DNA from: Bordetella petrii
Lineage (GTDB): Bacteria > Pseudomonadota > Gammaproteobacteria > Burkholderiales > Burkholderiaceae_B
Length of the DNA: 64,000 bases
Direction: 5' to 3'
Assembly (NCBI GenBank): GCA_017745595.1
Contig: WMBV01000026.1
Coordinates: 1-64,000, forward strand
Every line of letters starts with the position of its first letter. The stretch's first letter is position 1. Below the pieces are notes generated by a model that worked only from the letters and a program-made list of their open reading frames with translations, had not been told where the DNA came from and made no database searches. Shown in pieces: positions 1 to 64,000 of this stretch. The position numbers and the translations under genes are program-made.

Positions 1-557
1 CCAATCCCCCCGCCAGCCCCTGGGTCGATTCGCCCCAGGGCTACGGCGCGATCACCCGCTTCCTGCACTGGGGCATGGCGGCCCTGTTCGCGTGGCAGTT
101 CGTCAGCTCGGGCTTGCATGCCTGGAATCGCGACGCGGAAATCTCGCGCTGGGTCTGGCCGTCGCACGTTGCGCTGGGCGTGGTGCTGCTTGCGCTGGTG
201 GTGCTGCGCGCTCTGTGGGCACTGGAAAACCAGCGGCGCCGCCCGCCCGCCGACGCGGGCCTGTGGGGCCGGCTGGCCTGTGCGGGGCATGCCGGCCTGT
301 ATCTGTTGATGATCGGCGTGCCCGTGCTCGCCCTGCTGCGTTCGTATGGGCGCGGCAAGGGGCTGTCGGTGTTCGGCCTGCAGCTGTTCGAGGCAACCGG
401 CCGCGAGATCGCGCCGCTGGTCGCGCTGGGCAACGCGCTGCATGGCTGGCTGGGCTGGCTGTTGCTGGCGCTGGCGGCCGGGCACGTGGCCATGGTGGCC
501 GTGCACCAATATGTGTGGCGCGACCAGATGGCCGCGCGCATGCTGCCGCGCCGTTGA
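1..557 (+). CDS. Cytochrome b561 family protein, 5' end outside the window
   Basis: Small di-haem b-type cytochrome of the inner membrane, of the family that moves electrons between quinol and periplasmic acceptors or superoxide. The frame is open from the left edge, where codons from base 3 read NPPASPWVDSPQGYGAITRF, the usual b561 N-terminus just ahead of the first helix. The start codon therefore lies outside the window, and the internal ATG at 75 is too late. Four hydrophobic helices are visible, with histidines typical of haem ligands (FLHWG early, SHVALG in helix 2, CAGHAGLY in helix 3, AAGHVAMVAVH in helix 4). The stop is at 555-557. A second b561 paralogue lies at 10024. The physiological electron partner cannot be told from sequence. 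Confidence 0.85.
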   Translation, partial: NPPASPWVDSPQGYGAITRFLHWGMAALFAWQFVSSGLHAWNRDAEISRWVWPSHVALGVVLLALVVLRALWALENQRRRPPADAGLWGRLACAGHAGLYLLMIGVPVLALLRSYGRGKGLSVFGLQLFEATGREIAPLVALGNALHGWLGWLLLALAAGHVAMVAVHQYVWRDQMAARMLPRR

Positions 558-599
558 GTGCCCGGGCGCGGGCGGTGATAGCGGGCGTCTGTACGCAAC

Positions 600-628
600 G
601 GTGTCAGGCACCTGCGGAGCCTGACACC
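600..628. repeat. REP-like palindrome, GTGTCAGGC subtype (29 bp)
   Basis: Arms GGTGTCAGGC and GCCTGACACC around a short CG-rich centre. It is the first member of the pair between the convergent b561 gene and the small gene at 687. Same family as the copies near 5.2, 9.9, 35.1, 40.8, 46.9 and 55.4 kb. Confidence 0.85.
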
Positions 629-647
629 AGGGGCCGCGATTGCTTCA

Positions 648-678
648 GGTGTCTGACTCCCGAAGGGTGTCAGACACC
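648..678. repeat. REP-like palindrome, GTGTCTGAC subtype (31 bp)
   Basis: Arms GGTGTCTGAC and GTCAGACACC with an inner CCC-GAA-GGG, so the whole unit folds into one hairpin with a single T-T mismatch. It lies 19 bp after the first copy and 8 bp before the stop of the minus-strand gene, so it could also end transcription or protect 3' ends. Confidence 0.88.
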
Positions 679-686
679 GCCTGGGT

Positions 687-887
687 TCAAAGCGTTCTCA
701 GCCATTGCCAGGCGTCCTGGGCGCGGCACCAGCCGCGTACCAGGGGCGCCGGCATCCAGTCGGGCACGGTATTGCAGACCTCGTCGATCACCAGGCTGTC
801 GGCGCGCATGTCGGCGGCTTGTTCGGGCGTGGCCCGGAACATGACGTCCCATCGGGCATGGACGGCGATCGAATAGCGCTTTCTCAT
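687..887 (-). CDS. Small hypothetical protein (66 aa)
   Basis: I do not recognise this family. The product begins MRKRYSIAVHARWDVMF and ends in WQWLRTL. It is rich in Trp, Arg and acidic residues, has no signal peptide or membrane helix, and has two Cys that do not form a recognisable metal motif. The ATG at 887 is preferred because GGAG sits about 9 bases upstream; an alternative start at 935 would add 16 residues with no ribosome site. It is downstream of and on the same strand as the DUF763 gene, about 80 bp away, so it may be co-transcribed. Coding status rests on the ribosome site and compositional fit only. Confidence 0.5.
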   Translation of the reverse strand: MRKRYSIAVHARWDVMFRATPEQAADMRADSLVIDEVCNTVPDWMPAPLVRGWCRAQDAWQWLRTL

Positions 888-966
888 GGCGGCTCCGGAT
901 TCGGCGATGTGGGGGCTCGCCCCTCGCCCCCGCAATACGCAAACCCTGTGCCGCGCGTCGCGGTAT

Positions 967-2205
967 TCAGGCTTCCCAGCCGTAGATGCTGCGCCCGCCG
1001 TAGCCGGCCGACTCTTGCAGTTCTTGCTCGATGAACTCGGGCAGCGCCGGCCCGCGGGCCGTTTTTTCCAGGCGCCGCGCCTGCTGGTCGAGCCGGCGCA
1101 GGGCCTGCAGCCGTTCGTCGTTGCCCAGCGCGGCCTTGCCCACGGCGCTTTTCAGTACGTCGATGGTTTGGTCGTATACCGCGCAAGGCACGGGATAGGG
1201 ATGCCGGTCTTTGCCGCCATGGGCCAGCGAAAAGCGCGCCGGATCGGTGAAGCGGCACGGGCTGCCGTGCACGACCTCGGCCACCAGCGCCAGCGAGCGT
1301 ACCGTACGCGCGCCCACGCCGGGCACCAGCAGCAGGTCGGCGAAGTCGGCCGGGCCGCTTTCGGCGGCCGCCGCCAGCGCGCCGTGCAACCGCCGCATGT
1401 TGACGTCTTTGGGGCGCACGTCGTGGTGAGCGGGCATGACCAGATGCGGCAGCGGCAACTGGGCCGGTTCGGCGGGCGCCTGGGCGGCCGGGGCGTCGTG
1501 CCGGGCCAGGGCCGCGGCTTCTTGCACGATGAAATCGGGGCCCTGCTCGTGCAGCAGCGCCAGCTGGCCTTGCCGCGACGCGGCCGCGCGGCGGTCGGTC
1601 AGGTTGACGATGCGGCCCTGGTTGACGCCGTCGATGGCGGCGTGCGGGGCGTCGACGAAGTCCTGCAAGTCTTGCGACAGCCAATGGTAGCGGCGCGCCA
1701 GGCCGCTGGCGTCGTTCATGCCCTGCTGCACCACTGTCCAGTGGCCGTCGTCGGTCACGATGAAGCCGTGCAGGTATAAGTTGAAACCGTCTTGCACGGC
1801 CGCGCTGTCTACCTTGGCGACCAGGCGGCTGGCGCGCGCCAGGGCATCGCCGTCCAGCCCCACGCGCTCGCTTACCAGGGCCAGTTCGCCGGGGGTTTTG
1901 CGCGAATGCTGGCCGCGCCCGCCGCACACATGGATGCCCAGTTCGCCCGCCAAGGGTTGCAGGCCGCGCTTGAGCGCGCCGATCACGCTGGTGGTAATGC
2001 CCGAGGAATGCCAGTCCATGCCCATGACGGCTCCGAAAGACTGGAACCAGAATGGGTGTGCCAGCCGGCGCAGGAATTCGTCCCGGCCGTAATGATGCAC
2101 GATGGCCTGCGCGATGATGGCGCCCAGGCGCGACATGCGCTGCCCCAGCCACGCCGGCACCCGGCCGCCATGCAACGGCAAATCGGCGCTGCCGGCGCGT
2201 CGCAT
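967..2205 (-). CDS. DUF763 domain-containing protein
   Basis: Protein of 412 aa whose opening (RRAGSADLPLHGGRVPAWL) and following region match the DUF763 family, found in archaea and scattered bacteria and without an established function. A glycine hairpin LLLVPGVGARTVRSLALV near residues 290-307 reads like a helix-hairpin-helix motif, as found in DNA-binding and repair proteins. Conserved blocks with HPFWFQSFG and GMDWHSSGITT lie in the first quarter. There is no signal peptide or membrane helix, so it is probably cytoplasmic. The gene stands alone between a small unknown gene and an amino-acid permease. A nucleic-acid role is an inference from the hairpin motif, not a demonstrated function. 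Confidence 0.85.
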   Translation of the reverse strand: MRRAGSADLPLHGGRVPAWLGQRMSRLGAIIAQAIVHHYGRDEFLRRLAHPFWFQSFGAVMGMDWHSSGITTSVIGALKRGLQPLAGELGIHVCGGRGQHSRKTPGELALVSERVGLDGDALARASRLVAKVDSAAVQDGFNLYLHGFIVTDDGHWTVVQQGMNDASGLARRYHWLSQDLQDFVDAPHAAIDGVNQGRIVNLTDRRAAASRQGQLALLHEQGPDFIVQEAAALARHDAPAAQAPAEPAQLPLPHLVMPAHHDVRPKDVNMRRLHGALAAAAESGPADFADLLLVPGVGARTVRSLALVAEVVHGSPCRFTDPARFSLAHGGKDRHPYPVPCAVYDQTIDVLKSAVGKAALGNDERLQALRRLDQQARRLEKTARGPALPEFIEQELQESAGYGGRSIYGWEA

Positions 2206-2295
2206 GGTATTGCTCCGTAAATCGATGACGGCCGCCAGTTTACCAACCGGGCATCGGCCCCGGGCGGCGTGCCGTCATCTTGCCGGAAGCCGGGC

Positions 2296-3690
2296 CTAGT
2301 CTTCCGTCAGGTGTTCCGGATCGAGGTGGCGGTGTTCTTTGCGATGCACCAGCAGGGTCACCCCCCACATGACGACCCCCAGCGCCAGCAGCCAGCCCGC
2401 CACCTGGTACTGGATGGGATCGCGGCCGGTGAACGGCGTGACCAGGAACAGGCAGACGGCCGCGCCCAGGCACGACAGCACTGTGTTGGCGCGGAAATGC
2501 TCGTGCTGGACCGGATCGCGGCGCAGGACCAGCACGGCGATGTTGACGAAGGTGAACACGCCCAGCAGCAGCAGGGCGGTGGTGCCGCCCAGCGCGCTGA
2601 TGGCCTTGGAATTGCTGGCCGAGACCAGCACGATCAGGCCAAGCCCCAGCGCGGTGGTGAACAGGATGGCCGACCACGGGGTACGGGTGCGCTGGTGCAC
2701 GTACGACAGGAACTTGGGCAGCACGCCCTGGCGCGACATACCGTACAGCAGCCGGCTGGCCATCATCATGTTGATCAGCGCCGAGTTCGCCACGGCGAAC
2801 ATCGAGATGACGGGCATGATGGTTTCCATGGGCAGGTTCGGCGCGGCGCGCTGCACCACCAGCACCAGCGGCGTCGAGCTGGCCGCCAGTTCGCCCACGG
2901 GAATCAGCGCCACGGCGCAGATCGACACCAGCACGTAAATGACGGCCGTGATGCCCAGCCCCGTCAGCATGACCTTGGGAAAGATGCGGTGCGGATCGTG
3001 CGTTTCTTCGGCCATGTTGACCGAGTCTTCGAAGCCGACCATGGCAAAGAAGGCCAGGGCCGTGGCTGACGTAATGGCCAGGAACACGCTTTTGTTTTCG
3101 GGGGTCTCGAAGGCCACCACGCGCGAGAAGTCGGCCTGGCCGCCGGCGATGGCGTAAAAGCCCAGGACGATCACCAGCAGCAGGCCGCTGAGTTCGACCA
3201 GCGTGAGCACCACGTTGGCTTTCACGCTTTCCGAGGCGCCGCGGAAATTCACGATCATGATCAGCAGCATGAAGCCCAGCGCGCCCAGGGTGACCACGGC
3301 GGGATCGGCGTCGACCCCCAGCGCCACGAACAGGTTGGCCGAGAAGGCGCGCGAGGCCGTGGCGGCCGAGGTCAGGCCCGAGCACATCACGGTAAAGCAG
3401 ACGATGAAGGTCAGGAAGTGCACGCCGAAGGCCTTGTGCACGTATAGGGCGGCGCCGGCGGCGCGGGGATATTTAGTAACCAGTTCCAGGTAGGAAAAGG
3501 CCGTCAGCAGCGCCACCACGAAGGCGACCAGGAAGGGTGCCCAGGCCGCGCCGCCCACTTCGGCGGCCACCTGGCCGGTCAGGGCGTAGATCCCGGTGCC
3601 CAGGATGTCGCCGACGATGAATAGCAGCAGCAGCTTCGGTCCCATCACCCGCTTGAGCGGGGTGTGTTCCAGGCTGTCCTGGTTAGACAT
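2296..3690 (-). CDS. APC-family amino acid permease
   Basis: Inner-membrane transporter of 464 aa in the amino acid-polyamine-organocation superfamily, importing or exchanging amino acids. About twelve hydrophobic helices are visible. The first contains the unwound GDILGTGIYALTG signature that lines the substrate site, and helix 6 carries FFAMVGFEDSVNMAEE, a family hallmark. The C-terminus is short, charged and His-rich (LVHRKEHRHLDPEH). The ATG at 3690 is chosen over an upstream frame extension because GGAGGAG lies immediately 5' of it. It is transcribed alone, with twin palindromes about 65 bp upstream that may be regulatory. The substrate cannot be called; cationic or small neutral amino acids are possible. 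Confidence 0.88.
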   Translation of the reverse strand: MSNQDSLEHTPLKRVMGPKLLLLFIVGDILGTGIYALTGQVAAEVGGAAWAPFLVAFVVALLTAFSYLELVTKYPRAAGAALYVHKAFGVHFLTFIVCFTVMCSGLTSAATASRAFSANLFVALGVDADPAVVTLGALGFMLLIMIVNFRGASESVKANVVLTLVELSGLLLVIVLGFYAIAGGQADFSRVVAFETPENKSVFLAITSATALAFFAMVGFEDSVNMAEETHDPHRIFPKVMLTGLGITAVIYVLVSICAVALIPVGELAASSTPLVLVVQRAAPNLPMETIMPVISMFAVANSALINMMMASRLLYGMSRQGVLPKFLSYVHQRTRTPWSAILFTTALGLGLIVLVSASNSKAISALGGTTALLLLGVFTFVNIAVLVLRRDPVQHEHFRANTVLSCLGAAVCLFLVTPFTGRDPIQYQVAGWLLALGVVMWGVTLLVHRKEHRHLDPEHLTED

Positions 3691-3755
3691 GCTCTTCTCC
3701 TCCAGTTTCCCGTATAAGGACGCCAGTATGTTCCAGGAGCGGGCGATCCGTCGCC

Positions 3756-3779
3756 GTGACTGTGTCACGGTTATTAACC
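3756..3779. promoter_or_regulatory. Adjacent palindromes upstream of the APC permease
   Basis: Two short perfect inverted repeats abut: GTGAC-TGT-GTCAC at 3756-3768 and GGTTA-T-TAACC at 3769-3779, in the divergent region between the permease (starts 3690) and the DUF4142 gene (starts 3927). Position and symmetry fit an operator, but the regulator is unknown. Confidence 0.4.
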
Positions 3780-3926
3780 AGAACTTTCAAGAATGAGAGC
3801 CGGGGCCGGCGAAGTTCCCGCGTTGTTCGCACAGGTATGGCGTTTGCTGGTATTGCCAGTGCTTTTCGGCATGGCGGGAAAGCCTGACAACCGACACGCG
3901 TCCGGCGTGTTGCAACGGAGGCCCTT

Positions 3927-4583
3927 ATGAAACTACGTAATATCACGCTCGGCATGATGACGGCCGGCGCAATGTTGATGGCGGGCGGCAGCCTGGCCCA
4001 GCCTCAGCCCACGACGCCGGCTCCAGCCACACAGGACGCTCCGGCGACCCAAAGCGCGCCGGCCAGCCCCGGCGCGCCCGCGACGCAGACCGCGCCCGCG
4101 ACGCCCGGCGCCGCGGCCCCGGACGCCGGCAAGTCCACGCTGGATGGCGACGACAAGGATTTCCTGGAAAACGCGGCGCAGGCGGGCCACGCCGAAATCG
4201 AAGGCAGCAAGATGGCCCAAGAGAAAGCCAAGGACCCCGACGTCAAGGCCTTTGCCGACAAGATGATCCAGGACCACACCAAGGTCGGCGAAGAGCTGGC
4301 GGCCCTGGCCAGCAAGAAGGGCTATACGCCGCCCGAAGGGCCGTCGCTGTTGCAGAAGGCCAAGATCAAGACGCTGAGCCTGACCGATGACGGCTTCGAC
4401 GGGATGTATATCGACCAGATCGGGGTGTCGGCGCACGAAGACGCGGTCAAGCTATTCCAGGATGCCTCGGCCAATGCCAAGGACCCCGACATCAAGGCGT
4501 TCGCCGCGGAGCACCTGCCCGCCCTGCAGGAACACCTGAGCATGGCGCAGCAGCTGCAAGAGAAGCAGAAGGCCCGTAAGTAA
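3927..4583 (+). CDS. Secreted DUF4142 (ferritin-like fold) protein
   Basis: Protein of 218 aa exported to the periplasm or envelope. An N-terminal signal peptide (MKLRNITLGMMTAGAMLMAGG, cleavage near SLAQ) is followed by about 45 residues of low-complexity Ala/Pro/Thr (repeats of the kind APATQ), then a DUF4142 domain from about residue 75 to 213. The domain is helical and charged, with two related halves, each having a conserved KDPD element (AKDPDVKAFADKM and AKDPDIKAFAAEHL). The family is often linked to envelope stress, but no activity is established. A strong GGAGG ribosome site precedes the ATG, and the leader contains a small ACACGC/GCGTGT hairpin. A stable hairpin follows the stop. 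Confidence 0.85.
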   Translation: MKLRNITLGMMTAGAMLMAGGSLAQPQPTTPAPATQDAPATQSAPASPGAPATQTAPATPGAAAPDAGKSTLDGDDKDFLENAAQAGHAEIEGSKMAQEKAKDPDVKAFADKMIQDHTKVGEELAALASKKGYTPPEGPSLLQKAKIKTLSLTDDGFDGMYIDQIGVSAHEDAVKLFQDASANAKDPDIKAFAAEHLPALQEHLSMAQQLQEKQKARK

Positions 4584-4607
4584 CGGGAAAGGCAAGTAGA
4601 CAAGGAA

Positions 4608-4646
4608 GCGGTGGCGCGCGGGGCGCTCGCTGTCGCGCGCCGCCGC
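4608..4646 (+). terminator. Strong GC hairpin after the DUF4142 gene
   Basis: Thirteen-base arms, 4608-4620 and 4634-4646, pair with one G-U wobble around a 13-base loop, 25 bp after the stop codon. There is no T-run, so it may act as a Rho-assisted end or a 3' stabiliser rather than a classic terminator. Confidence 0.4.
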
Positions 4647-4839
4647 TACGTCGCTTACGCGCAAAACCCGATTGCACTGCGGGGCATATAGGAGTATCCA
4701 TTAGGGTAACGATAGTTCGCGAGACAACCCGCTGGTGTCTGGGGCGGATCGGGCGGCACAGCCCGGCCATGCAACGACACCGGGGCCAGAATTCCGCGCG
4801 GGGTACCCGCCTCGCCGGAAGATAAGCTAGGAGGGGCTT

Positions 4840-5130
4840 ATGGCAGTGGTGTATGTGGAGTTCGAACGTGAACGCGCCGGCAAGGTGCGTTCTGCCCAAA
4901 AGGCCCGCCATGGCGCGCGGCCGGCGCCAGCCTGTACCGGCAGCGCGCGCAATACATTCCTGGCCTGCATGACCCTGGCCCCCTTGGCCGGCCTGGCTGC
5001 TCCGTTGTGGGCAGTGCCCGCGCTGGGCGAGGCGGCAGGCTGGGCCCTGGCCGGCGCCGGCCTGCTGGGCTGCGTGCTGCTACTGTTCCGCCTGGCCAGG
5101 CTCGAGGCCGACCGCGCTCGCGACGACTGA
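4840..5130 (+). CDS. Small membrane protein of unknown function (96 aa)
   Basis: I do not recognise this family. The N-terminal 40 residues are basic and hydrophilic. They are followed by two hydrophobic stretches (about residues 43-61 and 66-86, the second ending GCVLLLFRLARLEADRARDD), suggesting a two-helix inner-membrane protein with both ends cytoplasmic. An unusually good ribosome site (AGGAGG) 6-7 bases before the ATG supports translation. It stands between a hairpin-terminated gene and a triplet of REP-like palindromes, so it is probably monocistronic. No function is suggested by context. Confidence 0.6.
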   Translation: MAVVYVEFERERAGKVRSAQKARHGARPAPACTGSARNTFLACMTLAPLAGLAAPLWAVPALGEAAGWALAGAGLLGCVLLLFRLARLEADRARDD

Positions 5131-5146
5131 ATCCGCGCTCAGGCTG

Positions 5147-5177
5147 GGTGCCTGACTCCCGTAGGGTGTCGGACACC
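5147..5177. repeat. REP-like palindrome (first of three)
   Basis: A hybrid copy: the left arm is GGTGCCTGAC and the right arm GTCGGACACC, so the arms differ from the consensus at two places and no longer pair perfectly. It lies 17 bp after the stop of the small membrane protein. Confidence 0.75.
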
Positions 5178-5197
5178 GAAGTGCCATCTCCCGACCA

Positions 5198-5228
5198 GGT
5201 GTCTGACTCCCGAAGGGTGTCAGACACC
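5198..5228. repeat. REP-like palindrome, GTGTCTGAC subtype (second of three)
   Basis: Identical in sequence and orientation to the copy at 648-678, including the GAA loop. Confidence 0.88.
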
Positions 5229-5256
5229 GAAACGAGTCCAGCTTTCTCGACACGGC

Positions 5257-5287
5257 GGTGTCAGGCACCCTGCGGGAGCCTGACACC
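5257..5287. repeat. REP-like palindrome, GTGTCAGGC subtype, opposite orientation (third of three)
   Basis: Arms GGTGTCAGGC and GCCTGACACC around ACCCTGCGGGA. Its asymmetric centre is inverted relative to the previous copy, so the two face each other as in a BIME pair. Identical to the copies at 35167 and 46931. Confidence 0.88.
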
Positions 5288-5317
5288 TGGCTGCTCTTGA
5301 CCCGTTCGCGCCCTCGC

Positions 5318-5347
5318 TTGCCCCACGCGCTTTACTTCCGGTACACT
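5318..5347 (+). promoter_or_regulatory. Putative promoter of the Bug/GntR/dehydratase operon
   Basis: TTGCCC (5318-5323) and TACACT (5342-5347) are 18 bp apart, a fair sigma-70 match 38 bp before the start codon. The palindrome that follows begins at the last base of the -10, which is a classic repressor position. Confidence 0.45.
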
Positions 5348-5366
5348 TGTATTGTCATCAATACAA
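5347..5366. promoter_or_regulatory. Perfect palindromic operator, probably for the GntR regulator
   Basis: TTGTATTG and CAATACAA form perfect 8-bp arms around TCAT, ending 18 bp before the ATG of the binding-protein gene. The arms contain GTAT/ATAC, as expected for a GntR (HutC subfamily) dimer site, and a GntR/UTRA gene is the next gene but one. Autoregulation is an inference. Confidence 0.6.
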
Positions 5367-5384
5367 CAGGGCAGGAGACATTCC

Positions 5385-6350
5385 ATGCACAGATTGCAAC
5401 GCCTCGCCGTGGGCGGCGCGCTATTGGGCGCGCTGGCCTTGCCGCTGGCTTCCACCGCCGCGCCGGGCGACGCCATCAAACTGGTAGTGGGCGCGCCGCC
5501 GGGCGGCACGACCGACACCGTGGCGCGCAGCATCGCGCAGCGCATGTCGCAAGACCTGCAGCGCACCGTGCTGGTCGAGAACAAGCCGGGGGCGGGCGGC
5601 AATATCGCCGCCGACTACGTCGCCAAGAGCAATCCCGACGGCAATACGCTGCTGGTCACGTTCACCAGCTTTTCCATCAATGCCACCCTGTACCGCAACC
5701 TGCCGTTCGACCCGGTGCGCGACTTCACCCCGATCAGCATGCTGGCCAACGTGCCCAGCGTGCTGGTCGCCCGCAAAGATTTCCCGGCCCAGTCCATGCC
5801 GGAATTCGTGTCGCTGGTGAAGGCCAATCCCGGCAAATACACCATGGCGCTGGGCGCCATCGGTTCGTCGCTGCATTTGGCGGGCGAGCGCATGAAAATG
5901 CTGACCGGCATGGATATTCTCAACGTGCCCTACAAGGGCACCAGCCCCGCCATCACCGACTTGCTGGGCGGGCAGGTCGACATGATGTTCGCCAGCTCGC
6001 TCAATGCGATGCCGCACATCAAGAGCGGCGCGCTCAAGGCATTGGGCGTCACCAGCCCGCAACCGCTGGCCCAGTTTCCGGGCGTGCCGCCCATTGGCGA
6101 TACCATCAAGGGTTTTGAGTCCAATGCCTGGTTCGCCTTGTTCGGCCCGGCTGGCCTGCCGCCCGAAACGCTGGCGAAATTGAATGCCGCGGCGCGCAAG
6201 GCGGTGGCCGCGCCCGAATTCCGCCAATTGCTCGAGCGCGAGGCAGCCGTTGCGGTAAGCAGCAGCCCCGAAGAACTGGATGCATTCGTACGCAAAGATA
6301 TCGAGCGTTACGCCGAGATCGTGAAGTTCACCGGCGCCACGGTCGATTGA
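5385..6350 (+). CDS. Bug-family (TctC-like) periplasmic binding protein
   Basis: Periplasmic solute receptor of 321 aa. It has a signal peptide (MHRLQRLAVGGALLGALALP, cleavage after about residue 26) and the family core: KLVVGAPPGGTTDTVAR with the ligand-loop PPGG, VENKPGAGGN, and a C-terminal half with GGQVDMMF. Bug receptors bind small carboxylates or other organic acids and normally feed a TctA/TctB membrane pair, but no membrane subunits are nearby. The ATG at 5385 is preferred because GGAG precedes it and the signal peptide starts there; an in-frame ATG at 5352 lies inside the operator. It heads the five-gene operon, so its ligand is probably the substrate of the downstream dehydratase/lyase. 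Confidence 0.9.
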   Translation: MHRLQRLAVGGALLGALALPLASTAAPGDAIKLVVGAPPGGTTDTVARSIAQRMSQDLQRTVLVENKPGAGGNIAADYVAKSNPDGNTLLVTFTSFSINATLYRNLPFDPVRDFTPISMLANVPSVLVARKDFPAQSMPEFVSLVKANPGKYTMALGAIGSSLHLAGERMKMLTGMDILNVPYKGTSPAITDLLGGQVDMMFASSLNAMPHIKSGALKALGVTSPQPLAQFPGVPPIGDTIKGFESNAWFALFGPAGLPPETLAKLNAAARKAVAAPEFRQLLEREAAVAVSSSPEELDAFVRKDIERYAEIVKFTGATVD

Positions 6351-6371
6351 TGTTCCCGACTGGAGCCCACT

Positions 6372-7157
6372 GTGCCCGATAGCCCGTTGCCGCTGTATCA
6401 CAAGGTATACCTGCTGTTGAAACAGCGGTTGGCGGCGGGCGGCTTTCCCGCCGATGCGGCCATGCCGGGCGAGAACGCGCTGGCCACGGAATACGGCGTG
6501 TCGCGGCTGACGATACGCCGTTCGCTCGACGCGCTCGAGGCCGAAGGCCTGATCGAGCGGCGCCAGGGGCGCGGCACCTACGCCCTGCGGCAGGCGCCGC
6601 TGTCGGCGCCGCAGCACAGTTCCGACATCGACACCCTGATGGAGCACCTGGCGCGCATGGGTATGCAAACCCAGGTACGCCTGCTGGAACTCGACACCAT
6701 CGCGGCCACCCCGCAGGTGGCGACGCGGCTGGAACTGCCCGGCGGCGCGCTGGTGCAGCGTTCGGTGCGGCTGCGCAGCCATCAGGGCCTGCCGTTTTCG
6801 TATCTGACCACCTATGTGCCCGACGACATCGGGCAGCGCATCCGCCGCAAAGACCTCGGATCCAAGCCCTTGCTGGCCATTTTCCGCGACCTCGGCGTGC
6901 GGGTGGCCGGCGCGGAACAAGCCATTTCGGCCGTGCTGGCCGAACCGGGCGTGGCCGAACTGCTCGAGGTCCCGGTCGGGGCGGCGCTGCTCAGCCTGCA
7001 TCGGGTGGTGCGCGATGAATCGGGCCGGCCCGTGGAATGGCTGCACGCCCAGTACCGGCCCGATCGCTACGAATACCGTATGAACATGCAAGCCCACGAC
7101 ATGCCCGGCCAGCCGACCTGGCTGCCGGCCGCCCTGTCGGCGGGGGCTGGCGCTTGA
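6372..7157 (+). CDS. GntR-family regulator with UTRA domain
   Basis: Transcription factor of 261 aa. An N-terminal winged helix-turn-helix (about residues 8-72, with NALATEYGVSRLTIRRSLDA and the wing ERRQGRGTYA) is joined to a UTRA effector-binding domain (about 85-235, with GALVQRSVRLRSHQGLPFSY and YRPDRYEYRM). This is the HutC subfamily, in which a pathway metabolite releases the repressor. The start is GTG at 6372. The gene is inside the operon it probably controls: the binding-protein gene ends 21 bp upstream, and its TGA overlaps the ATG of the dehydratase large subunit by one base. The palindrome at 5347 is the likely target. Confidence 0.9.
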   Translation: MPDSPLPLYHKVYLLLKQRLAAGGFPADAAMPGENALATEYGVSRLTIRRSLDALEAEGLIERRQGRGTYALRQAPLSAPQHSSDIDTLMEHLARMGMQTQVRLLELDTIAATPQVATRLELPGGALVQRSVRLRSHQGLPFSYLTTYVPDDIGQRIRRKDLGSKPLLAIFRDLGVRVAGAEQAISAVLAEPGVAELLEVPVGAALLSLHRVVRDESGRPVEWLHAQYRPDRYEYRMNMQAHDMPGQPTWLPAALSAGAGA

Positions 7158-8434
7158 TGAGACCCGTTACCATGCCTGCCCAGACCCTGGCCCAGAAACT
7201 GCTGGCCGCCGCGTCCGGCCGCGATGTCGTGCGCGTCGGCGAAATCCTGACCTGCAAGGTCGATCTGGCCATGTTCCACGATTCCAGCGGACCGCGCCGT
7301 CTCAAGCCCATGCTCGAAGAGCTGGGCACCGGTCTGTGGGATCGCTCCAAAGTCGTGCTGGTCATGGACCACTACGTGCCCGAGGCCGACGACGAATCGC
7401 GCCGCATCGTCCGCATTGCGCGTGACTGGGCGCGCGAACAGGCGCTGCCGCATGTGTACGACTCGCAAGGCATCTGTCACGTAGTGGTGCCCGAGCACGG
7501 CCATCTGCGTCCGGGCATGTTCTGTGTGGGCGGCGATTCGCATTCGCCCACCGGCGGCGCGTTCGGCGCTTATATGTTCGGCGTGGGCAGCACCGAAATG
7601 CTGGGCGTGGTCGCCAGCGGCGAGATCTGGATGCGGGTGCCCGAGACGCTGATGATGCGCTGGAACGGCCGCCTGGCGCCGGGCGTAACGGCCAAAGACA
7701 TGATGCTGCACATGATCGGCCGCTACGGCATGAACGGCGGCCACTACCAGGCCGTGGAGTTCTGTGGCGAGGCCGTGCGCGCGCTGTCGATGCAAGAGCG
7801 CATGACGCTGTCGAATATGTCGGCCGAGCTGGGCGCGCAGGCCGGCCTGGTGGCACCCGATGCCACCACGGCGGACTACCTGCGCCGGGCCGGCGTAGAA
7901 GAAATCGATACCAGCCGCTGGCAGTCCGATCCCGATGCCGAGGCGCAGTGGCACGACTTCGATGCCGCCGCGCTCGAACCCCAGGTGGCCGCCCCGCACA
8001 GCCCGGCCAACGCGGCCCCGGTAGCGGCGTACGGCGACACGCCGGTGCAGGTGGCCTATATCGGCGCCTGTACCGGCGCCAAGCTCGACGACCTGCGCGC
8101 CGCCGCGCGGATACTGCAAGGGCGGCGGATCGCGGCCGGCGTCAGCCTGATGGTGGCGCCCGCCAGCCAGCGCGACCAGGCCGCCGCCGAATCCGAAGGC
8201 GTGTTGCCGGCGCTCACGCAGGCCGGGGCCACGCTGTTGCCCACGACCTGCGGGGCCTGTTCCGGCTATGGCGGCTCCATTCCCGAAGGCGCCAACGTCA
8301 TTTCCACCACCGCCCGCAACTTCAAGGGCCGCATGGGGGCCGCCACGGCCCGGGTCTACCTGGCGTCGCCCTATACCGTGGCGGCTTCGGCCCTGGCCGG
8401 GCGCATCGCCGATCCTCGCGAGGTCCTGTCATGA
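7157..8434 (+). CDS. Aconitase/LeuC-type dehydratase, large subunit
   Basis: Iron-sulfur hydro-lyase subunit of 425 aa. The three cluster cysteines are visible: Cys305 in IGACTGAK, and Cys365 and Cys368 in TTCGACSGYGG. Other family signatures are DHYVPEADDESRR, GGDSHSPTGGAFG and ISTTARNFKGRMG. Length and split-subunit layout match LeuC-like and 2,3-dimethylmalate dehydratase (DmdA-like) enzymes, not the 850-900 aa aconitases. The ATG at 7157 overlaps the regulator's stop; an ATG at 7172 is possible. The adjacent lyase of the isocitrate lyase/PEP mutase family and the lack of other leu genes argue for a catabolic substrate (a methylated or dimethylated malate) rather than leucine synthesis. 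Substrate is inferred. Confidence 0.88.
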   Translation: MRPVTMPAQTLAQKLLAAASGRDVVRVGEILTCKVDLAMFHDSSGPRRLKPMLEELGTGLWDRSKVVLVMDHYVPEADDESRRIVRIARDWAREQALPHVYDSQGICHVVVPEHGHLRPGMFCVGGDSHSPTGGAFGAYMFGVGSTEMLGVVASGEIWMRVPETLMMRWNGRLAPGVTAKDMMLHMIGRYGMNGGHYQAVEFCGEAVRALSMQERMTLSNMSAELGAQAGLVAPDATTADYLRRAGVEEIDTSRWQSDPDAEAQWHDFDAAALEPQVAAPHSPANAAPVAAYGDTPVQVAYIGACTGAKLDDLRAAARILQGRRIAAGVSLMVAPASQRDQAAAESEGVLPALTQAGATLLPTTCGACSGYGGSIPEGANVISTTARNFKGRMGAATARVYLASPYTVAASALAGRIADPREVLS

Positions 8435-8946
8435 ATACCCCCCACAAGGCCTGGCGTGTCGGCGACGACGTCGACACCGACCAGCTCGCGCCGGGCGCCT
8501 ACATGAAATTCGGCATCGCCGACATCGCGCGCCATTGCCTCGAAGGCATCCGCCCGGATTTCGCCGGCGGGGTGCGGGCGGGCGATGTCCTGGTGGCCGG
8601 CCGCAATTTCGGGATAGGTTCTTCGCGCGAGCAGGCCGCCTCGGCCCTGGTGCAACTGGGATTGCGCGCCGTGATCGCGCCCAGCTTCGGCGGCCTGTAC
8701 TTTCGCAACGCCTTCAACGTGGGCCTGCTGTTGCTGACGTGCGAGCGCGCCGGCGAAATCGCCGACGGCGAACAAGTCGGCATCGACCTTCCCAACCATC
8801 GCGTACTGCGATCCGACGGCACGTCGCTGCCTTGCGAGCCGGTGCCGGACTTTCTGCTCGACATGGTGCGGGCGGGCGGCCTGCTTGCGCAACTGAAGCA
8901 CCGCCTGGCCCAGGGCACGCTGCCCCGTTATCCTTTAAAAGCCTGA
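8431..8946 (+). CDS. Aconitase/LeuD-type dehydratase, small subunit
   Basis: Swivel-domain partner (171 aa) of the preceding large subunit; together they form one hydro-lyase active site. It shows DDVDTDQLAPGAYMK at the N-terminus, the substrate-binding GRNFGIGSSREQA near residue 65, and the AVIAPSFGGLYFRNAFNVGLL block. The start overlaps the large-subunit stop by 4 bases (ATGA), indicating translational coupling and equal output. The residues in and around the specificity loop cannot be assigned to isopropylmalate, dimethylmalate or another substrate by eye. Confidence 0.88.
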   Translation: MNTPHKAWRVGDDVDTDQLAPGAYMKFGIADIARHCLEGIRPDFAGGVRAGDVLVAGRNFGIGSSREQAASALVQLGLRAVIAPSFGGLYFRNAFNVGLLLLTCERAGEIADGEQVGIDLPNHRVLRSDGTSLPCEPVPDFLLDMVRAGGLLAQLKHRLAQGTLPRYPLKA

Positions 8947-9809
8947 TGCAACCAAGCCTATTGAAAGACCAGCTGGCCGCCGGCCGTACGCTGTTGGCCC
9001 CCGGCGTCTACGACGCCCTGTCGGCCCTGATCGCCGAACAGGCGGGTTTCGACGCGCTATATCTGTCGGGGGCGTCCATCGCCTATGCGCGGCTGGGCCG
9101 TTCCGACGTGGGCCTTACCACGTATACCGAAGTCGAAGACACGCTGGCGCGCATTACCGAACGCGTGCGCCGCCCGGTGATTGTCGATGGCGATACGGGT
9201 TTCGGCAATGCCTTGAACGTGCAGCGCACCGTGCGCGGTTTCGAGCGTGCCGGCGCCGCCATGATCCAGCTGGAAGACCAGGGGTTCCCCAAGCGTTGCG
9301 GGCACCTGGCCGGCAAGTCGCTGGTGCCCGTGGACGAAATGTGCGGCAAGCTGCGGGCCGCGCTCGATGCGCGTACGCGCGACACCACGCTGATCCTGGC
9401 GCGCACCGATGCGGTCGCGGTCGAGGGGCTCGAGGCGGCTTTCGAGCGCGCCGAGCGGTACTTCGAGTGTGGCGTCGATGCCTTGTTCATCGAAGCCCTG
9501 CGCTCGCCTGCGCAGCTGGATGCGGCGTGCGCGCGCTTCGCGGCCCGCGTGCCGCTGCTGGCCAATATGGTGGAAGGCGGGCAGACGCCCATCGAAAGCG
9601 CGCAGGCCCTCGCGGCGCGCGGTTTCCGCATCGTCATTTTTCCGGGCGGAACGGCGCGGGCCGTGGCGCACACACTGCAGGCGTACTACGGTAGCCTGCG
9701 CGAACACGGCACCACCGCGCCGTGGCGCGAGCGCATGCTGGATTTCGACCAGCTCAATGCGCTGATCGGCACGTCGGCCTTGCTGGAAACGGCCAGCCGC
9801 TACGATTAG
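8946..9809 (+). CDS. Isocitrate lyase/PEP mutase-family lyase (2,3-dimethylmalate lyase-like)
   Basis: Predicted carbon-carbon lyase of 287 aa with a single (beta/alpha)8 barrel. Family markers are LLAPGVYDALSALIAEQAGF and YLSGASIAY at the start, the metal-binding VDGDTGFGN, and KRCGH at residues 116-120 with Cys118 as the catalytic acid. The KRCGH loop occurs in lyases (methylisocitrate, dimethylmalate) rather than in phosphoenolpyruvate mutases. The ATG shares one base with the LeuD-like stop. In the dimethylmalate pathway of anaerobic nicotinate degradation the same trio (two-subunit dehydratase plus this lyase) gives propionate and pyruvate. By analogy the operon may split a 2-alkylmalate, but oxaloacetase or methylisocitrate lyase activity is not excluded. 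Confidence 0.87.
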   Translation: MQPSLLKDQLAAGRTLLAPGVYDALSALIAEQAGFDALYLSGASIAYARLGRSDVGLTTYTEVEDTLARITERVRRPVIVDGDTGFGNALNVQRTVRGFERAGAAMIQLEDQGFPKRCGHLAGKSLVPVDEMCGKLRAALDARTRDTTLILARTDAVAVEGLEAAFERAERYFECGVDALFIEALRSPAQLDAACARFAARVPLLANMVEGGQTPIESAQALAARGFRIVIFPGGTARAVAHTLQAYYGSLREHGTTAPWRERMLDFDQLNALIGTSALLETASRYD

Positions 9810-9837
9810 GCGGGCAGGCTCTTGTCAGGTCTTGTCA

Positions 9838-9866
9838 GGTGTCAGGCTCCGCAGGTGCCTGACACC
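9838..9866. repeat. REP-like palindrome, GTGTCAGGC subtype (29 bp)
   Basis: Arms GGTGTCAGGC and GCCTGACACC around TCCGCAGGT. It is preceded by a 10-bp direct duplication (CTTGTCAGGT twice, 9821-9840) that runs into the left arm, a possible slippage or insertion scar. Confidence 0.85.
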
Positions 9867-9896
9867 GCTGTGTGCGGAAAATCTCGGCCAAGCTCC

Positions 9897-9927
9897 GGTG
9901 TCTGACACCCTGCGGGAGTCAGACACC
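9897..9927. repeat. REP-like palindrome, GTGTCTGAC subtype, reverse orientation
   Basis: Second member of the pair between the lyase and the b561 gene, 30 bp after the first. Identical to the copy at 55416. Confidence 0.88.
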
Positions 9928-9972
9928 TGGCGGCGAAGCGCGCAGCGCTTCGGGGGCGGTTTATTCAGCAAA

Positions 9973-10001
9973 TAGTCAGGCAGCCGGGCTACGCTTAGAA
10001 T
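9973..10001 (+). promoter_or_regulatory. Putative promoter of the second cytochrome b561 gene
   Basis: TAGTCA (9973-9978) and TAGAAT (9996-10001) with a 17-bp spacer, 22 bp before the ATG. It follows directly after the REP pair, so the b561 gene probably has its own promoter. Confidence 0.45.
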
Positions 10002-10023
10002 CCCTTTTTTCGCAGGCCGCGCC

Positions 10024-10590
10024 ATGAACTCTACTCGTCATACCCGCCTCGATCCCGCCGCCGCCGTTTACGATACCAGCACCATTGTCCTGCACTGGCT
10101 GACCGCGCTGCTGGTGGTCGCGCTGTTCGTGCTGGCGCAAGTCTGGGAATCGATGCCGTCCGGCACGCCGGCGCGCAAACCGCTGCAGGCGCTGCATGTT
10201 TCGCTGGGCCTGGTGCTGACCGTGGTGTTCGTTTGGCGTATCATCTGGCGCGCCACCCGGGGCACAAGCCTGCCGCCGGCTTCCCGGGGCATGCTCCAGG
10301 CCACGGCCAAGAGCATGCACTATGCCTTGTATGCATTGCTGGCGGCGCAGATCGTGCTGGGCTTTCTGTTTCGCTGGGCGCAGGGCGAGCCATTTACTTT
10401 TTTCGGCTGGTTCTCGATACCGAAGCTGTTGCCCCTGACACGCGAACAGCGGCATTTTTTCGGCGACCTGCACAACCTGGCGGCCTGGGCCATTGTCGTG
10501 CTGGCCGGCCTGCACGCGCTGGCCGCCCTGTTCCACCATTACGTGCTGCGCGACGGCTTGCTGCGCCGCATGTGGGGCTGTAGGCGCTAG
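10024..10590 (+). CDS. Cytochrome b561 family protein
   Basis: Inner-membrane di-haem cytochrome of 188 aa with four helices and the expected histidines: TIVLHWLTA in helix 1, LQALHVSLG in helix 2, KSMHYALYAL in helix 3, and HNLAAWAIVVLAGLHALAALFHH in helix 4. It is the CybB-like quinol-oxidising type. It is full length and a paralogue of the partial gene at the left edge, but the two are only distantly similar by eye. It is convergent with the MFS gene, whose stop is 3 bp away. It is probably transcribed from its own promoter at 9973-10001. Confidence 0.88.
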   Translation: MNSTRHTRLDPAAAVYDTSTIVLHWLTALLVVALFVLAQVWESMPSGTPARKPLQALHVSLGLVLTVVFVWRIIWRATRGTSLPPASRGMLQATAKSMHYALYALLAAQIVLGFLFRWAQGEPFTFFGWFSIPKLLPLTREQRHFFGDLHNLAAWAIVVLAGLHALAALFHHYVLRDGLLRRMWGCRR

Positions 10591-10593
10591 CGC

Positions 10594-11796
10594 TCAGGCA
10601 TTCTTGCCGGCCGAGGGGTTGCCGCGCGGCAGCCAATGCCAGAACACCGCCGCGCCGGCCAGCCCGAAGGCGCCCATGGCCGCCACCGCGGCGGCCAGCG
10701 TAACCAGGGCGGTAATGGCCGACAGCACCACTGGCCCCATGCTGCTGCCCAGGTCGGACACCAGCCGCCAGATGCCCAGGAACTCGGTGCGGCCGGCCGC
10801 TGGCGCGGCATCGGCGCCCAGGGTCATGACGATGCCCGAGCCGATGCCATTGCCCATGCCCAGCATCATCGACACGATCACGAAGCCGATCACGCCGCTG
10901 GTGAGCGAGGTGCCGATCAGGGCGAAGCCCATCAGCAGGGTAGAGGGCACGGCTACCCACAGTCGGCCGCGCCGGTCCATCAGCGTGCCGGCCGGATAGA
11001 ACACCGACATGTCGATGGCCGCCACCAGGCCGTAGATGATGGAGGTCGTGGTCGGGTTGATGCCCAGATGGTCGGCCCACAGCGGAATCACCACCTGCCG
11101 CGACGACCGCACCGCGCTGACCAGCAGGATGCCCAGCCCCAGGGTCAGGAACACGCGCTTATGCGCCCGGGCCACATCCAGCACGCGCGGCTTGGGCTGC
11201 AGGCCGGCATCGCGGCGTTCGGGCGGGGTCATGTCGGGCGCCAGGTGGGCGATCAGGCCCGCGCCGGCCATGGCCACCGCCGCCACCCAATAGGCGCCCT
11301 GCAGGCCCATGGCATGGATCAGCGCCGCGCCGGCGAAGGGCCCCACGAATACCCCGATCCGCATGGTGCCGGCCAGGGTCGACAAGGCGCGGGCGCGCAT
11401 GTAGACCGGCACGGCGTCGATCATGTAGGTCTGGCGGGCCAGCATGAACACCGACGAGGCCATGCCGATGAAGAACACGCCCACCGCCAGCAGCCACGCA
11501 TGGCCCGCGAAAATGCACAGCAGCAGCGCCAGCACGCTGAGCGCGGCGGCGCCCATCATGGAAAGCCGCTCGCCGTAGCGCGAGGTGATCATGGCCGCCG
11601 GGATGTTGCTGACCAGCGACCCGATGCCGATCAGCGCGACGATCAGGCCGGAGGCGGCCACCGAAGCATCCAGCTCGCGCGCGCTCAGGGCCACCACCGG
11701 CAGGATGGCGCCGTTGCTGACGCCGTAGAGGATGGACGGGCCAAACGCGGGAACGGCAATTTTCTTGAAGCTGAAGGGGGCGTCGCGGTTCGGCAC
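10594..11796 (-). CDS. MFS transporter
   Basis: Major facilitator superfamily permease of about 400 aa with twelve predicted helices in two halves. The loop between helices 2 and 3 carries the family motif in the form MITSRYGERLSMMG, and the second half has the matching GTLMDRRGRLWVAVP. The substrate is unknown; the overall look is drug/metabolite efflux. The start is uncertain: GTG at 11796 (PNRDAPFSFKK...) leaves 88 bp to the divergent kinase gene, while an upstream GTG at 11862 would leave only 22 bp and adds a poorly conserved Pro/Arg segment. Neither has a clear ribosome site. It is convergent with the b561 gene. Confidence 0.82.
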   Translation of the reverse strand: MPNRDAPFSFKKIAVPAFGPSILYGVSNGAILPVVALSARELDASVAASGLIVALIGIGSLVSNIPAAMITSRYGERLSMMGAAALSVLALLLCIFAGHAWLLAVGVFFIGMASSVFMLARQTYMIDAVPVYMRARALSTLAGTMRIGVFVGPFAGAALIHAMGLQGAYWVAAVAMAGAGLIAHLAPDMTPPERRDAGLQPKPRVLDVARAHKRVFLTLGLGILLVSAVRSSRQVVIPLWADHLGINPTTTSIIYGLVAAIDMSVFYPAGTLMDRRGRLWVAVPSTLLMGFALIGTSLTSGVIGFVIVSMMLGMGNGIGSGIVMTLGADAAPAAGRTEFLGIWRLVSDLGSSMGPVVLSAITALVTLAAAVAAMGAFGLAGAAVFWHWLPRGNPSAGKNA

Positions 11797-11884
11797 GATA
11801 AGGCGCGAAGAAATGAGGCAAGGCCGTATTCTAGCCGGCCATGCCGGCTTGCCGTGCGGCACGCCCGCGCGCTATCTTTGCGCC

Positions 11885-12838
11885 ATGGCGTCTGCTCATC
11901 TTACCGGCCAGGAACCCTTCTTCATCGTGCACAACACGGGGTCGGGGCGCGACAACGCCCGCGATGTCCAGGCCACGATCCGCCGCGTAATGGAGGCGGC
12001 GGGACGATCCTGCGAGCTCATCCCGGTCGACAACGGGCGGCAGCTCCCCGCCGCGGCGCAAACCGCCATCGAGCGCGCCGGCCAGCAGGGCGGCGTGGTG
12101 GTCGCCGCCGGCGGCGATGGCACGCTTAGCGCGGTGGCCCAGGCCGTGCTGGGCACCGGCCTGCCGTTCGGCATCCTGCCGCAAGGCACCTTTAATTACT
12201 TCGGCCGTACTTACGGCATTTCCCAAGACACCGAGGCTGCCGTCCACAGCCTGGTCGCGGCCCGGCTCCGGCCGGTGCAGGTGGGGCTGCTCAACGGCCG
12301 GCTGTTTCTCATCAATGCCAGCCTGGGGCTGTATCCCCAGCTGCTGGAAGATCGCGAAGCCTATAAGCAGCGGTACGGGCGCAGCCGCTCGGTGGCGCTG
12401 TGGTCGGCCCTGGTCACCCTGGCCCGGGCGCCCCGGCAGCTGACGGTGCAGCTCGAATACGAGGGGCGGACACGCCAGCTGCGTACCCCCACCATCGTGG
12501 TGGGCAACAATGCCCTGCAGCTAGAGCAGATCGGCATTGCTGAAGCCGACGAACTGGCGCGCGGCCGGCTGGTGGCGATGGGGGTCAGGCCGGTGGGCAC
12601 GCTGGCCTTGTACGGCCTGGTGCTGCGCGGCTGGCTCAGCCGCCTGGGCGATGCCGACCACGTGTTCAGCTTCGGATTCGACCGCCTGAGCGTGCGCGTG
12701 GGGCGCGGCCGCCGCCGCATCAAGGTCGCGCTCGACGGCGAGATCCAATGGCTGGACACTCCGCTGGAGTTCACGGTGTCGCCGCAGCCGCTGCAATTGC
12801 TGGTGCCCGCCGGGGCACCGCGCCTGGAACCCGCATGA
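11885..12838 (+). CDS. Diacylglycerol kinase-family lipid kinase (DAGKc)
   Basis: Soluble or peripheral lipid kinase of 317 aa with the catalytic DAGKc nucleotide loop AAGGDGTLSAVAQ (GGDGT at 76-80) and the following GILPQGTFNYFGR. The C-terminal beta-rich domain ends with VALDGEIQWL, typical of YegS/DgkB-like kinases. It would phosphorylate diacylglycerol or a related lipid. It is the first gene of an apparent operon: its stop overlaps the start of the metallophosphoesterase (ATGA), and a PAP2 phosphatase follows 29 bp later. Opposing kinase and phosphatase genes suggest a lipid phosphate cycle at the membrane; this is inference. Confidence 0.87.
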   Translation: MASAHLTGQEPFFIVHNTGSGRDNARDVQATIRRVMEAAGRSCELIPVDNGRQLPAAAQTAIERAGQQGGVVVAAGGDGTLSAVAQAVLGTGLPFGILPQGTFNYFGRTYGISQDTEAAVHSLVAARLRPVQVGLLNGRLFLINASLGLYPQLLEDREAYKQRYGRSRSVALWSALVTLARAPRQLTVQLEYEGRTRQLRTPTIVVGNNALQLEQIGIAEADELARGRLVAMGVRPVGTLALYGLVLRGWLSRLGDADHVFSFGFDRLSVRVGRGRRRIKVALDGEIQWLDTPLEFTVSPQPLQLLVPAGAPRLEPA

Positions 12839-13647
12839 CGCGGATCCTGCATATTTCCGATACGCATTTCGGCACCGAGCGCGAAACCGTGGTGCGGGCG
12901 CTGCTGGCGCTGGCGTATCGCCTGCAGCCCGAGCTGGTGCTACTGGGCGGCGACATCACGCAGCGCGCGCGCCGCGGCCAGTTCGCCGCCGCGCGCCGCT
13001 TCGTGCAGGCGCTGCAGCGGCCGGTGCTGGCGGTGCCGGGCAATCACGACATCCCGCTGTACAACCTGGTGGCGCGCCTGCTCGACCCCTATCGTGGCTA
13101 TCGGCGTGCGCTGGGGGTCAATCTCGAGCCTGTGGTCGAAACCGACAGCCTGTTGGCGATCGGGGTCAATTCCACGCGGCCTGGCCGCCACAAGAACGGC
13201 CAGGTCGGGCCCGGCCAGGTACTGCGGGTGGCCCAGCGGCTGCGCGAGGCCGGCCCGGGGCGCCTGCGGGTGGTGTTGCTGCATCACCCGGTGCGCGCCG
13301 CCGTCGAAAGCGACCGCGGCAATCTGCTCATCGGCCGCGACGTCGCCGTGCCGGCCTGGGTCGACGCGGGGGCCGACCTCATCCTGGCCGGGCACATCCA
13401 TTTGCCATACATCATGCCCATCCATGGCGCGGCCGGGGCCGCGCCGCGCCAGGCCTGGACGGTCCAGGCGGGAACCGCCGTCTCGCGGCGGGTGCGGGGC
13501 GGCATCGCCAATTCGGTCAATGTCATTGAACATTTGACCGATAATGGCCGGCATCAATGCTCGGTCCAGCGCTGGGACTACGCCGCCGATACCGGCGAGT
13601 TCCATCGCGTGGCCGACCAGACGCTGGACCTGCAGCGCGACGCCTGA
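12835..13647 (+). CDS. Calcineurin-like metallophosphoesterase
   Basis: Hydrolase of 270 aa with the complete dinuclear metal set: HISDTHFG (Asp9, His11), LLGGDITQR (Asp40), PGNHD (Asn70, His71), VLLHHPV and LAGHIHLPY. The family includes cyclic-nucleotide phosphodiesterases and LpxH-like lipid pyrophosphatases; nothing in the sequence decides among them. It is cytoplasmic, with no signal peptide. It overlaps the lipid kinase by 4 bases and is followed by PAP2, which favours a lipid or phosphorylated-lipid substrate, but this is only contextual. Confidence 0.87.
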   Translation: MTRILHISDTHFGTERETVVRALLALAYRLQPELVLLGGDITQRARRGQFAAARRFVQALQRPVLAVPGNHDIPLYNLVARLLDPYRGYRRALGVNLEPVVETDSLLAIGVNSTRPGRHKNGQVGPGQVLRVAQRLREAGPGRLRVVLLHHPVRAAVESDRGNLLIGRDVAVPAWVDAGADLILAGHIHLPYIMPIHGAAGAAPRQAWTVQAGTAVSRRVRGGIANSVNVIEHLTDNGRHQCSVQRWDYAADTGEFHRVADQTLDLQRDA

Positions 13648-13676
13648 GATTCGGCCCGTCGTGCGTACGCGAGCTC

Positions 13677-14429
13677 ATGGACGCCTACATCGACTGGGTT
13701 GCCGCCCATCCGCTATTGATATTCCTGGCCGTGCCTGCAATGGCGGGGGGATGCGCCTGGCGGCTGGGCCGCGGCCTGGGGCGGCGCACCGGGCCGCGCT
13801 TCGTCCGCGCCTGCTGGGGCGTGGCGGCCGGCGCGGGGCTGGTGTTCTTGGCACTGGCCGTGGCCACGAGCCTGCATGCCGGCGTGGTCGGCCTGGATGA
13901 CACCCTGGCGGCGGCCCTCAGCTTGTCGATGCCGCCATCGCTGCTCTGGTTATTGTCCTGGTTCACCTATCTGGGCGACCGCAATCTGCTGACGGTCATC
14001 GCCGTCAGCATGACGGTGGGGCTGCTGTGGCGGCGGCAATGGGCCCTGGCGTTGACCTGCGCGGTCGCCACGGGCGGGGCGGGGGCGCTCAACCAGGCGT
14101 TCAAGCATCTGTTCCAGCGTGTGCGGCCCGAACACGTGCACGGGTACGTCACCGCCGACGGCTGGAGCTTTCCCAGCGGGCATGCCTCGGCGGCGCTGGC
14201 GGTCTATGGGTTTGCCTGCTATCTGGCCGTGCGCGCGCTGCCCGCGCGCTGGCACGTTCCGTGCCTGGCGGGCGCCGCCGCCCTGATCGCCGCCATCGGG
14301 CTCAGCAGGGTGCTGCTGCAGGTGCATTATCTCAGCGACGTGGTCGCCGGCTTCGCATTCAGCCTGGCCTGGCTGGCCATCTGCCTGGCCGGCGGCGAAC
14401 GCCTGCAGGCATTCAGGCGGCGCGCATAG
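13677..14429 (+). CDS. PAP2-family phosphatase (membrane)
   Basis: Integral membrane lipid phosphatase of 250 aa, PgpB/undecaprenyl-pyrophosphatase type. The three catalytic motifs are intact: KHLFQRVRP (Lys143 to Pro151), PSGH (166-169) and SRVLLQVHYLSD (Ser210, Arg211, His217, Asp221). About six hydrophobic helices are seen. The probable substrates are phosphatidate, lipid pyrophosphates or undecaprenyl pyrophosphate. It is third in the kinase / phosphoesterase / phosphatase group. The 3' end overlaps the convergent Rossmann-protein gene by 17 bp. Confidence 0.87.
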   Translation: MDAYIDWVAAHPLLIFLAVPAMAGGCAWRLGRGLGRRTGPRFVRACWGVAAGAGLVFLALAVATSLHAGVVGLDDTLAAALSLSMPPSLLWLLSWFTYLGDRNLLTVIAVSMTVGLLWRRQWALALTCAVATGGAGALNQAFKHLFQRVRPEHVHGYVTADGWSFPSGHASAALAVYGFACYLAVRALPARWHVPCLAGAAALIAAIGLSRVLLQVHYLSDVVAGFAFSLAWLAICLAGGERLQAFRRRA

Positions 14430-14874
14430 CCAGCAGCGCCTTGCGCGCGTCCGCGGTGTCGAAACCGGGTGGCAGCGTGCGGGCCGCCTCGTCGGCGCCT
14501 CCCGCTATATAGGCGGCGCCGGCGGCACGGACGGCAAGGTCCAGGCCGGCGGCCGCGGCCGCCGGCAGCGCGCGCAGGTTCCAGAGCAGCTTGCCCCGGA
14601 TGTCGGCTCCTACCTTGCCGTCGCTGAAGCGCTCGAGCGTGCGGTCGATTTCGCGCGGGCCCGGCAGCGCCAGCACGATCAGGTCCGATTCGCGCAGAAC
14701 CTCTTGCGCCGATGCCGCCAGGGTGGCCGCGCCGCGAAAGGGCTCGCATTGCGCCGGCACCTTGTCGAATACCGTCAGAGACAATTCGGGCGGCGCCGTG
14801 GACAACAGCCGGCGCGCGGCCGCGCCGCCGGCCGCGCCCAGGCCGATGATGCCGATACGAAGGGCCGCGTTCAT
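14413..14874 (-). CDS. Short NAD(P)-binding Rossmann protein, 6PGDH-like N-domain only
   Basis: Protein of 153 aa beginning with a dinucleotide-binding fold (IGIIGLGAAGGAAARRLL, strand then SLTVFDK), continuing as SDLIVLALPGPREIDRTLERF, which resembles the N-terminal domain of 3-hydroxyisobutyrate / 6-phosphogluconate dehydrogenases. These enzymes need a further helical domain of about 130 residues, which is absent: after residue 110 only a short Ala-rich tail remains. It may be a truncated relic or a stand-alone cofactor protein. Its ATG overlaps the stop of the hotdog gene, so it belongs to the TetR-hotdog operon. Confidence 0.7.
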   Translation of the reverse strand: MNAALRIGIIGLGAAGGAAARRLLSTAPPELSLTVFDKVPAQCEPFRGAATLAASAQEVLRESDLIVLALPGPREIDRTLERFSDGKVGADIRGKLLWNLRALPAAAAAGLDLAVRAAGAAYIAGGADEAARTLPPGFDTADARKALLAMRAA

Positions 14875-15299
14875 GGCGCCGGCACCGACCAGGTACTGAC
14901 GATGTGCGCCACCGGCTCATCGGTGTGTTCGCCGTGCAGGATCACCTCGCCGGCGGCCAGGCGGCCGGTCTTCAGCAGCCGGGCCTCGGCCACCACCGCG
15001 CCCGCCGGGCTCTTGCGCAGGAAATTGATGGTCAGGCTGGCCGTGACCGCGTTCGCCTGGCCGGTGGCGCCCACCACCGCGGCATACAGCGCCAGGTCGG
15101 CCAGCCCCATCAACATGGGGCCGGCCACGATGCCGCCCAGCCGCTGGTGGGCGTCCCGGGCCGGCAGGACGGCGCGCGCGGTGCCGTGGCCGATGTCCGT
15201 GATCTGTATGCCCAGCACCTCGGCAAACGGATGCTGCTCGGCCAGCAAGCGGTGAAAATCGGCCACGCTGATGCGCGGCTGCAAAGAAGACGGTGTCAT
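14871..15299 (-). CDS. PaaI-like hotdog-fold thioesterase
   Basis: Predicted acyl-CoA thioesterase of 142 aa. The hotdog core is recognisable: HPFAEVLGIQITDIGHGTARAVLP, HQRLGGIVAGPMLMGLADLALYAA (the catalytic helix region, with GG-IVAGP in place of the usual HGG-x-x-A/S), then SLTINFLRKSPAGAVVAEARLLKTG. It probably cleaves acyl- or aryl-CoA esters in the cytoplasm. The ATG at 15299 is preferred to a GTG at 15326 that would abut the TetR gene. It lies 28 bp downstream of the TetR gene and overlaps the next gene, so co-regulation by that repressor is likely. Confidence 0.85.
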   Translation of the reverse strand: MTPSSLQPRISVADFHRLLAEQHPFAEVLGIQITDIGHGTARAVLPARDAHQRLGGIVAGPMLMGLADLALYAAVVGATGQANAVTASLTINFLRKSPAGAVVAEARLLKTGRLAAGEVILHGEHTDEPVAHIVSTWSVPAP

Positions 15300-15327
15300 A
15301 TCAGTGCCTTCGGGGTAAGAATCCACT

Positions 15328-15942
15328 TCAGCGTTGCTCCAGCGTTGTGCAGAAACGTTCCAGCAGGCCGTCGGCCTGCTGGCCCAGCGATTTGACCCGG
15401 CGGGTGTGAAACAGCAGCAGCAGGCCCATCAGGTAGGTGAACGCCTGCATCTGTTCGGTGGCCACGATGTCGTCCGGCCACTGCTTGGTCAGGCGCAGGC
15501 CCTGGCCCAACAGGGCCACGCAGCCGCGCAGGCGGTCGTTCAGGCGTTCATCCGCCTCGCGTCCCAGGCCGCGCGGCCCCAGCCCCTGGAATAGATACAG
15601 GCCCAGCGAAAACTCGGTGGGACGCACGGCGTAATACTGGAAGAAGGCGGCGATGACGCGCCGGGCGGCCCCGGCCGCGCCGCCTTCCAGGGCGCCGGCC
15701 AATTGTCCGTGCAGGCGTCCCAGCGAGGCATCGAGCAGCTCGGCATAGATCGCTTCCTTGCCATCGAACCACGGGTAAATGGCGCCTGTGGTGCAGCCGG
15801 CCTCTTTGGCGATGGCCCGCACGGTGGTTTGTTCCAGGCCGTCGCGCTCGAACACCCGCTGCGCGGCCTCGAGAATGAGCTGGCGCCGCAGGGCGATGAA
15901 CTGCTGGGCGCGGGGGGCAGGTGGGGCAGGGGGGGATTCCAT
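15328..15942 (-). CDS. TetR-family transcriptional regulator
   Basis: DNA-binding repressor of 204 aa. The N-terminal helix-turn-helix is clear (LILEAAQRVFERDGLEQTTVRAIAKEAG, then TTGAIYPWFDGKEAIYAELL). The remaining roughly 150 residues form the variable helical ligand-binding domain, here leucine-rich and without a recognisable ligand signature. The ATG at 15942 is used; a TTG seven codons earlier is possible. The N-terminus is Pro/Ala-rich before the helix-turn-helix. A perfect 6-bp inverted repeat 33 bp upstream is a likely operator. With a thioesterase next, acyl-CoA or a fatty/aromatic acid is a reasonable effector guess. Confidence 0.9.
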   Translation of the reverse strand: MESPPAPPAPRAQQFIALRRQLILEAAQRVFERDGLEQTTVRAIAKEAGCTTGAIYPWFDGKEAIYAELLDASLGRLHGQLAGALEGGAAGAARRVIAAFFQYYAVRPTEFSLGLYLFQGLGPRGLGREADERLNDRLRGCVALLGQGLRLTKQWPDDIVATEQMQAFTYLMGLLLLFHTRRVKSLGQQADGLLERFCTTLEQR

Positions 15943-16381
15943 GTTCGGCGCCGGTGATAGCAATGTGCCAATTTAATAACAACGTTATTTCGCATGCAAC
16001 ATTTGTGCGAACGCGGGCTACCAGAGGGGGCGGGCAGAAATGTATCGAGTTTGTACGGCGCTGTTTCCAGTATTGTGTAGCGTTACTAAACCAATGCTCG
16101 CCGCTCCCGGAAAAATGGGTGGCGATCCTGCACGAAACGGCTTGAATGCTGGCTTACTGCGGCATTCAGGGTAAACACTGATGAGGTTCTCCCCACATCC
16201 CGCCGATGTTGCAAGATACCAACAGCGGCAGCCGCGAACTCGCACTTTTCTGGCTGCGGCCATAGCCAGTGCCGGGGTTTTTTGATGCAATAGCGTCAAC
16301 TTCCCTTCGCGGAGTTAGGGGGGCGGCAGGCTGACGCAAGCATTGCTGCTCTTGTCACTCAAATCAACGGAGATTTCTTAA
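15943..16381. other. Intergenic region between TetR and porin genes
   Basis: About 440 bp without a credible gene. It holds the TetR operator at its left end. Further right are a GAATGC/GCATTC inverted repeat (16144-16149 and 16162-16167), a weak CTGGCT/AGCCAG hairpin followed after 8 bases by six T (16250-16283), and a clear ribosome site (GGAGA) before the porin ATG. The length suggests a regulated porin promoter with a leader; I could not find a convincing -35/-10 pair. Confidence 0.5.
15975..15989. promoter_or_regulatory. Putative TetR operator
   Basis: AATAAC-AAC-GTTATT, a perfect inverted repeat in an AT-rich island, centred about 40 bp before the TetR start codon. The position fits autoregulation. 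Confidence 0.55.
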
Positions 16382-17473
16382 ATGAAAAAGACTCTGCTCG
16401 CTGCCGCCCTGCTCGCCGGTTTCGCCGGTGTAGCCCAGGCAGAAACGTCGGTGACGCTGTACGGCATCATCGATACCGGCCTCGGCTACAACAAGGTCGA
16501 GGGCGACGGTTTCGACGGCAGCCGCTTCGGCATGATCAACGGCGTGCAGAACGGTTCGCGCTGGGGCCTGCGTGGCACGGAAGATCTGGGTGACGGCCTG
16601 CAAGCCGTGTTCCAGCTGGAAAGCGGCTTCAACTCGTCGAACGGTAACTCCGCCCAAGGTGGTCGTCTGTTCGGTCGCCAAGCCACCATCGGTCTGCAAA
16701 GCGACAGCTGGGGCCGTCTGGACCTGGGCCGTCAAACCAACATCGCCTCGAAGTACTTCGGTTCGATCGACCCGTTCGGCGCCGCCTTCGGCCAATCGAA
16801 CATCGGCGTCGGCCTGAGCGCTGCCAACACCGTCCGCTACGACAACATGGTCATGTACCAAACCCCGTCGTTCAGCGGCTTCCAGTTCGGCGTCGGCTAC
16901 TCGTTCAACGTTGATGACGAAGCTGACAGCTCGTTCCGCACCACCGACAACACCCGCGGCATCACCACCGGCCTGCGCTACGTCAACGGCCCGCTGAACG
17001 TCGCCCTGTCGTACGACCAACTGAGCGCCCCGCACAACGAAAACGAAAACGCCACCCCGCGCATGTACGCGATCGGCGGTTCGTATGACTTCGAAGTCGT
17101 GAAGCTGGCGCTGGCCTATGGCCGCACCACCGACGGCTGGTTCGCCGGCCAAGGCGTTGCCAGCGAAATCGGCAACGTCACCTTCGGCAGCAACCAGTTC
17201 GCCGACGGCTTCAAGTCGAACTCGTACATGGTCGGCCTGACCGCCCCCATCGGCGGCGCTTCGAAGCTGTTCGGTTCGTGGCAAATGATCGACCCCAGCA
17301 ACGACAAGCTGACGGGCGACGACGAAACGATGAACGTCTTCTCGCTGGGTTACACCTACGACCTGTCCAAGCGTACCAACCTGTACGCCTACGGTTCGTA
17401 CGCCAAGAACTACGCGTTCCTGGACGACGTGAAGAGCACCGCCGTCGGCGTCGGTATCCGCCACCGCTTCTAA
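16382..17473 (+). CDS. Gram-negative outer-membrane porin
   Basis: Trimeric general-diffusion porin of the betaproteobacterial type, 363 aa. It has a signal peptide (MKKTLLAAALLAGFAGVAQA, cleaved before ETSVTLYG), the first strand SVTLYGIIDTGLGY, then NGSRWGLRGTEDLGDGLQAVFQLE, a constriction-loop region, and a C-terminal strand ending in the BAM-recognised phenylalanine (VGIRHRF). Codon use is more biased than in its neighbours (AAC, GGC, TCG, CGT dominate), as expected for a very abundant protein. It is transcribed alone, with a strong terminator 63 bp after the stop. It is the likely major porin of the organism. Confidence 0.93.
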   Translation: MKKTLLAAALLAGFAGVAQAETSVTLYGIIDTGLGYNKVEGDGFDGSRFGMINGVQNGSRWGLRGTEDLGDGLQAVFQLESGFNSSNGNSAQGGRLFGRQATIGLQSDSWGRLDLGRQTNIASKYFGSIDPFGAAFGQSNIGVGLSAANTVRYDNMVMYQTPSFSGFQFGVGYSFNVDDEADSSFRTTDNTRGITTGLRYVNGPLNVALSYDQLSAPHNENENATPRMYAIGGSYDFEVVKLALAYGRTTDGWFAGQGVASEIGNVTFGSNQFADGFKSNSYMVGLTAPIGGASKLFGSWQMIDPSNDKLTGDDETMNVFSLGYTYDLSKRTNLYAYGSYAKNYAFLDDVKSTAVGVGIRHRF

Positions 17474-17536
17474 TCGACTGCAGGGCGCAAGCTCTGCTTC
17501 GATGCCAAGCGTGCGAGCGGGCTTCGGCCCGCCCGC

Positions 17537-17566
17537 AAAAAGCCACCCTTCGGGGTGGCTTTTTTC
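17537..17566 (+). terminator. Rho-independent terminator of the porin gene
   Basis: Stem AGCCACCC / GGGTGGCT around TTCG (17541-17560), with A4 before and T6 after, so it can also work in reverse. A second tight hairpin, GCGGGC-TTCG-GCCCGC, lies just upstream at 17517-17532. Confidence 0.9.
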
Positions 17567-17633
17567 TTCCTGCCAAACGTCAATTGTTCCCTGTTTTAGG
17601 GGGGCTGGGTTCAGCGAACAGTCACTTGGCAAA

Positions 17634-17642
17634 TGCTACAAT
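17634..17642 (+). promoter_or_regulatory. Extended -10 promoter of the nuo operon
   Basis: TG-C-TACAAT forms an extended -10 element 32 bp before the nuoA ATG. The -35 position (about 17610-17619, TTCAGC...) is weak, which extended -10 promoters tolerate. Confidence 0.5.
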
Positions 17643-17673
17643 CTGAAGGTTTGCGCATTTGACGGACGCCAGA

Positions 17674-18033
17674 ATGAACCTGCAACAGTATTTTCCCGTC
17701 CTGCTGTTTATCGCGGTGGCTACCCTCATCGGGTTTGCCCTGCTGACGGCAGGGTCGCTTTTGGGCCCGCGGCGTCCCTATGCCGAAAAACTTTCGCCGT
17801 ACGAATGCGGCTTCGAAGCCTTTGAAGACGCCCGCATGAAGTTCGATGTGCGCTACTACCTGGTGGCCATCCTCTTCATTCTGTTCGACCTCGAAATCGC
17901 CTTCCTGTTTCCGTGGGCCATCGCCCAGGGCACGGTGGGCCTCGTGGGCTTCTGGACCGTCATGGTCTTCCTGGCCGTCCTCACGGTGGGCTTCATCTAC
18001 GAATGGAAAAAGGGCGCGCTCGACTGGGAATAA
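17674..18033 (+). CDS. nuoA: NADH-quinone oxidoreductase subunit A
   Basis: Membrane subunit of complex I at the junction with the peripheral arm, 119 aa. Three helices are visible, with the family block [40 protein letters not shown] between helices 1 and 3; its flexible loop lies near the quinone site. The ATG at 17674 is preferred to a TTG five codons earlier. It is the first gene of a fourteen-gene nuo operon in the standard A-N order, preceded by an extended -10 promoter and a porin terminator. Separate NuoC and NuoD, not fused, is the usual betaproteobacterial form. Confidence 0.96.
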
Positions 18034-18066
18034 CCCAGGTCTTTCCGCACGCTATCAGAGACCAAA

Positions 18067-18543
18067 ATGGCTATAGACGGCATCCTCAAGCAAGGTTTCA
18101 TCACTACCAGTGCCGACAAGTTCCTCAACTGGGCAAAAACGGGCTCGATGTGGCCCATGACCTTCGGTCTGGCCTGTTGCGCGGTCGAGATGATGCACGC
18201 CGGCGCGGCGCGCTACGACCTCGACCAGTTCGGCATCATTTTCCGCCCCAGCCCGCGCCAATCCGACCTGATGATCGTGGCTGGCACGCTGTGCAACAAA
18301 ATGGCGCCGGCGCTGCGCAAGGTCTATGACCAGATGCCCGAGCCGCGCTGGGTCGTATCCATGGGTTCGTGCGCCAACGGGGGCGGGTATTACCACTACT
18401 CGTACTCGGTCGTGCGCGGCTGCGATCGCATCGTGCCGGTCGATGTCTACGTGCCGGGCTGTCCGCCCACGGCCGAAGCGCTGGTCTATGGGCTGCTGCA
18501 AATGCAGAACAAGATCCGCCTGACCAACACTATTGCCCGCTGA
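18067..18543 (+). CDS. nuoB: NADH-quinone oxidoreductase subunit B
   Basis: Peripheral-arm subunit (158 aa) that carries the terminal 4Fe-4S cluster N2, the direct electron donor to quinone. The ligands are visible as the adjacent pair Cys37-Cys38 (GLACCAVEM), Cys102 (GSCANGGG) and Cys132 (VPGCPPTAE). It lies 33 bp after nuoA. No irregularities. Confidence 0.97.
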
Positions 18544-18610
18544 CGCATCGCCGCCGGCCGCGCGTTGCGCCGGCGCCACCCCGTCAGCATATCGGTTTAC
18601 CTAAGCGACC

Positions 18611-19240
18611 ATGACGATGACCAGGCTCGAAACCCTGAAACACAACCTGCAGGCCGCGCTGGGCGCAGACATAGCGCTCACCGAAGCCCTCGGCGAGCTC
18701 ACGCTGGAAGTCCCGGCCGACCAATGGCTGGCTGTCTGCAACAAGCTGCGCACCGAATCCGGCCTGAGCTTCGAAACCTGCATCGACCTGTGCGGCGTCG
18801 ACTACCTGACCTGGGGCAACGGCACGCGCCAGGCCGACGAAGACAAGGTCGCCGGCGTGCAGCGCACCCGCTACGCCGTGGTCGCGCACCTGCTGTCCAT
18901 CGCCCATAACTGGCGCCTGCGCGTGCGCACCTGGGCCCCCGACGACGACTTCCCCATGGTGGGCTCGCTGATCGAATGCTGGCCCGGCGTGAACTGGTTC
19001 GAACGCGAAGCCTTCGACCTGTTCGGCATCGTCTTCGAAGGCCACCCCGACCTGCGCCGCATCCTCACCGACTACGGCTTCATCGGCCATCCTTTCCGCA
19101 AAGACTTTCCCCTGTCGGGCACGGTCGAAATGCGCTACGACCCGGAACAGCGGCGCGTCATCTACCAGCCGGTCACCATCGATCCGCGCGAAATCACCCC
19201 GCGTGTCGTGCGTGAAGATTCCTACGGCATGGGGCGTTAA
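18611..19240 (+). CDS. nuoC: NADH-quinone oxidoreductase subunit C
   Basis: Peripheral-arm scaffold subunit of 209 aa (30 kDa-subunit family) that packs against NuoB and NuoD. The signature [21 protein letters not shown] is present, and the C-terminus has RKDFPLSG. There are two possible starts six bases apart (ATG ACG ATG); the first is used and neither has a strong ribosome site. It is not fused to NuoD, whose ATG begins 3 bases after this stop. Confidence 0.96.
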
Positions 19241-19243
19241 ATC

Positions 19244-20500
19244 ATGGCAGAAATCAAGAACTACACCCTGAACTTCGGCCCGCAGCACCCGGCCGCGCAC
19301 GGTGTGCTGCGCCTGGTGCTCGAACTCGACGGCGAAGTCATCCAGCGCGCCGACCCGCACATCGGGCTGCTGCACCGCGCCACCGAAAAACTGGCCGAAC
19401 ACAAGACCTACCTCCAGGCGCTGCCCTACATGGACCGCCTCGACTACGTCTCCATGATGTGCAACGAGCACGCGTACGTCATGGCCATCGAAAAACTGCT
19501 GGGCATCGAGCCGCCGCTGCGCGCGCAGTACATCCGCGTCATGTTCGACGAGATCACGCGCCTGCTCAACCACCTGATGTCGCTGGGTTCGCACGCGCTC
19601 GACGTGGGCGCCATGGCCGTGTTCCTGTATGCCTTCCGCGAACGCGAAGACCTGATGGACTGCTACGAGGCCGTCTCGGGCGCGCGCATGCACGCGGCCT
19701 ACTACCGGCCGGGCGGCGTCTACCGCGACCTGCCCGACGCCATGCCGCAGTATGGCGAAAGCAGCAAGTACCGCGGCGAAAAAGACCTGCGCATCATGAA
19801 TGACGCGCGGTCCGGCTCGCTGCTCGACTTCATCGAAGACTTCACCAATCGTTTCCCGACCTGCGTCGACGAATACGAAACCCTGCTGACCGACAACCGC
19901 ATCTGGAAGCAGCGCCTGGTGGGCATCGGCGTGGTCGATCCCGAGCGCGCCAAGGCGCTGGGTTTCACAGGCCCCATGCTGCGCGGCTCGGGCGTGGCCT
20001 GGGACCTGCGCAAGATGCAGCCCTACGAAGTCTACGACCTGGTCGAATTCGACGTGCCGGTCGGCGTCAACGGCGACTGCTACGACCGCTACCTGGTGCG
20101 CGTCGCCGAAATGCGCGAAAGCAACCGCATCATCCGCCAGTGCGTCGAATGGCTGCGCAACAACCCGGGGCCGGTCATGATCGAGAACCACAAGGTCGCG
20201 CCGCCCAGCCGCACCCACATGAAAACCAACATGGAAGAGCTCATCCATCACTTCAAGCTCTTCACCGAAGGTTTCCACGTGCCGCCGGGCGAAACCTTCG
20301 CTTCCATCGAACACCCCAAGGGCGAATTCGGCATCTACCTGGTGTCCGACGGCGCCAACAAACCTTACCGCCTGAAAATCCGGGCGCCGGGGTTTGCCCA
20401 TTTGCAATCGCTCGATGAAATGTCGCGCGGCCACATGATCGCCGACGCCGTCACCATCATCGGCACGCAGGATATCGTTTTCGGCGAAATCGACCGCTGA
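19244..20500 (+). CDS. nuoD: NADH-quinone oxidoreductase subunit D
   Basis: 49 kDa-type subunit of complex I (418 aa), related to the large subunit of NiFe hydrogenases; it forms the quinone-binding cavity with NuoB. Recognisable blocks are [22 protein letters not shown], the quinone-site loop [10 protein letters not shown], and near the C-terminus [13 protein letters not shown] and DIVFGEIDR. Length is normal. Three bases separate it from nuoC. Confidence 0.97.
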
Positions 20501-20541
20501 ACCATCAGCCCGAACGCCCCCGCATAACCCGGATTCAAACT

Positions 20542-21042
20542 ATGCTGCTTTCCGAACAGGCCTACCAGAAAATCGATCGGGAACTCGCCAAGTTCCCGGC
20601 CGACCAGCGGCAGTCGGCCATCATGGCTTCGCTTGCCATCGCGCAAGACGAAAAGGGCTGGCTGGCCCCCGAAGTCCTCGAAGACGTGGCCCGCTACATC
20701 GGCGTGCCGCCCATCGCGGTGCAGGAAGTCGCCACGTTCTACAACATGTTCGACATCAAGCCGGTCGGCAAGCACAAGATCGCGGTCTGCACGAACCTGC
20801 CGTGTGCCTTGCGCGACGGCGAAAAAGCCGGCGACTACCTCAAGCGCAAGCTCGGCATCGATTACCGCGAAACCACGCCCGACGGCCTGTTCACGCTGGT
20901 CGAGGGCGAATGCATGGGCGCCTGTGGCGATTCCCCCGTGCTCATCGTCAACAACAAGCATATGTGCGTGCGCATGACCGAAGAAAAACTCGACGCGCTG
21001 GTCCAGGGCCTGAAGGCGCAGGGCGAAGGAGATCCGGCATGA
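20542..21042 (+). CDS. nuoE: NADH-quinone oxidoreductase subunit E
   Basis: 24 kDa-type subunit (166 aa) with a thioredoxin-like fold carrying the 2Fe-2S cluster N1a. The four ligands are seen as C-x4-C in [11 protein letters not shown] and C-x3-C in [11 protein letters not shown]. It forms the NADH dehydrogenase module with NuoF and NuoG. Its stop overlaps the nuoF ATG by 3 bases. Confidence 0.96.
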
Positions 21043-22406
21043 ACGCGCCCGACCTGTACAAGCATCTGGCGCAGGGGCTCGATCCCAATCCCCTGAACGA
21101 CCTGGCCAGTTCCATGTGCCTGCATGGCCGGCACATCGGGCCGCAGATCCTGGCCGGCCTCGACGGCAGCAACTGGCATCTGCAAGACTACGTCCAGCGC
21201 GGCGGCTACGAAGCCCTGCGCAAGATCCTGTCGTCCGGCATGAAGCCCGAAGACGTCATCGCCGAAGTCAAGGCCTCGGGCCTGCGCGGCCGGGGCGGCG
21301 CGGGCTTTCCCACCGGCCTTAAATGGAGCTTCATGCCGCGCGCGTTTCCGGGGCAGAAGTACCTGGTCTGCAATTCCGACGAAGGCGAGCCCGGCACGTT
21401 CAAAGACCGCGACATCCTGCGCTTCAATCCGCACATCGTGATCGAAGGCATGGCCATCGCCGCCTACGCCATGGGCATCAGCGTCGGCTACAACTACATC
21501 CACGGCGAAATCTTCGAGGTCTACCAGCGCTTCGAAGAAGCCCTGGAAGAGGCCCGCGCCGCCGGATTCCTGGGCAACAACATCCAGGGTTCCGAATTCA
21601 GCTTCCAGCTGCACGCCTTCCATGGCTATGGGGCGTACATCTGCGGCGAAGAAACCGCGCTGCTCGAATCGCTCGAGGGCAAGAAGGGCCAGCCGCGCTT
21701 CAAGCCGCCGTTCCCGGCCAGCTTCGGCCTGTACGGCAAGCCCACCACCATCAACAACACCGAGACCTTCGCCGCGGTGCCCTGGATCATCCGCAACGGC
21801 GGCCAGGCCTACCTTGAAGTGGGCAAGCCCAACAACGGCGGCACCAAGGTGTTCTCGATCACGGGCGACGTCGAGCGTCCCGGCAACTACGAAATCCCGC
21901 TGGGCACGCCGTTCGCCAAGCTGCTCGAGCTGGCCGGCGGCATGCGCGGCGGCAAGAAGCTCAAGGCCGTCATCCCCGGCGGCTCCAGCGCCCCGGTGCT
22001 GCCGGCCGACATCATGATGGACACCACCATGGATTACGACGCCATCGCCAAGGCGGGGTCCATGCTGGGGTCGGGCGCGGTCATCGTCATGGACGAAACC
22101 CGCTGCATGGTGAAGTCGCTGCTGCGGTTGTCGTATTTCTATTTCGAAGAAAGCTGCGGCCAGTGCACGCCGTGCCGCGAAGGCACCGGGTGGCTGTACC
22201 GCATGGTGCACCGCATCGAGCACGGCCAGGGCCGCCAGGAAGACCTCGACCTGCTCGACAGCGTGGCCAGCAACATCATGGGCCGCACCATCTGCGCCCT
22301 GGGCGACGCCGCCGCGATGCCGGTGCGTGGCTTCATCAAGCATTATCGCGACGAATTCGCGCACCACATCGAGCACAAGTCGTGTGTGGTCCCGCAATAT
22401 CTGTAG
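21039..22406 (+). CDS. nuoF: NADH-quinone oxidoreductase subunit F
   Basis: 51 kDa-type flavoprotein subunit (455 aa), the entry point of electrons from NADH. The glycine-rich NADH/FMN site [16 protein letters not shown] lies near residues 80-95, followed by the FMN region [13 protein letters not shown], and the 4Fe-4S N3 ligands [12 protein letters not shown] near the C-terminus. The ATG at 21039 overlaps nuoE (ATGA), which fixes the start; an earlier in-frame start would lie inside nuoE. Confidence 0.97.
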
Positions 22407-22421
22407 GTCTCAGGAACAGCA

Positions 22422-24749
22422 ATGGTTGAATTAACCGTCGACGGCAATCAGGTCGAAGTCCCCGAGGGCAGCATGGTGATGCATGCGGCCCAGAAGCTCG
22501 GCCTGTACGTGCCTCATTTCTGCTACCACAAGAAACTGTCCATCGCGGCGAATTGCCGCATGTGCCTGGTTGAAGTGGAAAAGGCGCCCAAGGCGCTGCC
22601 GGCCTGCGCCACGCCGGCCACCAATGGCATGGTGGTGCACACCTGCTCCGAAAAAGCCAAGGCCGCCCAAAAATCGGTCATGGAATTCCTGCTGATCAAC
22701 CACCCGCTCGATTGCCCCATCTGCGATCAGGGCGGCGAGTGCCAGCTGCAGGACCTGGCGGTGGGCTACGGCGGCTCGGCTTCGCGCTATCGCGAAGAAA
22801 AGCGCGTGGTCTTCCACAAAGATCTCGGCCCGCTGGTGTCGGCCGAAGAAATGACCCGCTGCATCCACTGCACCCGCTGCGTGCGGTTCGGCCAGGAAAT
22901 CGGCGGCATCATGGAACTCGGCATGCTGGGCCGTGGCGAGCATTCCGAGATCACCACCTTCGTGGGCCGCACGGTCGAATCCGAGCTCTCGGGCAACATG
23001 ATCGACCTGTGCCCCGTGGGCGCACTGACGTCCAAGCCGTTCCGCTACAGCGCGCGCACCTGGGAACTGGCGCGCCGCCGCAGCGTCAGCCCGCACGACA
23101 GCCTGGGCGCCAACCTGGTCATCCAGGTCAAGGGCGACCGCGTCATGCGCGTGGTGCCTTTCGAAGACGAAGCCCTCAACGAATGCTGGATCAGCGACCG
23201 CGACCGCTTCTCGTACGAAGGCCTCAATAGCGAAGACCGCCTGGCCGCGCCCATGATCAAGGGCGCCGACGGCCAGTGGCAGGAAGCCTCGTGGGCCGAC
23301 GCGCTGCAGGCCGTGGCGCAAGGCCTGTCGCGCGTGCGCGACAGCCACGGCGCCGGCCAGATCGGCGCGCTGGCGGCCGAATACGCCACCACCGAAGAAT
23401 TCGCGCTGCTGGGTCGCCTGGTGCGCGCCCTGGGTTCCGAAAACATCGACTTCCGCCTGCGCCAGACCGATCCCGGCTTCGACGCCGCGCTGTCCGGCGC
23501 GCCCTGGCTGGGCATGCCGGTGGCCGACCTCGATACGCTCGACCGCGTGCTGGTGGTGGGCTCGTTCCTGCGCAAAGACCACCCCCTCATGGCGCAGCGC
23601 CTGCGCCAGGCCGCCAAGCGCGGCACGCAGATCCTGCTGGTCGACAGCGCCGCCGACGACCCCCTCATGCCGGTCACGGCGCGCATCACCGTGGCGCCGT
23701 CCGGCTTGCCGCAAGCGCTGGCCCAGGTGGCCGTGGCGCTGGCCCAGGCCAAGGAACAACCCGTTCCGGCCGAATTCGCCGGCGTCACGCCCGACGAAAG
23801 CGCCAAGCTCATCGCCGCCAGCCTGGCATCGGGCAGCAACGCCGCCGTGCTGATGGGCAACATGGCCGTGGCCTCGCCGCAGGCTTCGCTGCTGGCCGCC
23901 AACGCGCGCGGCGTGGCCGATCTGGCCGGCGCGCGCTTCGGGTTCCTGACCTCCGGCGGCAATACGGTGGGTGGCTACCTGGCCGGCGCCGTGCCGGGGC
24001 AGGGCGGCAAAACCGCCGCCGCCATGCTGGCGGAGCCGCTCAAGGCCTACATCGTGCTGCACACCGAACCCGCGCTCGACGCCGACAACGGCCCGCAGGC
24101 GGTGGCCGCGTTGCGCGCCGCCGAATTCGCCGTGGCCCTGACCCCGTACGCGTCGGCCGCGCAAGACTGGGCCGATGTCATGCTGCCCGTCGCGCCGTTT
24201 ACCGAAACCTCGGGCACCTACGTCAACGCGCAGGGGCTGCCGCAAAGCTTCAAGGGCACCGTGGCGCCGCTGGGCCAGACACGCCCGGCCTGGAAGGTGC
24301 TGCGCGTGCTGGGCAATGTGCTGCAGTTGCAGGGCTTCGACGACGAAACCTCTGAATCGGTGCGCGACACGGCGCTGGCCGGCGGCATCGAAGGCCGGCT
24401 GTCCAACGACATCAAGGCCGCGCGCGGGCTGGGGCAGGCCGCCGCCGGCCTGGAACGCGTCGCCGACGTGCCCATCTACCGCACCGACGCCATGGTGCGC
24501 CGCTCCGAACCGCTGCAAGAGTCGCCCGCCTCGCAGGCGCCCGCCGCTCGCATGAACGGCGCCACGCTGGCCGGGCTGGGCCTGGCCGCCGGCGCCAAGG
24601 TGCGCGTTGCCGGCACCGGCGGCTCGGTCGAACTCGAAACGGTGCAAGACGACGCCGTGGCCGATCGCGCGGTACGCATCTCGGCGGGGTTCGAGCAAAC
24701 GGCCGCCCTGGGTGGCGCATTCGGTGAAATCAGCGTGGAGCGTGCCTGA
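22422..24749 (+). CDS. nuoG: NADH-quinone oxidoreductase subunit G
   Basis: Largest peripheral subunit (775 aa). The N-terminal ferredoxin-like part has the N1b 2Fe-2S ligands ([15 protein letters not shown] and a later Cys), then [18 protein letters not shown] with the His/Cys ligands of N5, then CIHCTRC for N4. It continues into a molybdopterin-oxidoreductase-like domain that in this family carries no cofactor. The C-terminal third is Ala-rich and less conserved, ending in an aspartate-decarboxylase-like barrel. AGGAA lies before the ATG. Length is ordinary for betaproteobacteria, shorter than the E. coli form. Confidence 0.96.
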
Positions 24750-24750
24750 C

Positions 24751-25824
24751 ATGGAATGGCTTAATATCCTTGAAAGCCACGGTCAGGCCTTGCTGGGCCC
24801 GACCGCCTGGCTGGTGCTCTGGACGCTCGTCAAGATCGTCGTCATCGCGGTGCCCATCATCCTGTGCGTAGCCTATCTTACGTACTGGGAACGCAAGATG
24901 ATCGGCGCCATGCACGTGCGCCTGGGGCCGACCCGCGTCGGCTTCCGCGGCCTGCTGCAGCCCTTTGCCGACGTGTTCAAGCTGCTGACCAAAGAAGTGG
25001 TGGTGCCCACGCAGGCCAACAAGGTCCTGTTCGTGGTGGCGCCGGTGGTCACGCTGATGCCCGCCCTGGCGGCGTGGGCGGTGGTGCCGTTCGGCCCCGA
25101 CATCGTGCTGGCCAACGTCAACGCGGGCCTGCTGTACGTCATGGCCATTACCTCCGTCGGCGTCTACGGCGTCATCGTGGCCGGCTGGGCATCGAACTCC
25201 AAGTACGCGTTCCTGGGCGCGCTGCGCGCCTCGGCGCAGATGCTGTCGTACGAACTGGCCATCGGCTTCGTGCTGATCACGGTGCTGCTGGTGTCGGGCA
25301 GCCTGAACATGTCCGAGATCGTGCTGGGCCAGACCCGCGGCTGGTTCGCCGACCACGGCCTGACCTTCCTGTCCTGGAACTGGCTGCCGCTGCTGCCGCT
25401 GTTCGTCATTTACGTGGTGTCGGCCGTGGCCGAAACCAACCGCCACCCCTTCGACGTGGTGGAAGGCGAATCCGAAATCGTGGCCGGCCACATGGTCGAA
25501 TACTCGGGCATGGCGTTCGCGCTGTTCTTCCTGGGCGAATACGCCAACATGATCCTGCTGTCCTGCATGGCCTCGATCATGTTCCTGGGCGGCTGGACCT
25601 CGCCCATCGACATCGCGCCGCTTACCTGGATCCCGGGCTGGATCTGGCTGGGCATCAAGACCTTCTGCGTGGTCTCGCTGTTTATCTGGTTCCGCGCGTC
25701 GTTCCCGCGCTACCGCTACGACCAGATCATGCGTTTGGGCTGGAAGATTTTCATCCCGCTGACCGGCGTGTGGCTGGTCGTCGTGGCGATCTGGATGCAG
25801 ACGCCCTGGAACATTTGGCGCTGA
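24751..25824 (+). CDS. nuoH: NADH-quinone oxidoreductase subunit H
   Basis: ND1-type membrane subunit (357 aa) bridging the quinone tunnel and the proton-pumping arm. Eight or so helices are visible. Conserved loops are [33 protein letters not shown] and [27 protein letters not shown], which carry the acidic residues of the E-channel. It begins one base after the nuoG stop, a strong sign of coupled translation. Confidence 0.97.
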
Positions 25825-25845
25825 CGCGCCAAGCTGAGGCAGGAT

Positions 25846-26334
25846 ATGGAAGCGATCAAAGATTTCTTCGGCAGCCTGATGCTGACCGAGCTGCTCAAGG
25901 GCATGCGCCTGACGGGCAAGTACTTCTTCAAGCGCAAGGTCACCTTGCGCTACCCGATGGAAAAAACGCCGACCTCGGCGCGCTTCCGCGGGCTGCACGC
26001 GCTGCGCCGCTACCCCAACGGGGAAGAGCGGTGCATTGCCTGCAAGCTGTGCGAAGCCGTCTGCCCGGCCCTGGCCATCACCATCGAATCGGACCAGCGC
26101 GACGACGGCACCCGCCGCACGACGCGCTACGACATCGATCTCACCAAGTGCATTTTCTGCGGGTTCTGTGAAGAAAGCTGCCCCGTGGATTCGATCGTGG
26201 AAACCCATATCCACGAATACCACGGCGAAAAGCGCGGCGACCTTTACTTCACCAAAGACATGCTGCTCGCCGTGGGCGACCGCTACGAAGCCGAAATCGC
26301 CCGCCGCCGGGCCGAAGACGCGCCATACCGTTGA
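25846..26334 (+). CDS. nuoI: NADH-quinone oxidoreductase subunit I
   Basis: TYKY-type subunit (162 aa) with two 4Fe-4S clusters (N6a, N6b) that pass electrons to NuoB. Both ferredoxin motifs are complete: [12 protein letters not shown] and [13 protein letters not shown] hydrophobic, basic N-terminus anchors it on the membrane arm. A ribosome site (AGGCAGG) precedes the ATG. Confidence 0.97.
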
Positions 26335-26351
26335 CGCCTAAGGTCTGATCC

Positions 26352-26999
26352 ATGACTTTTACCACTGTCCTGTTCTACATACTGGCTGCCGTCCTGGTGA
26401 TCGCCGCGTTTCGCGTCATCACCGCGCGCAGCCCGGTTACCGCCGTCCTGCACCTGATCCTGGCCTTTGCCAACGCCGCCATGCTGTGGATGCTGCTAGG
26501 CGCCGAATTCCTGGCCCTGCTGCTGGTGCTGGTGTACGTGGGCGCCGTTATGGTGCTGTTCCTGTTCGTGGTCATGATGCTCGACATCCGCATCGATACG
26601 CTGCGGCGCGGGCTGAAGACCTACCTGCCGCTGGGCCTGGTCATCGGCGCCGTGCTGGTGGTCGAGATGTCGTTCGTGCTGGGCGCCACCTGGCACGGCG
26701 CGGGCCCGCAGGCCGCGGTGGCCGGCGACTACAACAATACCCGCGCCCTGGGCGAGGCCATGTACACCCAGTACGTATATGCCGTCGAAGTCGGCGCCGC
26801 GCTGCTGCTGGTGGGCATGATCGCCGCCATTTCCCTGACGCTGCGCCGCCGCCGCGACGCCAAGTACAACAACCCCTCTGCCGCGGTGCGCGTGCGCGCC
26901 CAAGACCGCTTCCGCCTGGTCAGCATGCCGGCGCAAAGCGACCGTGCCCAGGGGCGCGTGACCCAGCCGTCCGACGACGCCCAAGGAGAAAAAGAATGA
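26352..26999 (+). CDS. nuoJ: NADH-quinone oxidoreductase subunit J
   Basis: ND6-type membrane subunit (215 aa) with five helices; helix 3 has the pi-bulge region ([20 protein letters not shown]) important for coupling. A hydrophilic tail of about 50 residues ([10 protein letters not shown]...) extends beyond the last helix, as in other betaproteobacteria. Its stop overlaps the nuoK start by 4 bases. Confidence 0.95.
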
Positions 27000-27304
27000 C
27001 GCTGACGCTGGCCCATTACCTGGTGCTGGGCGCGATCCTGTTCGCCATCGGCATCTTCGGCATCTTCCTGAACCGCCGCAACCTGATCATCCTGCTGATG
27101 TCCATCGAGCTCGTGCTGCTGGCCGTCAACATGAACTTCGTGGCGTTTTCCAGCTGGTTCGGCGATACCGCCGGACAAGTGTTCGTGTTTTTCATCCTGA
27201 CCGTGGCGGCCGCTGAAGCCGCCATCGGCCTGGCGATCCTGGTGCTGCTGTTCCGCAACCTGAACACGATCAACGTTGACGAACTCGATCGCCTGAAGGG
27301 CTGA
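26996..27304 (+). CDS. nuoK: NADH-quinone oxidoreductase subunit K
   Basis: ND4L-type subunit (102 aa), three helices. The two membrane glutamates needed for proton transfer are present ([12 protein letters not shown] and [11 protein letters not shown]). The ATG overlaps the nuoJ stop (ATGA) and follows an AAGGAGA ribosome site. Confidence 0.97.
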
Positions 27305-27321
27305 CGGGGTATTGGAAGAAA

Positions 27322-29337
27322 ATGTCTAGCTCACCCAACCTGTACTTGCTGATCGCGCTGGCGCCGCTGGCCGGCGCGATTCTTGCCGGGCTGTTCGGCA
27401 CCGGGTTCCTGGGCCGCCCCATCGGCCGCCGCGGTTCGCACATCATCACCATCCTGGGGGTCCTGATCTCCACGGTGGGGTCGTTCGTCGTGCTGGGCGA
27501 CGTGCTCAACGGCCATACCTACGACGGCATCGTCTATACCTGGAGCTTCATCGGCCAGACCCGGCTGGAAATCGGCTTCCTGATCGACCCGCTGTCGGCC
27601 ATGATGATGGTGGTGGTGACCTCGGTATCGCTGATGGTGCACATCTACACCATCGGCTACATGGCCGACGATCCCGGCTACCAGCGCTTCTTCGCGTATA
27701 TCTCGCTGTTTACCTTCTCGATGCTGATGCTGGTCATGTCCAACAACATGCTCCAGCTGTTCTTCGGATGGGAAGCGGTGGGCCTGGTGTCGTACCTGCT
27801 GATCGGCTTCTGGTACACGCGGCCCACGGCCATCTTCGCCAACATGAAGGCGTTCCTGATCAACCGCGTGGGCGACTTCGGCTTCGTGCTGGGCATCGGC
27901 CTGCTGTTCGCCTATGCCGGCACCATGCATTACGCCGACGTGTTCGCCCAGGCCGACAAGCTGGCCGGCGAAACCCTGCCGGGCACCGACTGGATGCTGC
28001 TGACCGTGGCCTGCATCTGCCTGTTCATCGGCGCCATGGGCAAGTCGGCCCAGGTGCCGCTGCATGCCTGGCTGCCCGATTCCATGGAAGGCCCCACGCC
28101 GATCTCGGCCCTGATCCACGCGGCCACCATGGTGACCGCGGGCATCTTCATGGTGGCGCGCTTTTCGCCGCTGTTCGAACTGTCCGACACGGCGCTGTCG
28201 TTCGTGATCGTCATCGGCGCCATCGGCGCGCTGTTCCTGGGCATCCTGGGCATCATCCAGAACGACATCAAGCGCGTGGTGGCGTATTCCACCTTGTCGC
28301 AGCTGGGCTACATGACGGTGGCGCTGGGCGCCTCGGCCTATTCAGTGGCCATTTTCCACCTGATGACCCACGCCTTCTTCAAGGCGCTGCTGTTCCTGGG
28401 CGCGGGTTCGGTCATCATCGGCATGCACCACGACCAGGACATCCGCAACATGGGCGGCCTGCGCAAGTACATGCCCATTACCTGGATCACCTTCCTGCTG
28501 GGCACGCTGGCCCTGGTGGGCACGCCGTTCTTCTCGGGCTTCTACTCGAAAGAACACATCATCGAGGCCGCCGGCGCGGCCAACGTGTGGGGCGCCAGCT
28601 TTGCCTACTACGCCACGCTGATCGGCGTGTTCGTCACCTCGCTGTACTCGTTCCGCGTGTACTTCCTGGTGTTCCACGGCAAAGAACGCTTCGACACCAG
28701 CGGCCATGGGCACGGCCACGACAGCCACGGCCACGACGACCACGGCCACCATGGCGGCACGCCGCACGAGTCGCCCTGGGTGGTGACGCTGCCGCTGGTG
28801 CTGCTGGCCATCCCGTCGGTGGTCATCGGCGCCCTGGTGGTCGACCCGATGCTGTTCGGCGGCTTCTTCGAAGGCGTGATCAAGGTGCTGCCGCAGCACC
28901 CCGCCATGCACGAGCTCTCTGAAGAATGGCATGGCTGGACGGCCTTCGGCCTGCATGCGTTCCAGACGCTGCCGTTCTGGCTGGTGGTGGCGGGCGCCGT
29001 CATCTCCTGGTACTGCTACCTGGTCAATCCCAAGGTGCCGGCCGCGATCAAGTCGGGCCTGTCGGGCGTGTACAAGCTGCTGGACAACAAGTACTACGTC
29101 GACTGGATCAATGAACAGATCATCGCGCGCGGCGCGCGCTGCCTGGGCCACGGCCTGTGGCAAAGCGGCGACCGCGGCCTGATCGACGGCGTGCTGGTCA
29201 ACGGCAGCGCCCGCGTGGTGGGCTGGGTGGCCGCGGTCAGCCGCCACCTGCAGTCCGGCTACATCTATCACTACGCGTTCGCGATGATCATCGGCATCAT
29301 GGCGCTGATTACTTTCTTTGTGCTGATTCCCCAATGA
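27322..29337 (+). CDS. nuoL: NADH-quinone oxidoreductase subunit L
   Basis: ND5-type antiporter-like proton pump (671 aa) at the distal end of complex I. The core has MGKSAQVPLHAWLPDSMEGPTPISALIHAATMVTAG with the channel Lys and His, and the C-terminal lateral helix is present. A histidine-rich loop (about residues 461-480, GHGHGHDSHGHDDHGHHGG) is inserted between helices; such a loop could bind metal ions but lies outside the conserved core. The stop overlaps the nuoM start. Confidence 0.97.
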   Translation: MSSSPNLYLLIALAPLAGAILAGLFGTGFLGRPIGRRGSHIITILGVLISTVGSFVVLGDVLNGHTYDGIVYTWSFIGQTRLEIGFLIDPLSAMMMVVVTSVSLMVHIYTIGYMADDPGYQRFFAYISLFTFSMLMLVMSNNMLQLFFGWEAVGLVSYLLIGFWYTRPTAIFANMKAFLINRVGDFGFVLGIGLLFAYAGTMHYADVFAQADKLAGETLPGTDWMLLTVACICLFIGAMGKSAQVPLHAWLPDSMEGPTPISALIHAATMVTAGIFMVARFSPLFELSDTALSFVIVIGAIGALFLGILGIIQNDIKRVVAYSTLSQLGYMTVALGASAYSVAIFHLMTHAFFKALLFLGAGSVIIGMHHDQDIRNMGGLRKYMPITWITFLLGTLALVGTPFFSGFYSKEHIIEAAGAANVWGASFAYYATLIGVFVTSLYSFRVYFLVFHGKERFDTSGHGHGHDSHGHDDHGHHGGTPHESPWVVTLPLVLLAIPSVVIGALVVDPMLFGGFFEGVIKVLPQHPAMHELSEEWHGWTAFGLHAFQTLPFWLVVAGAVISWYCYLVNPKVPAAIKSGLSGVYKLLDNKYYVDWINEQIIARGARCLGHGLWQSGDRGLIDGVLVNGSARVVGWVAAVSRHLQSGYIYHYAFAMIIGIMALITFFVLIPQ

Positions 29338-30836
29338 CGGCAAGCGACATGGCATCCAACACTTTCCCCTGGCTTACGCTTGCGATCTTCGTACCGATCG
29401 TATTCGGCCTGCTGGTGCTGGCTCTGGGCCGCGACGACCGTCCCGGGCTGACGCGTGGCCTGTCGCTGGTGGGCGCGCTGGCCGGTTTCCTGGTCACCAT
29501 TCCGCTGTACACGGGGTTCGACGCATCGACGGCCGCCATGCAGTTCGTCGAGCAGGCGCCCTGGATCGAGGCTTTCAACGTCAACTACCACCTGGGCATC
29601 GACGGCATCTCGCTGTGGTTCGTGCTGCTTACCGCCTTCATCACCGTCATCGTGGTGCTGGCCGGCTGGGAAGTCATCACCAGCCGCGTGTCGCAATACA
29701 TGGCCGCGTTCCTGATCCTGTCGGGCCTGATGGTGGGCGTGTTCGCGGCGCTCGACGGCATGCTGTTCTACGTGTTCTTCGAGGCCACGCTGATCCCGAT
29801 GTACATCATCATCGGCGTGTGGGGCGGCCCCAACCGGGTCTACGCGGCGTTCAAGTTCTTCCTGTACACGCTGCTGGGCTCGCTGCTGACCCTGGTGGCG
29901 TTCATCTATCTGTGGAACGCCTCGGGCGGTTCGTTCGACATCCAGACCTGGCACCAGGTCAAGCTGGGCTACACGCCGCAGGTCCTGATTTTCGTGGCGC
30001 TGCTGGCCGCTTTCGCGGTAAAGGTGCCGATGTGGCCGGTACACACCTGGCTGCCCGACGCCCACGTCGAGGCGCCCACCGGCGGTTCGGTGGTGCTGGC
30101 GGCCATCATGCTGAAGCTGGGCGCCTACGGCTTCCTGCGCTTCTCGCTGCCCATCGCGCCCGACGCCTCGCACAGCCTGGCCGGCCTGATGATCGCGCTG
30201 TCGCTGATCGCCGTCATCTACATCGGCCTGGTCGCCATCGTCCAGGACGACATGAAGAAGCTGGTGGCGTATTCGTCGGTGGCGCACATGGGCTACGTGA
30301 CCCTGGGCTTCTTCATCTTCAATACGGCCGGCATCGAGGGCGCCATCGTCCAGATGATTTCGCACGGTTTCGTGTCGGGCGCCATGTTCTTCTGCATCGG
30401 CGTGCTGTACGACCGCATGCACTCGCGGCGCATCGCCGACTACGGCGGCGTCATCAACGTGATGCCGCGCTTCGTCACCTTCTTCGTGCTGTTCTCCATG
30501 GCCAACAGCGGGCTGCCCGCCACCAGCGGGTTCGTGGGCGAATTCATGGTCATCATGGGCGCCGTCGAACACAACTTCTGGATCGGCCTGCTGGCCGCGA
30601 CGGCGCTGATCCTGGGGGCCTCGTATTCGCTGTGGATGCTGAAGCGGGTGGCGTTCGGCGAGATCTCCAACGACCGGGTGCGCGAAATGACCGACGTCAA
30701 TCGCCGCGAATTCCTGATCCTGGGCGTGATGGCCATTGCCGTGTTGTACATGGGTATCTATCCCAAGCCCTTTACCGACGTCATGCATGCCTCGGTTCAG
30801 GCCCTGCTGCAACACGTTGCCGTCTCGAAACTGTAA
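29334..30836 (+). CDS. nuoM: NADH-quinone oxidoreductase subunit M
   Basis: ND4-type antiporter-like subunit (500 aa). The channel glutamate/lysine region is visible (FFEATLIPMYIIIGVWGG and KVPMWPVHTWLPDAHVEAPTGGSV). The ATG at 29334 overlaps the nuoL stop (ATGA) and is preferred; an in-frame ATG at 29349 would remove five residues. The usual fourteen helices are present. Confidence 0.96.
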   Translation: MTASDMASNTFPWLTLAIFVPIVFGLLVLALGRDDRPGLTRGLSLVGALAGFLVTIPLYTGFDASTAAMQFVEQAPWIEAFNVNYHLGIDGISLWFVLLTAFITVIVVLAGWEVITSRVSQYMAAFLILSGLMVGVFAALDGMLFYVFFEATLIPMYIIIGVWGGPNRVYAAFKFFLYTLLGSLLTLVAFIYLWNASGGSFDIQTWHQVKLGYTPQVLIFVALLAAFAVKVPMWPVHTWLPDAHVEAPTGGSVVLAAIMLKLGAYGFLRFSLPIAPDASHSLAGLMIALSLIAVIYIGLVAIVQDDMKKLVAYSSVAHMGYVTLGFFIFNTAGIEGAIVQMISHGFVSGAMFFCIGVLYDRMHSRRIADYGGVINVMPRFVTFFVLFSMANSGLPATSGFVGEFMVIMGAVEHNFWIGLLAATALILGASYSLWMLKRVAFGEISNDRVREMTDVNRREFLILGVMAIAVLYMGIYPKPFTDVMHASVQALLQHVAVSKL

Positions 30837-30845
30837 GACTGAACC

Positions 30846-32330
30846 ATGATGCAATCTCACATCGATTTCGCCCTGGCCACACCCGAGATCCTGTTGCTGG
30901 TTTTCGGTCTGGCGATCCTGCTCATCGACGCGGTCAGCACGCACCCCGAGCGCAAGCCGACGTTCATCCTGACGCTGCTGGCGCTGGGCGTACTGACGGT
31001 CGTGTCGCTGGTGCAATGGAACGACGGCGCCACGGGCCGCACCTTCAACGGCCTGTACGTGGCCGACAACCTGGCCCACTTGCTGAAGGTGGCGTCGTAC
31101 ATCGCCGTGGCGGTCACGCTGATCTACGGCCGGGTGTATTCCCAGGTGCGCGACATGCTGCGCGGCGGCGAACTGTACGTTCTGACCCTCATGGCCCTGC
31201 TGGGCCAGATGGTCATGATCTCGGCCGGCAACCTCATTACCGTGTACCTGGGGCTCGAGCTGATGTCGCTGGCCCTGTATGCCCTGATCGCCCTGCGCCG
31301 CGACAACGCGATCGCCACCGAGGCGGCCATGAAGTATTTCGTGCTGGGCTCGCTTGCCTCGGGCTTCCTGCTGTATGGCATGTCGATGGTGTACGGCGCC
31401 ACCGGCCACCTGGACATCGCCGAGATCGCCAAGGTGATCGCGGCCGGCCAGCAGCAAGACATGGCGCTGGTGTTCGGCGTGGTGTTCCTGGTGGCGGGGC
31501 TGGCGTTCAAGCTGGGCGCGGTGCCGTTCCACATGTGGGTGCCCGACGTCTACCAGGGCTCGCCCACCGCGGTCACCCTGATCCTGAGCACCGCCCCCAA
31601 GCTGGCCGCGTTCGCCATCGTGCTGCGCTTGCTGGTGGAAGGCCTGCACGGCCTGGCCACCGACTGGCAGCCCATGCTGATGATCCTGGCGGTGCTGTCG
31701 CTGGCCATCGGCAACCTGACCGCCATCGTCCAGACCAACTTCAAGCGCATGCTGGCGTATTCCACGATTTCGCACGTCGGGTTCGTGCTGCTGGGCCTGA
31801 TGTCCGGGGTCGTGGCGGGCAAGCCCGATGCCTCGGCGCAGGCCTACGGGGCGGCCCTGTTCTACATGCTGATCTACGTGCTGACCACCCTGGGCACCTT
31901 CGGCATCATCCTGGTGCTGTCGCGCCAGGGCTTCGAGTGCGAAGAGATCGACGACCTGAAGGGGCTGAACCGCCGCAGCCCGTGGCATGCCGCCATCCTG
32001 CTGCTGCTGATGTTCTCGCTGACCGGCATCCCGCCCATGGTGGGCTTCTATGCCAAGCTGGCGGTGCTGCAGGTGCTGATCGACGCCGGCCATGTGGCGT
32101 TGGCGGTGGTGGCCGTGATGTTCTCGCTGATCGGGGCGTTTTACTACCTGCGCGTCGTCAAGGTGGTGTACTTCGACGAACCGGCCGGCGAAACCGGCCC
32201 TGTGCTGGCCCCGTGCGCTCCGCGCGGCGTGCTGTCGCTCAACGGCGCGCTGATCCTGGTGCTGGGCATCTTGCCGGGCGGCCTGATGGCGTTGTGCGTG
32301 CGCGCCATCCAGACCTCGCTGGGGCTCTGA
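30846..32330 (+). CDS. nuoN: NADH-quinone oxidoreductase subunit N
   Basis: ND2-type antiporter-like subunit (494 aa), the third pump module of complex I. Key blocks are [21 protein letters not shown] (channel Glu), [23 protein letters not shown] and [16 protein letters not shown]. It starts 9 bases after nuoM; the ATG is doubled (ATG ATG). It closes the canonical nuo genes, followed 19 bp later by a DUF2818 gene in the same transcript. Confidence 0.96.
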
Positions 32331-32349
32331 CGGGCCAGGAGAGCAAAGC

Positions 32350-32673
32350 ATGAACCAGACCCTTGCCGTCTGGCTGCTGATCGCCCTGGCGCTGGTCAGC
32401 GCCAACCTGCCGTTCCTGACCGAACGCGTGCTGGCCGTGCTGCCCTGGAAACGCGACGGCGCGGTCAAGCCGTTCTGGCTGCGCCTGCTGGAGCTGCTGG
32501 TGTACTACGCGCTGGTCATCGGCCTGGGATTCGCCTTCGAGGCGGCACTGGGCAACCCCTTCAGGCAGGCCTGGGAGTTCTACGCCATTACCCTCAGCCT
32601 GTATCTGGTGCTGGGGTACCCGGGTTTCGTTTATCGGTATTTGTTCAAACGCCACCCGTCTTTGCGATCCTGA
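32350..32673 (+). CDS. DUF2818 small membrane protein
   Basis: Membrane protein of 107 aa with three or four hydrophobic segments and the DUF2818 ending (EFYAITLSLYLVLGYPGFVYRYLFKR). The family is found at the end of nuo operons in Burkholderiales and relatives; its function is unknown, but position suggests an accessory or assembly role for complex I. A good AGGAG ribosome site is present, and a strong terminator follows 12 bp after the stop, so it is the last gene of the operon. Confidence 0.88.
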   Translation: MNQTLAVWLLIALALVSANLPFLTERVLAVLPWKRDGAVKPFWLRLLELLVYYALVIGLGFAFEAALGNPFRQAWEFYAITLSLYLVLGYPGFVYRYLFKRHPSLRS

Positions 32674-32685
32674 AGCTCATTCCGC

Positions 32686-32716
32686 AAAAAGCGCCTGCTT
32701 GCAGGCGCTTTTTTTT
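32686..32716 (+). terminator. Rho-independent terminator of the nuo operon
   Basis: Stem GCGCCTGC / GCAGGCGC (32691-32708) with a TT loop, A5 before and T8 after. The A/T extension lengthens the stem and makes it nearly symmetric. Confidence 0.93.
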
Positions 32717-32813
32717 GGGAACCGCGGCCCTGTAAAGCGTTGTAAATCCGAGATTCAGGACATTTATTCAGGTAACTGTCAGGATATCGGTCCAGAATCT
32801 ACCCCCATTGAAA

Positions 32814-32832
32814 AATAAGAATCGTTGCTATT
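32814..32832 (+). promoter_or_regulatory. Fur-box-like sequence before the TonB receptor
   Basis: AATAAGAATCGTTGCTATT is an AT-rich imperfect inverted repeat (six of nine paired positions) that resembles degenerate Fur boxes of AATA..nATT type. It lies about 20 bp upstream of the ribosome site, where an iron repressor would act. Confidence 0.5.
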
Positions 32833-32853
32833 TTTATTAATGGAGAGGTGGTC

Positions 32854-35097
32854 TTGAAAGCCCTGGAGTCGTATTCAATGAATTCCCTGGCCTCGTCGCT
32901 GGCGGCGGCGATGGTCGTTCCCGCGTTCTGCCTGGCATCGCCAGCCAGCGCGCAATCGGCGGTGCCGCAGTTGTCGCCCGTGCAGGTCGAGGGAGAAAAC
33001 TCTCCCTACGACGTGCCCGTGTCGCGGTCGCCCCAGATGACGGCTCCTTTGGTGAATACCCCGCGCACCGTGCAGGTGGTGCCCCAGCAGGTCATCCAGG
33101 ACCAGGCGGCCACTTCATTGCAGGACGTGCTGCGCAATTCGCCGGGCATCACCTTCGGCGCCGGCGAAGGCGGGCGCGCGGGCGGCGACCTGCCCATTAT
33201 TCGCGGCCAGAACTCCGCCGGCAGCATTTTTGTGGATGGCGTGCGCGACACCAGCACCCAGACCCGCGACACGTTCAACGTAGAACAGGTGGAAATCATC
33301 AAAGGCCCGGACTCGGTGTATTCCGGGCGCGGCGGCGCCGGCGGCAGCATCAACCTGGTGACCAAGCGGCCCAAGGGATACGATTTTGCCGAAGGCACCG
33401 TGCAAGTCGGCACCGACAATAACTACCGCGCCACCGCCGACGGCAACTGGGTGGTGGGCGACCAGGCGGCGTTCCGCCTGAACCTGATGGGCAACAAGGG
33501 CGACGTGCCGGGCCGCGACAACGCCGTGGATTTCGAGCGCTGGGGCGTGGCGCCTTCGCTGCTGCTGGGCCTGGGCACGCCCACCCGCATCACGCTGAGC
33601 TTCCAGCACTACCAGGATGACAGCATGCCCGATTACTCGATTCCGTACGATCCGAAGTCCGGGCAGCCAGTGACAGAAACGATGGGCGTCAGCCGCAAGA
33701 CGTTCTACGGCCTGACCGGACGCGACTTCATGAAGCAGCGCGACGATACGGGCACCATCGATATCCAGCACGATTTTTCCGACCGGCTGCAGCTGCGCAA
33801 CGTGACCCGCTATACGCGCGCGACCATGGACTATGCCGCCACCAATCCCGACGACAGCAAGGGCAACGTGGTGAACGGGCTGGTGTATCGCGCCTTGAAG
33901 TCGGGCTATTTCGCGACCGAGACGTTCACCAACCAGACCGACCTGACGGGCGACTTCGAGACCGGCAGCCTGAAGCATTCGTTCAACGTGGGCCTGGAAT
34001 ATTCCAACGTGGTGCAGGACAAGGACGGCTATAACGAGCTGGGTGCCCCGGGCGGCACCAATTGCTCGAGCGGGCCGGCGGCCGGCTCGGCATGGTGCAC
34101 CTCGCTGTGGAGCGCCAATCCGCATACCTATTACCCCGGCCGGCTGGAGCGCAAGGAAGACCCGGCCACGTACACCACCGATACGTTGGCGGTATACGGC
34201 TTCGATACCATCAAGTTCAACGAGCAGTGGCAGGCCAGCGTGGGCCTGCGCTGGGACAACTACAAGATCAGCGGCAAGAATATCGCCCCGGGCCGTGGCG
34301 CGCCCGCCGGCACGCCGAACTACGACGCCAACCGCGAAGACAACCTGTTCAATTACCAGCTGGGCCTGGCCTACAAGCCGCTGCCCAACGGAACCATCTA
34401 CGCGACCTACGGCACGTCGTCCACGCCGTCGGCGGTGGCGGGCAGCAACGTGAACGACGTGGTGACTTCGGACAGCGCCGCCCTCGAACCGGAAAAAAGC
34501 CGCACCGTCGAGGTGGGCACGAAATGGCAGCTGTTCGACGACCGCCTGATGCTGTCGGCCGCGCTGTTCCAGGACGTGCGCAAGAACACCAGCGTGGCGG
34601 TGTCGGCCACCGAGACCGAGCAGGTGGGCGAGGCCAAGGTGCGCGGCCTGGAACTGGGTTTTTCCGGCAGCATCACGCCCAAGTGGAATGTGTTCGGCGG
34701 CTATACCTTCATGGATAGCGAGCTGGTGGAAGGCGCCTACAACAGCGGCGCGGTGGGCCAGGACCTGCCCAATACGCCGCGCAATGCTTTCAGCCTGTGG
34801 ACCACCTACCGGGTGCTGCCGCAGCTGACGGTGGGCGGCGGGGCGTACTACGTGGACAAGGTGTACGGGAATTCCGACTCGGGCCGCAATGCCGACGGTA
34901 CGCCCAAGGCGCGCTGGGTGCCGTCGTACTGGCGCTTCGATGCGATGGCCTCGTATGAGTTCAACGACCACCTGACCGCGCAGCTGAACATTTTCAACCT
35001 GTTCGACGAGACGTACTACACCAAGGCCTACGGCGCGCACTATGCGGCGCTGGGCACGGGCCGCGCGGCGCTGCTGTCGCTGAACGTGAAGTACTAG
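32854..35097 (+). CDS. TonB-dependent siderophore receptor
   Basis: Outer-membrane ferric-siderophore receptor of about 747 aa. It has a signal peptide (to about SPASAQ), a TonB-box-like LSPVQVEG, a plug domain (TPRTVQVVPQQVIQDQAATSL, then NSPGITFGAGEGG, IIRGQNSAGSIFVDGVRD, VEIIKGPDSVYSGRGGAGG), then a 22-strand barrel ending LLSLNVKY. The features match the catecholate (Fiu/BfrH-like) group. No N-terminal signalling domain is present, so no surface signalling. Start: TTG at 32854, ideally placed behind GGAGAG; GTG 32848 or ATG 32878 are alternatives. No siderophore genes lie nearby, so the ligand may be a foreign siderophore. Probably iron-repressed. Confidence 0.9.
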   Translation: MKALESYSMNSLASSLAAAMVVPAFCLASPASAQSAVPQLSPVQVEGENSPYDVPVSRSPQMTAPLVNTPRTVQVVPQQVIQDQAATSLQDVLRNSPGITFGAGEGGRAGGDLPIIRGQNSAGSIFVDGVRDTSTQTRDTFNVEQVEIIKGPDSVYSGRGGAGGSINLVTKRPKGYDFAEGTVQVGTDNNYRATADGNWVVGDQAAFRLNLMGNKGDVPGRDNAVDFERWGVAPSLLLGLGTPTRITLSFQHYQDDSMPDYSIPYDPKSGQPVTETMGVSRKTFYGLTGRDFMKQRDDTGTIDIQHDFSDRLQLRNVTRYTRATMDYAATNPDDSKGNVVNGLVYRALKSGYFATETFTNQTDLTGDFETGSLKHSFNVGLEYSNVVQDKDGYNELGAPGGTNCSSGPAAGSAWCTSLWSANPHTYYPGRLERKEDPATYTTDTLAVYGFDTIKFNEQWQASVGLRWDNYKISGKNIAPGRGAPAGTPNYDANREDNLFNYQLGLAYKPLPNGTIYATYGTSSTPSAVAGSNVNDVVTSDSAALEPEKSRTVEVGTKWQLFDDRLMLSAALFQDVRKNTSVAVSATETEQVGEAKVRGLELGFSGSITPKWNVFGGYTFMDSELVEGAYNSGAVGQDLPNTPRNAFSLWTTYRVLPQLTVGGGAYYVDKVYGNSDSGRNADGTPKARWVPSYWRFDAMASYEFNDHLTAQLNIFNLFDETYYTKAYGAHYAALGTGRAALLSLNVKY

Positions 35098-35114
35098 GCG
35101 GCCGGGGCCGGCCA

Positions 35115-35145
35115 GGTGTCTGATTGCCGCGGGGTGTCAGACACC
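35115..35145. repeat. REP-like palindrome, GTGTCTGAC subtype, diverged centre
   Basis: Arms GGTGTCTGAT and GTCAGACACC with a TGCCGCGGGG centre that differs from the other copies. It lies 17 bp after the TonB-receptor stop. Confidence 0.82.
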
Positions 35146-35166
35146 GAGGAATCCGCGGCATACATC

Positions 35167-35197
35167 GGTGTCAGGCACCCTGCGGGAGCCTGACACC
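35167..35197. repeat. REP-like palindrome, GTGTCAGGC subtype, reverse orientation
   Basis: Identical to the copies at 5257 and 46931. Second member of the convergent-gap pair, ending 11 bp before the serB stop. Confidence 0.88.
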
Positions 35198-35208
35198 TGC
35201 AGGCGCCA

Positions 35209-36066
35209 CTAGCCTTCGAACCAGTTCAGTACGCCGTCGAGTCCGGCCACGTTCAGTGCGTATGGCGTTTGCTGGCGCACGATGGGCTTGGCGCGGTAGG
35301 CCACGGCATAGCGGGCGGCGCCCAGCATTTTCAGGTCGTTGGCGCCGTCGCCCAGGGCGATGATCTGCTCGGGCGTGGCCCCGTGCGCCTGGGCGAAGGC
35401 GCGCAGGTGGGCCAGCTTGGCATCGGCGTCGAGGATGTCGCCCAAGACCTTGCCGGTGAGCCGTCCGTCGCGGATTTCCAGGGTGTTGGCATGCGCGCTG
35501 TCGAGGTTCAGGCGCGTGCGCAGGCGTTCGGTGAAGAACGTGAAGCCGCCCGAGACCAGCAAGACCTTCAGCCCGGCCGCCTGCGCCGTGGACACCAGTT
35601 GCTCGGCGCCGGGATTCAGGCGCAGCTTGTCGGCGTAGACCTGTTCCAGCGCGCTGGCCGGCGCGCCGGCCAACAGCGCCACGCGGCGGCGCAGGCTTTC
35701 GGCGAAGTCCTTGATTTCGCCGCGCATGGCCGCCTCGGTGATTTCGGCCACCTTGGGCTTGACGCCCACTACCCCCGCGATCTCGTCGATGCACTCGATG
35801 TTGATCAGCGTCGAATCCATGTCCATCGCCAGCACTTTGCATTGCGACAGGCGCACGCCGGCGGGCACGAACGCGGTGTCGACACCGTGCTGTTCGCCCC
35901 AGGCGGTGACTTGCCGGCGCAGTTCGGCGTCTTGCGCGACGTCGAGCAGCCGCGCCGCGGTGTTGCCCAGCTGTACCACGCCCTGGGCCTGCGCCAGCGC
36001 GGCCAGCTGTTCGGTCTGGGCAGTGTTCAGGGCGGGAGACTGGATGACGAGATGGTGCGTGGACAT
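35209..36066 (-). CDS. serB: Phosphoserine phosphatase
   Basis: HAD-superfamily phosphatase (285 aa), last step of serine synthesis, cytoplasmic. The nucleophile motif is DMDSTLI (Asp82 nucleophile, Asp84 acid), followed by LLVSGGFTFF (motif II Ser) and IALGDGANDLKML (motif III/IV Asp pair). An N-terminal extension of about 75 residues is the ACT-like regulatory part seen in SerB proteins. It lies 34 bp downstream of mfd on the same strand, possibly in one transcript, and is convergent with the TonB receptor. Confidence 0.94.
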   Translation of the reverse strand: MSTHHLVIQSPALNTAQTEQLAALAQAQGVVQLGNTAARLLDVAQDAELRRQVTAWGEQHGVDTAFVPAGVRLSQCKVLAMDMDSTLINIECIDEIAGVVGVKPKVAEITEAAMRGEIKDFAESLRRRVALLAGAPASALEQVYADKLRLNPGAEQLVSTAQAAGLKVLLVSGGFTFFTERLRTRLNLDSAHANTLEIRDGRLTGKVLGDILDADAKLAHLRAFAQAHGATPEQIIALGDGANDLKMLGAARYAVAYRAKPIVRQQTPYALNVAGLDGVLNWFEG

Positions 36067-36100
36067 GTCGGCGAAGATAAGAACGGGGTCGGGTGGGATG

Positions 36101-39100
36101 TTACTTCAGGGAGCGCAGGACGGCCCGCACGGCGTCGGCGCGGGCTCCGACCTGCGGCGCCTTGAACTCGATGCGCAGGCGGTCCTGGCCGGCCAGCTTG
36201 ATGTGCCGCTGTTTTTGCACCAGTTCGATGATGCGCAGCGGGTCGACGGCGGCCTTGGGGCCGAACTGCAGCAGCGCCTGGCTTTCGCTGGCGTCGATCT
36301 TGACGATGCCCAGCGGCTGGGCGGCCAGGCGCAGCCGATGCGTGGTCAGCAGAATCTGGGCGGCTTCGGGCAGTTTGCCGAAACGGTCGATCAGTTCTTC
36401 CTGGATGCGGATCAGGTCGTCTTCGTTGGCGGCGTGCGCCAGGCGCTTGTAGATGCCCAGGCGCGCATGGACGTCGGGGCAGTAGTCGGCCGGCAGCAGC
36501 GCCGGCGCGTGCAGGTTGACCTCGCAGGCCAGGTTGAAGGGCGCGTCCATGTCGGGTTCTTCGCCGGCCTTGAGCGCCCGCACGGCCTCGTTGAGCATTT
36601 CGCTGTACATCGAGAAGCCGATTTCCTGGATGTTGCCGGACTGCGATTCGCCCAGGACTTCGCCGGTGCCGCGGATTTCCAGGTCGTGCATGGCCAGGTA
36701 GAAGCCCGAGCCCAGTTCTTCCATGGCCTGGATGGCTTCCAGCCGCTTCTTGGCGTTGGCCGTAATGGCGTCTTCGCCCGGTGTCATCAGGTACGCGTAG
36801 GCCTGGTGGTGCGAGCGGCCCACGCGTCCGCGCAACTGGTGCAGTTGCGCCAGGCCGAAGCGGTCGGCGCGGTGGATGACGATGGTGTTGGCGCTGGGCA
36901 CGTCGATGCCGGTTTCGATGATGGTGGTGCACAGCAGCACGTTGTAGCGCTGCTGGTAGAAGCCCTTCATTACTTGTTCGAGCTCGCGCTCGGGCATCTG
37001 CCCGTGCGCCACGGCGATGCGGGCCTCGGGCACCAGTTCTTCGAGCCGGGCCCGCCGGTTGTGGATGGTCTCGACTTCGTTATGCAGGAAATAGGCCTGG
37101 CCGCCGCGCTTGAGCTCGCGCAGCAGGGCCTCGCGGATGGTGCTGCCGTCTTCGCGGCGCACGAAGGTCTTGATGGCCAGGCGCTTCTGCGGCGCGGTGG
37201 CGATGACGGAGAAATCGCGTATGCCTTCCAGCGACATGCCCAGCGTGCGGGGAATGGGCGTGGCGGTGAGCGTCAGCACGTCGACCTCGGCGCGCAGCGC
37301 TTTCAGGGCTTCTTTCTGGCGTACCCCGAAACGGTGTTCTTCGTCGATGATGACCAGGCCCAGGCGCTTGAAGCGCACGTCTTTGGACAGGATCTTGTGC
37401 GTGCCGATGACGATGTCGACGCGGCCGTCGTTGATGCCTTGCACGGCCTCGGCCACCTCTTTGGACGAGCGGAAGCGCGACAGCTCGACCACGCGCACGG
37501 GCCAGTCCGCGAAGCGGTCGGCGAAGGTCTGGGCGTGCTGCTCGGCCAGCAGGGTGGTGGGGCACAGCAGCGCCACCTGCTTGCCGTTGGCCACCGCCAG
37601 GAAGGCGGCGCGCAGCGCGACTTCGGTCTTGCCGAACCCGACGTCGCCGCAGACCAGGCGGTCCATGGGGCGGCCCGAGGTCATGTCGGCAATGACGGCC
37701 TGGATGGCGGCGTTCTGGTCGGCGGTTTCTTCGAAGCCGAAGCCTTCGGCGAAGGCCTGGTAGTCGTTGAGCGGGAGCTTGAAGGTATAGCCTTCGCGGG
37801 TGGCCCGCTGCGCGTACAGCGCCAGCAGCTCGGCGGCGGTGTCGCGCACCTGGCGCGCGGCCTTGCGGCGGGCCTTGTCCCATTGGCCCGACCCCAGCTG
37901 GTGCAGCGGCGCGGCGTCGGGATCGGCGCCGCTGTAGCGGGCAATGACGTGCAACTGCGATACCGGCACGTACAGGGTGCTGCCGTTGGCGTATTCGAGA
38001 TGCAGGAATTCCATCTCGCCTTCGCCCATGTCCATGTTGACCAGGCCGTGGTAGCGCCCGATGCCGTGCTGGGCATGCACGACCGGGTCGCCGGCGCGCA
38101 GCTCGGACAGGTCGCGCACCATGGCTTCGACGTTGCTGGCGTGCTCGTGATCGCGCCGGCCCCGCCGCGTGGCGCCGGCGTGGCCGGGGTACAGGTCGTT
38201 TTCGGTAAGGAAGGTCAGGCCGGCCGACGGAATGCCGAAGCCGGCCGAGAGCGGCGCCGTGGCCAGCGCGAAGCCCGCCTGCGAGGCCAGGAAGGCCTGG
38301 ATGGATTCGGGCTGGGCCTGGGGTGCCAGGCCCAGTTCGGACAGCATCTGCGCCAGGGTTTCGCGGCGGCCCGCGGAGTCGGCGCACAGCAGCACGCGCG
38401 ATTCGCCGCGCGCCAGCAGGGCGCGCAGGCGGGCGACCGGGTCGTCGGCGCGGCGGCTGACGCTGACGTCGGGGGCGGCCGCGAAATCGGGATGGCTAGC
38501 CGCGTCGGATAGCGACAGGCGCGCGAAGGCCTTGAAGTGCGCGTACAAGGCCTCGGTGTCGAGGAACAGCGCGTGGGGCGGCAGCACGGGCCGCTCGCGG
38601 TCGCTTTTCAGGAAGTTGTAGCGGCTGGCGGTATCGTGGCTGAAGCGTTGTACGGCGTCGTCGATATCGCCCAGGGTAACGGTGATGGATTCGGCCGGCA
38701 GGTAATCGAACAGGGTGGCCGTGTCGTCGAAGAACAGCGGCAGATAGTATTCGACGCCCGCGAAGGCGATGCCGTTGCCGATGTCTTTATAGGGCAGAGC
38801 GCGCGACGGGTCGCCCTCGAAGACTTCGCGAAAGCGCGCGCGGAAGCGGTTGCGCGCGGCCTCGTCCATGGGAAATTCGCGGCCCGGCAGCAACTGCACT
38901 TCGCGCACCGGGTACAGGCTGCGCTGGGTGTCGACGTCGAAACTGCGGATCGATTCGATTTCGTCGTCGAACAGGTCCAGCCGGTAGGGCACGGCCGACC
39001 CCATGGGGAACAGGTCGATCAGGCCGCCGCGTAGGCAGAATTCGCCGGGCGCCGTTACCTGGGTGACGTGGCTGTAGTTGGCCAGCGTCAGTTGCGCGCG

Positions 39101-39562
39101 CAGCGCGGCTTCGTCGAGCCGGTCTTTCTGCTTGAACGAAAACGTGTAGGCGGCCAGGAAGGCGGGCGGCGCCAGCCGGTACAGCGCGGTGGTGACCGGC
39201 ACCAGCAGCACGTCGACCGTGCGCTGCATCAGCGCGTGCAGGGTGTGCAGGCGTTCGGACACCAGGTCTTGGTGCGGCGAAAACGCGTCGTAGGGCAGGG
39301 TTTCCCAGTCGGGCAACTGCCGCACGCGCAGGTCGGGGCCGAACTGCGGGATTTCGTCGGCCAGCCGCTGGGCCTCGAGCGGCGCGGCGGTCAGCACGAC
39401 CAGCGGGCGCGCCGCCTGGCGGGCCAGGTCGGCCAGCAGGCAGGCATCGGCCGAGCCGGGCGGACGCGGCTGGACGTAGCGGGTGCCGGGTTTCAGGGCA
39501 GACAGCGTGGCGGCAGTGGCGGGGACCCGCGGAGCCGCATCTAGGAGTGGGGATTCGGACAT
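36101..39562 (-). CDS. mfd: Transcription-repair coupling factor Mfd
   Basis: Large DNA translocase (1153 aa) that removes stalled RNA polymerase and recruits UvrA. The order of parts is: UvrB-homology region (residues about 30-350), the RNA-polymerase-interacting domain (near DPVVHAQHGIGRYHG), RecG-like helicase motifs (Walker A GDVGFGKTEVA, DEEHRFG in place of DEAD, TATPIPRTL, then QLRGRVGR), the TRG motif region, and a C-terminal UvrA-interacting domain. Length is normal. It starts 29 bp from the divergent ispD, with which it shares an AT-rich -10 region; serB follows downstream. Confidence 0.95.
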   Translation of the reverse strand: MSESPLLDAAPRVPATAATLSALKPGTRYVQPRPPGSADACLLADLARQAARPLVVLTAAPLEAQRLADEIPQFGPDLRVRQLPDWETLPYDAFSPHQDLVSERLHTLHALMQRTVDVLLVPVTTALYRLAPPAFLAAYTFSFKQKDRLDEAALRAQLTLANYSHVTQVTAPGEFCLRGGLIDLFPMGSAVPYRLDLFDDEIESIRSFDVDTQRSLYPVREVQLLPGREFPMDEAARNRFRARFREVFEGDPSRALPYKDIGNGIAFAGVEYYLPLFFDDTATLFDYLPAESITVTLGDIDDAVQRFSHDTASRYNFLKSDRERPVLPPHALFLDTEALYAHFKAFARLSLSDAASHPDFAAAPDVSVSRRADDPVARLRALLARGESRVLLCADSAGRRETLAQMLSELGLAPQAQPESIQAFLASQAGFALATAPLSAGFGIPSAGLTFLTENDLYPGHAGATRRGRRDHEHASNVEAMVRDLSELRAGDPVVHAQHGIGRYHGLVNMDMGEGEMEFLHLEYANGSTLYVPVSQLHVIARYSGADPDAAPLHQLGSGQWDKARRKAARQVRDTAAELLALYAQRATREGYTFKLPLNDYQAFAEGFGFEETADQNAAIQAVIADMTSGRPMDRLVCGDVGFGKTEVALRAAFLAVANGKQVALLCPTTLLAEQHAQTFADRFADWPVRVVELSRFRSSKEVAEAVQGINDGRVDIVIGTHKILSKDVRFKRLGLVIIDEEHRFGVRQKEALKALRAEVDVLTLTATPIPRTLGMSLEGIRDFSVIATAPQKRLAIKTFVRREDGSTIREALLRELKRGGQAYFLHNEVETIHNRRARLEELVPEARIAVAHGQMPERELEQVMKGFYQQRYNVLLCTTIIETGIDVPSANTIVIHRADRFGLAQLHQLRGRVGRSHHQAYAYLMTPGEDAITANAKKRLEAIQAMEELGSGFYLAMHDLEIRGTGEVLGESQSGNIQEIGFSMYSEMLNEAVRALKAGEEPDMDAPFNLACEVNLHAPALLPADYCPDVHARLGIYKRLAHAANEDDLIRIQEELIDRFGKLPEAAQILLTTHRLRLAAQPLGIVKIDASESQALLQFGPKAAVDPLRIIELVQKQRHIKLAGQDRLRIEFKAPQVGARADAVRAVLRSLK

Positions 39563-39572
39563 CAGGTCGAAG

Positions 39573-39582
39573 ATTATAAAAT
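39573..39582. promoter_or_regulatory. Shared divergent -10 region of mfd and ispD
   Basis: The 29 bp between the two start codons contain only one AT-rich run, ATTATAAAAT. Read on the minus strand it gives a perfect TATAAT (39573-39578) for mfd, and on the plus strand TAAAAT (39577-39582) for ispD. Either transcript would have a leader of only a few bases. No good -35 is seen for either. Confidence 0.45.
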
Positions 39583-39591
39583 CTCCCGGCC

Positions 39592-40275
39592 ATGACTGAT
39601 TCTTTGATTGCTATCGTGCCCGCCGCCGGCGTGGGCCAGCGGGCCGGACTGCCCGGCGCGCCCGCGCTGCCCAAGCAATACCGCCTGCTGGCCGGCCAGC
39701 CCATGCTGCGCTGGGCGGTGGCCGCATTGCTGGCGGACGCGCGCATCGGCCAGGTGCGCGTGGCGCTTTCGCCGGGCGACGAGCGCGCGCAGCCGGCCCT
39801 GGCCGGCCTGCCGCGCACCGTGTGCCGCCCCTGCGGCGGCCCCACGCGCGCGGCCACGGTAGCGGCGGCGCTGGCCGACAGCGGGGCCGGCGACGACGAC
39901 TGGATCCTGGTGCACGACGCCGCGCGCCCCGGGCTGCCGCCCGCCGCGCTGGCGCGCCTGATCGACGCCTGCCTGGGCGACCCGGTGGGCGGCCTGCTGG
40001 CGCTGCCGGTGGCCGATACCGTGAAGTCGGGCGGCCCGCGTGTGCGGGCCACGCTGGACCGCGATGGGCTGTGGCTGGCACAGACGCCCCAGATGTTCCG
40101 CGCCGGGGTGCTGCGCGCCGCGCTGGCCCGGGCCCAGGCGAGCGGCGGCGCGGTCACCGACGAGGCCTCGGCGATCGAGGCGGCCGGCCATGCGCCGCTG
40201 CTGGTGCCGGGGGCCCTGCGCAATTTCAAGGTCACCTGGCCGGACGATTTCGAACTGATGGAAAAATGGCTATGA
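39592..40275 (+). CDS. ispD: 2-C-methyl-D-erythritol 4-phosphate cytidylyltransferase
   Basis: MEP-pathway enzyme (227 aa) that couples CTP to MEP to make CDP-ME for isoprenoid precursors. The nucleotide-binding [12 protein letters not shown] loop at the N-terminus, the Lys in [14 protein letters not shown], the family signature VHDAARP, and the ribose/metal region [12 protein letters not shown] are all visible. It overlaps ispF by 4 bases, giving the common ispDF pair. Confidence 0.95.
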
Positions 40276-40760
40276 ACGTTCCTTTCCGCGTCGGGCAGGG
40301 CTACGACGTGCACGCACTGGTCACGGGCCGGCCGCTGATCATCGGCGGCGTGACCATCCCGCATACGCATGGGCTGCAGGGGCATTCCGATGCTGACGTG
40401 CTGCTGCATGCCGTGACCGACGCGCTGCTGGGCGCGGCCGGGCTGGGCGACATCGGCCGGCATTTCCCGGACACCGATCCCGCCTATCGCGGCGCCGACA
40501 GCCGGGTGCTGTTGCGCGATGCCGTGGCCAAGGTGCGCGCGGCCGGCTGGGCGCCGGTCAACATCGATGCGACGGTGCATGCGCAGGCGCCCAAGATCGG
40601 CCCGCACGCGGCCGCCATGGCGGCCAATATCGCGGCCGACGTGGGCGTCGATGGCGCGGCCGTCAACATCAAGGCCAAGACCAACGAGGGCCTGGGCTAT
40701 CTGGGGCGCAAGGAAGGGATCGCGGCCACGGTGGTGGCCTTGCTGGGGCGCGTGGGGTAA
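40272..40760 (+). CDS. ispF: 2-C-methyl-D-erythritol 2,4-cyclodiphosphate synthase
   Basis: Trimeric zinc enzyme (162 aa) of the MEP pathway that cyclises CDP-ME 2-phosphate. The metal ligands are in GYDVHALV (Asp, His) and in the His of [36 protein letters not shown] is the C-terminal CDP-binding signature. The ATG at 40272 (overlapping the ispD stop) is chosen; an ATG two codons earlier is also possible. A REP-like pair follows. Confidence 0.95.
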
Positions 40761-40805
40761 AGCGCACCCCCGATCCAGGCGCGGCACAGGCGATACAGCG
40801 ATACA

Positions 40806-40839
40806 GGTGTCTGACTCCCCGCAAGGGGTGTCAGACACC
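40806..40839. repeat. REP-like palindrome, GTGTCTGAC subtype, long centre (34 bp)
   Basis: Arms GGTGTCTGAC and GTCAGACACC, with the inner stem extended to CCCC-GCAA-GGGG. A compensatory pair change (four C and four G instead of three) keeps the hairpin intact, which argues that structure is selected. Confidence 0.88.
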
Positions 40840-40868
40840 GCAAGGCTGAGACGGCCGCTGCGCACGTC

Positions 40869-40901
40869 GGTGTCTGACACCCCTGCGGGGAGTCAGACAC
40901 C
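40869..40901. repeat. REP-like palindrome, GTGTCTGAC subtype, reverse orientation, long centre (33 bp)
   Basis: Mirror partner of the preceding copy, again with four C and four G, 29 bp away. It ends 14 bp before the ahpD stop. The matching expansion in both members of one pair suggests they evolved together. Confidence 0.88.
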
Positions 40902-40915
40902 CGGCCTGGCAGGGC

Positions 40916-41434
40916 TTATTTGCCCTGGGCGGCGAGGGACAGCGCGGCGGCGTTGACGACCGCGGCGATGCGGCCGACGTCGCGCAGCTGCTCGACGCTT
41001 AGCCCGTCTTTCTTCAGGTTTTCGTAGTGCGACTGCACGCAGAAGTGGCACTTGCCGATGATGGAAGCGGCCAGGGCGAACAATTCGAAGCGCTTCTTGT
41101 CCACGCCGCCATGGGTGGCGTAGGCGTTCATGCGCAGCTGGGCCGGCAGGCTTTTCAGCTGGGCGTCACCGGTCATTTCGACGTACGGATACCAGACGTT
41201 GTTCATGCCCATCAGGGCGGACGCCGTCAGGGCGGCGTTGGCGTCGGTTTCCGACAGGGCGCCCTTGAAGGCGTCGATCAGCACCGGGCTGCGCGCGGCG
41301 AAGGCGGCCGACAGGGCGGCGCCCAGAGCGTCTTCGGCGGGCAGGGTGGAGCGCGCGATCACGGCATCCAGATTCAGGCGGATATCTTTGGCCCAATCCG
41401 GCAGTTGTTCTTTGATTGCTGAAATGAATTCCAT
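40916..41434 (-). CDS. ahpD: Alkyl hydroperoxidase D (AhpD)
   Basis: Carboxymuconolactone-decarboxylase-fold peroxidase partner (172 aa). The CxxC active centre is C129-H-F-C132 followed by His136 (KCHFCVQSH). AhpD reduces AhpC (via a lipoyl adaptor in mycobacteria) and has weak peroxidase activity itself. It is downstream of ahpC in the same orientation, separated by 55 bp containing a hairpin, so expression may be lower than that of ahpC. There is no ahpF nearby, consistent with AhpD being the AhpC reductase here. Confidence 0.93.
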   Translation of the reverse strand: MEFISAIKEQLPDWAKDIRLNLDAVIARSTLPAEDALGAALSAAFAARSPVLIDAFKGALSETDANAALTASALMGMNNVWYPYVEMTGDAQLKSLPAQLRMNAYATHGGVDKKRFELFALAASIIGKCHFCVQSHYENLKKDGLSVEQLRDVGRIAAVVNAAALSLAAQGK

Positions 41435-41463
41435 AGTTTTTACCTATAATCCGGAGCAAGAAA

Positions 41464-41482
41464 GGCCCGGACGAGCCGGGCC
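41464..41482 (-). terminator. Hairpin between ahpC and ahpD, possible attenuator
   Basis: GGCCCGG / CCGGGCC, a perfect 7-bp stem with a 5-base loop, 8 bp past the ahpC stop. On the minus strand it is followed by TTTCTT, a short U tract, so it could end a fraction of transcripts and set the ahpC:ahpD ratio. Confidence 0.5.
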
Positions 41483-41489
41483 GGGGGTA

Positions 41490-42038
41490 TTACAGCGTCG
41501 CGCCGCCCACGCTGCGGTTGCACGGGCAGAGTTCGTCGGTTTGCAGGCCGTCGAGCAGGCGCAGCACTTCTTCAGGGTTGCGGCCCACGTTCAGGTTGTT
41601 CACCGAAACGTGCTGGATGGTGTTGTCGGGGTCGACGATGAACGTGGCACGCAGGGCAACGCCTTCGCCCTTTTCGCGGATGCCGAGCTGGTCGACCAGC
41701 GCGCCGGTGGTGTCACCGAACTGGTAGTGGCCCAGCTTGTTCAGGTCGGGGTGTTCACGACGCCATGCCAGCTTGACGAATTCGTTGTCCACCGAGCCGC
41801 CCAGCAGGACGGCGTCGCGGTCTTCGAAGTCTTTGGCCAGCTTGTTGAAGCCGACGATTTCGGTCGGGCAAACGAACGTGAAGTCTTTCGGATAGAAGTA
41901 GATCACCTTCCACTTGCCGGGAAACGAGCTTTCGGTGATGTCTTCGAACGCCGAAACGCCATTTTCTTCGTGCTGGTTGAAGCCGGGCTTGACGCCGGTG
42001 ACCTTGAAGGGCTCGAGTTTGTCGCCAACAGTTTTCAT
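41490..42038 (-). CDS. ahpC: Peroxiredoxin AhpC
   Basis: Typical two-cysteine peroxiredoxin (182 aa) that reduces hydrogen peroxide and organic hydroperoxides. The peroxidatic Cys57 is in FYPKDFTFVCPTE, and resolving cysteines at the C-terminus are Cys171 and Cys173 (CPCNRS). The -CPC- tail and partner AhpD match the mycobacterial-type AhpC rather than the enteric AhpCF type. It is preceded by a good promoter located in the 3' end of risS. Confidence 0.95.
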   Translation of the reverse strand: MKTVGDKLEPFKVTGVKPGFNQHEENGVSAFEDITESSFPGKWKVIYFYPKDFTFVCPTEIVGFNKLAKDFEDRDAVLLGGSVDNEFVKLAWRREHPDLNKLGHYQFGDTTGALVDQLGIREKGEGVALRATFIVDPDNTIQHVSVNNLNVGRNPEEVLRLLDGLQTDELCPCNRSVGGATL

Positions 42039-42088
42039 GAGTACTCCCGTAGTTGTTGGGTGGATGAAGGCACTGCCTCAAACCCTAA

Positions 42089-42116
42089 ATTCTACGCTAT
42101 TGGCTATCGCTGTCTA
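42089..42116 (-). promoter_or_regulatory. Promoter of ahpC-ahpD inside the risS 3' end
   Basis: On the minus strand TAGACA (42111-42116) and TAGAAT (42089-42094) have a 16-bp spacer, about 50 bp before the ahpC ATG. The -35 lies inside the last codons of risS. The spacer includes GATAG/CTATC-like elements that recall OxyR half-sites, but the four-part spacing of an OxyR site is not met. Confidence 0.5.
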
Positions 42117-43539
42117 ATTGATAATTTCTAAATTTGGCTTTGGGGATCTCTATGCGCGCGGTCAGCCCGCCGCCCGGCCGCGACAGCATTTTCAGCGACC
42201 CGCCCACGTGCTTGAGCAGGCGCTCGACGATGGCCAGCCCCAGCCCCGCGCCGCTGACGCCGGTGCGGGCGGCTTCGCCGCGCGAGAAGGGCCGCAGCAG
42301 GCGGTCGACCTCTTCGGGCGCGATGCCCGGACCGCGGTCGGAGACTTCGATGACCAGGGTGCCGCCTTCGGCATGCAGGCTCATGCTGAGATGCGCCTGC
42401 CCGTCGGTGGACCGGCCGTACCGGCGGGCGTTTTCTATAAGGTTGCTGACCACCCGCTTCAAGTCCAGGGCCGTGATGCGGGCGCGCAGGCCGGGTTCGA
42501 GCGTTGCTTCGAGTTCTCCGCCCATCGACGCGGTGTGGCTGCGTTCGCGTTCGTAAAGTTCGGCGAGCACGGCTGAAATGTCGGTGGCCATCTGGGGCAG
42601 GGTGCCGGCCGGGCGGGCGTATTCCATCAGCTGCCCGATGCTGTGGTCGATCTGGGCCAGGTCTTCGTCGATGGCCTGGCGGGCGTCTTCCGAGACCCCG
42701 CTCATTTCGATTTCGAGCCGCATGCGCGCCAGCGGCGTGCGCAGGTCGTGCGAAATGCCGGCCAGCATGAGTTCGCGGTCGGCCTCGGTTTGCCGCAGGT
42801 CTTTGGCCATGCGGTTGAACGAGGCGTTCAGGTCGCGGATTTCGAGCGGCCCCTGTTCGGGCAAGGGCGCCGGCGTTTCGCCGCGCGACAGGACTTGCGC
42901 GGCGCGCGCCAGCCGCGACAGCGGCCGGTTGACGAAGCCCACGCTGACCGCCGCGCCCACCAGCGACAACAGCAGCGCGGTGGCGCCCCAGCCCAGCCAT
43001 TCGATGCCGCCGGTCAGGCCGATTTGCTCGCGTTCGAACACCAGCCAGTACAGGTCTTGGTTGATCTGGAAACTGACCCAGAACCCCGGCACCTGGTTGA
43101 CGCCCCACGAGATCTGGGTTTCGGGGCCGAACCGCGTGCGGATGTGCTGGGCCACCCGCTGCCAGTAGTTGTCGTCGGGCAGGGCCTCGGTGAAGTCGGT
43201 GACTTCGCGCGGATAGACCTGGATGCCTTCGTTGGTGGCCAGGTCGAGCAGCAGCTTGCTGCGTTCGGCGTCGTTGGAATAGATGAGCGCCGTGCGCGTG
43301 ATGTTGACGGCCGTGATGACCCGCTGCGCCATCTGGTTGGCGCGCGGCCCCAGTTCCATGCTGAAGAACACCTGCAGCCAGGCGCCCAGGCTGACCAGCA
43401 TCAGGGCGGCTAGCAGCAGGAAGGTACGGCCGAACAGACCCAGCCTGAGGCGGGAGGTCAGGTTACGGAAGATCTTGCGCAAGCTGGGCACGAGGCGGCG
43501 CTCTTGCCCCGGTCGGGCGGGATGATCAGCTGCCGCCAT
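42097..43539 (-). CDS. risS: Sensor histidine kinase, RisS-like
   Basis: EnvZ-type membrane sensor kinase of 480 aa. Helix 1 is about residues 38-60, followed by a periplasmic sensing domain (61-180), helix 2 (182-204), HAMP (205-260), a dimerisation/phosphoacceptor helix with His264 (GISHDLRTPLARMR), and an ATPase domain with N box NLIENARRYG, G1 DRGPGIAPEE and G2 GAGLGLAIVERLL. The frame is intact throughout. It overlaps the upstream risA stop by 14 bases. In Bordetella RisAS responds to low magnesium and intracellular conditions. A GTG at 43491 is an alternative start. The symbol rests on similarity to the Bordetella pair. Confidence 0.83.
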   Translation of the reverse strand: MAAADHPARPGQERRLVPSLRKIFRNLTSRLRLGLFGRTFLLLAALMLVSLGAWLQVFFSMELGPRANQMAQRVITAVNITRTALIYSNDAERSKLLLDLATNEGIQVYPREVTDFTEALPDDNYWQRVAQHIRTRFGPETQISWGVNQVPGFWVSFQINQDLYWLVFEREQIGLTGGIEWLGWGATALLLSLVGAAVSVGFVNRPLSRLARAAQVLSRGETPAPLPEQGPLEIRDLNASFNRMAKDLRQTEADRELMLAGISHDLRTPLARMRLEIEMSGVSEDARQAIDEDLAQIDHSIGQLMEYARPAGTLPQMATDISAVLAELYERERSHTASMGGELEATLEPGLRARITALDLKRVVSNLIENARRYGRSTDGQAHLSMSLHAEGGTLVIEVSDRGPGIAPEEVDRLLRPFSRGEAARTGVSGAGLGLAIVERLLKHVGGSLKMLSRPGGGLTARIEIPKAKFRNYQLDSDSQ

Positions 43540-44260
43540 CCGGGACGAATACGTAGCCCAGTCCCCAGACCGTCTGGATGAATACCGGCTTGGACGGGTT
43601 GGGCTCGATCAGCTTGCGCAGACGCGAAATTTGCACGTCCAGGCTGCGATCGAAGGCTTCGTATTCGCGGCCGCGGGCCAGTTCCATCAGCTTGTCGCGG
43701 GACAGGGGAATCTTGGGGTGGCGGGCGAACACCTTGAGTACCGAGAACTCGCCCGTGGTGATGGGCACCTGTTCGCCGTTGCGCGTGAGCGTGCGGGTGG
43801 ACAGGTTGAGCACATAGGGGCCGAAAGCGATGGATTCGTTTTCCTGGCTGGGCGCCCCGGGATGTTCTTCGGTGCCGCGCCGGCGCAGGATGGCGTTGAT
43901 GCGGGCCAGCAGTTCACGCGGGTTGAACGGCTTGGACAGGTAGTCGTCGGCGCCCATTTCGAGGCCGACGATGCGATCGATTTCTTCGGCCTTGGCCGTG
44001 AGCATGATGATGGGCGTGTTGTCGTGGCCCCCGCGCAGGCGGCGACAGATCGACAGGCCGTCTTCGCCCGGCAGCATGAGGTCGAGCACGAGCAGGTCGA
44101 AGTGCTCGCGTTGCCACAGCTTGCCCATTTCTTTGGCGTCTTCGGCGACGAAGACGTTGAATCCTTGTTCCGACAAGTAGCGACGCAGGAGGTCGCGCAG
44201 GCGCGGGTCGTCATCGACCACGAGGATCTTGCGGATGGGATTGGTGTTTTGCGTGTTCAT
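43526..44260 (-). CDS. risA: OmpR-family response regulator, RisA-like
   Basis: Transcription factor of 244 aa with a receiver domain (acidic VVDDDPRLRDLL, phospho-acceptor Asp60 in VLDLMLPGEDG, Lys110 in LSKPF) and a C-terminal winged helix (PLSRDKLMELARGREYEAFDRSLDVQISRLRKLIE, VWGLGYVFV). It is the first gene of risA-risS, overlapping its kinase. The sequence matches what I know of Bordetella RisA in length and in its opening (MNTQNTNPIRKILVVDDD). It diverges from the tsaB-rimI gene over about 130 bp. Confidence 0.88.
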   Translation of the reverse strand: MNTQNTNPIRKILVVDDDPRLRDLLRRYLSEQGFNVFVAEDAKEMGKLWQREHFDLLVLDLMLPGEDGLSICRRLRGGHDNTPIIMLTAKAEEIDRIVGLEMGADDYLSKPFNPRELLARINAILRRRGTEEHPGAPSQENESIAFGPYVLNLSTRTLTRNGEQVPITTGEFSVLKVFARHPKIPLSRDKLMELARGREYEAFDRSLDVQISRLRKLIEPNPSKPVFIQTVWGLGYVFVPDGGS

Positions 44261-44390
44261 GGCGGCAAATGTAACAGTGACAAGAACCAGCGGCTAGTAG
44301 GCATTCACAAGATATTACACATTGCGCGGTAAGGTTGAAATCCCCCCGTTGCCCAGGGGGAAAGCCGGCGATTTCGTACAATCTGGCCCT

Positions 44391-45632
44391 ATGGATTTCA
44401 ACCTGTTGGCCCTAGAGACTTCTTCCTCGCGTTGCGGGGTGGCCCTGCTGCGCGAGACGCCCGCCGGCCCGGTGCTCCGCGTGCTGGAACACGACGGGGC
44501 GCAGGAACATGCCGAGCGGCTGCTGCCCATGGCCGGCGAGCTGCTGGCCCAGGCCGGACTGGCGCCCGCCGATCTGCACGCGGTGGCGTTCGGCCAGGGG
44601 CCGGGCGGCTTCACCGGCCTGCGGGTCGCCTGCGGCGTGGCGCAAGGCATGGGGCTGGCCCTGCAGGTGCCCGTCGTGCCGGTGGTGTCGCACCTGGCGG
44701 TGGCCGAGCAGGCGCAGGCCCAGCCGGGCGACCTGGTGCTGGTGGCGCTGGATGCCCGCATGAACGAGGTCTATCTGGCGGTCTACGAACGGACCGCCGA
44801 TCCGGCCGCGCCGTGGCAGACCCGCCAGCCGCCGATGCTGATCGCCGCCGGGCAGGCGGTGGCCTGGGCGGCCCATCATCTGCCCGCCTGGTCGGCGGGC
44901 CAGCCGGCCGGTGGCGTGCTGCGCGTGGCGGGCGACGCCTGGCAGGTGTACGCGGCCGATATGGCCGTGCCGGCGGATTGGCGGTGTGCCGATGCGATGC
45001 GGCCGCGGGCCGACGCGGTGGCCCGGCTGGCGCGCCTGGCCTGGCTGCGCGGCGAGGCGGTGGCGCCCGAGCTGGCGGCGCCGCTGTATGTGCGCGACAA
45101 GGTGGCGTTCACGACGGCCGAGCGGGAGCTCGGGCAGGGCGGCAATCCCAAAGCGGAGCCCGCCTGGCCGCCTTCGGCGCCCGCGCTGGCCCCCATGACC
45201 GAGGCCGACCTGGACGAGGTCGCGTCGCTGGAGGCGCGTGTACAGGCGTTTCCCTGGACGCGCGGCAATTTCGCCGATGCTTTGGCGGCCGGCTACGAAG
45301 CCCGGGTGCTGCGCCACGATGGCCGGCTGCTGGGGTTCTGCGTGGCCATGCTGGCGCCCGATGTCGCGCATTTGCTGGTCATCGCCGTCGACCGCGCGCG
45401 GCACCGCCAGGGCCTGGGCAGCCAGTTGATCGAGTGGTGCGTCGGATGCGCACGGCAGCGCGGCCTGCCGGCCGTGCTGCTCGAGGTGCGGCCCTCCAAT
45501 CACGCGGCCCTGGCGTTTTATGAGCGCCAGGGATTCCAGCGTATCGGCGTGCGGCGGGGCTATTATCCGGCGGGCAAGGGCCAGCGCGAGGACGCGCTGG
45601 TCATGCAGAAAACCCTGGGAGGCCAGGCATGA
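44391..45632 (+). CDS. TsaB-RimI fusion: tRNA t6A complex subunit and ribosomal-protein acetyltransferase
   Basis: One polypeptide of 413 aa combining two functions. Residues 1 to about 240 are TsaB (YeaZ), an ASKHA-fold protein that scaffolds TsaD/TsaE for N6-threonylcarbamoyl-adenosine in tRNA: FNLLALETSSSRCGVALL and GQGPGGFTGLRVA at 68-80. Residues about 265-410 are a GNAT acetyltransferase of the RimI type (S18 N-terminal acetylation): VIAVDRARHRQGLGSQLIEW for acetyl-CoA binding and ALAFYERQGFQRIGVRRGYYP. A hydrophilic linker joins them with no stop. The start is ATG 44391, with TACAAT 9 bp before it. The stop overlaps the next gene (ATGA). Confidence 0.92.
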   Translation: MDFNLLALETSSSRCGVALLRETPAGPVLRVLEHDGAQEHAERLLPMAGELLAQAGLAPADLHAVAFGQGPGGFTGLRVACGVAQGMGLALQVPVVPVVSHLAVAEQAQAQPGDLVLVALDARMNEVYLAVYERTADPAAPWQTRQPPMLIAAGQAVAWAAHHLPAWSAGQPAGGVLRVAGDAWQVYAADMAVPADWRCADAMRPRADAVARLARLAWLRGEAVAPELAAPLYVRDKVAFTTAERELGQGGNPKAEPAWPPSAPALAPMTEADLDEVASLEARVQAFPWTRGNFADALAAGYEARVLRHDGRLLGFCVAMLAPDVAHLLVIAVDRARHRQGLGSQLIEWCVGCARQRGLPAVLLEVRPSNHAALAFYERQGFQRIGVRRGYYPAGKGQREDALVMQKTLGGQA

Positions 45633-46582
45633 CCCCGACGGACACCGCGCCGCCCGCGCCGCGCGTCAACGCGCTGCAGAAGTTCTGGCTGCGCGAGATC
45701 GGCATTGAAAAAACCTGGTTGCAGGCGGCTGCGCCGGCGGCCGGCGCGGCCCCCGCGCCGCAGCCGGCCGTAGCCGCGTCCGCCGCTGCCGCGCCCGCGG
45801 CGGCGCAGGCCGAGGCCGCATCCGCATCCGCCGGCGCGCCGGCGGCGGGCGTTTCTTCGGACGCTTCGGCCGGCGCCTCGCCATCCGGCCCGGGGGGCGC
45901 CACCGCGGCGCCGCCCGCCGCGACCCGGCCCGCCGCCGCACCGCGTCCGGCGCGGCCCGCGCCGGTGGCCGCGCCGGGGGCGGGGACGCCACCGCAGGCC
46001 GAGGCCCGGCCCGTGGTTCCGGCCCATGATTTCGACGCGCTGCGCGAGCAGGTCATCCAGTGCACGGCCTGCGGTTTGTGCAATGGCCGGCGCCATGCCG
46101 TGTTCGGCATGGGCGGCCGGCCCGCGCGCTGGATGGTGGTGGGCGAGGCCCCCGGCGAACAGGAAGACCGCCAGGGGCTGCCGTTCGTGGGCCGGTCGGG
46201 CCAGTTGCTGGATGCGATGCTGGCCGCGGTGGGACTGAGCCGCGAAAAAGACGTTTTCATTGCCAATGTGATCAAGTGCCGTCCGCCCGGCAATCGCAAT
46301 CCCAAGCCGGAAGAAATCGCGGCCTGCAGTCCCTACTTGATGCGGCAGATCGAATTGCTGAAGCCCGAGCGCATTCTGGTGCTGGGCCGGTTCGCCGCGC
46401 AGACCTTGCTGGGCACCGATGCCACCATAGGCAGCCTGCGCGGCCGCCTGCACACCTTGAACGCGGACGACGGGCGCCAGATTCCGATGGTGGTCAGCTA
46501 TCACCCGGCTTATCTGCTGCGCAGCCCGGTTGAAAAGGCGCGGGCCTGGCAGGATTTGCGGTTGGCGATGGGGGCGGATTGA
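45629..46582 (+). CDS. Family 4 uracil-DNA glycosylase with long Ala/Pro linker
   Basis: DNA repair enzyme that removes uracil, 317 aa, with a 4Fe-4S cluster. Ligands are Cys145 and Cys148 (CTACGLC), Cys217 (KCRPPGN) and Cys233 (CSPYL); the 16-residue spacing of the last pair matches the family. Catalytic motifs are GEAPGEQED and SYHPAYLLR. The N-terminus has a small conserved head (VNALQKFWLREIGIEKTWL), then about 100 residues that are almost entirely Ala, Pro, Gly and Ser, a low-complexity tether seen in Burkholderiales homologues. It overlaps the TsaB-RimI fusion by 4 bases, so the two are co-expressed. Confidence 0.92.
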   Translation: MTPTDTAPPAPRVNALQKFWLREIGIEKTWLQAAAPAAGAAPAPQPAVAASAAAAPAAAQAEAASASAGAPAAGVSSDASAGASPSGPGGATAAPPAATRPAAAPRPARPAPVAAPGAGTPPQAEARPVVPAHDFDALREQVIQCTACGLCNGRRHAVFGMGGRPARWMVVGEAPGEQEDRQGLPFVGRSGQLLDAMLAAVGLSREKDVFIANVIKCRPPGNRNPKPEEIAACSPYLMRQIELLKPERILVLGRFAAQTLLGTDATIGSLRGRLHTLNADDGRQIPMVVSYHPAYLLRSPVEKARAWQDLRLAMGAD

Positions 46583-46658
46583 TCTTTGGCCTGGCTGGGG
46601 GGCTGGTCTTTTTGGGTTGGTTCTTCGGGCTTGGTTTGGGTTCGGTTGCTTGCTGGCC

Positions 46659-46697
46659 AGCTTGCTAGCTTGCTAGCTTGCTAGCTTGCTAGCTTGC
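46659..46697. repeat. Tandem repeat of AGCTTGCT (about 4.9 copies)
   Basis: Five perfect copies of the octamer, the last one missing its final base. Each unit contains AGCT, so both strands look alike over half the unit. It is non-coding, 77 bp after the UDG stop and 3 bp before the inverted-repeat element. Confidence 0.9.
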
Positions 46698-46700
46698 CCC

Positions 46701-46831
46701 GTCCCGCGCCGGCCAGGCGGGCGGGGCGGCGCACGTGCGTCGGGCTCGGGCGCATCCAGGCGCCCTCGGCCTGCTGCGCAGGCTGCCCCGCCGCCCAACG
46801 CGCCACCCCGCCCGCCTGGCCGGCGCGGGAC
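46701..46831. repeat. 131-bp nested inverted repeat with 31-bp arms
   Basis: The outer arms, 46701-46731 and 46801-46831, are reverse complements with a single mismatch. The 69-bp interior contains two more perfect hairpins, GGGCGC/GCGCCC (46748-46765) and GCCTGC/GCAGGC (46769-46783). As RNA this would fold into a long stem capped by a multibranch loop; as DNA it resembles a miniature inverted-repeat element. No target-site duplication or transposase is evident. Confidence 0.8.
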
Positions 46832-46876
46832 TGCGCCTGCTTGCTGCCGGGGGCTTACCAGTCGCGAGGTGAGGCA

Positions 46877-46905
46877 GGTGTCAGGCTCCGGAGGTGCCTG
46901 ACACC
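46877..46905. repeat. REP-like palindrome, GTGTCAGGC subtype (29 bp)
   Basis: Arms GGTGTCAGGC and GCCTGACACC around TCCGGAGGT; close to the copy at 9838. Confidence 0.85.
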
Positions 46906-46930
46906 GTGGCGTGCAAGGGGATGTGCCGCC

Positions 46931-46961
46931 GGTGTCAGGCACCCTGCGGGAGCCTGACACC
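46931..46961. repeat. REP-like palindrome, GTGTCAGGC subtype, reverse orientation
   Basis: Second of the pair, 25 bp after the first, identical to the copies at 5257 and 35167. It is 70 bp from the lplT stop. Confidence 0.88.
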
Positions 46962-47031
46962 TGAATCTGCCGCCGGACCTGAAGCGAAAGCGTTCTCTTG
47001 AGAGGGCAGTGCGCAGTGCTTCCGGGGCGGG

Positions 47032-48336
47032 CTACTTCAGCGCCTGGCCGTGGCCTTCCTGGCCGATGAGTTCGTGCAGCGCCGGATCGGCCGACAGATT
47101 GCGGCGGCTCCAGCGCATGAAAAGCAGCATCAGCACAGCCACCAGCAGGCCGAACAGCACGATGATGGTGTTGATGGACATGTCCAGCCACAGCAGTACC
47201 GTGTAAATGGCCACCATCAGCAGGATATTGAGCTGTTCGTTGAAGTTCTGCACCGCGATCGAATGGCCGGCCGACAGCAGCACGTGGCCGCGATGCTGCA
47301 GCAGGGCGTTCATGGGCACCACGAAGAAGCCGGCCAGCCCGCCCGTGAGCAGCAGCAGGCCATAGACGCTCCAGGTCGATTGCACCAGCGGCATCAGCAG
47401 CACCACCAGGCCCATCGCCGCGCCCACCGGCAGCACCGACAGCGCCTTGCGCAGCGGAATGCGGCCGGCCAGGATCGAGCCGGCCACGGTGCCCAGGGCG
47501 GCCACCCCCATCAGTATCGAGGCCTCGTCGAGCCGGTAGCCCAGGTGGCGGCGGCCCCATTCGATGACGATCAGTTGCAGGACCGCGCCGGCGCCCCAGA
47601 ACAGGGTAGTGACCGCCAGTGAGATCTGCCCCAGCTTGTCGCGCCACAGCACCCGCACATAACTGGCGAACGTGATGGTCAGGCGGATGGGGTTTTTCTG
47701 CTGGGGCGGATAGCGCACGTGGGTGTGCGGGATCAGCAGGTTGCACAGCGCGGCCAGCAGGTAGACGAAGGCGATCACCAGGATGGCGGCCTCGGCGGGG
47801 GTGTGCACCAGCCGTCCGATCTGGGAATGCTCGAGCAGCAGCGTCGAGGCGGTGGGCGAGATCAGCACCCCGCCCAATACCGTGCCCAGAATGATGGAAA
47901 ACACGGTCAGGCCCTCGATCCAGCTATTGCCCTTGACCAGCATGTCGGGCGGCAGCATTTCGGTGACGATGCCGTATTTGGCGGGCGAATAGGCCGCCGC
48001 GCCCACGCCCACCAGCCCGTAGGCCACGCAAACCAGGTAGGTTTGATGGGTGGGCGAAATGCCCAGGTTGGCGTACATGAACATCAGCAGGCAGCCGGCC
48101 ACCTTGAGCGCGTTGGTGGCGAACATGACCCGGCCCTTGGGGAATGAGTCGGCCAGGGCGCCCACGAAGGCCGCCAGCACGACATAGGCCAGCGCGAACG
48201 ACCACTTCATGACCGGCGCCATCCAGTCGGGCCCGTGCAGTTCCAGTATCAAGGCGATGGCCGCAATGAATAGCGCGTTGTCCGCCAGGGACGAGAAGGC
48301 CTGCGCAGCCATGACCAGATAGAACCCGCGTTTCAA
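47032..48336 (-). CDS. lplT: Lysophospholipid transporter LplT
   Basis: MFS-fold inner-membrane transporter (434 aa) that flips lysophospholipids to the cytoplasmic face for re-acylation. About twelve helices are visible. The opening (MKRGFYLVMAAQAFSSLADNALFIAAI) and the block AYSPAKYGIVTEMLPPDMLVKGNSWIEG are characteristic of LplT. The acyltransferase partner (Aas) is not adjacent, unlike in enterics. It is convergent with the UDG gene and divergent from smc, with about 260 bp between. Confidence 0.93.
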   Translation of the reverse strand: MKRGFYLVMAAQAFSSLADNALFIAAIALILELHGPDWMAPVMKWSFALAYVVLAAFVGALADSFPKGRVMFATNALKVAGCLLMFMYANLGISPTHQTYLVCVAYGLVGVGAAAYSPAKYGIVTEMLPPDMLVKGNSWIEGLTVFSIILGTVLGGVLISPTASTLLLEHSQIGRLVHTPAEAAILVIAFVYLLAALCNLLIPHTHVRYPPQQKNPIRLTITFASYVRVLWRDKLGQISLAVTTLFWGAGAVLQLIVIEWGRRHLGYRLDEASILMGVAALGTVAGSILAGRIPLRKALSVLPVGAAMGLVVLLMPLVQSTWSVYGLLLLTGGLAGFFVVPMNALLQHRGHVLLSAGHSIAVQNFNEQLNILLMVAIYTVLLWLDMSINTIIVLFGLLVAVLMLLFMRWSRRNLSADPALHELIGQEGHGQALK

Positions 48337-48598
48337 AAGTGAATCCCCGGTGGCGGCCGGAGTAGGCCGGCAGCATTGAAAAACGTGTTTCGTATGGAAA
48401 AAAGTGTCAGCGAGTATAGCGTCCGGCTTCCTGGCCGCGGGTTTTTACGTGGCTGGCGGCAGGCGGCCCGTCGGTGGGCCGGCCGGCCGCCTGGGGTATC
48501 ATACGATCCGCATCTGCGGCCCCGCGGGGCCGCCTGCAATTCGCGCGGCAGGTCCGTTCAACGCCTTTCGTTCAACCTCACCCGTCCGTCATCGTACT

Positions 48599-51500
48599 GT
48601 GCGCCTGACTCAACTAAAACTCGCCGGCTTCAAATCGTTCGTCGACCCCACCGTCATTCCCGTGCCCAGCCAGCTGGTGGGCGTGGTGGGGCCGAATGGT
48701 TGCGGCAAGTCGAATATTATCGACGCCGTGCGATGGGTGCTGGGCGAGGCCAAGGCCTCGGAACTGCGTGGCGAATCCATGCAGGACGTCATTTTCAACG
48801 GCTCGGGCAACCGCAAGCCGGCGGCGCGCGCTTCGGTCGAAATGGTGTTCGACAACAGCGAGGGCCGTGCCGCGGGCCAATGGAGCGCCTATTCCGAAAT
48901 CGCGGTGCGGCGCGTCCTGACCCGCGACGGCACCAGCAGCTATTACGTCAACAACCAGCAGGTGCGGCGCCGCGACATCCACGACATCTTCCTGGGCACC
49001 GGCCTGGGCGCGCGCGGCTACGCCATCATCGGTCAGGGCATGATCAACCGCCTGATCGAGGCGCGGCCCGAAGAACTGCGGGTGTTCCTGGAAGAAGCCG
49101 CCGGCGTGTCGCGCTATAAAGAACGGCGCCGCGAGACCGAAAACCGCCTGTCCGACACGCGCGAAAACCTGACGCGCGTCGAAGACATCTTGCGGGAACT
49201 GGGGTCGCAGCTCGAAAAACTGGAAGCCCAGGCCGAAGTCGCCCGCCAGTACCGCGAACTGCAGGCCGACGGCGAGAAAAAGCAGTTCGCGCTGTGGTTC
49301 CTGAAAGAAACCGGCGCGCGCGACGAGCGCCAGCGCAAGAACCAGGACATGGCCCAGGCCCAGAACAACCTGGAAGCCGCCATCGCCAGCCTGCGCTCCG
49401 GCGAGGCCGAGCTCGAATCGCGCCGGCAGGCCCACTACGCGGCCAGCGACGCGGTGCATGCCGCGCAGGGGCAGCTTTACGAGGCCAATGCGCAGGTCAG
49501 CCGCCTGGAAGCCGAAATCCGCCACGTGGTCGATTCCCGCAACCGCCTGCAGGCCCGCCGCGACCAGCTGCAGCAGCAAATCGGCGAATGGGATGCCCAG
49601 CAGGCCCATTGCGTCGAACAGATCGCCCAGGCTGAAGACGACCTGGCCACCGGCGCGGCGCGCACCGAAGAAGCGCGCGCGCAGGCCGACGACGCGCAGG
49701 CCGCCCTGCCCGCCGTCGAAGCCCGGGTGCGCGACGCGGCCAGTACGCGCGATGACATGCGCGGCTCGCTGGCGCGGGTCGAGCAAAACCTGGCCCTGGT
49801 GGCGCAAACCCAGCGCGACGCCGACCGCCAGCTGCAAAACCTGGAACTGCGGCGCGAACGCCTGCAGCAAGAATTGCGCGAGCTCCAGGCGCCCGATCCG
49901 GTGCGGCTCGAACAACTGGCGGGCGATCGCGCGCAGGGCGAAGACCAGCTCGAAGAGGCCCAGCAAGAACTGGCCACCCTGGAAGCCCGGGTGCCCGAAG
50001 CCGATGCCGAACGCAGCCGCGCCCAGGCGTCGGCCCACCAAGACGCCCAAAGCCTGGCGCGCCTCGAGGCGCGGCTGGCCGCCCTGGTCAAGCTGCAAGA
50101 AGACGTGCAGAAGCAGGGCGCCCTGGAGCCCTGGCTGGCCAAGCACGAGCTCGCCGGCCTGGGGCGCCTGTGGCAGAAGCTGCATATCGAACCGGGTTGG
50201 GAAAACGCCCTGGAAGCGGTGCTGCGCGAACGCATGGCCGCCCTGGAGGTCCGCAACCTGGACTGGGCGCGCGCGTTCGCCGAAGATGCGCCGCCGGCCC
50301 GCCTGGCGTTTTACCAGGTGCCGGCCGCCGCGCCGGCGCCGGCCGCGCCGCAGGGGCTGACGCCGCTGGCCAGCCTGCTGCGCATCACCGACCCCGACCT
50401 GCGCACCCTGCTGAACGGCTGGCTGGGCCAGGTGTATACGGCCGCCGACCTGGGCCAGGCCCTGGCCGCGCGCGCCACCTTGCCGGCCGGCGCCGCCTGC
50501 GTGGTGCAGGCCGGCCACCTGGTGGACGCGCACAGCGTGCGCTTTTACGCGCCCGACTCCGAACAGGCCGGCTTGCTGGCGCGCCAGCAAGAAATCGAGA
50601 ACCTGCAGCGCGAAATCAAGGCCCAGCAGCTCATCGCCGACCAGGCCCGCGCCGCGGTGGCCCGCGCCGAGGCGGCCTGGCAGCAGGTGTCGCAGGCGGT
50701 GGCGCCGGCGCGCCAACGGGTGGCCGAAGTCACGCGCCGGGTCCACGACATCCAGCTCGAACACTCGCGCCTGCAGCAGCAGGCCGAACAATCCGGCGAG
50801 CGCGCGGCGCGGCTGCGCCAGGATCTCGAAGAAATCGCCGCCCACGAAGAAGACCTGCGCGCCACCCGCGAAGAGGCCGAGGCCCGCTTCGAAGCGCTGG
50901 ACGCCGAACTGGCGGAACACCAGTCGCGCTTTGCCGATGCCGAAATCGCCGGCGAAGACCTGGCCGCCCAGGCCGAGGCCGCGCGGGCCCGGCTGCGCGA
51001 ACTCGAGCGCGCGGCCCAGGAAGCCGAATTCGCCGAGCGCGGCGTGCAATCGCGCATTGCCGATCTGCAGCGCAACCGGCAACTGGCCGCCGACCAAAGC
51101 CAGCGCGCCGCGGCCGAACTCGAGCAACTGCAATCCGACCTGGCCGAACTCGACGCCTCGGCTTCGCAGGCGGGCCTGCAAGACGCCCTCGAGGCCCGCG
51201 CCGAGCGCGAAGAAGCGCTGTCGCGCACCCGCCAGGAACTCGACAACCTGTCGGCCCTGCTGCGCGGCGCCGACGAAGACCGCATGCAGCAAGAACGGGC
51301 GCTCGAGCCGCTGCGCGCGCGCATTACCGAGCTGCAGCTGCAAGAACAGGCCGCCCGCCTGGCCGAAGAGCAATTCACCGAGCAGCTCAATGCGCGCGAA
51401 GTCGACCGCGAGGCCCTGGCCCAGGAACTGGCCGCCATGCCCGACGAATGGCGCCGCGCCAATTGGCTGCAGTCCGAGGTGGGCCGCATTTCGCGCCAGA

Positions 51501-52129
51501 TCGATTCGCTGGGGTCGGTGAACCTGGCCGCGCTCGACGAACTGAACGCCTCGCGCGAACGCAGGGAATTCCTCGATTCGCAGCAGCAAGACCTGCTGAC
51601 GGCCATCGATACCCTGGAAGACGCCATTCGCAAGATCGACCGCGAAACCCGCGAATTGCTGCAGGCCACCTTCGACACCGTCAATGGCCACTTCGGCGAA
51701 CTGTTCCCCAAGCTGTTCGGGGGCGGCGAGGCCAAGCTGACCATGACCGGCGACGAAATCCTGGACGCCGGGGTGCAGGTCATGGCCCAGCCGCCGGGCA
51801 AGCGCAACAGCACCATCTACCTGCTGTCGGGGGGCGAAAAGGCCCTGACCGCCACCGCGCTGGTGTTCGCGCTGTTCAAGCTGAACCCCGCGCCGTTCTG
51901 CCTGCTCGACGAAGTCGACGCGCCGCTGGACGACGCCAACACCGAACGCTACGCCAACCTGGTCAGCAGCATGAGCGAACAGACGCAGTTCCTGTTCATC
52001 TCGCACAACAAGATCGCCATGCAGATGGCCAAGCAATTGGTGGGCGTGACGATGCAAGAGCAGGGCGTTTCGCGTATCGTTGCCGTAGACATTGATTCGG
52101 CCGTGCAAATGGCCGCCGAAGCCGCATAA
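48599..52129 (+). CDS. smc: Chromosome segregation protein SMC
   Basis: Condensin-type ATPase (1176 aa) that compacts and segregates chromosomes. Walker A GPNGCGKSN is at residues 31-39. Two long coiled coils flank a hinge at about 500-660. The C-terminal head has LLSGGEKALTATAL (about 1075) and Walker B FCLLDEVDAPLDDAN (about 1100). The start is GTG 48599 (then RLTQLKLAGFKSF, the conserved N-terminus); the open frame upstream is unrelated. Presence of SMC rather than MukB is normal for this group. It heads an smc-zipA-ligA operon. The ScpA/ScpB partners are not in the window. Confidence 0.96.
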   Translation: MRLTQLKLAGFKSFVDPTVIPVPSQLVGVVGPNGCGKSNIIDAVRWVLGEAKASELRGESMQDVIFNGSGNRKPAARASVEMVFDNSEGRAAGQWSAYSEIAVRRVLTRDGTSSYYVNNQQVRRRDIHDIFLGTGLGARGYAIIGQGMINRLIEARPEELRVFLEEAAGVSRYKERRRETENRLSDTRENLTRVEDILRELGSQLEKLEAQAEVARQYRELQADGEKKQFALWFLKETGARDERQRKNQDMAQAQNNLEAAIASLRSGEAELESRRQAHYAASDAVHAAQGQLYEANAQVSRLEAEIRHVVDSRNRLQARRDQLQQQIGEWDAQQAHCVEQIAQAEDDLATGAARTEEARAQADDAQAALPAVEARVRDAASTRDDMRGSLARVEQNLALVAQTQRDADRQLQNLELRRERLQQELRELQAPDPVRLEQLAGDRAQGEDQLEEAQQELATLEARVPEADAERSRAQASAHQDAQSLARLEARLAALVKLQEDVQKQGALEPWLAKHELAGLGRLWQKLHIEPGWENALEAVLRERMAALEVRNLDWARAFAEDAPPARLAFYQVPAAAPAPAAPQGLTPLASLLRITDPDLRTLLNGWLGQVYTAADLGQALAARATLPAGAACVVQAGHLVDAHSVRFYAPDSEQAGLLARQQEIENLQREIKAQQLIADQARAAVARAEAAWQQVSQAVAPARQRVAEVTRRVHDIQLEHSRLQQQAEQSGERAARLRQDLEEIAAHEEDLRATREEAEARFEALDAELAEHQSRFADAEIAGEDLAAQAEAARARLRELERAAQEAEFAERGVQSRIADLQRNRQLAADQSQRAAAELEQLQSDLAELDASASQAGLQDALEARAEREEALSRTRQELDNLSALLRGADEDRMQQERALEPLRARITELQLQEQAARLAEEQFTEQLNAREVDREALAQELAAMPDEWRRANWLQSEVGRISRQIDSLGSVNLAALDELNASRERREFLDSQQQDLLTAIDTLEDAIRKIDRETRELLQATFDTVNGHFGELFPKLFGGGEAKLTMTGDEILDAGVQVMAQPPGKRNSTIYLLSGGEKALTATALVFALFKLNPAPFCLLDEVDAPLDDANTERYANLVSSMSEQTQFLFISHNKIAMQMAKQLVGVTMQEQGVSRIVAVDIDSAVQMAAEAA

Positions 52130-52174
52130 ACCGACTAATAGAATGGCGCTGTCTTGCCGGCGCAGGATTGACAC

Positions 52175-55323
<3,149 letters not shown>

Positions 55324-55355
55324 CGGGCCGCCCGGGCCGCTACAGTGGGTTCACA

Positions 55356-55386
55356 GGTGTCTGACTCCCGCAGGGTGTCAGACAGC
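55356..55386. repeat. REP-like palindrome, GTGTCTGAC subtype, degraded right arm
   Basis: The right arm ends ACAGC instead of ACACC, breaking one pair; otherwise it matches the family. It lies 33 bp after ligA. Confidence 0.82.
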
Positions 55387-55415
55387 GCAGTGTGCAAAGG
55401 GCTTAACTAACCGTC

Positions 55416-55446
55416 GGTGTCTGACACCCTGCGGGAGTCAGACACC
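55416..55446. repeat. REP-like palindrome, GTGTCTGAC subtype, reverse orientation
   Basis: Partner of the previous copy, 29 bp away and identical to 9897-9927. It is followed by tandem duplications of its own right arm. Confidence 0.88.
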
Positions 55447-55495
55447 TGGCATAGGAGTCAGACACCTGGCATATTCCGGCGTGGCATATTCCGGC
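55434..55495. repeat. Nested tandem duplications next to a REP-like copy
   Basis: A 20-bp unit (the right arm plus CTGGCATA) is repeated exactly at 55434-55453 and 55454-55473. This overlaps a second duplication of TGGCATATTCCGGC at 55467-55480 and 55482-55495. They look like successive slippage or recombination events at the element's edge. Confidence 0.85.
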
Positions 55496-55499
55496 ACAT

Positions 55500-55548
55500 A
55501 AAAAACAAAACGCCCCTGGCATCGGACCATCGTCCGATGCCAGGGGCG
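55500..55548 (-). terminator. Rho-independent terminator of the msrB-yciB-bolA-par27 operon
   Basis: Perfect 17-bp stem (55511-55527 with 55532-55548) and a 4-base loop. On the minus strand it is followed by TTTTGTTTTTT, 33 bp past the par27 stop. Confidence 0.93.
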
Positions 55549-55581
55549 TTGCCAGCCGAATCCGCGGCGGGAATCAGGCCA

Positions 55582-56358
55582 TTACTTGATGGTGGCCTTT
55601 TCGCGCAGTTCTTTCTGGTAGGTGGTCAGGGTTTGCTGGCGCAGCATTTCTTCGAGCTGCGGGCGCACCTGGTCCAGCGGCGGGAATTCCACCGGGCGGG
55701 TATCTTCGACTTCGATGATGTGCCAGCCGAATTGGGTCTGTACCGGCTTGTCGGCCAGTTCGCCCTTCTTCAGGCTGCTGACCGTGTCGGCGAACGGCTT
55801 GACGTAGTTGGTGGGGGCGGCCCAGCCCAGATCGCCGCCCTTGGTGGCGCTGCCGGGGTCTTTCGAGTTTTTCTTGGCCAGGTCGGCGAACGTGGCCTTC
55901 TTGCTCTTGATCTGGGCCAGCAGGTCGTTGGCGGTTTTTTCGTCTTCGACCAGGATGTGGCGGACCTTGTATTCCATCTGGCCGGCCTGCTGTTCCTTGG
56001 CCTTGTTGTACTCGGCCTGGATTTGCGCGTCGGTGACGGGGTGCTTCTGCAGGTAGTCGGCCATCAGGGCGCGCACCAGGATGCCCTGGCGGGCCAGTTC
56101 GATTTCGGTCTGGACGTCGGCCTGCTTGGCGATGCCGTCTTTTTCGGCCGCCTGCACGAAGATCTGGCGGTTGATCATTTCTTGCTTGACCTGCTCGCGC
56201 AATTGCGGCGAGTCGGTGGCGCCCTGGCTGACCAGCAGTTTCACGAACTGATCCAGGCTTTGCTGCGAAATGGCCTTGCCGTTGACAGTGGCGACGTTCT
56301 GCGCAAAAGCCGGCAGCGCGACCGCGCAAGCCGCGGCCAGCATCACGATGCGTTTCAT
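55582..56358 (-). CDS. par27: Periplasmic parvulin-type peptidyl-prolyl isomerase, Par27-like
   Basis: Secreted foldase/chaperone (258 aa). It has a signal peptide (MKRIVMLAAACAVALPAFA), then an N-terminal helical chaperone part of about 100 residues, a single parvulin domain (about 129-222: YKVRHILVEDEKTANDLLAQI, KNSKDPGSATKGGDLGW, QFGWHIIEVED), and a short C-terminal extension (LDQVRPQLEEMLRQQTL). Length and layout match Par27 of B. pertussis, a helper for outer-membrane and two-partner secretion proteins such as FhaC. It is last in a four-gene operon, directly after bolA and before a strong terminator. Confidence 0.88.
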   Translation of the reverse strand: MKRIVMLAAACAVALPAFAQNVATVNGKAISQQSLDQFVKLLVSQGATDSPQLREQVKQEMINRQIFVQAAEKDGIAKQADVQTEIELARQGILVRALMADYLQKHPVTDAQIQAEYNKAKEQQAGQMEYKVRHILVEDEKTANDLLAQIKSKKATFADLAKKNSKDPGSATKGGDLGWAAPTNYVKPFADTVSSLKKGELADKPVQTQFGWHIIEVEDTRPVEFPPLDQVRPQLEEMLRQQTLTTYQKELREKATIK

Positions 56359-56367
56359 GGATTTCCT

Positions 56368-56646
56368 TTAGGGGTTTGACTGGGGAGCTTGGGCGTCGAG
56401 CGCAAGCGCATGGATGGGATGGGGGATCAAATCGTGCAAAAGATCATACACCAGGCGATGGCGGGCAACCGGCGATAAACCGGCGAAGCGGGCCGCCACG
56501 ATATGCACGTGGTAATGGCCCGCGCCGCCTTGCGCGCCGGCGTGGCCGGCGTGCAGGTGCGAGTCGTCGCGGATGTCGAGCTGGACGGGGTCGAGCACGG
56601 CCAGACGGGTGCTGATCAGGGCGATGCGGTCGGTGGCGTCGGACAT
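56368..56646 (-). CDS. BolA family protein
   Basis: Small protein of 92 aa with the BolA fold: the conserved histidine region GHYHVHIVAARFAGLSPVARHRLVYDLL followed by IHALALDAQAP. BolA proteins pair with monothiol glutaredoxins in iron-sulfur handling and can bind DNA. There are extra His in the N-terminal loop (DSHLHAGHAG). It lies 9 bp upstream of par27 and 25 bp downstream of yciB. Confidence 0.92.
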   Translation of the reverse strand: MSDATDRIALISTRLAVLDPVQLDIRDDSHLHAGHAGAQGGAGHYHVHIVAARFAGLSPVARHRLVYDLLHDLIPHPIHALALDAQAPQSNP

Positions 56647-56671
56647 GGGGCGCGGAAAACAGGAGGCGATG

Positions 56672-57244
56672 TCAGTCTTGGGCGTCGTTGCCGGCTTCGG
56701 GCTGGCGGGGCTGCTGCATATGGCGGCCCAGCCACAGCGACTGGCCGATGACGAAGACCAGCAGCAGGCCCATCAGGCCGAAGACCTTGAAGTTGACCCA
56801 CTGCGATTCGGTGAATTGGCCGGAAAACGCCACGTACAGGTTGACGGCGCCCGCGGCCAGGAAAAACAGCGCCCAGCTGAGGTTGAGTTTGTCCCAGGCG
56901 GCGTCGGGCAGTTCGATCTGCGTGCCGAGCAGGCGGCGCATCAGGTTGCGCTTGAACAGCACGCGCGCGCCCAGCAGGGCGCCGCCGAACAGCCAGTACA
57001 GTACCGTGGGCTTCCATTTGATGAAGACGTCGCTGTGCAGCCACAACGTGGCCCCGCCGAAAATGACGATGACCGACAGGTTGATCCAGTGCGTGGCCTC
57101 GATGCGCTTGCCGGTGGCCCGCAGCCAGACGAACTGCGCCACCGAGGCGGCGATGGCCACCGCCGTGGCGGTGTAGATGTCGGCGAACCGGTACGCGATG
57201 AAGAAAAGAATCAGCGGGAACAGGTCGAACAGGAATTTCTTCAT
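56672..57244 (-). CDS. yciB: Inner membrane-spanning protein YciB (septation protein A)
   Basis: Membrane protein of 190 aa with five helices, family YciB/IspA-septation (MKKFLFDLFPLILFFIAYR at the start; NLSWALFFLAAGAVNLYVAF and FKVFGLMGLLLVFVIGQ). The family is linked to septation and envelope homeostasis; the biochemical role is unclear. Its ATG starts immediately after the msrB stop with no gap, so translation is coupled. Confidence 0.93.
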   Translation of the reverse strand: MKKFLFDLFPLILFFIAYRFADIYTATAVAIAASVAQFVWLRATGKRIEATHWINLSVIVIFGGATLWLHSDVFIKWKPTVLYWLFGGALLGARVLFKRNLMRRLLGTQIELPDAAWDKLNLSWALFFLAAGAVNLYVAFSGQFTESQWVNFKVFGLMGLLLVFVIGQSLWLGRHMQQPRQPEAGNDAQD

Positions 57245-57643
57245 TCAGTCTTCAAGCGGTTCGAATTGGAGCGACAGCGAATTGATGCAATAGCGCAGGC
57301 CGGTGGGTTCGGGGCCGTCGGGGAAGACATGGCCGAGATGGGCGTCGCAGATGTTGCACATGACTTCGGTGCGGACCATGCCGTGCGAGGTGTCGCGTTC
57401 TTCGCGGACCCGGGCGGGATCGAGGGGCTCGAAGTAGCTGGGCCAGCCACAGCCCGCGTCGAATTTGGTGTCGGACGCGAACAGGGGGGTGCCGCAGCCC
57501 ACGCAGCGGTAGATGCCGTGGGTGGTGGTGTCCCAGTAACGGCCGGTGAAGGCCCGCTCGGTGCCTTTCTGGCGCGCGACGGCGTATTCTTCGGGGGTTA
57601 GCTGGGCGCGCCATTCGGCGTCGGTTTTGCGTACTTTTTCCAT
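57245..57643 (-). CDS. msrB: Peptide methionine-(R)-S-oxide reductase
   Basis: Selenium-independent MsrB (132 aa) that repairs R-methionine sulfoxide. The catalytic Cys is in [12 protein letters not shown] near the C-terminus. Two CxxC zinc sites are present (CVGC and CNIC), as well as the signature [10 protein letters not shown]. It is cytoplasmic with no signal peptide, and is the first gene of the msrB-yciB-bolA-par27 operon, which combines oxidative repair and envelope folding. It diverges from bioM over 52 bp. Confidence 0.95.
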
Positions 57644-57695
57644 ATGCAGTATTGGAGCCCGTTACAGTGAAATGGTTCGGGCATAATCCCGCTCC

Positions 57696-58373
57696 ATGTT
57701 AATCGAGTTTGACCAGGCCGTTGTGGCCACGCCGCATTCCCAGGCGCTCAAGGGGGTCAGCCTGACCCTCGCGCAGCGCCGGATCGGCGTCGTCGGCCCG
57801 AACGGCGCCGGCAAAAGCACCCTGGCCAAACTGCTGAACGGCCTGGTGCTGCCCACCACCGGCCGGGTACTGGTCGACGGCCTGGACACCCGCCGCGACC
57901 TGAAAGCCGTGCGCCGGCGGGTGGGATTCGTGTTCCAGAACCCCGAGAACCAGATCGTCTATCCCATCGTACGCGAAGACCTGGCCTTTGGCCTGAAGCC
58001 CCTGGGCCTTCCCGCCGCCGAGTGCGCCCGCCGCATCGGCGCCCGCCTGGACGAACTGGGGGTGGGGCACCTGGCCGACCGGGCCAGCCACACCCTGTCG
58101 GGCGGCGAATGCCAGCTGGTCGCGCTGGCCTCGGTACTGGTCATGGAGCCCGCCCTGGTGGTGTTCGACGAACCCACCACCCAGCTCGACCTGCGCAACC
58201 GCAACCGGGTCGCCCGGGCCATCGGCGCGCTGGACCGGCCCGCGGTGGTCGTCAGCCACGACCTGGACCTGTTGGGCGACTTCGACCGGGTGCTGGTGGT
58301 GGTGGACGGGCGCATCGCCGCCGACGACGCGCCCGGCCCGGCGCTGCGCTGGTACCGCGAGCACTGCGCATGA
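57696..58373 (+). CDS. bioM: Biotin ECF transporter ATPase BioM
   Basis: ABC ATPase (225 aa) of a biotin energy-coupling-factor transporter. It has Walker [10 protein letters not shown], a Q loop in VFQNPENQIV (typical of ECF ATPases), signature LSGGECQLVALA, Walker B LVVFDEPT and the switch His in VVSHD. It is an operon head with a CATAAT -10 about 9 bp before the ATG and overlaps bioN by 4 bases. The assignment to biotin rests on the BioN and BioY neighbours. Confidence 0.93.
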   Translation: MLIEFDQAVVATPHSQALKGVSLTLAQRRIGVVGPNGAGKSTLAKLLNGLVLPTTGRVLVDGLDTRRDLKAVRRRVGFVFQNPENQIVYPIVREDLAFGLKPLGLPAAECARRIGARLDELGVGHLADRASHTLSGGECQLVALASVLVMEPALVVFDEPTTQLDLRNRNRVARAIGALDRPAVVVSHDLDLLGDFDRVLVVVDGRIAADDAPGPALRWYREHCA

Positions 58374-58966
58374 TGATCGAACCTTTATATATCGACGGCC
58401 ACGGACCGCTGCATCGCGCGCCGGCGGCCCCGAAACTGGCATTGCTGGTGGTGGCCGGGCTGGTGCTGTTCGCGGTGCGCGACCCGCGCTGGCTGGGTCT
58501 GGCGGCGGCGCTGGCGGCGCTGCTGGTCTGGTCTACCGGCGTGGGCGCCGCGGCCCTGTGGCGCCAATTGCGCGGCCTGATCTGGGTGCTGGCCGCCATC
58601 GGCGTGTTCACGCTGGTCTTCCAGGGCTGGCTGGCCGCGGCCGCGGTGTTGTTGCGCATCGCCGCCCTGGTGGGCCTGGCGCTGGCGGTAACGCTGTCGA
58701 CCCGCAGTTCCGCCCTGATCGCGGTCTGCGAGCAGGCCCTGCGGCCCCTGCAGCGGCTGGGCCTGCTGGATGCCGGCAAGGTGGCCCTGGCGCTGGCGCT
58801 GGCGCTGCGCTTCGTGCCCGAGATCTGGCGCCACTATCAGGAAATCCGCGAAGCCCAGGCCGCGCGCGGGCTGGCGCGGCATCCGCTGGCCCTGGTCGTG
58901 CCGCTGGTGGTGCGCACCCTGAAGCGGGCCGAGCAAGTCGCCCAGGCCATCGACGCGCGCAGCTAG
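58370..58966 (+). CDS. bioN: Biotin ECF transporter transmembrane protein BioN
   Basis: T-component (198 aa) with about five helices and the coupling-helix motif near the C-terminus (REAQAARGLAR, matching the A-R-G signature that contacts the ATPase). Double ATG start; the first, at 58370, overlaps the bioM stop. It couples ATP hydrolysis to BioY. Confidence 0.92.
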   Translation: MMIEPLYIDGHGPLHRAPAAPKLALLVVAGLVLFAVRDPRWLGLAAALAALLVWSTGVGAAALWRQLRGLIWVLAAIGVFTLVFQGWLAAAAVLLRIAALVGLALAVTLSTRSSALIAVCEQALRPLQRLGLLDAGKVALALALALRFVPEIWRHYQEIREAQAARGLARHPLALVVPLVVRTLKRAEQVAQAIDARS

Positions 58967-59044
58967 AGCATCGGAAATGCGCCCGCCCCACCTCGTGTCC
59001 GCCCGCGCATGCCGCCACCGAAGATTTTCCAGGAGCCTACTACG

Positions 59045-59608
59045 ATGAAAACCCAAGACACCGTGTTGATCGCGCTGTTCGCCGCGCTGATCGTCGTGCT
59101 GAGCCTGATGCCGCCGATTCCGCTGCCCGCCATTCCCGTGCCGGTGACGCTGCAGACGCTGGGCACCATGCTGGCGGGCGCCATGCTGGGGCCGGTGCGC
59201 GGCGGCCTGGCGTGCCTGCTGTATCTGCTGCTGGCCGCCATCGGCCTGCCGGTGCTGCCCGGCGGGCGCGGCGGGCTGGGCGTATTCTTCGGCCCCACCG
59301 GCGGCTTCCTGGTGGGCATGGCGCTGGGCGCCTGCGTCACCGGGTGGCTGGCGCGCCGGGTCGCCGCGCGGGCCTCGAACGCGGGCCTGGCCGTGGCCGG
59401 TTACGTGCTGGCCTGCCTGGTGGGCGGCATCGCGGTGGTGTACGCCGTCGGGGTGCCCTGGCTGGCCGCGGTGACGCAAATGCCGCTGCCCAAGGCCGCG
59501 CTGGCGGTGGCGGCTTTTCTGCCCGGCGACCTGGTCAAGGCGGTGGTCGCGGCATGGGTGGCGTGGCGGGTCGAGCGCGTGTGGCCCGTGCTCCGGGAAT
59601 CCCCTTAA
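59045..59608 (+). CDS. bioY: Biotin ECF transporter substrate-binding membrane protein BioY
   Basis: S-component (187 aa), six helices, that binds biotin from outside. Family signatures are IPLPAIPVPVTLQTLGTMLAGAMLG and GRGGLGVFFGPTGGFLVGM. AGGAG lies before the ATG at 59045. The 78-bp gap after bioN contains no promoter I could trust, so the three genes are likely one operon. Confidence 0.95.
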   Translation: MKTQDTVLIALFAALIVVLSLMPPIPLPAIPVPVTLQTLGTMLAGAMLGPVRGGLACLLYLLLAAIGLPVLPGGRGGLGVFFGPTGGFLVGMALGACVTGWLARRVAARASNAGLAVAGYVLACLVGGIAVVYAVGVPWLAAVTQMPLPKAALAVAAFLPGDLVKAVVAAWVAWRVERVWPVLRESP

Positions 59609-59696
59609 TGACGCATTCAGGCAAGTTCGGCAAGATTTGTTAATGTCGAATGCGTTTGATTTTTGCGCGACAAACTAGGGTAGTCACGGGGTTTTA

Positions 59697-59723
59697 TTTG
59701 AAGGGTATTTGATACACTTCAAA
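59697..59723. promoter_or_regulatory. 27-bp palindrome upstream of the liv operon
   Basis: TTTGAAG and CTTCAAA (outer) and GTAT and ATAC (inner) pair perfectly, with one mismatched position in each arm and a TTG centre. It is 93 bp before the binding-protein ATG and beside TATTAT (59727-59732), a possible -10. It is a strong candidate operator; the regulator is unknown. Confidence 0.6.
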
Positions 59724-59815
59724 CGCTATTATGGTTTTTTCTGTATGACGTTCAACCGGGCTTGCCATACCCCGCCCACGGGGCCACAACAAGAGCCCAC
59801 ACAGGAGACAACAAC

Positions 59816-60982
59816 ATGACGCGCAAGCATTCCGGCTTGTCCGCGGCCGCCGCGGCCGTTGCCCTGAGCCTGCCGCTGCTCGCCAGCGCGCAGGTCAAGG
59901 TGGGTGTGACGCTTGCCAGCACCGGTCCGGCGGCCTCGCTGGGCATTCCCGAGCGCAATACCGTGGCGCTGCTGCCCACTGAAGTGGCCGGCCAGAAGAT
60001 CGAATGGATCGTGCTGGACGATGCCACCGACACCACGCAAGCCGTGAAGAACGCGCGCAAGCTCGTTTCCGACGACAAGGTCGACGTGCTGGTCGGCACC
60101 TCGATCACCCCGGGTTCGCTGGCCATGGTCGACGTGGCGGCCGAGGCCAAGGTGCCGATGATCAGCGTGGCCGCCAGCGCCAAGATCGTCGAGCCGGTCG
60201 ACGACAAGCGCCGCTGGGTCTTCAAGACGCCGCAGAACGATGCGCTGATGGCCAGCGCGCTGGCCGACGCCATGGCCAAGGCCAAGGTCAAGACCCTGGG
60301 CTTCATCGGCTTTGCCGACGCCTATGGCGACAGCTGGCTGGCCGTGATGCGCGACGCCGTCAAGGGCAAGGGCATCGAGATTACCGCGGCCGAAAAGTAC
60401 GGTCGTACCGATACCAGCGTGACCGGACAGGTGCTCAAGCTGGTCAGCGCGAAGCCGGATGCGATTCTTATCGCCGGCGCGGGCACGCCGTCGGCGCTGC
60501 CCCAGAAAGAACTGCGCGCGCGCAATTACCAGGGCACCATTTACCAGACCCACGGCGCGGCCAACAATGACGTGCTGCGCGTCTGCGGCAAAGACTGCGA
60601 AGGCATGCTGCTGCCCGCCGGCCCGCTGCTGGTGGCCGACCAACTGCCCGACAGCAACCCGGTGAAGCAGTCGGCGCTGGCCTACACCAAGGCCTACGAG
60701 GCCAAGTACGGCGACGGTTCCACCAACACCTTCGGCGGCCACATGTGGGATGCCGGCCAACTGATCGTGGCCGCCGTGCCGGTGGCCCTGAAGACGGGCG
60801 CCAAGCCGGGCACGCCGGAATTCCGCGCCGCCCTGCGCGATGCGCTGGAGGGCGTGAAGAACATGGCGGCTTCGCAGGGCGTGTTCAACATGAGCCCCAC
60901 CGACCATGCGGGCTTCGACGAGCGTTCGCGCGTGATGGTGAAGGTCGAGAACGGCAAGTGGGTATACCAGCCCGATCTGTAA
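59816..60982 (+). CDS. Branched-chain amino-acid-type ABC transporter binding protein
   Basis: Periplasmic type I binding protein (388 aa). It has a signal peptide (MTRKHSGLSAAAAAVALSLPLLASA), then VKVGVTLASTGPAASLGIPERN, DDATDTTQAVKNARKLVSDDKVDVLVG and a hinge region with FGGHMWDAGQL. The family binds leucine/isoleucine/valine, but also amides, urea and aromatic acids, so the ligand is open. A good GGAG ribosome site precedes the ATG. It heads the liv-type operon. Confidence 0.92.
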   Translation: MTRKHSGLSAAAAAVALSLPLLASAQVKVGVTLASTGPAASLGIPERNTVALLPTEVAGQKIEWIVLDDATDTTQAVKNARKLVSDDKVDVLVGTSITPGSLAMVDVAAEAKVPMISVAASAKIVEPVDDKRRWVFKTPQNDALMASALADAMAKAKVKTLGFIGFADAYGDSWLAVMRDAVKGKGIEITAAEKYGRTDTSVTGQVLKLVSAKPDAILIAGAGTPSALPQKELRARNYQGTIYQTHGAANNDVLRVCGKDCEGMLLPAGPLLVADQLPDSNPVKQSALAYTKAYEAKYGDGSTNTFGGHMWDAGQLIVAAVPVALKTGAKPGTPEFRAALRDALEGVKNMAASQGVFNMSPTDHAGFDERSRVMVKVENGKWVYQPDL

Positions 60983-61124
60983 TTCCCGCCGCCGGCGCGC
61001 GCGCCCACCGCCCGCCGGCTTTCCCACGCACCGGCCGCCAGGCCGGTGTGTCGCATTCGCGGCATAGCCCGGCGGCCCCCGGCAATGCCGGCATCCCCAG
61101 GCAATCCCTTAAGGTAGTGGTTCG

Positions 61125-62162
61125 ATGGATTTCACGATAGCGCTCATCCTGCTGCAGGACGGCATCGTCAACGGCGCCATCTACGCGTTGCTGGGCATGG
61201 CACTGGTGCTGGTGTTCACCGTTACCCGGGTCATCTTCATTCCGCAGGGCGAGTTCGTCGCATTCGGCGCCTTGACGCTGGCCATGCTGGTCAATGGCCG
61301 GATTCCCGGTACTGCCTACCTGCTGCCCCTGATGGGCGCCATCGTGCTGCTGCTGGAAATCGCGCGGGCGGTGCGCGGCGGCACCTGGTCGGCGCTGCCC
61401 AAGGTGCTGCTGAGCTGCCTGGCCCTGCCGCTGGGGCTGCTGTGGCTGACCACGGCCTATGCCGGCGAGGGCAATTCGCTGTGGCTGAATATGCTGCTGA
61501 CGCTGGCGCTGATCATTCCCATGGGCCCCATGGTGTACCGGATCGTGTACCAGCCCCTGGCCGAAGCCTCGGTGCTGGTGCTGCTGATCGTGTCCGTGGC
61601 CGTGCACTTCGCCCTGACCGGGCTGGCCCTGGTGTTTTTCGGCGCCGAAGGCTGGCGCACGCCGGCTTTCGTCAGCGGGCAGATCAACCTGGGGCCCGCC
61701 ACCTGGTCGGCGCAGAGCCTGTTCGTGGTGGGCGCCTGCGCGCTGCTGATCGTGGCGCTGTGGCTGTTCTTCGACAAGACGCTGTACGGCCGCGCGCTGC
61801 GCGCCACCGCCGTGAACCGGCGCGGCGCGCGGCTGGTGGGCATCAGCACCAGCATGTCGGGCAGCCTGACCTTCACGCTGGCGGTGGCCATCGGCGCCAT
61901 GTCCGGCATGCTGATCGCCCCCATTACCACGGTGTACTACGACACGGGCTTCCTGATCGGCCTGAAAGGGTTCGTGGGCGCCATCATCGGCGGGCTCGCC
62001 AGCTATCCGGTGGCGGCGCTGGGGTCGCTGCTGGTGGGCGTGCTCGAGGCCTTTTCGTCGTTCTGGGCCAGCGCCTACAAGGAAGTCATTGTGTTCACGC
62101 TGATCATCCCGGTTCTGGTGTGGCGGTCGTTCAGCAGCCATCACGCGGACGACGAGGAATAA
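61125..62162 (+). CDS. livH: Branched-chain amino acid ABC transporter permease LivH-like
   Basis: Inner-membrane permease of 345 aa, about eight helices. It has the LivH opening LQDGIVNGAIYALLGMALVLVFTVTRVIFIPQGEF and the C-terminal LKGFVGAIIGGLASYPVAALGSLLVGVLEAFSS, which includes the ATPase-coupling loop. It is longer than typical LivH (about 300) because of extra helices in the middle. The 142-bp gap after the binding protein has no terminator. It is 5 bp upstream of the LivM-LivG fusion. Confidence 0.9.
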   Translation: MDFTIALILLQDGIVNGAIYALLGMALVLVFTVTRVIFIPQGEFVAFGALTLAMLVNGRIPGTAYLLPLMGAIVLLLEIARAVRGGTWSALPKVLLSCLALPLGLLWLTTAYAGEGNSLWLNMLLTLALIIPMGPMVYRIVYQPLAEASVLVLLIVSVAVHFALTGLALVFFGAEGWRTPAFVSGQINLGPATWSAQSLFVVGACALLIVALWLFFDKTLYGRALRATAVNRRGARLVGISTSMSGSLTFTLAVAIGAMSGMLIAPITTVYYDTGFLIGLKGFVGAIIGGLASYPVAALGSLLVGVLEAFSSFWASAYKEVIVFTLIIPVLVWRSFSSHHADDEE

Positions 62163-62167
62163 GCGCC

Positions 62168-64000
62168 ATGAACCGTCTTCTGCTCGTTGCATTCGTCGTT
62201 CTGCTGGCTGTGCTGCCGATGGTGCCGGCCACGCCGGAGTTCTGGATCACCCAGCTCAACTACATCGGCCTGGCCGCCCTGGTGGCGCTGGGCCTGGTGC
62301 TGCTGACCGGCGTGGGCGGCCTGACCTCGTTCGGCCAGGCGGCCTTCGTGGGCCTGGGCGCCTATACCACGGCCGTCATGACCAGCCATTACGGCGCCTC
62401 GCCCTGGCTGGCCCTGCCGGTGGGGCTGCTGCTGACCGCCGTGGTGGCCTACCTGCTGGGCATCATCACGCTGCGGCTGTCCGGCCATTATCTGCCGCTG
62501 GGCACCATCGCGTGGGGCCTGTCGTTGTATTTTCTGTTCGGCAATCTGGATTGGCTGGGCAAGCACGACGGTATCGCGGGGCTCGAGCCCATCAGCGTGT
62601 TCGGGTTCTCGCTGGCCAGCGGCCGGCATATCTATTATCTGATCTGGCTGTGCCTGCTGCTGGCGCTGTGGGCCACCAGCAATCTGCTCAGCTCGCGCCC
62701 GGGGCGCGCCATCCGCGCCCTGAAAAGCGGCGCGGGCATGGCCGAGTCGATGGGCGTGAACACGGCCGCCTACAAGGTCGTCATCTTCGTCTGGGCGGCG
62801 CTGCTGGCCTGCTTGTCGGGCTGGATCTACGCGCACATGCAGCGCGCCGTCAGCCCCAGCCCGTTCGGCCTGAACTACGGCATCGAATACCTGTTCATGG
62901 CGGTGGTGGGCGGTGCCGGCCACGTGTGGGGCGCCGTGGTGGGGTCCGCCGTGATCCTGGGCCTGAAAGACCAGCTGCAGAACCTGCTGCCGGCGCTGCT
63001 GCACACCGACGCCAATTTCGAACTGATCGTGTTCGGCGTGCTGCTGATCCTGGTGCTGCAGTACGCGGCCAACGGGCTATGGCCGATTCTGTCGGCCGGC
63101 TGGGCGCGCCTGACGGGCGGCGCCGGTTCGCGCCGCCATCTGGCGCCGCCGCCCGCCGCGGCCGCCCTGCCGCAGCGCGAGCGGCCGCAGGGCGGCGCGC
63201 TGGTGCTGGAAGTGGACGCCATCCGCAAAGAGTTCGGCGGCCTGGTGGCGGTAAACGACATTTCGTTCAAGGTACGGGCCGGCGAAATCGTCGGCCTGAT
63301 CGGCCCCAATGGCGCGGGCAAAAGCACCACCTTCAACTTGATCAGCGGCGTGCTGCCGGCCACGCGCGGCCAGGTGCGCTTCCTGGGCGAACGGATCGAC
63401 GGCCAGTCGGCCCGCGAGATCGCCCGGCGGGGCGTGGGCCGCACCTTCCAGCACGTGCAGTTGCTGCCGGGCATGTCGGTGCTGGAAAACGTGGCGCTGG
63501 GCGCGCACATGCGCGCCGAGGTGGGCGTGGTGGCGGGCGCGCTGCACAGCGAGCGTACGCAAGAGGCCCGCCTGCTGCACGAGGCGGCCACCCAGCTCAA
63601 GCGGGTCGGCCTGGGCGACTACCTGTACGAGCAGGCCGGCAATCTGGCGCTGGGCCAGCAGCGCATCCTGGAAATCGCCCGGGCGCTGGCCAGCGATCCG
63701 GTGCTGTTGCTGCTGGACGAGCCGGCCGCGGGGCTGCGCTACAAAGAAAAGCAGGAGCTCGGACAAGTGCTGGCGCAGTTGCGCGCCGAAGGCATGAGCA
63801 TCCTGCTGGTGGAACACGATATGGATTTCGTCATGCGCTTGACCAACCATCTGGTGGTAATGGATTTCGGCACCAAGCTCGCCGAGGGCGTGCCGGCCGA
63901 GGTCCAGCAGAACCCGGCCGTGCTCGAGGCCTACCTGGGCGGCATCGACGACGATCTGCCCGAGGCCGCTGCGGCGGCGCCGGCCGCCGGGAGCGCGCCA
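62168..64000 (+). CDS. LivM-LivG fusion: permease joined to ATPase, 3' end outside the window
   Basis: One uninterrupted frame of at least 611 codons. Residues 1 to about 310 are a LivM permease ([43 protein letters not shown]). About 315-343 is a Pro/Ala/Arg linker. About 344-590 is a LivG ATPase: Walker [10 protein letters not shown] at about 380, signature in the variant form [15 protein letters not shown], Walker [13 protein letters not shown], and His switch LLVEHDM. An Ala-rich tail continues to the edge. I found no stop or frame shift at the junction. The separate LivF ATPase would be expected just beyond the window. Confidence 0.88.

Follow-up and report, generated by a model that had tools for sequence, protein, structure and literature searches.

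Nicotinate fermentation uses a dimethylmaleate hydratase (DmdAB) together with a 2,3-dimethylmalate lyase. To our knowledge, cyclic imide and hydantoin routes that employ an imidase, a half-amidase or HyuAB do not finish in a hydratase and lyase of this kind. Here we describe an operon that combines both enzyme classes with a receptor and a regulator, in a 64,000-nucleotide stretch of Bordetella petrii contig WMBV01000026.1 (the window). We consider it reasonably probable that the operon serves as a compact catabolic unit for a substituted cis-dicarboxylate or tricarboxylate, and that in many relatives the enzyme pair forms the end of a longer route. No description of the cluster was found in the literature titles and abstracts searched, a search that left most subscription journals outside its reach.

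The five genes are real and together constitute one operon on the plus strand. A Bug/TctC-type periplasmic solute receptor (5385..6350; PF03401, 250.9 bits) is followed by a GntR-family regulator with a UTRA effector domain (6372..7157; matches to the GntR and UTRA profiles), the LeuC-type large subunit of a [4Fe-4S] hydratase (7157..8434; Aconitase family match), its LeuD/DmdB-type small subunit (8431..8946) and a carbon–carbon lyase of the ICL/PEP-mutase superfamily (8946..9809; PF13714, 149 bits). An ORF check and a profile search bore out the places and families given in the original prediction. The overlaps of one or four bases that it had claimed are present at three of the four junctions, GntR/LeuC, LeuC/LeuD and LeuD/lyase, but the Bug and GntR genes are separated by a gap of 21 bp. 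Alternative starts exist for the LeuC-type gene (ATG 7157 or ATG 7172). The Bug reading frame reaches upstream to TTG 5352; the start at ATG 5385, picked from the sequence, is the better choice because a perfect 8-bp inverted repeat at 5347–5366 spans the TTG.

This repeat, TTGTATTG-TCAT-CAATACAA (5347..5366, no strand assigned), lies directly downstream of a weak promoter recognised by eye, TTGCCC-N18-TACACT, with TTGCCC at 5318 and TACACT at 5342. The position from which the locus had been counted, 5318, is the start of this promoter, upstream of the first gene, and a scan for consensus promoters did not include the element among its listed matches. In relatives the repeat is conserved as TTGTATTG-N4-CAATACAA, with the arms kept and the centre varying, in row counts that include duplicates from overlapping loci. 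The core TGTAT-N8-ATACA occurs at 14 exact sites in 13 of 109 loci, against 0.33 expected from mononucleotide shuffles; the pattern was derived from the window itself, the shuffles preserve no more than the base composition, and copies from Bordetella do not count as independent. Among 21 compact loci (duplicate rows included) an exact site is found in 12 and a site with one mismatch at the same place in five; the other four have no site even at one mismatch. The palindrome is probably the target of the GntR regulator, judging from its conservation.

Neither enzyme of the pair appears to be a housekeeping one. The large subunit carries the three predicted cluster cysteines (C306, C366 and C369, numbered from TTG 7154) and an ACTGAK signature. 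It clears the cut-offs of NF001614 (536 bits) and hacA_fam (420 bits) and fails those of the curated LEU2 (363.3 versus 610.65 bits) and leuC (240.2 versus 560.25 bits) models. The small subunit, which has a GSSRE motif, scores above the cut-off for TIGR02087 LeuD/DmdB (163.5 bits). In a maximum-likelihood tree the LeuC-type protein falls in its own clade (100/99), and three other proteins of the same genome (L001, L003 and L004) join E. coli LeuC in a different clade (100/100), L001 grouping with the latter at 97/89. The dehydratase is therefore not the only candidate isopropylmalate isomerase of the genome; had it been the sole one, the original prediction would have been undone. A role as the leucine enzyme was rejected on the basis of these further LeuC genes and the separate clade.

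The lyase shows the predicted KRCGH motif, which is kept in 118 of 118 rows of at least 57% identity (duplicates of overlapping loci included). Presumably it is Mg-dependent like its family. In an alignment of ten sequences including E. coli PrpB, residues C118, E110, D54, D81, D83 and R153 are invariant, and the lyase matches Asp58, Glu115, Cys123 and the active-site Arg of PrpB, positions whose roles are described in PMC7609661. Identity with methylisocitrate lyase PrpB was nevertheless rejected: the TIGR02317 score is 279.8 bits against a cut-off of 354.4, and the maximum-likelihood tree places the lyase outside the PrpB clade, a grouping that had been named as fatal to the original prediction, in a strongly supported clade of its own. 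The genome carries separate PrpB-like proteins among 12 PF13714 matches in all. An AlphaFold model built with nine sequences (mean pLDDT 75.6, pTM 0.76) is weak at the catalytic loops and adds little.

How closely are the two enzymes tied to each other? The hydratase–lyase pair is found in 80 of 268 genomes of the bacterial family and also reaches other classes; L193 and L194, two genomes from a different class, have complete clusters, as does L210, which belongs to the same genus as the window. We compared 109 neighbourhoods, comprising the best 80 of 537 LeuC relatives and 29 chosen by hand for diversity, so that divergent neighbourhoods are under-sampled; L191 duplicates L079 and L209 duplicates L090, and seven neighbourhoods of distant paralogues (L136–L142) were left out of the counts. 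Genes of relatives were ORFs picked by base composition and similarity rather than by a trained gene finder, and bit-score cut-offs for counting them were set by hand. Hydratase and lyase occur together in 93 of the 109. Of the 16 neighbourhoods lacking a lyase, 10 end, with the contig or the locus, before its expected place; in L131 the locus stops before any lyase is reached, and in L132–L135 and L195 the sequence continues and no lyase is nearby. Protein distances of hydratase and lyase correlate with a Spearman coefficient of 0.81 over 92 loci, the highest of 500 label permutations giving 0.28, and shared descent contributes part of this correlation. The lyase could instead hydrolyse or decarboxylate oxaloacetate, or be some other enzyme of the PEP-mutase type, with the hydratase acting on a different acid; the diversity of the superfamily and the dozen PF13714 matches in the genome speak for such a split, but the KRCGH motif kept throughout these rows and the linked inheritance of the two enzymes make it very unlikely.

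The surroundings of the pair in relatives suggest what may precede it. One of four unrelated modules accompanies the pair in 75 of the 109 neighbourhoods, and two never occur together: HyuAB in 52, AtuA in 14, a PuuE-type protein in six and an allantoinase-like protein in three, with none in 34. All but AtuA fall in families whose members open the ring of cyclic amides or imides. HyuAB-type enzymes include carboxylases too, and for AtuA/DUF4387 we know of no role. A fumarate-reductase-like flavoenzyme is present in 65 of the 109 neighbourhoods, and ABC uptake genes often accompany pair and module. Among the curated-model matches listed for HyuAB, the flavoenzyme and the allantoinase-like protein, all lie below cut-off. 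PuuE/PgdA-type deacetylases are related to cyclic imidases according to PMC9304392. The isochorismatase-like protein of HyuAB clusters (matched in 52 loci) lacks the nucleophilic cysteine in all 22 sequences aligned; it is therefore no ordinary amidase, which argues against it as the amidase partner and leaves a gap in an imide route. Module queries gave zero matches in the window. Its genome holds no close relative of the cluster flavoenzyme (best match 34%) or of the cluster HyuA (46%), and therefore the ring-opening context may not apply there.

Which acid does the pair consume? The operon supports a free-standing hydratase–lyase unit that has a receptor and a regulator to itself, as originally predicted, and substituted malate or maleate chemistry fits the enzyme classes; the more specific idea, hydration of dimethylmaleate and cleavage of 2,3-dimethylmalate to pyruvate and propionate, fared less well. 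The same enzyme classes do adjoin and the small subunit scores above the threshold of the LeuD/DmdB subfamily, but inspection by eye recognised no nicotinate-fermentation partner genes among the window ORFs, no signal is specific to dimethylmalate, and the relatives' pair often appears to end a longer pathway with ring-opening enzymes. We regard this substrate as distinctly improbable. Those neighbours that hint at a product point towards C5 methyl-diacids or glutarate and away from dimethylmalate. A C5 route is a tentative possibility, in which citraconate, perhaps derived from methylmaleimide or methylsuccinimide upstream, would yield D-citramalate and then pyruvate and acetate free of CoA. 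Among solved structures, the large subunit comes closest to isopropylmalate/citramalate isomerase chains (4kp1/4nqy). In L037, L042 and L048 the gene immediately after the lyase encodes a family III CoA transferase, sharing about 64% identity with a CoA transferase from a run of CaiB, MaoC-like (by eye) and CitE-like genes near the compact operon of L036; in L045 a CitE-like lyase lies near the pair, as does a citrate-type symporter. A Prevotella intermedia table within PMC10434189 sets AtuA genes beside methylaspartate ammonia-lyase. However, such contexts number only five of 109 loci, scores against curated models of CoA transferases, CitE and symporters all fall below cut-off, glutaryl-CoA dehydrogenase neighbours are left unexplained, and the leaf results of PMC7318184 record simple maleimides as undetected.

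The glutaryl-CoA dehydrogenase neighbours would be accounted for by a tricarboxylate, 2-methyl-3-(2-carboxyethyl)maleate, a methylated homoaconitate and the acid of hematinic acid, from which the lyase would release pyruvate and glutarate. In L133–L135 a glutaryl-CoA dehydrogenase (3e-188 to 3gnc) sits next to the hydratase genes and to a cassette resembling imide hydrolases, and in L084 and L197 one lies about 7 kb away. Homoaconitase-family models match the hydratase, under their equivalog cut-offs, and PMC7318184 reports hematinic acid in leaves and, from literature cited there, in lake sediments. Set against this, glutaryl-CoA dehydrogenase occurs within 10 kb in just four of 71 genomes tested, and L133–L135 have no nearby lyase. 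In the small subunit the loop that governs specificity reads YMKF, with its MK pair, versus YLRT and YLVY; it was dropped as a hint of a third carboxylate, since ordinary bacterial LeuD carries lysine at the same place and the residue is not diagnostic of substrate. We judge the tricarboxylate unlikely. Quite unlikely, too, is a broader version in which the pair ends a route for single-ring tetrapyrrole remnants: exchangeable ring hydrolases would open hematinic-acid-type maleimides from chlorophyll and heme, homoaconitase-like hydration would give methylhomoisocitrate, cleaved to pyruvate and glutarate, and environmental Bordetella would retain the free-acid end only.

For the compact catabolic unit that we favour, we infer the reaction order, the substrate class, uptake and repression as follows. 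The Bug receptor would bind a substituted cis-dicarboxylate (or tricarboxylate), which a tripartite tricarboxylate permease encoded elsewhere would take up. The LeuCD-type iron–sulphur enzyme would hydrate the double bond to a 2-substituted malate, and the lyase would cleave C2–C3, leaving a carboxylic acid and a 2-oxo acid that is most likely pyruvate. At the palindrome the operon may be repressed by the GntR/UTRA protein until this binds a pathway acid. In many relatives a cyclic amide or imide would be opened towards the substituted maleate, which would then pass through the malate to a 2-oxo acid and a short acid; the lineage of the window would keep the tail alone, its front part lost or never present.

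What are the implications? Many members of this bacterial family share a route that seems to have neither name nor substrate, and the likeness of its enzymes to those of leucine and propionate metabolism means that automatic annotation could misdirect metabolic models. As unrelated modules are swapped around one hydratase–lyase core, the substrate class is testable with a few purified enzymes, and ligand binding offers an easy way in through a compact operon that has both a receptor and a candidate operator. Compared with DmdAB and dimethylmalate lyase, a likeness drawn by enzyme class, the operon shares a LeuCD-type hydratase beside a KRCGH-type lyase, and the same bond chemistry is expected, but it is betaproteobacterial, includes Bug and GntR genes and has no recognised nicotinate genes nearby. 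With LeuCD (4kp1/4nqy) it has the cluster cysteines, GSSRE and RNFxGR motifs in common, whereas its large subunit reads ACTGAK for GSCTNGR, scores below the LEU2/leuC cut-offs and forms a separate clade. The lyase resembles PrpB in its catalytic residues at 38% identity, with PGG in place of PLS near the C-terminal arginine. It aligns over nearly its full length with the petal death protein (1zlp), NMIEGGKTP resembling NMVEGGQTP, but the KKCGH motif of the latter differs and its long branch has no firm grouping in the tree. With bacterial cyclic imide and hydantoin pathways, finally, the relatives' clusters share ring-opening families, and the window lacks that front part.

The operon at 5318–9809 of the window is a real, conserved catabolic unit whose mechanism class is likely; no description of such a unit was found in the open-access literature searched. 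All five reading frames of the original prediction were recovered in place, with the Bug receptor gene probably starting at 5385, and profile searches bore out their families: Bug/TctC, GntR with UTRA, an aconitase-family large subunit, a LeuD/DmdB-family small subunit and a PEP-mutase/ICL lyase. The genes had been described as overlapping throughout; three junctions do overlap by one or four bases, whereas Bug and GntR are separated by a 21 bp gap. The large subunit exceeded the cut-offs of two general subfamily models, lay just under that of TIGR02086 (407.0 bits, cut-off 410.15) and stayed below those of every isopropylmalate isomerase, homoaconitase and aconitase equivalog listed. The lyase did not reach the methylisocitrate lyase model (279.8 bits, cut-off 354.4).

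As judged from their sequences, the hydratase and lyase are not housekeeping enzymes. The genome holds ten aconitase-family matches in eight reading frames and twelve PEP-mutase-family matches. In maximum-likelihood trees the window large subunit belongs to a 22-row clade (100/99), apart from a clade (100/100) uniting E. coli LeuC with the same genome's L001, L003 and L004, L001 pairing with LeuC at 97/89. A 17-row clade (100/99) contains the window lyase, while E. coli PrpB, own-genome sequences L014 and L016 and the solved enzyme 9hra form another (100/100); petal death protein forms a long branch without a firm position. The dehydratase is thus not the genome's only isopropylmalate isomerase-like enzyme, nor does the lyase group with methylisocitrate lyase, two of the outcomes named at the outset as speaking against a separate pathway. 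Elsewhere in the genome (L211, 6490–10002, contig C15) LeuD, LeuC and a lyase again stand in a row, this time of the true LeuC type; next to them are a weak Bug match (29%) and a TauD/TfdA-like ORF that by eye resembles one adjoining the pair in L045.

With an E-value limit of 1e-150, the large subunit occurs in 80 of 268 family genomes, among them eight of the nine same-genus genomes listed, the window's own included. At 1e-60 it is matched in 36 of 250 genomes of the order sample (13 with at least 55% identity, the remainder more distant). Across the phylum, 11 of 398 genomes match at 1e-120, and six of these belong to the same order. Named genomes yielded 537 relatives at any distance; the best 80 were read, and they include Bordetella, Achromobacter, Pandoraea, Paraburkholderia, Caballeronia, Variovorax, Acidovorax, Limnohabitans and others.

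What accompanies the hydratase–lyase pair in its relatives? Among 109 annotated neighbourhoods (those 80 and 29 further), the commonest set comprises GntR, a Liv-type ABC transporter, LeuC, LeuD, HyuB, HyuA, an isochorismatase-like protein, a fumarate-reductase-like flavoenzyme and the lyase. It is seen as such in 28 loci and with an added Bug gene in a further 16. L210, from a genus mate, has this full set too, as do L193 and L194, two genomes from a different class in which the genes are arranged differently. The window type, Bug and three enzyme genes without ring-opening enzymes or flavoenzyme, accounts for 20 loci; L036 is an additional compact locus with a CoA-transferase gene nearby. 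An allantoinase-like amidohydrolase replaces HyuAB in three loci, and in six two PuuE-type deacetylases and another isochorismatase form a cassette that resembles an independent imide-degradation unit (L070 836–5359, L084 1988–5451, L129 7022–9500 and L133–L135); in L070 it comes with a Rieske oxygenase. AtuA is present in 14 loci (L044, 5402–7154, and 13 others), accompanied in 12 by DUF4387 and an SDR. In these loci, most of them from genomes with a Comamonadaceae label, it occupies the slot held elsewhere by ring-opening enzymes. No locus among the 109 combines two partner modules, and 34, some of them incomplete, have none.

Since PuuE/PgdA-type deacetylases are akin to cyclic imidases (excerpts of PMC9304392) and the nearest families of HyuA are caprolactamase, N-methylhydantoinase and 5-oxoprolinase (under the curated caprolactamase cut-off), a cyclic amide or imide would be opened upstream of the pair in these clusters. 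This reading is weakened by the isochorismatase-like protein of HyuAB clusters (L093, 13535–14137, and orthologues), in which glycine replaces the catalytic cysteine in all 22 proteins aligned, from 52 loci with a match; the stretch reads TNGGVAST, and Asp and Lys are kept. It is also weakened by AtuA and DUF4387, for which we know of no role. The window operon itself should act on the free acid, because its genome holds no close relative of the cluster flavoenzyme (best match 34% identity) or HyuA (46%); of 25 cluster queries, only those for the operon's own genes and the related GntR matched within the window.

Which acid might this be? A family III CoA transferase gene directly follows the lyase in L037, L042 and L048, its product about 64% identical to one in a run of CaiB, MaoC-like (by eye) and CitE-like genes near the compact operon of L036; together with the CitE-like lyase and citrate-type symporter of L045, and with a PMC10434189 table in which AtuA and methylaspartate ammonia-lyase are neighbours, this suggests C5 methyl-diacids. 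Glutaryl-CoA dehydrogenase, adjacent in L133–L135 and about 7 kb off in L084 and L197, would fit instead a methylated homoisocitrate that gives off glutarate when cleaved. The acid of hematinic acid would lead to such a compound, and hematinic acid was detected in leaves and earlier reported from lake sediments (excerpts of PMC7318184); however, the dehydrogenase lies within 10 kb in only 4 of 71 genomes, three of which have no lyase nearby. For dimethylmalate, the substrate in the known pathway cited by the original prediction, the enzyme classes fit and no other specific pointer was found. Because these three hints disagree, we commit to a reaction class and not to one substrate.

Upstream of the likely Bug start lies a perfect inverted repeat, TTGTATTG-TCAT-CAATACAA (5347–5366). 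Across the 109 loci (1.75 Mb) its form TGTAT-N8-ATACA was matched at 14 sites in 13 loci, against 0.33 expected from mononucleotide shuffles, and by gene position the exact sites stand upstream of the first gene in Bug, LeuC or ABC-transporter runs. Twelve of the 21 compact loci carry an exact site, and another five have, at the equivalent position, a copy that differs by one base; neither kind is present in L036, L130, L192 or L200. Six loci (L127, L202–L205, L207) are divided into a LeuC-LeuD-lyase unit and a Bug-GntR unit on opposite strands, and in each of them both units carry a site, exact or with one mismatch. The arms are kept among relatives while the centre varies, as expected of a repressor site, for which the palindrome is a candidate. 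The full HyuAB clusters must be controlled by other means, since none of their 44 loci has an exact site. Two groups of REP-like palindromes built on GGTGTCnGnCnCC bracket the operon (5165–5287 and 9838–9927); others lie at 600–678, 35133–35197, 40806–40901, 46877–46961 and 55356–55466. With both strands searched, so that a palindromic match counts twice, the window holds 37 matches against 0.25 expected, all grouped except a lone one at 34599.

ACTGAK, present in 154 of 156 large-subunit rows with at least 53% identity (the two exceptions being one gene counted twice), stands where solved relatives have SCTNGR. Each of the 118 lyase rows at 57% identity or above has KRCGH, and positions matching PrpB Asp58, Glu115, Cys123 and the active-site arginine, whose roles are described in excerpts of PMC7609661, are invariant in ten aligned sequences including E. 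coli PrpB; FPGG, kept in 117 of those 118 rows, differs from the YPLS of PrpB.
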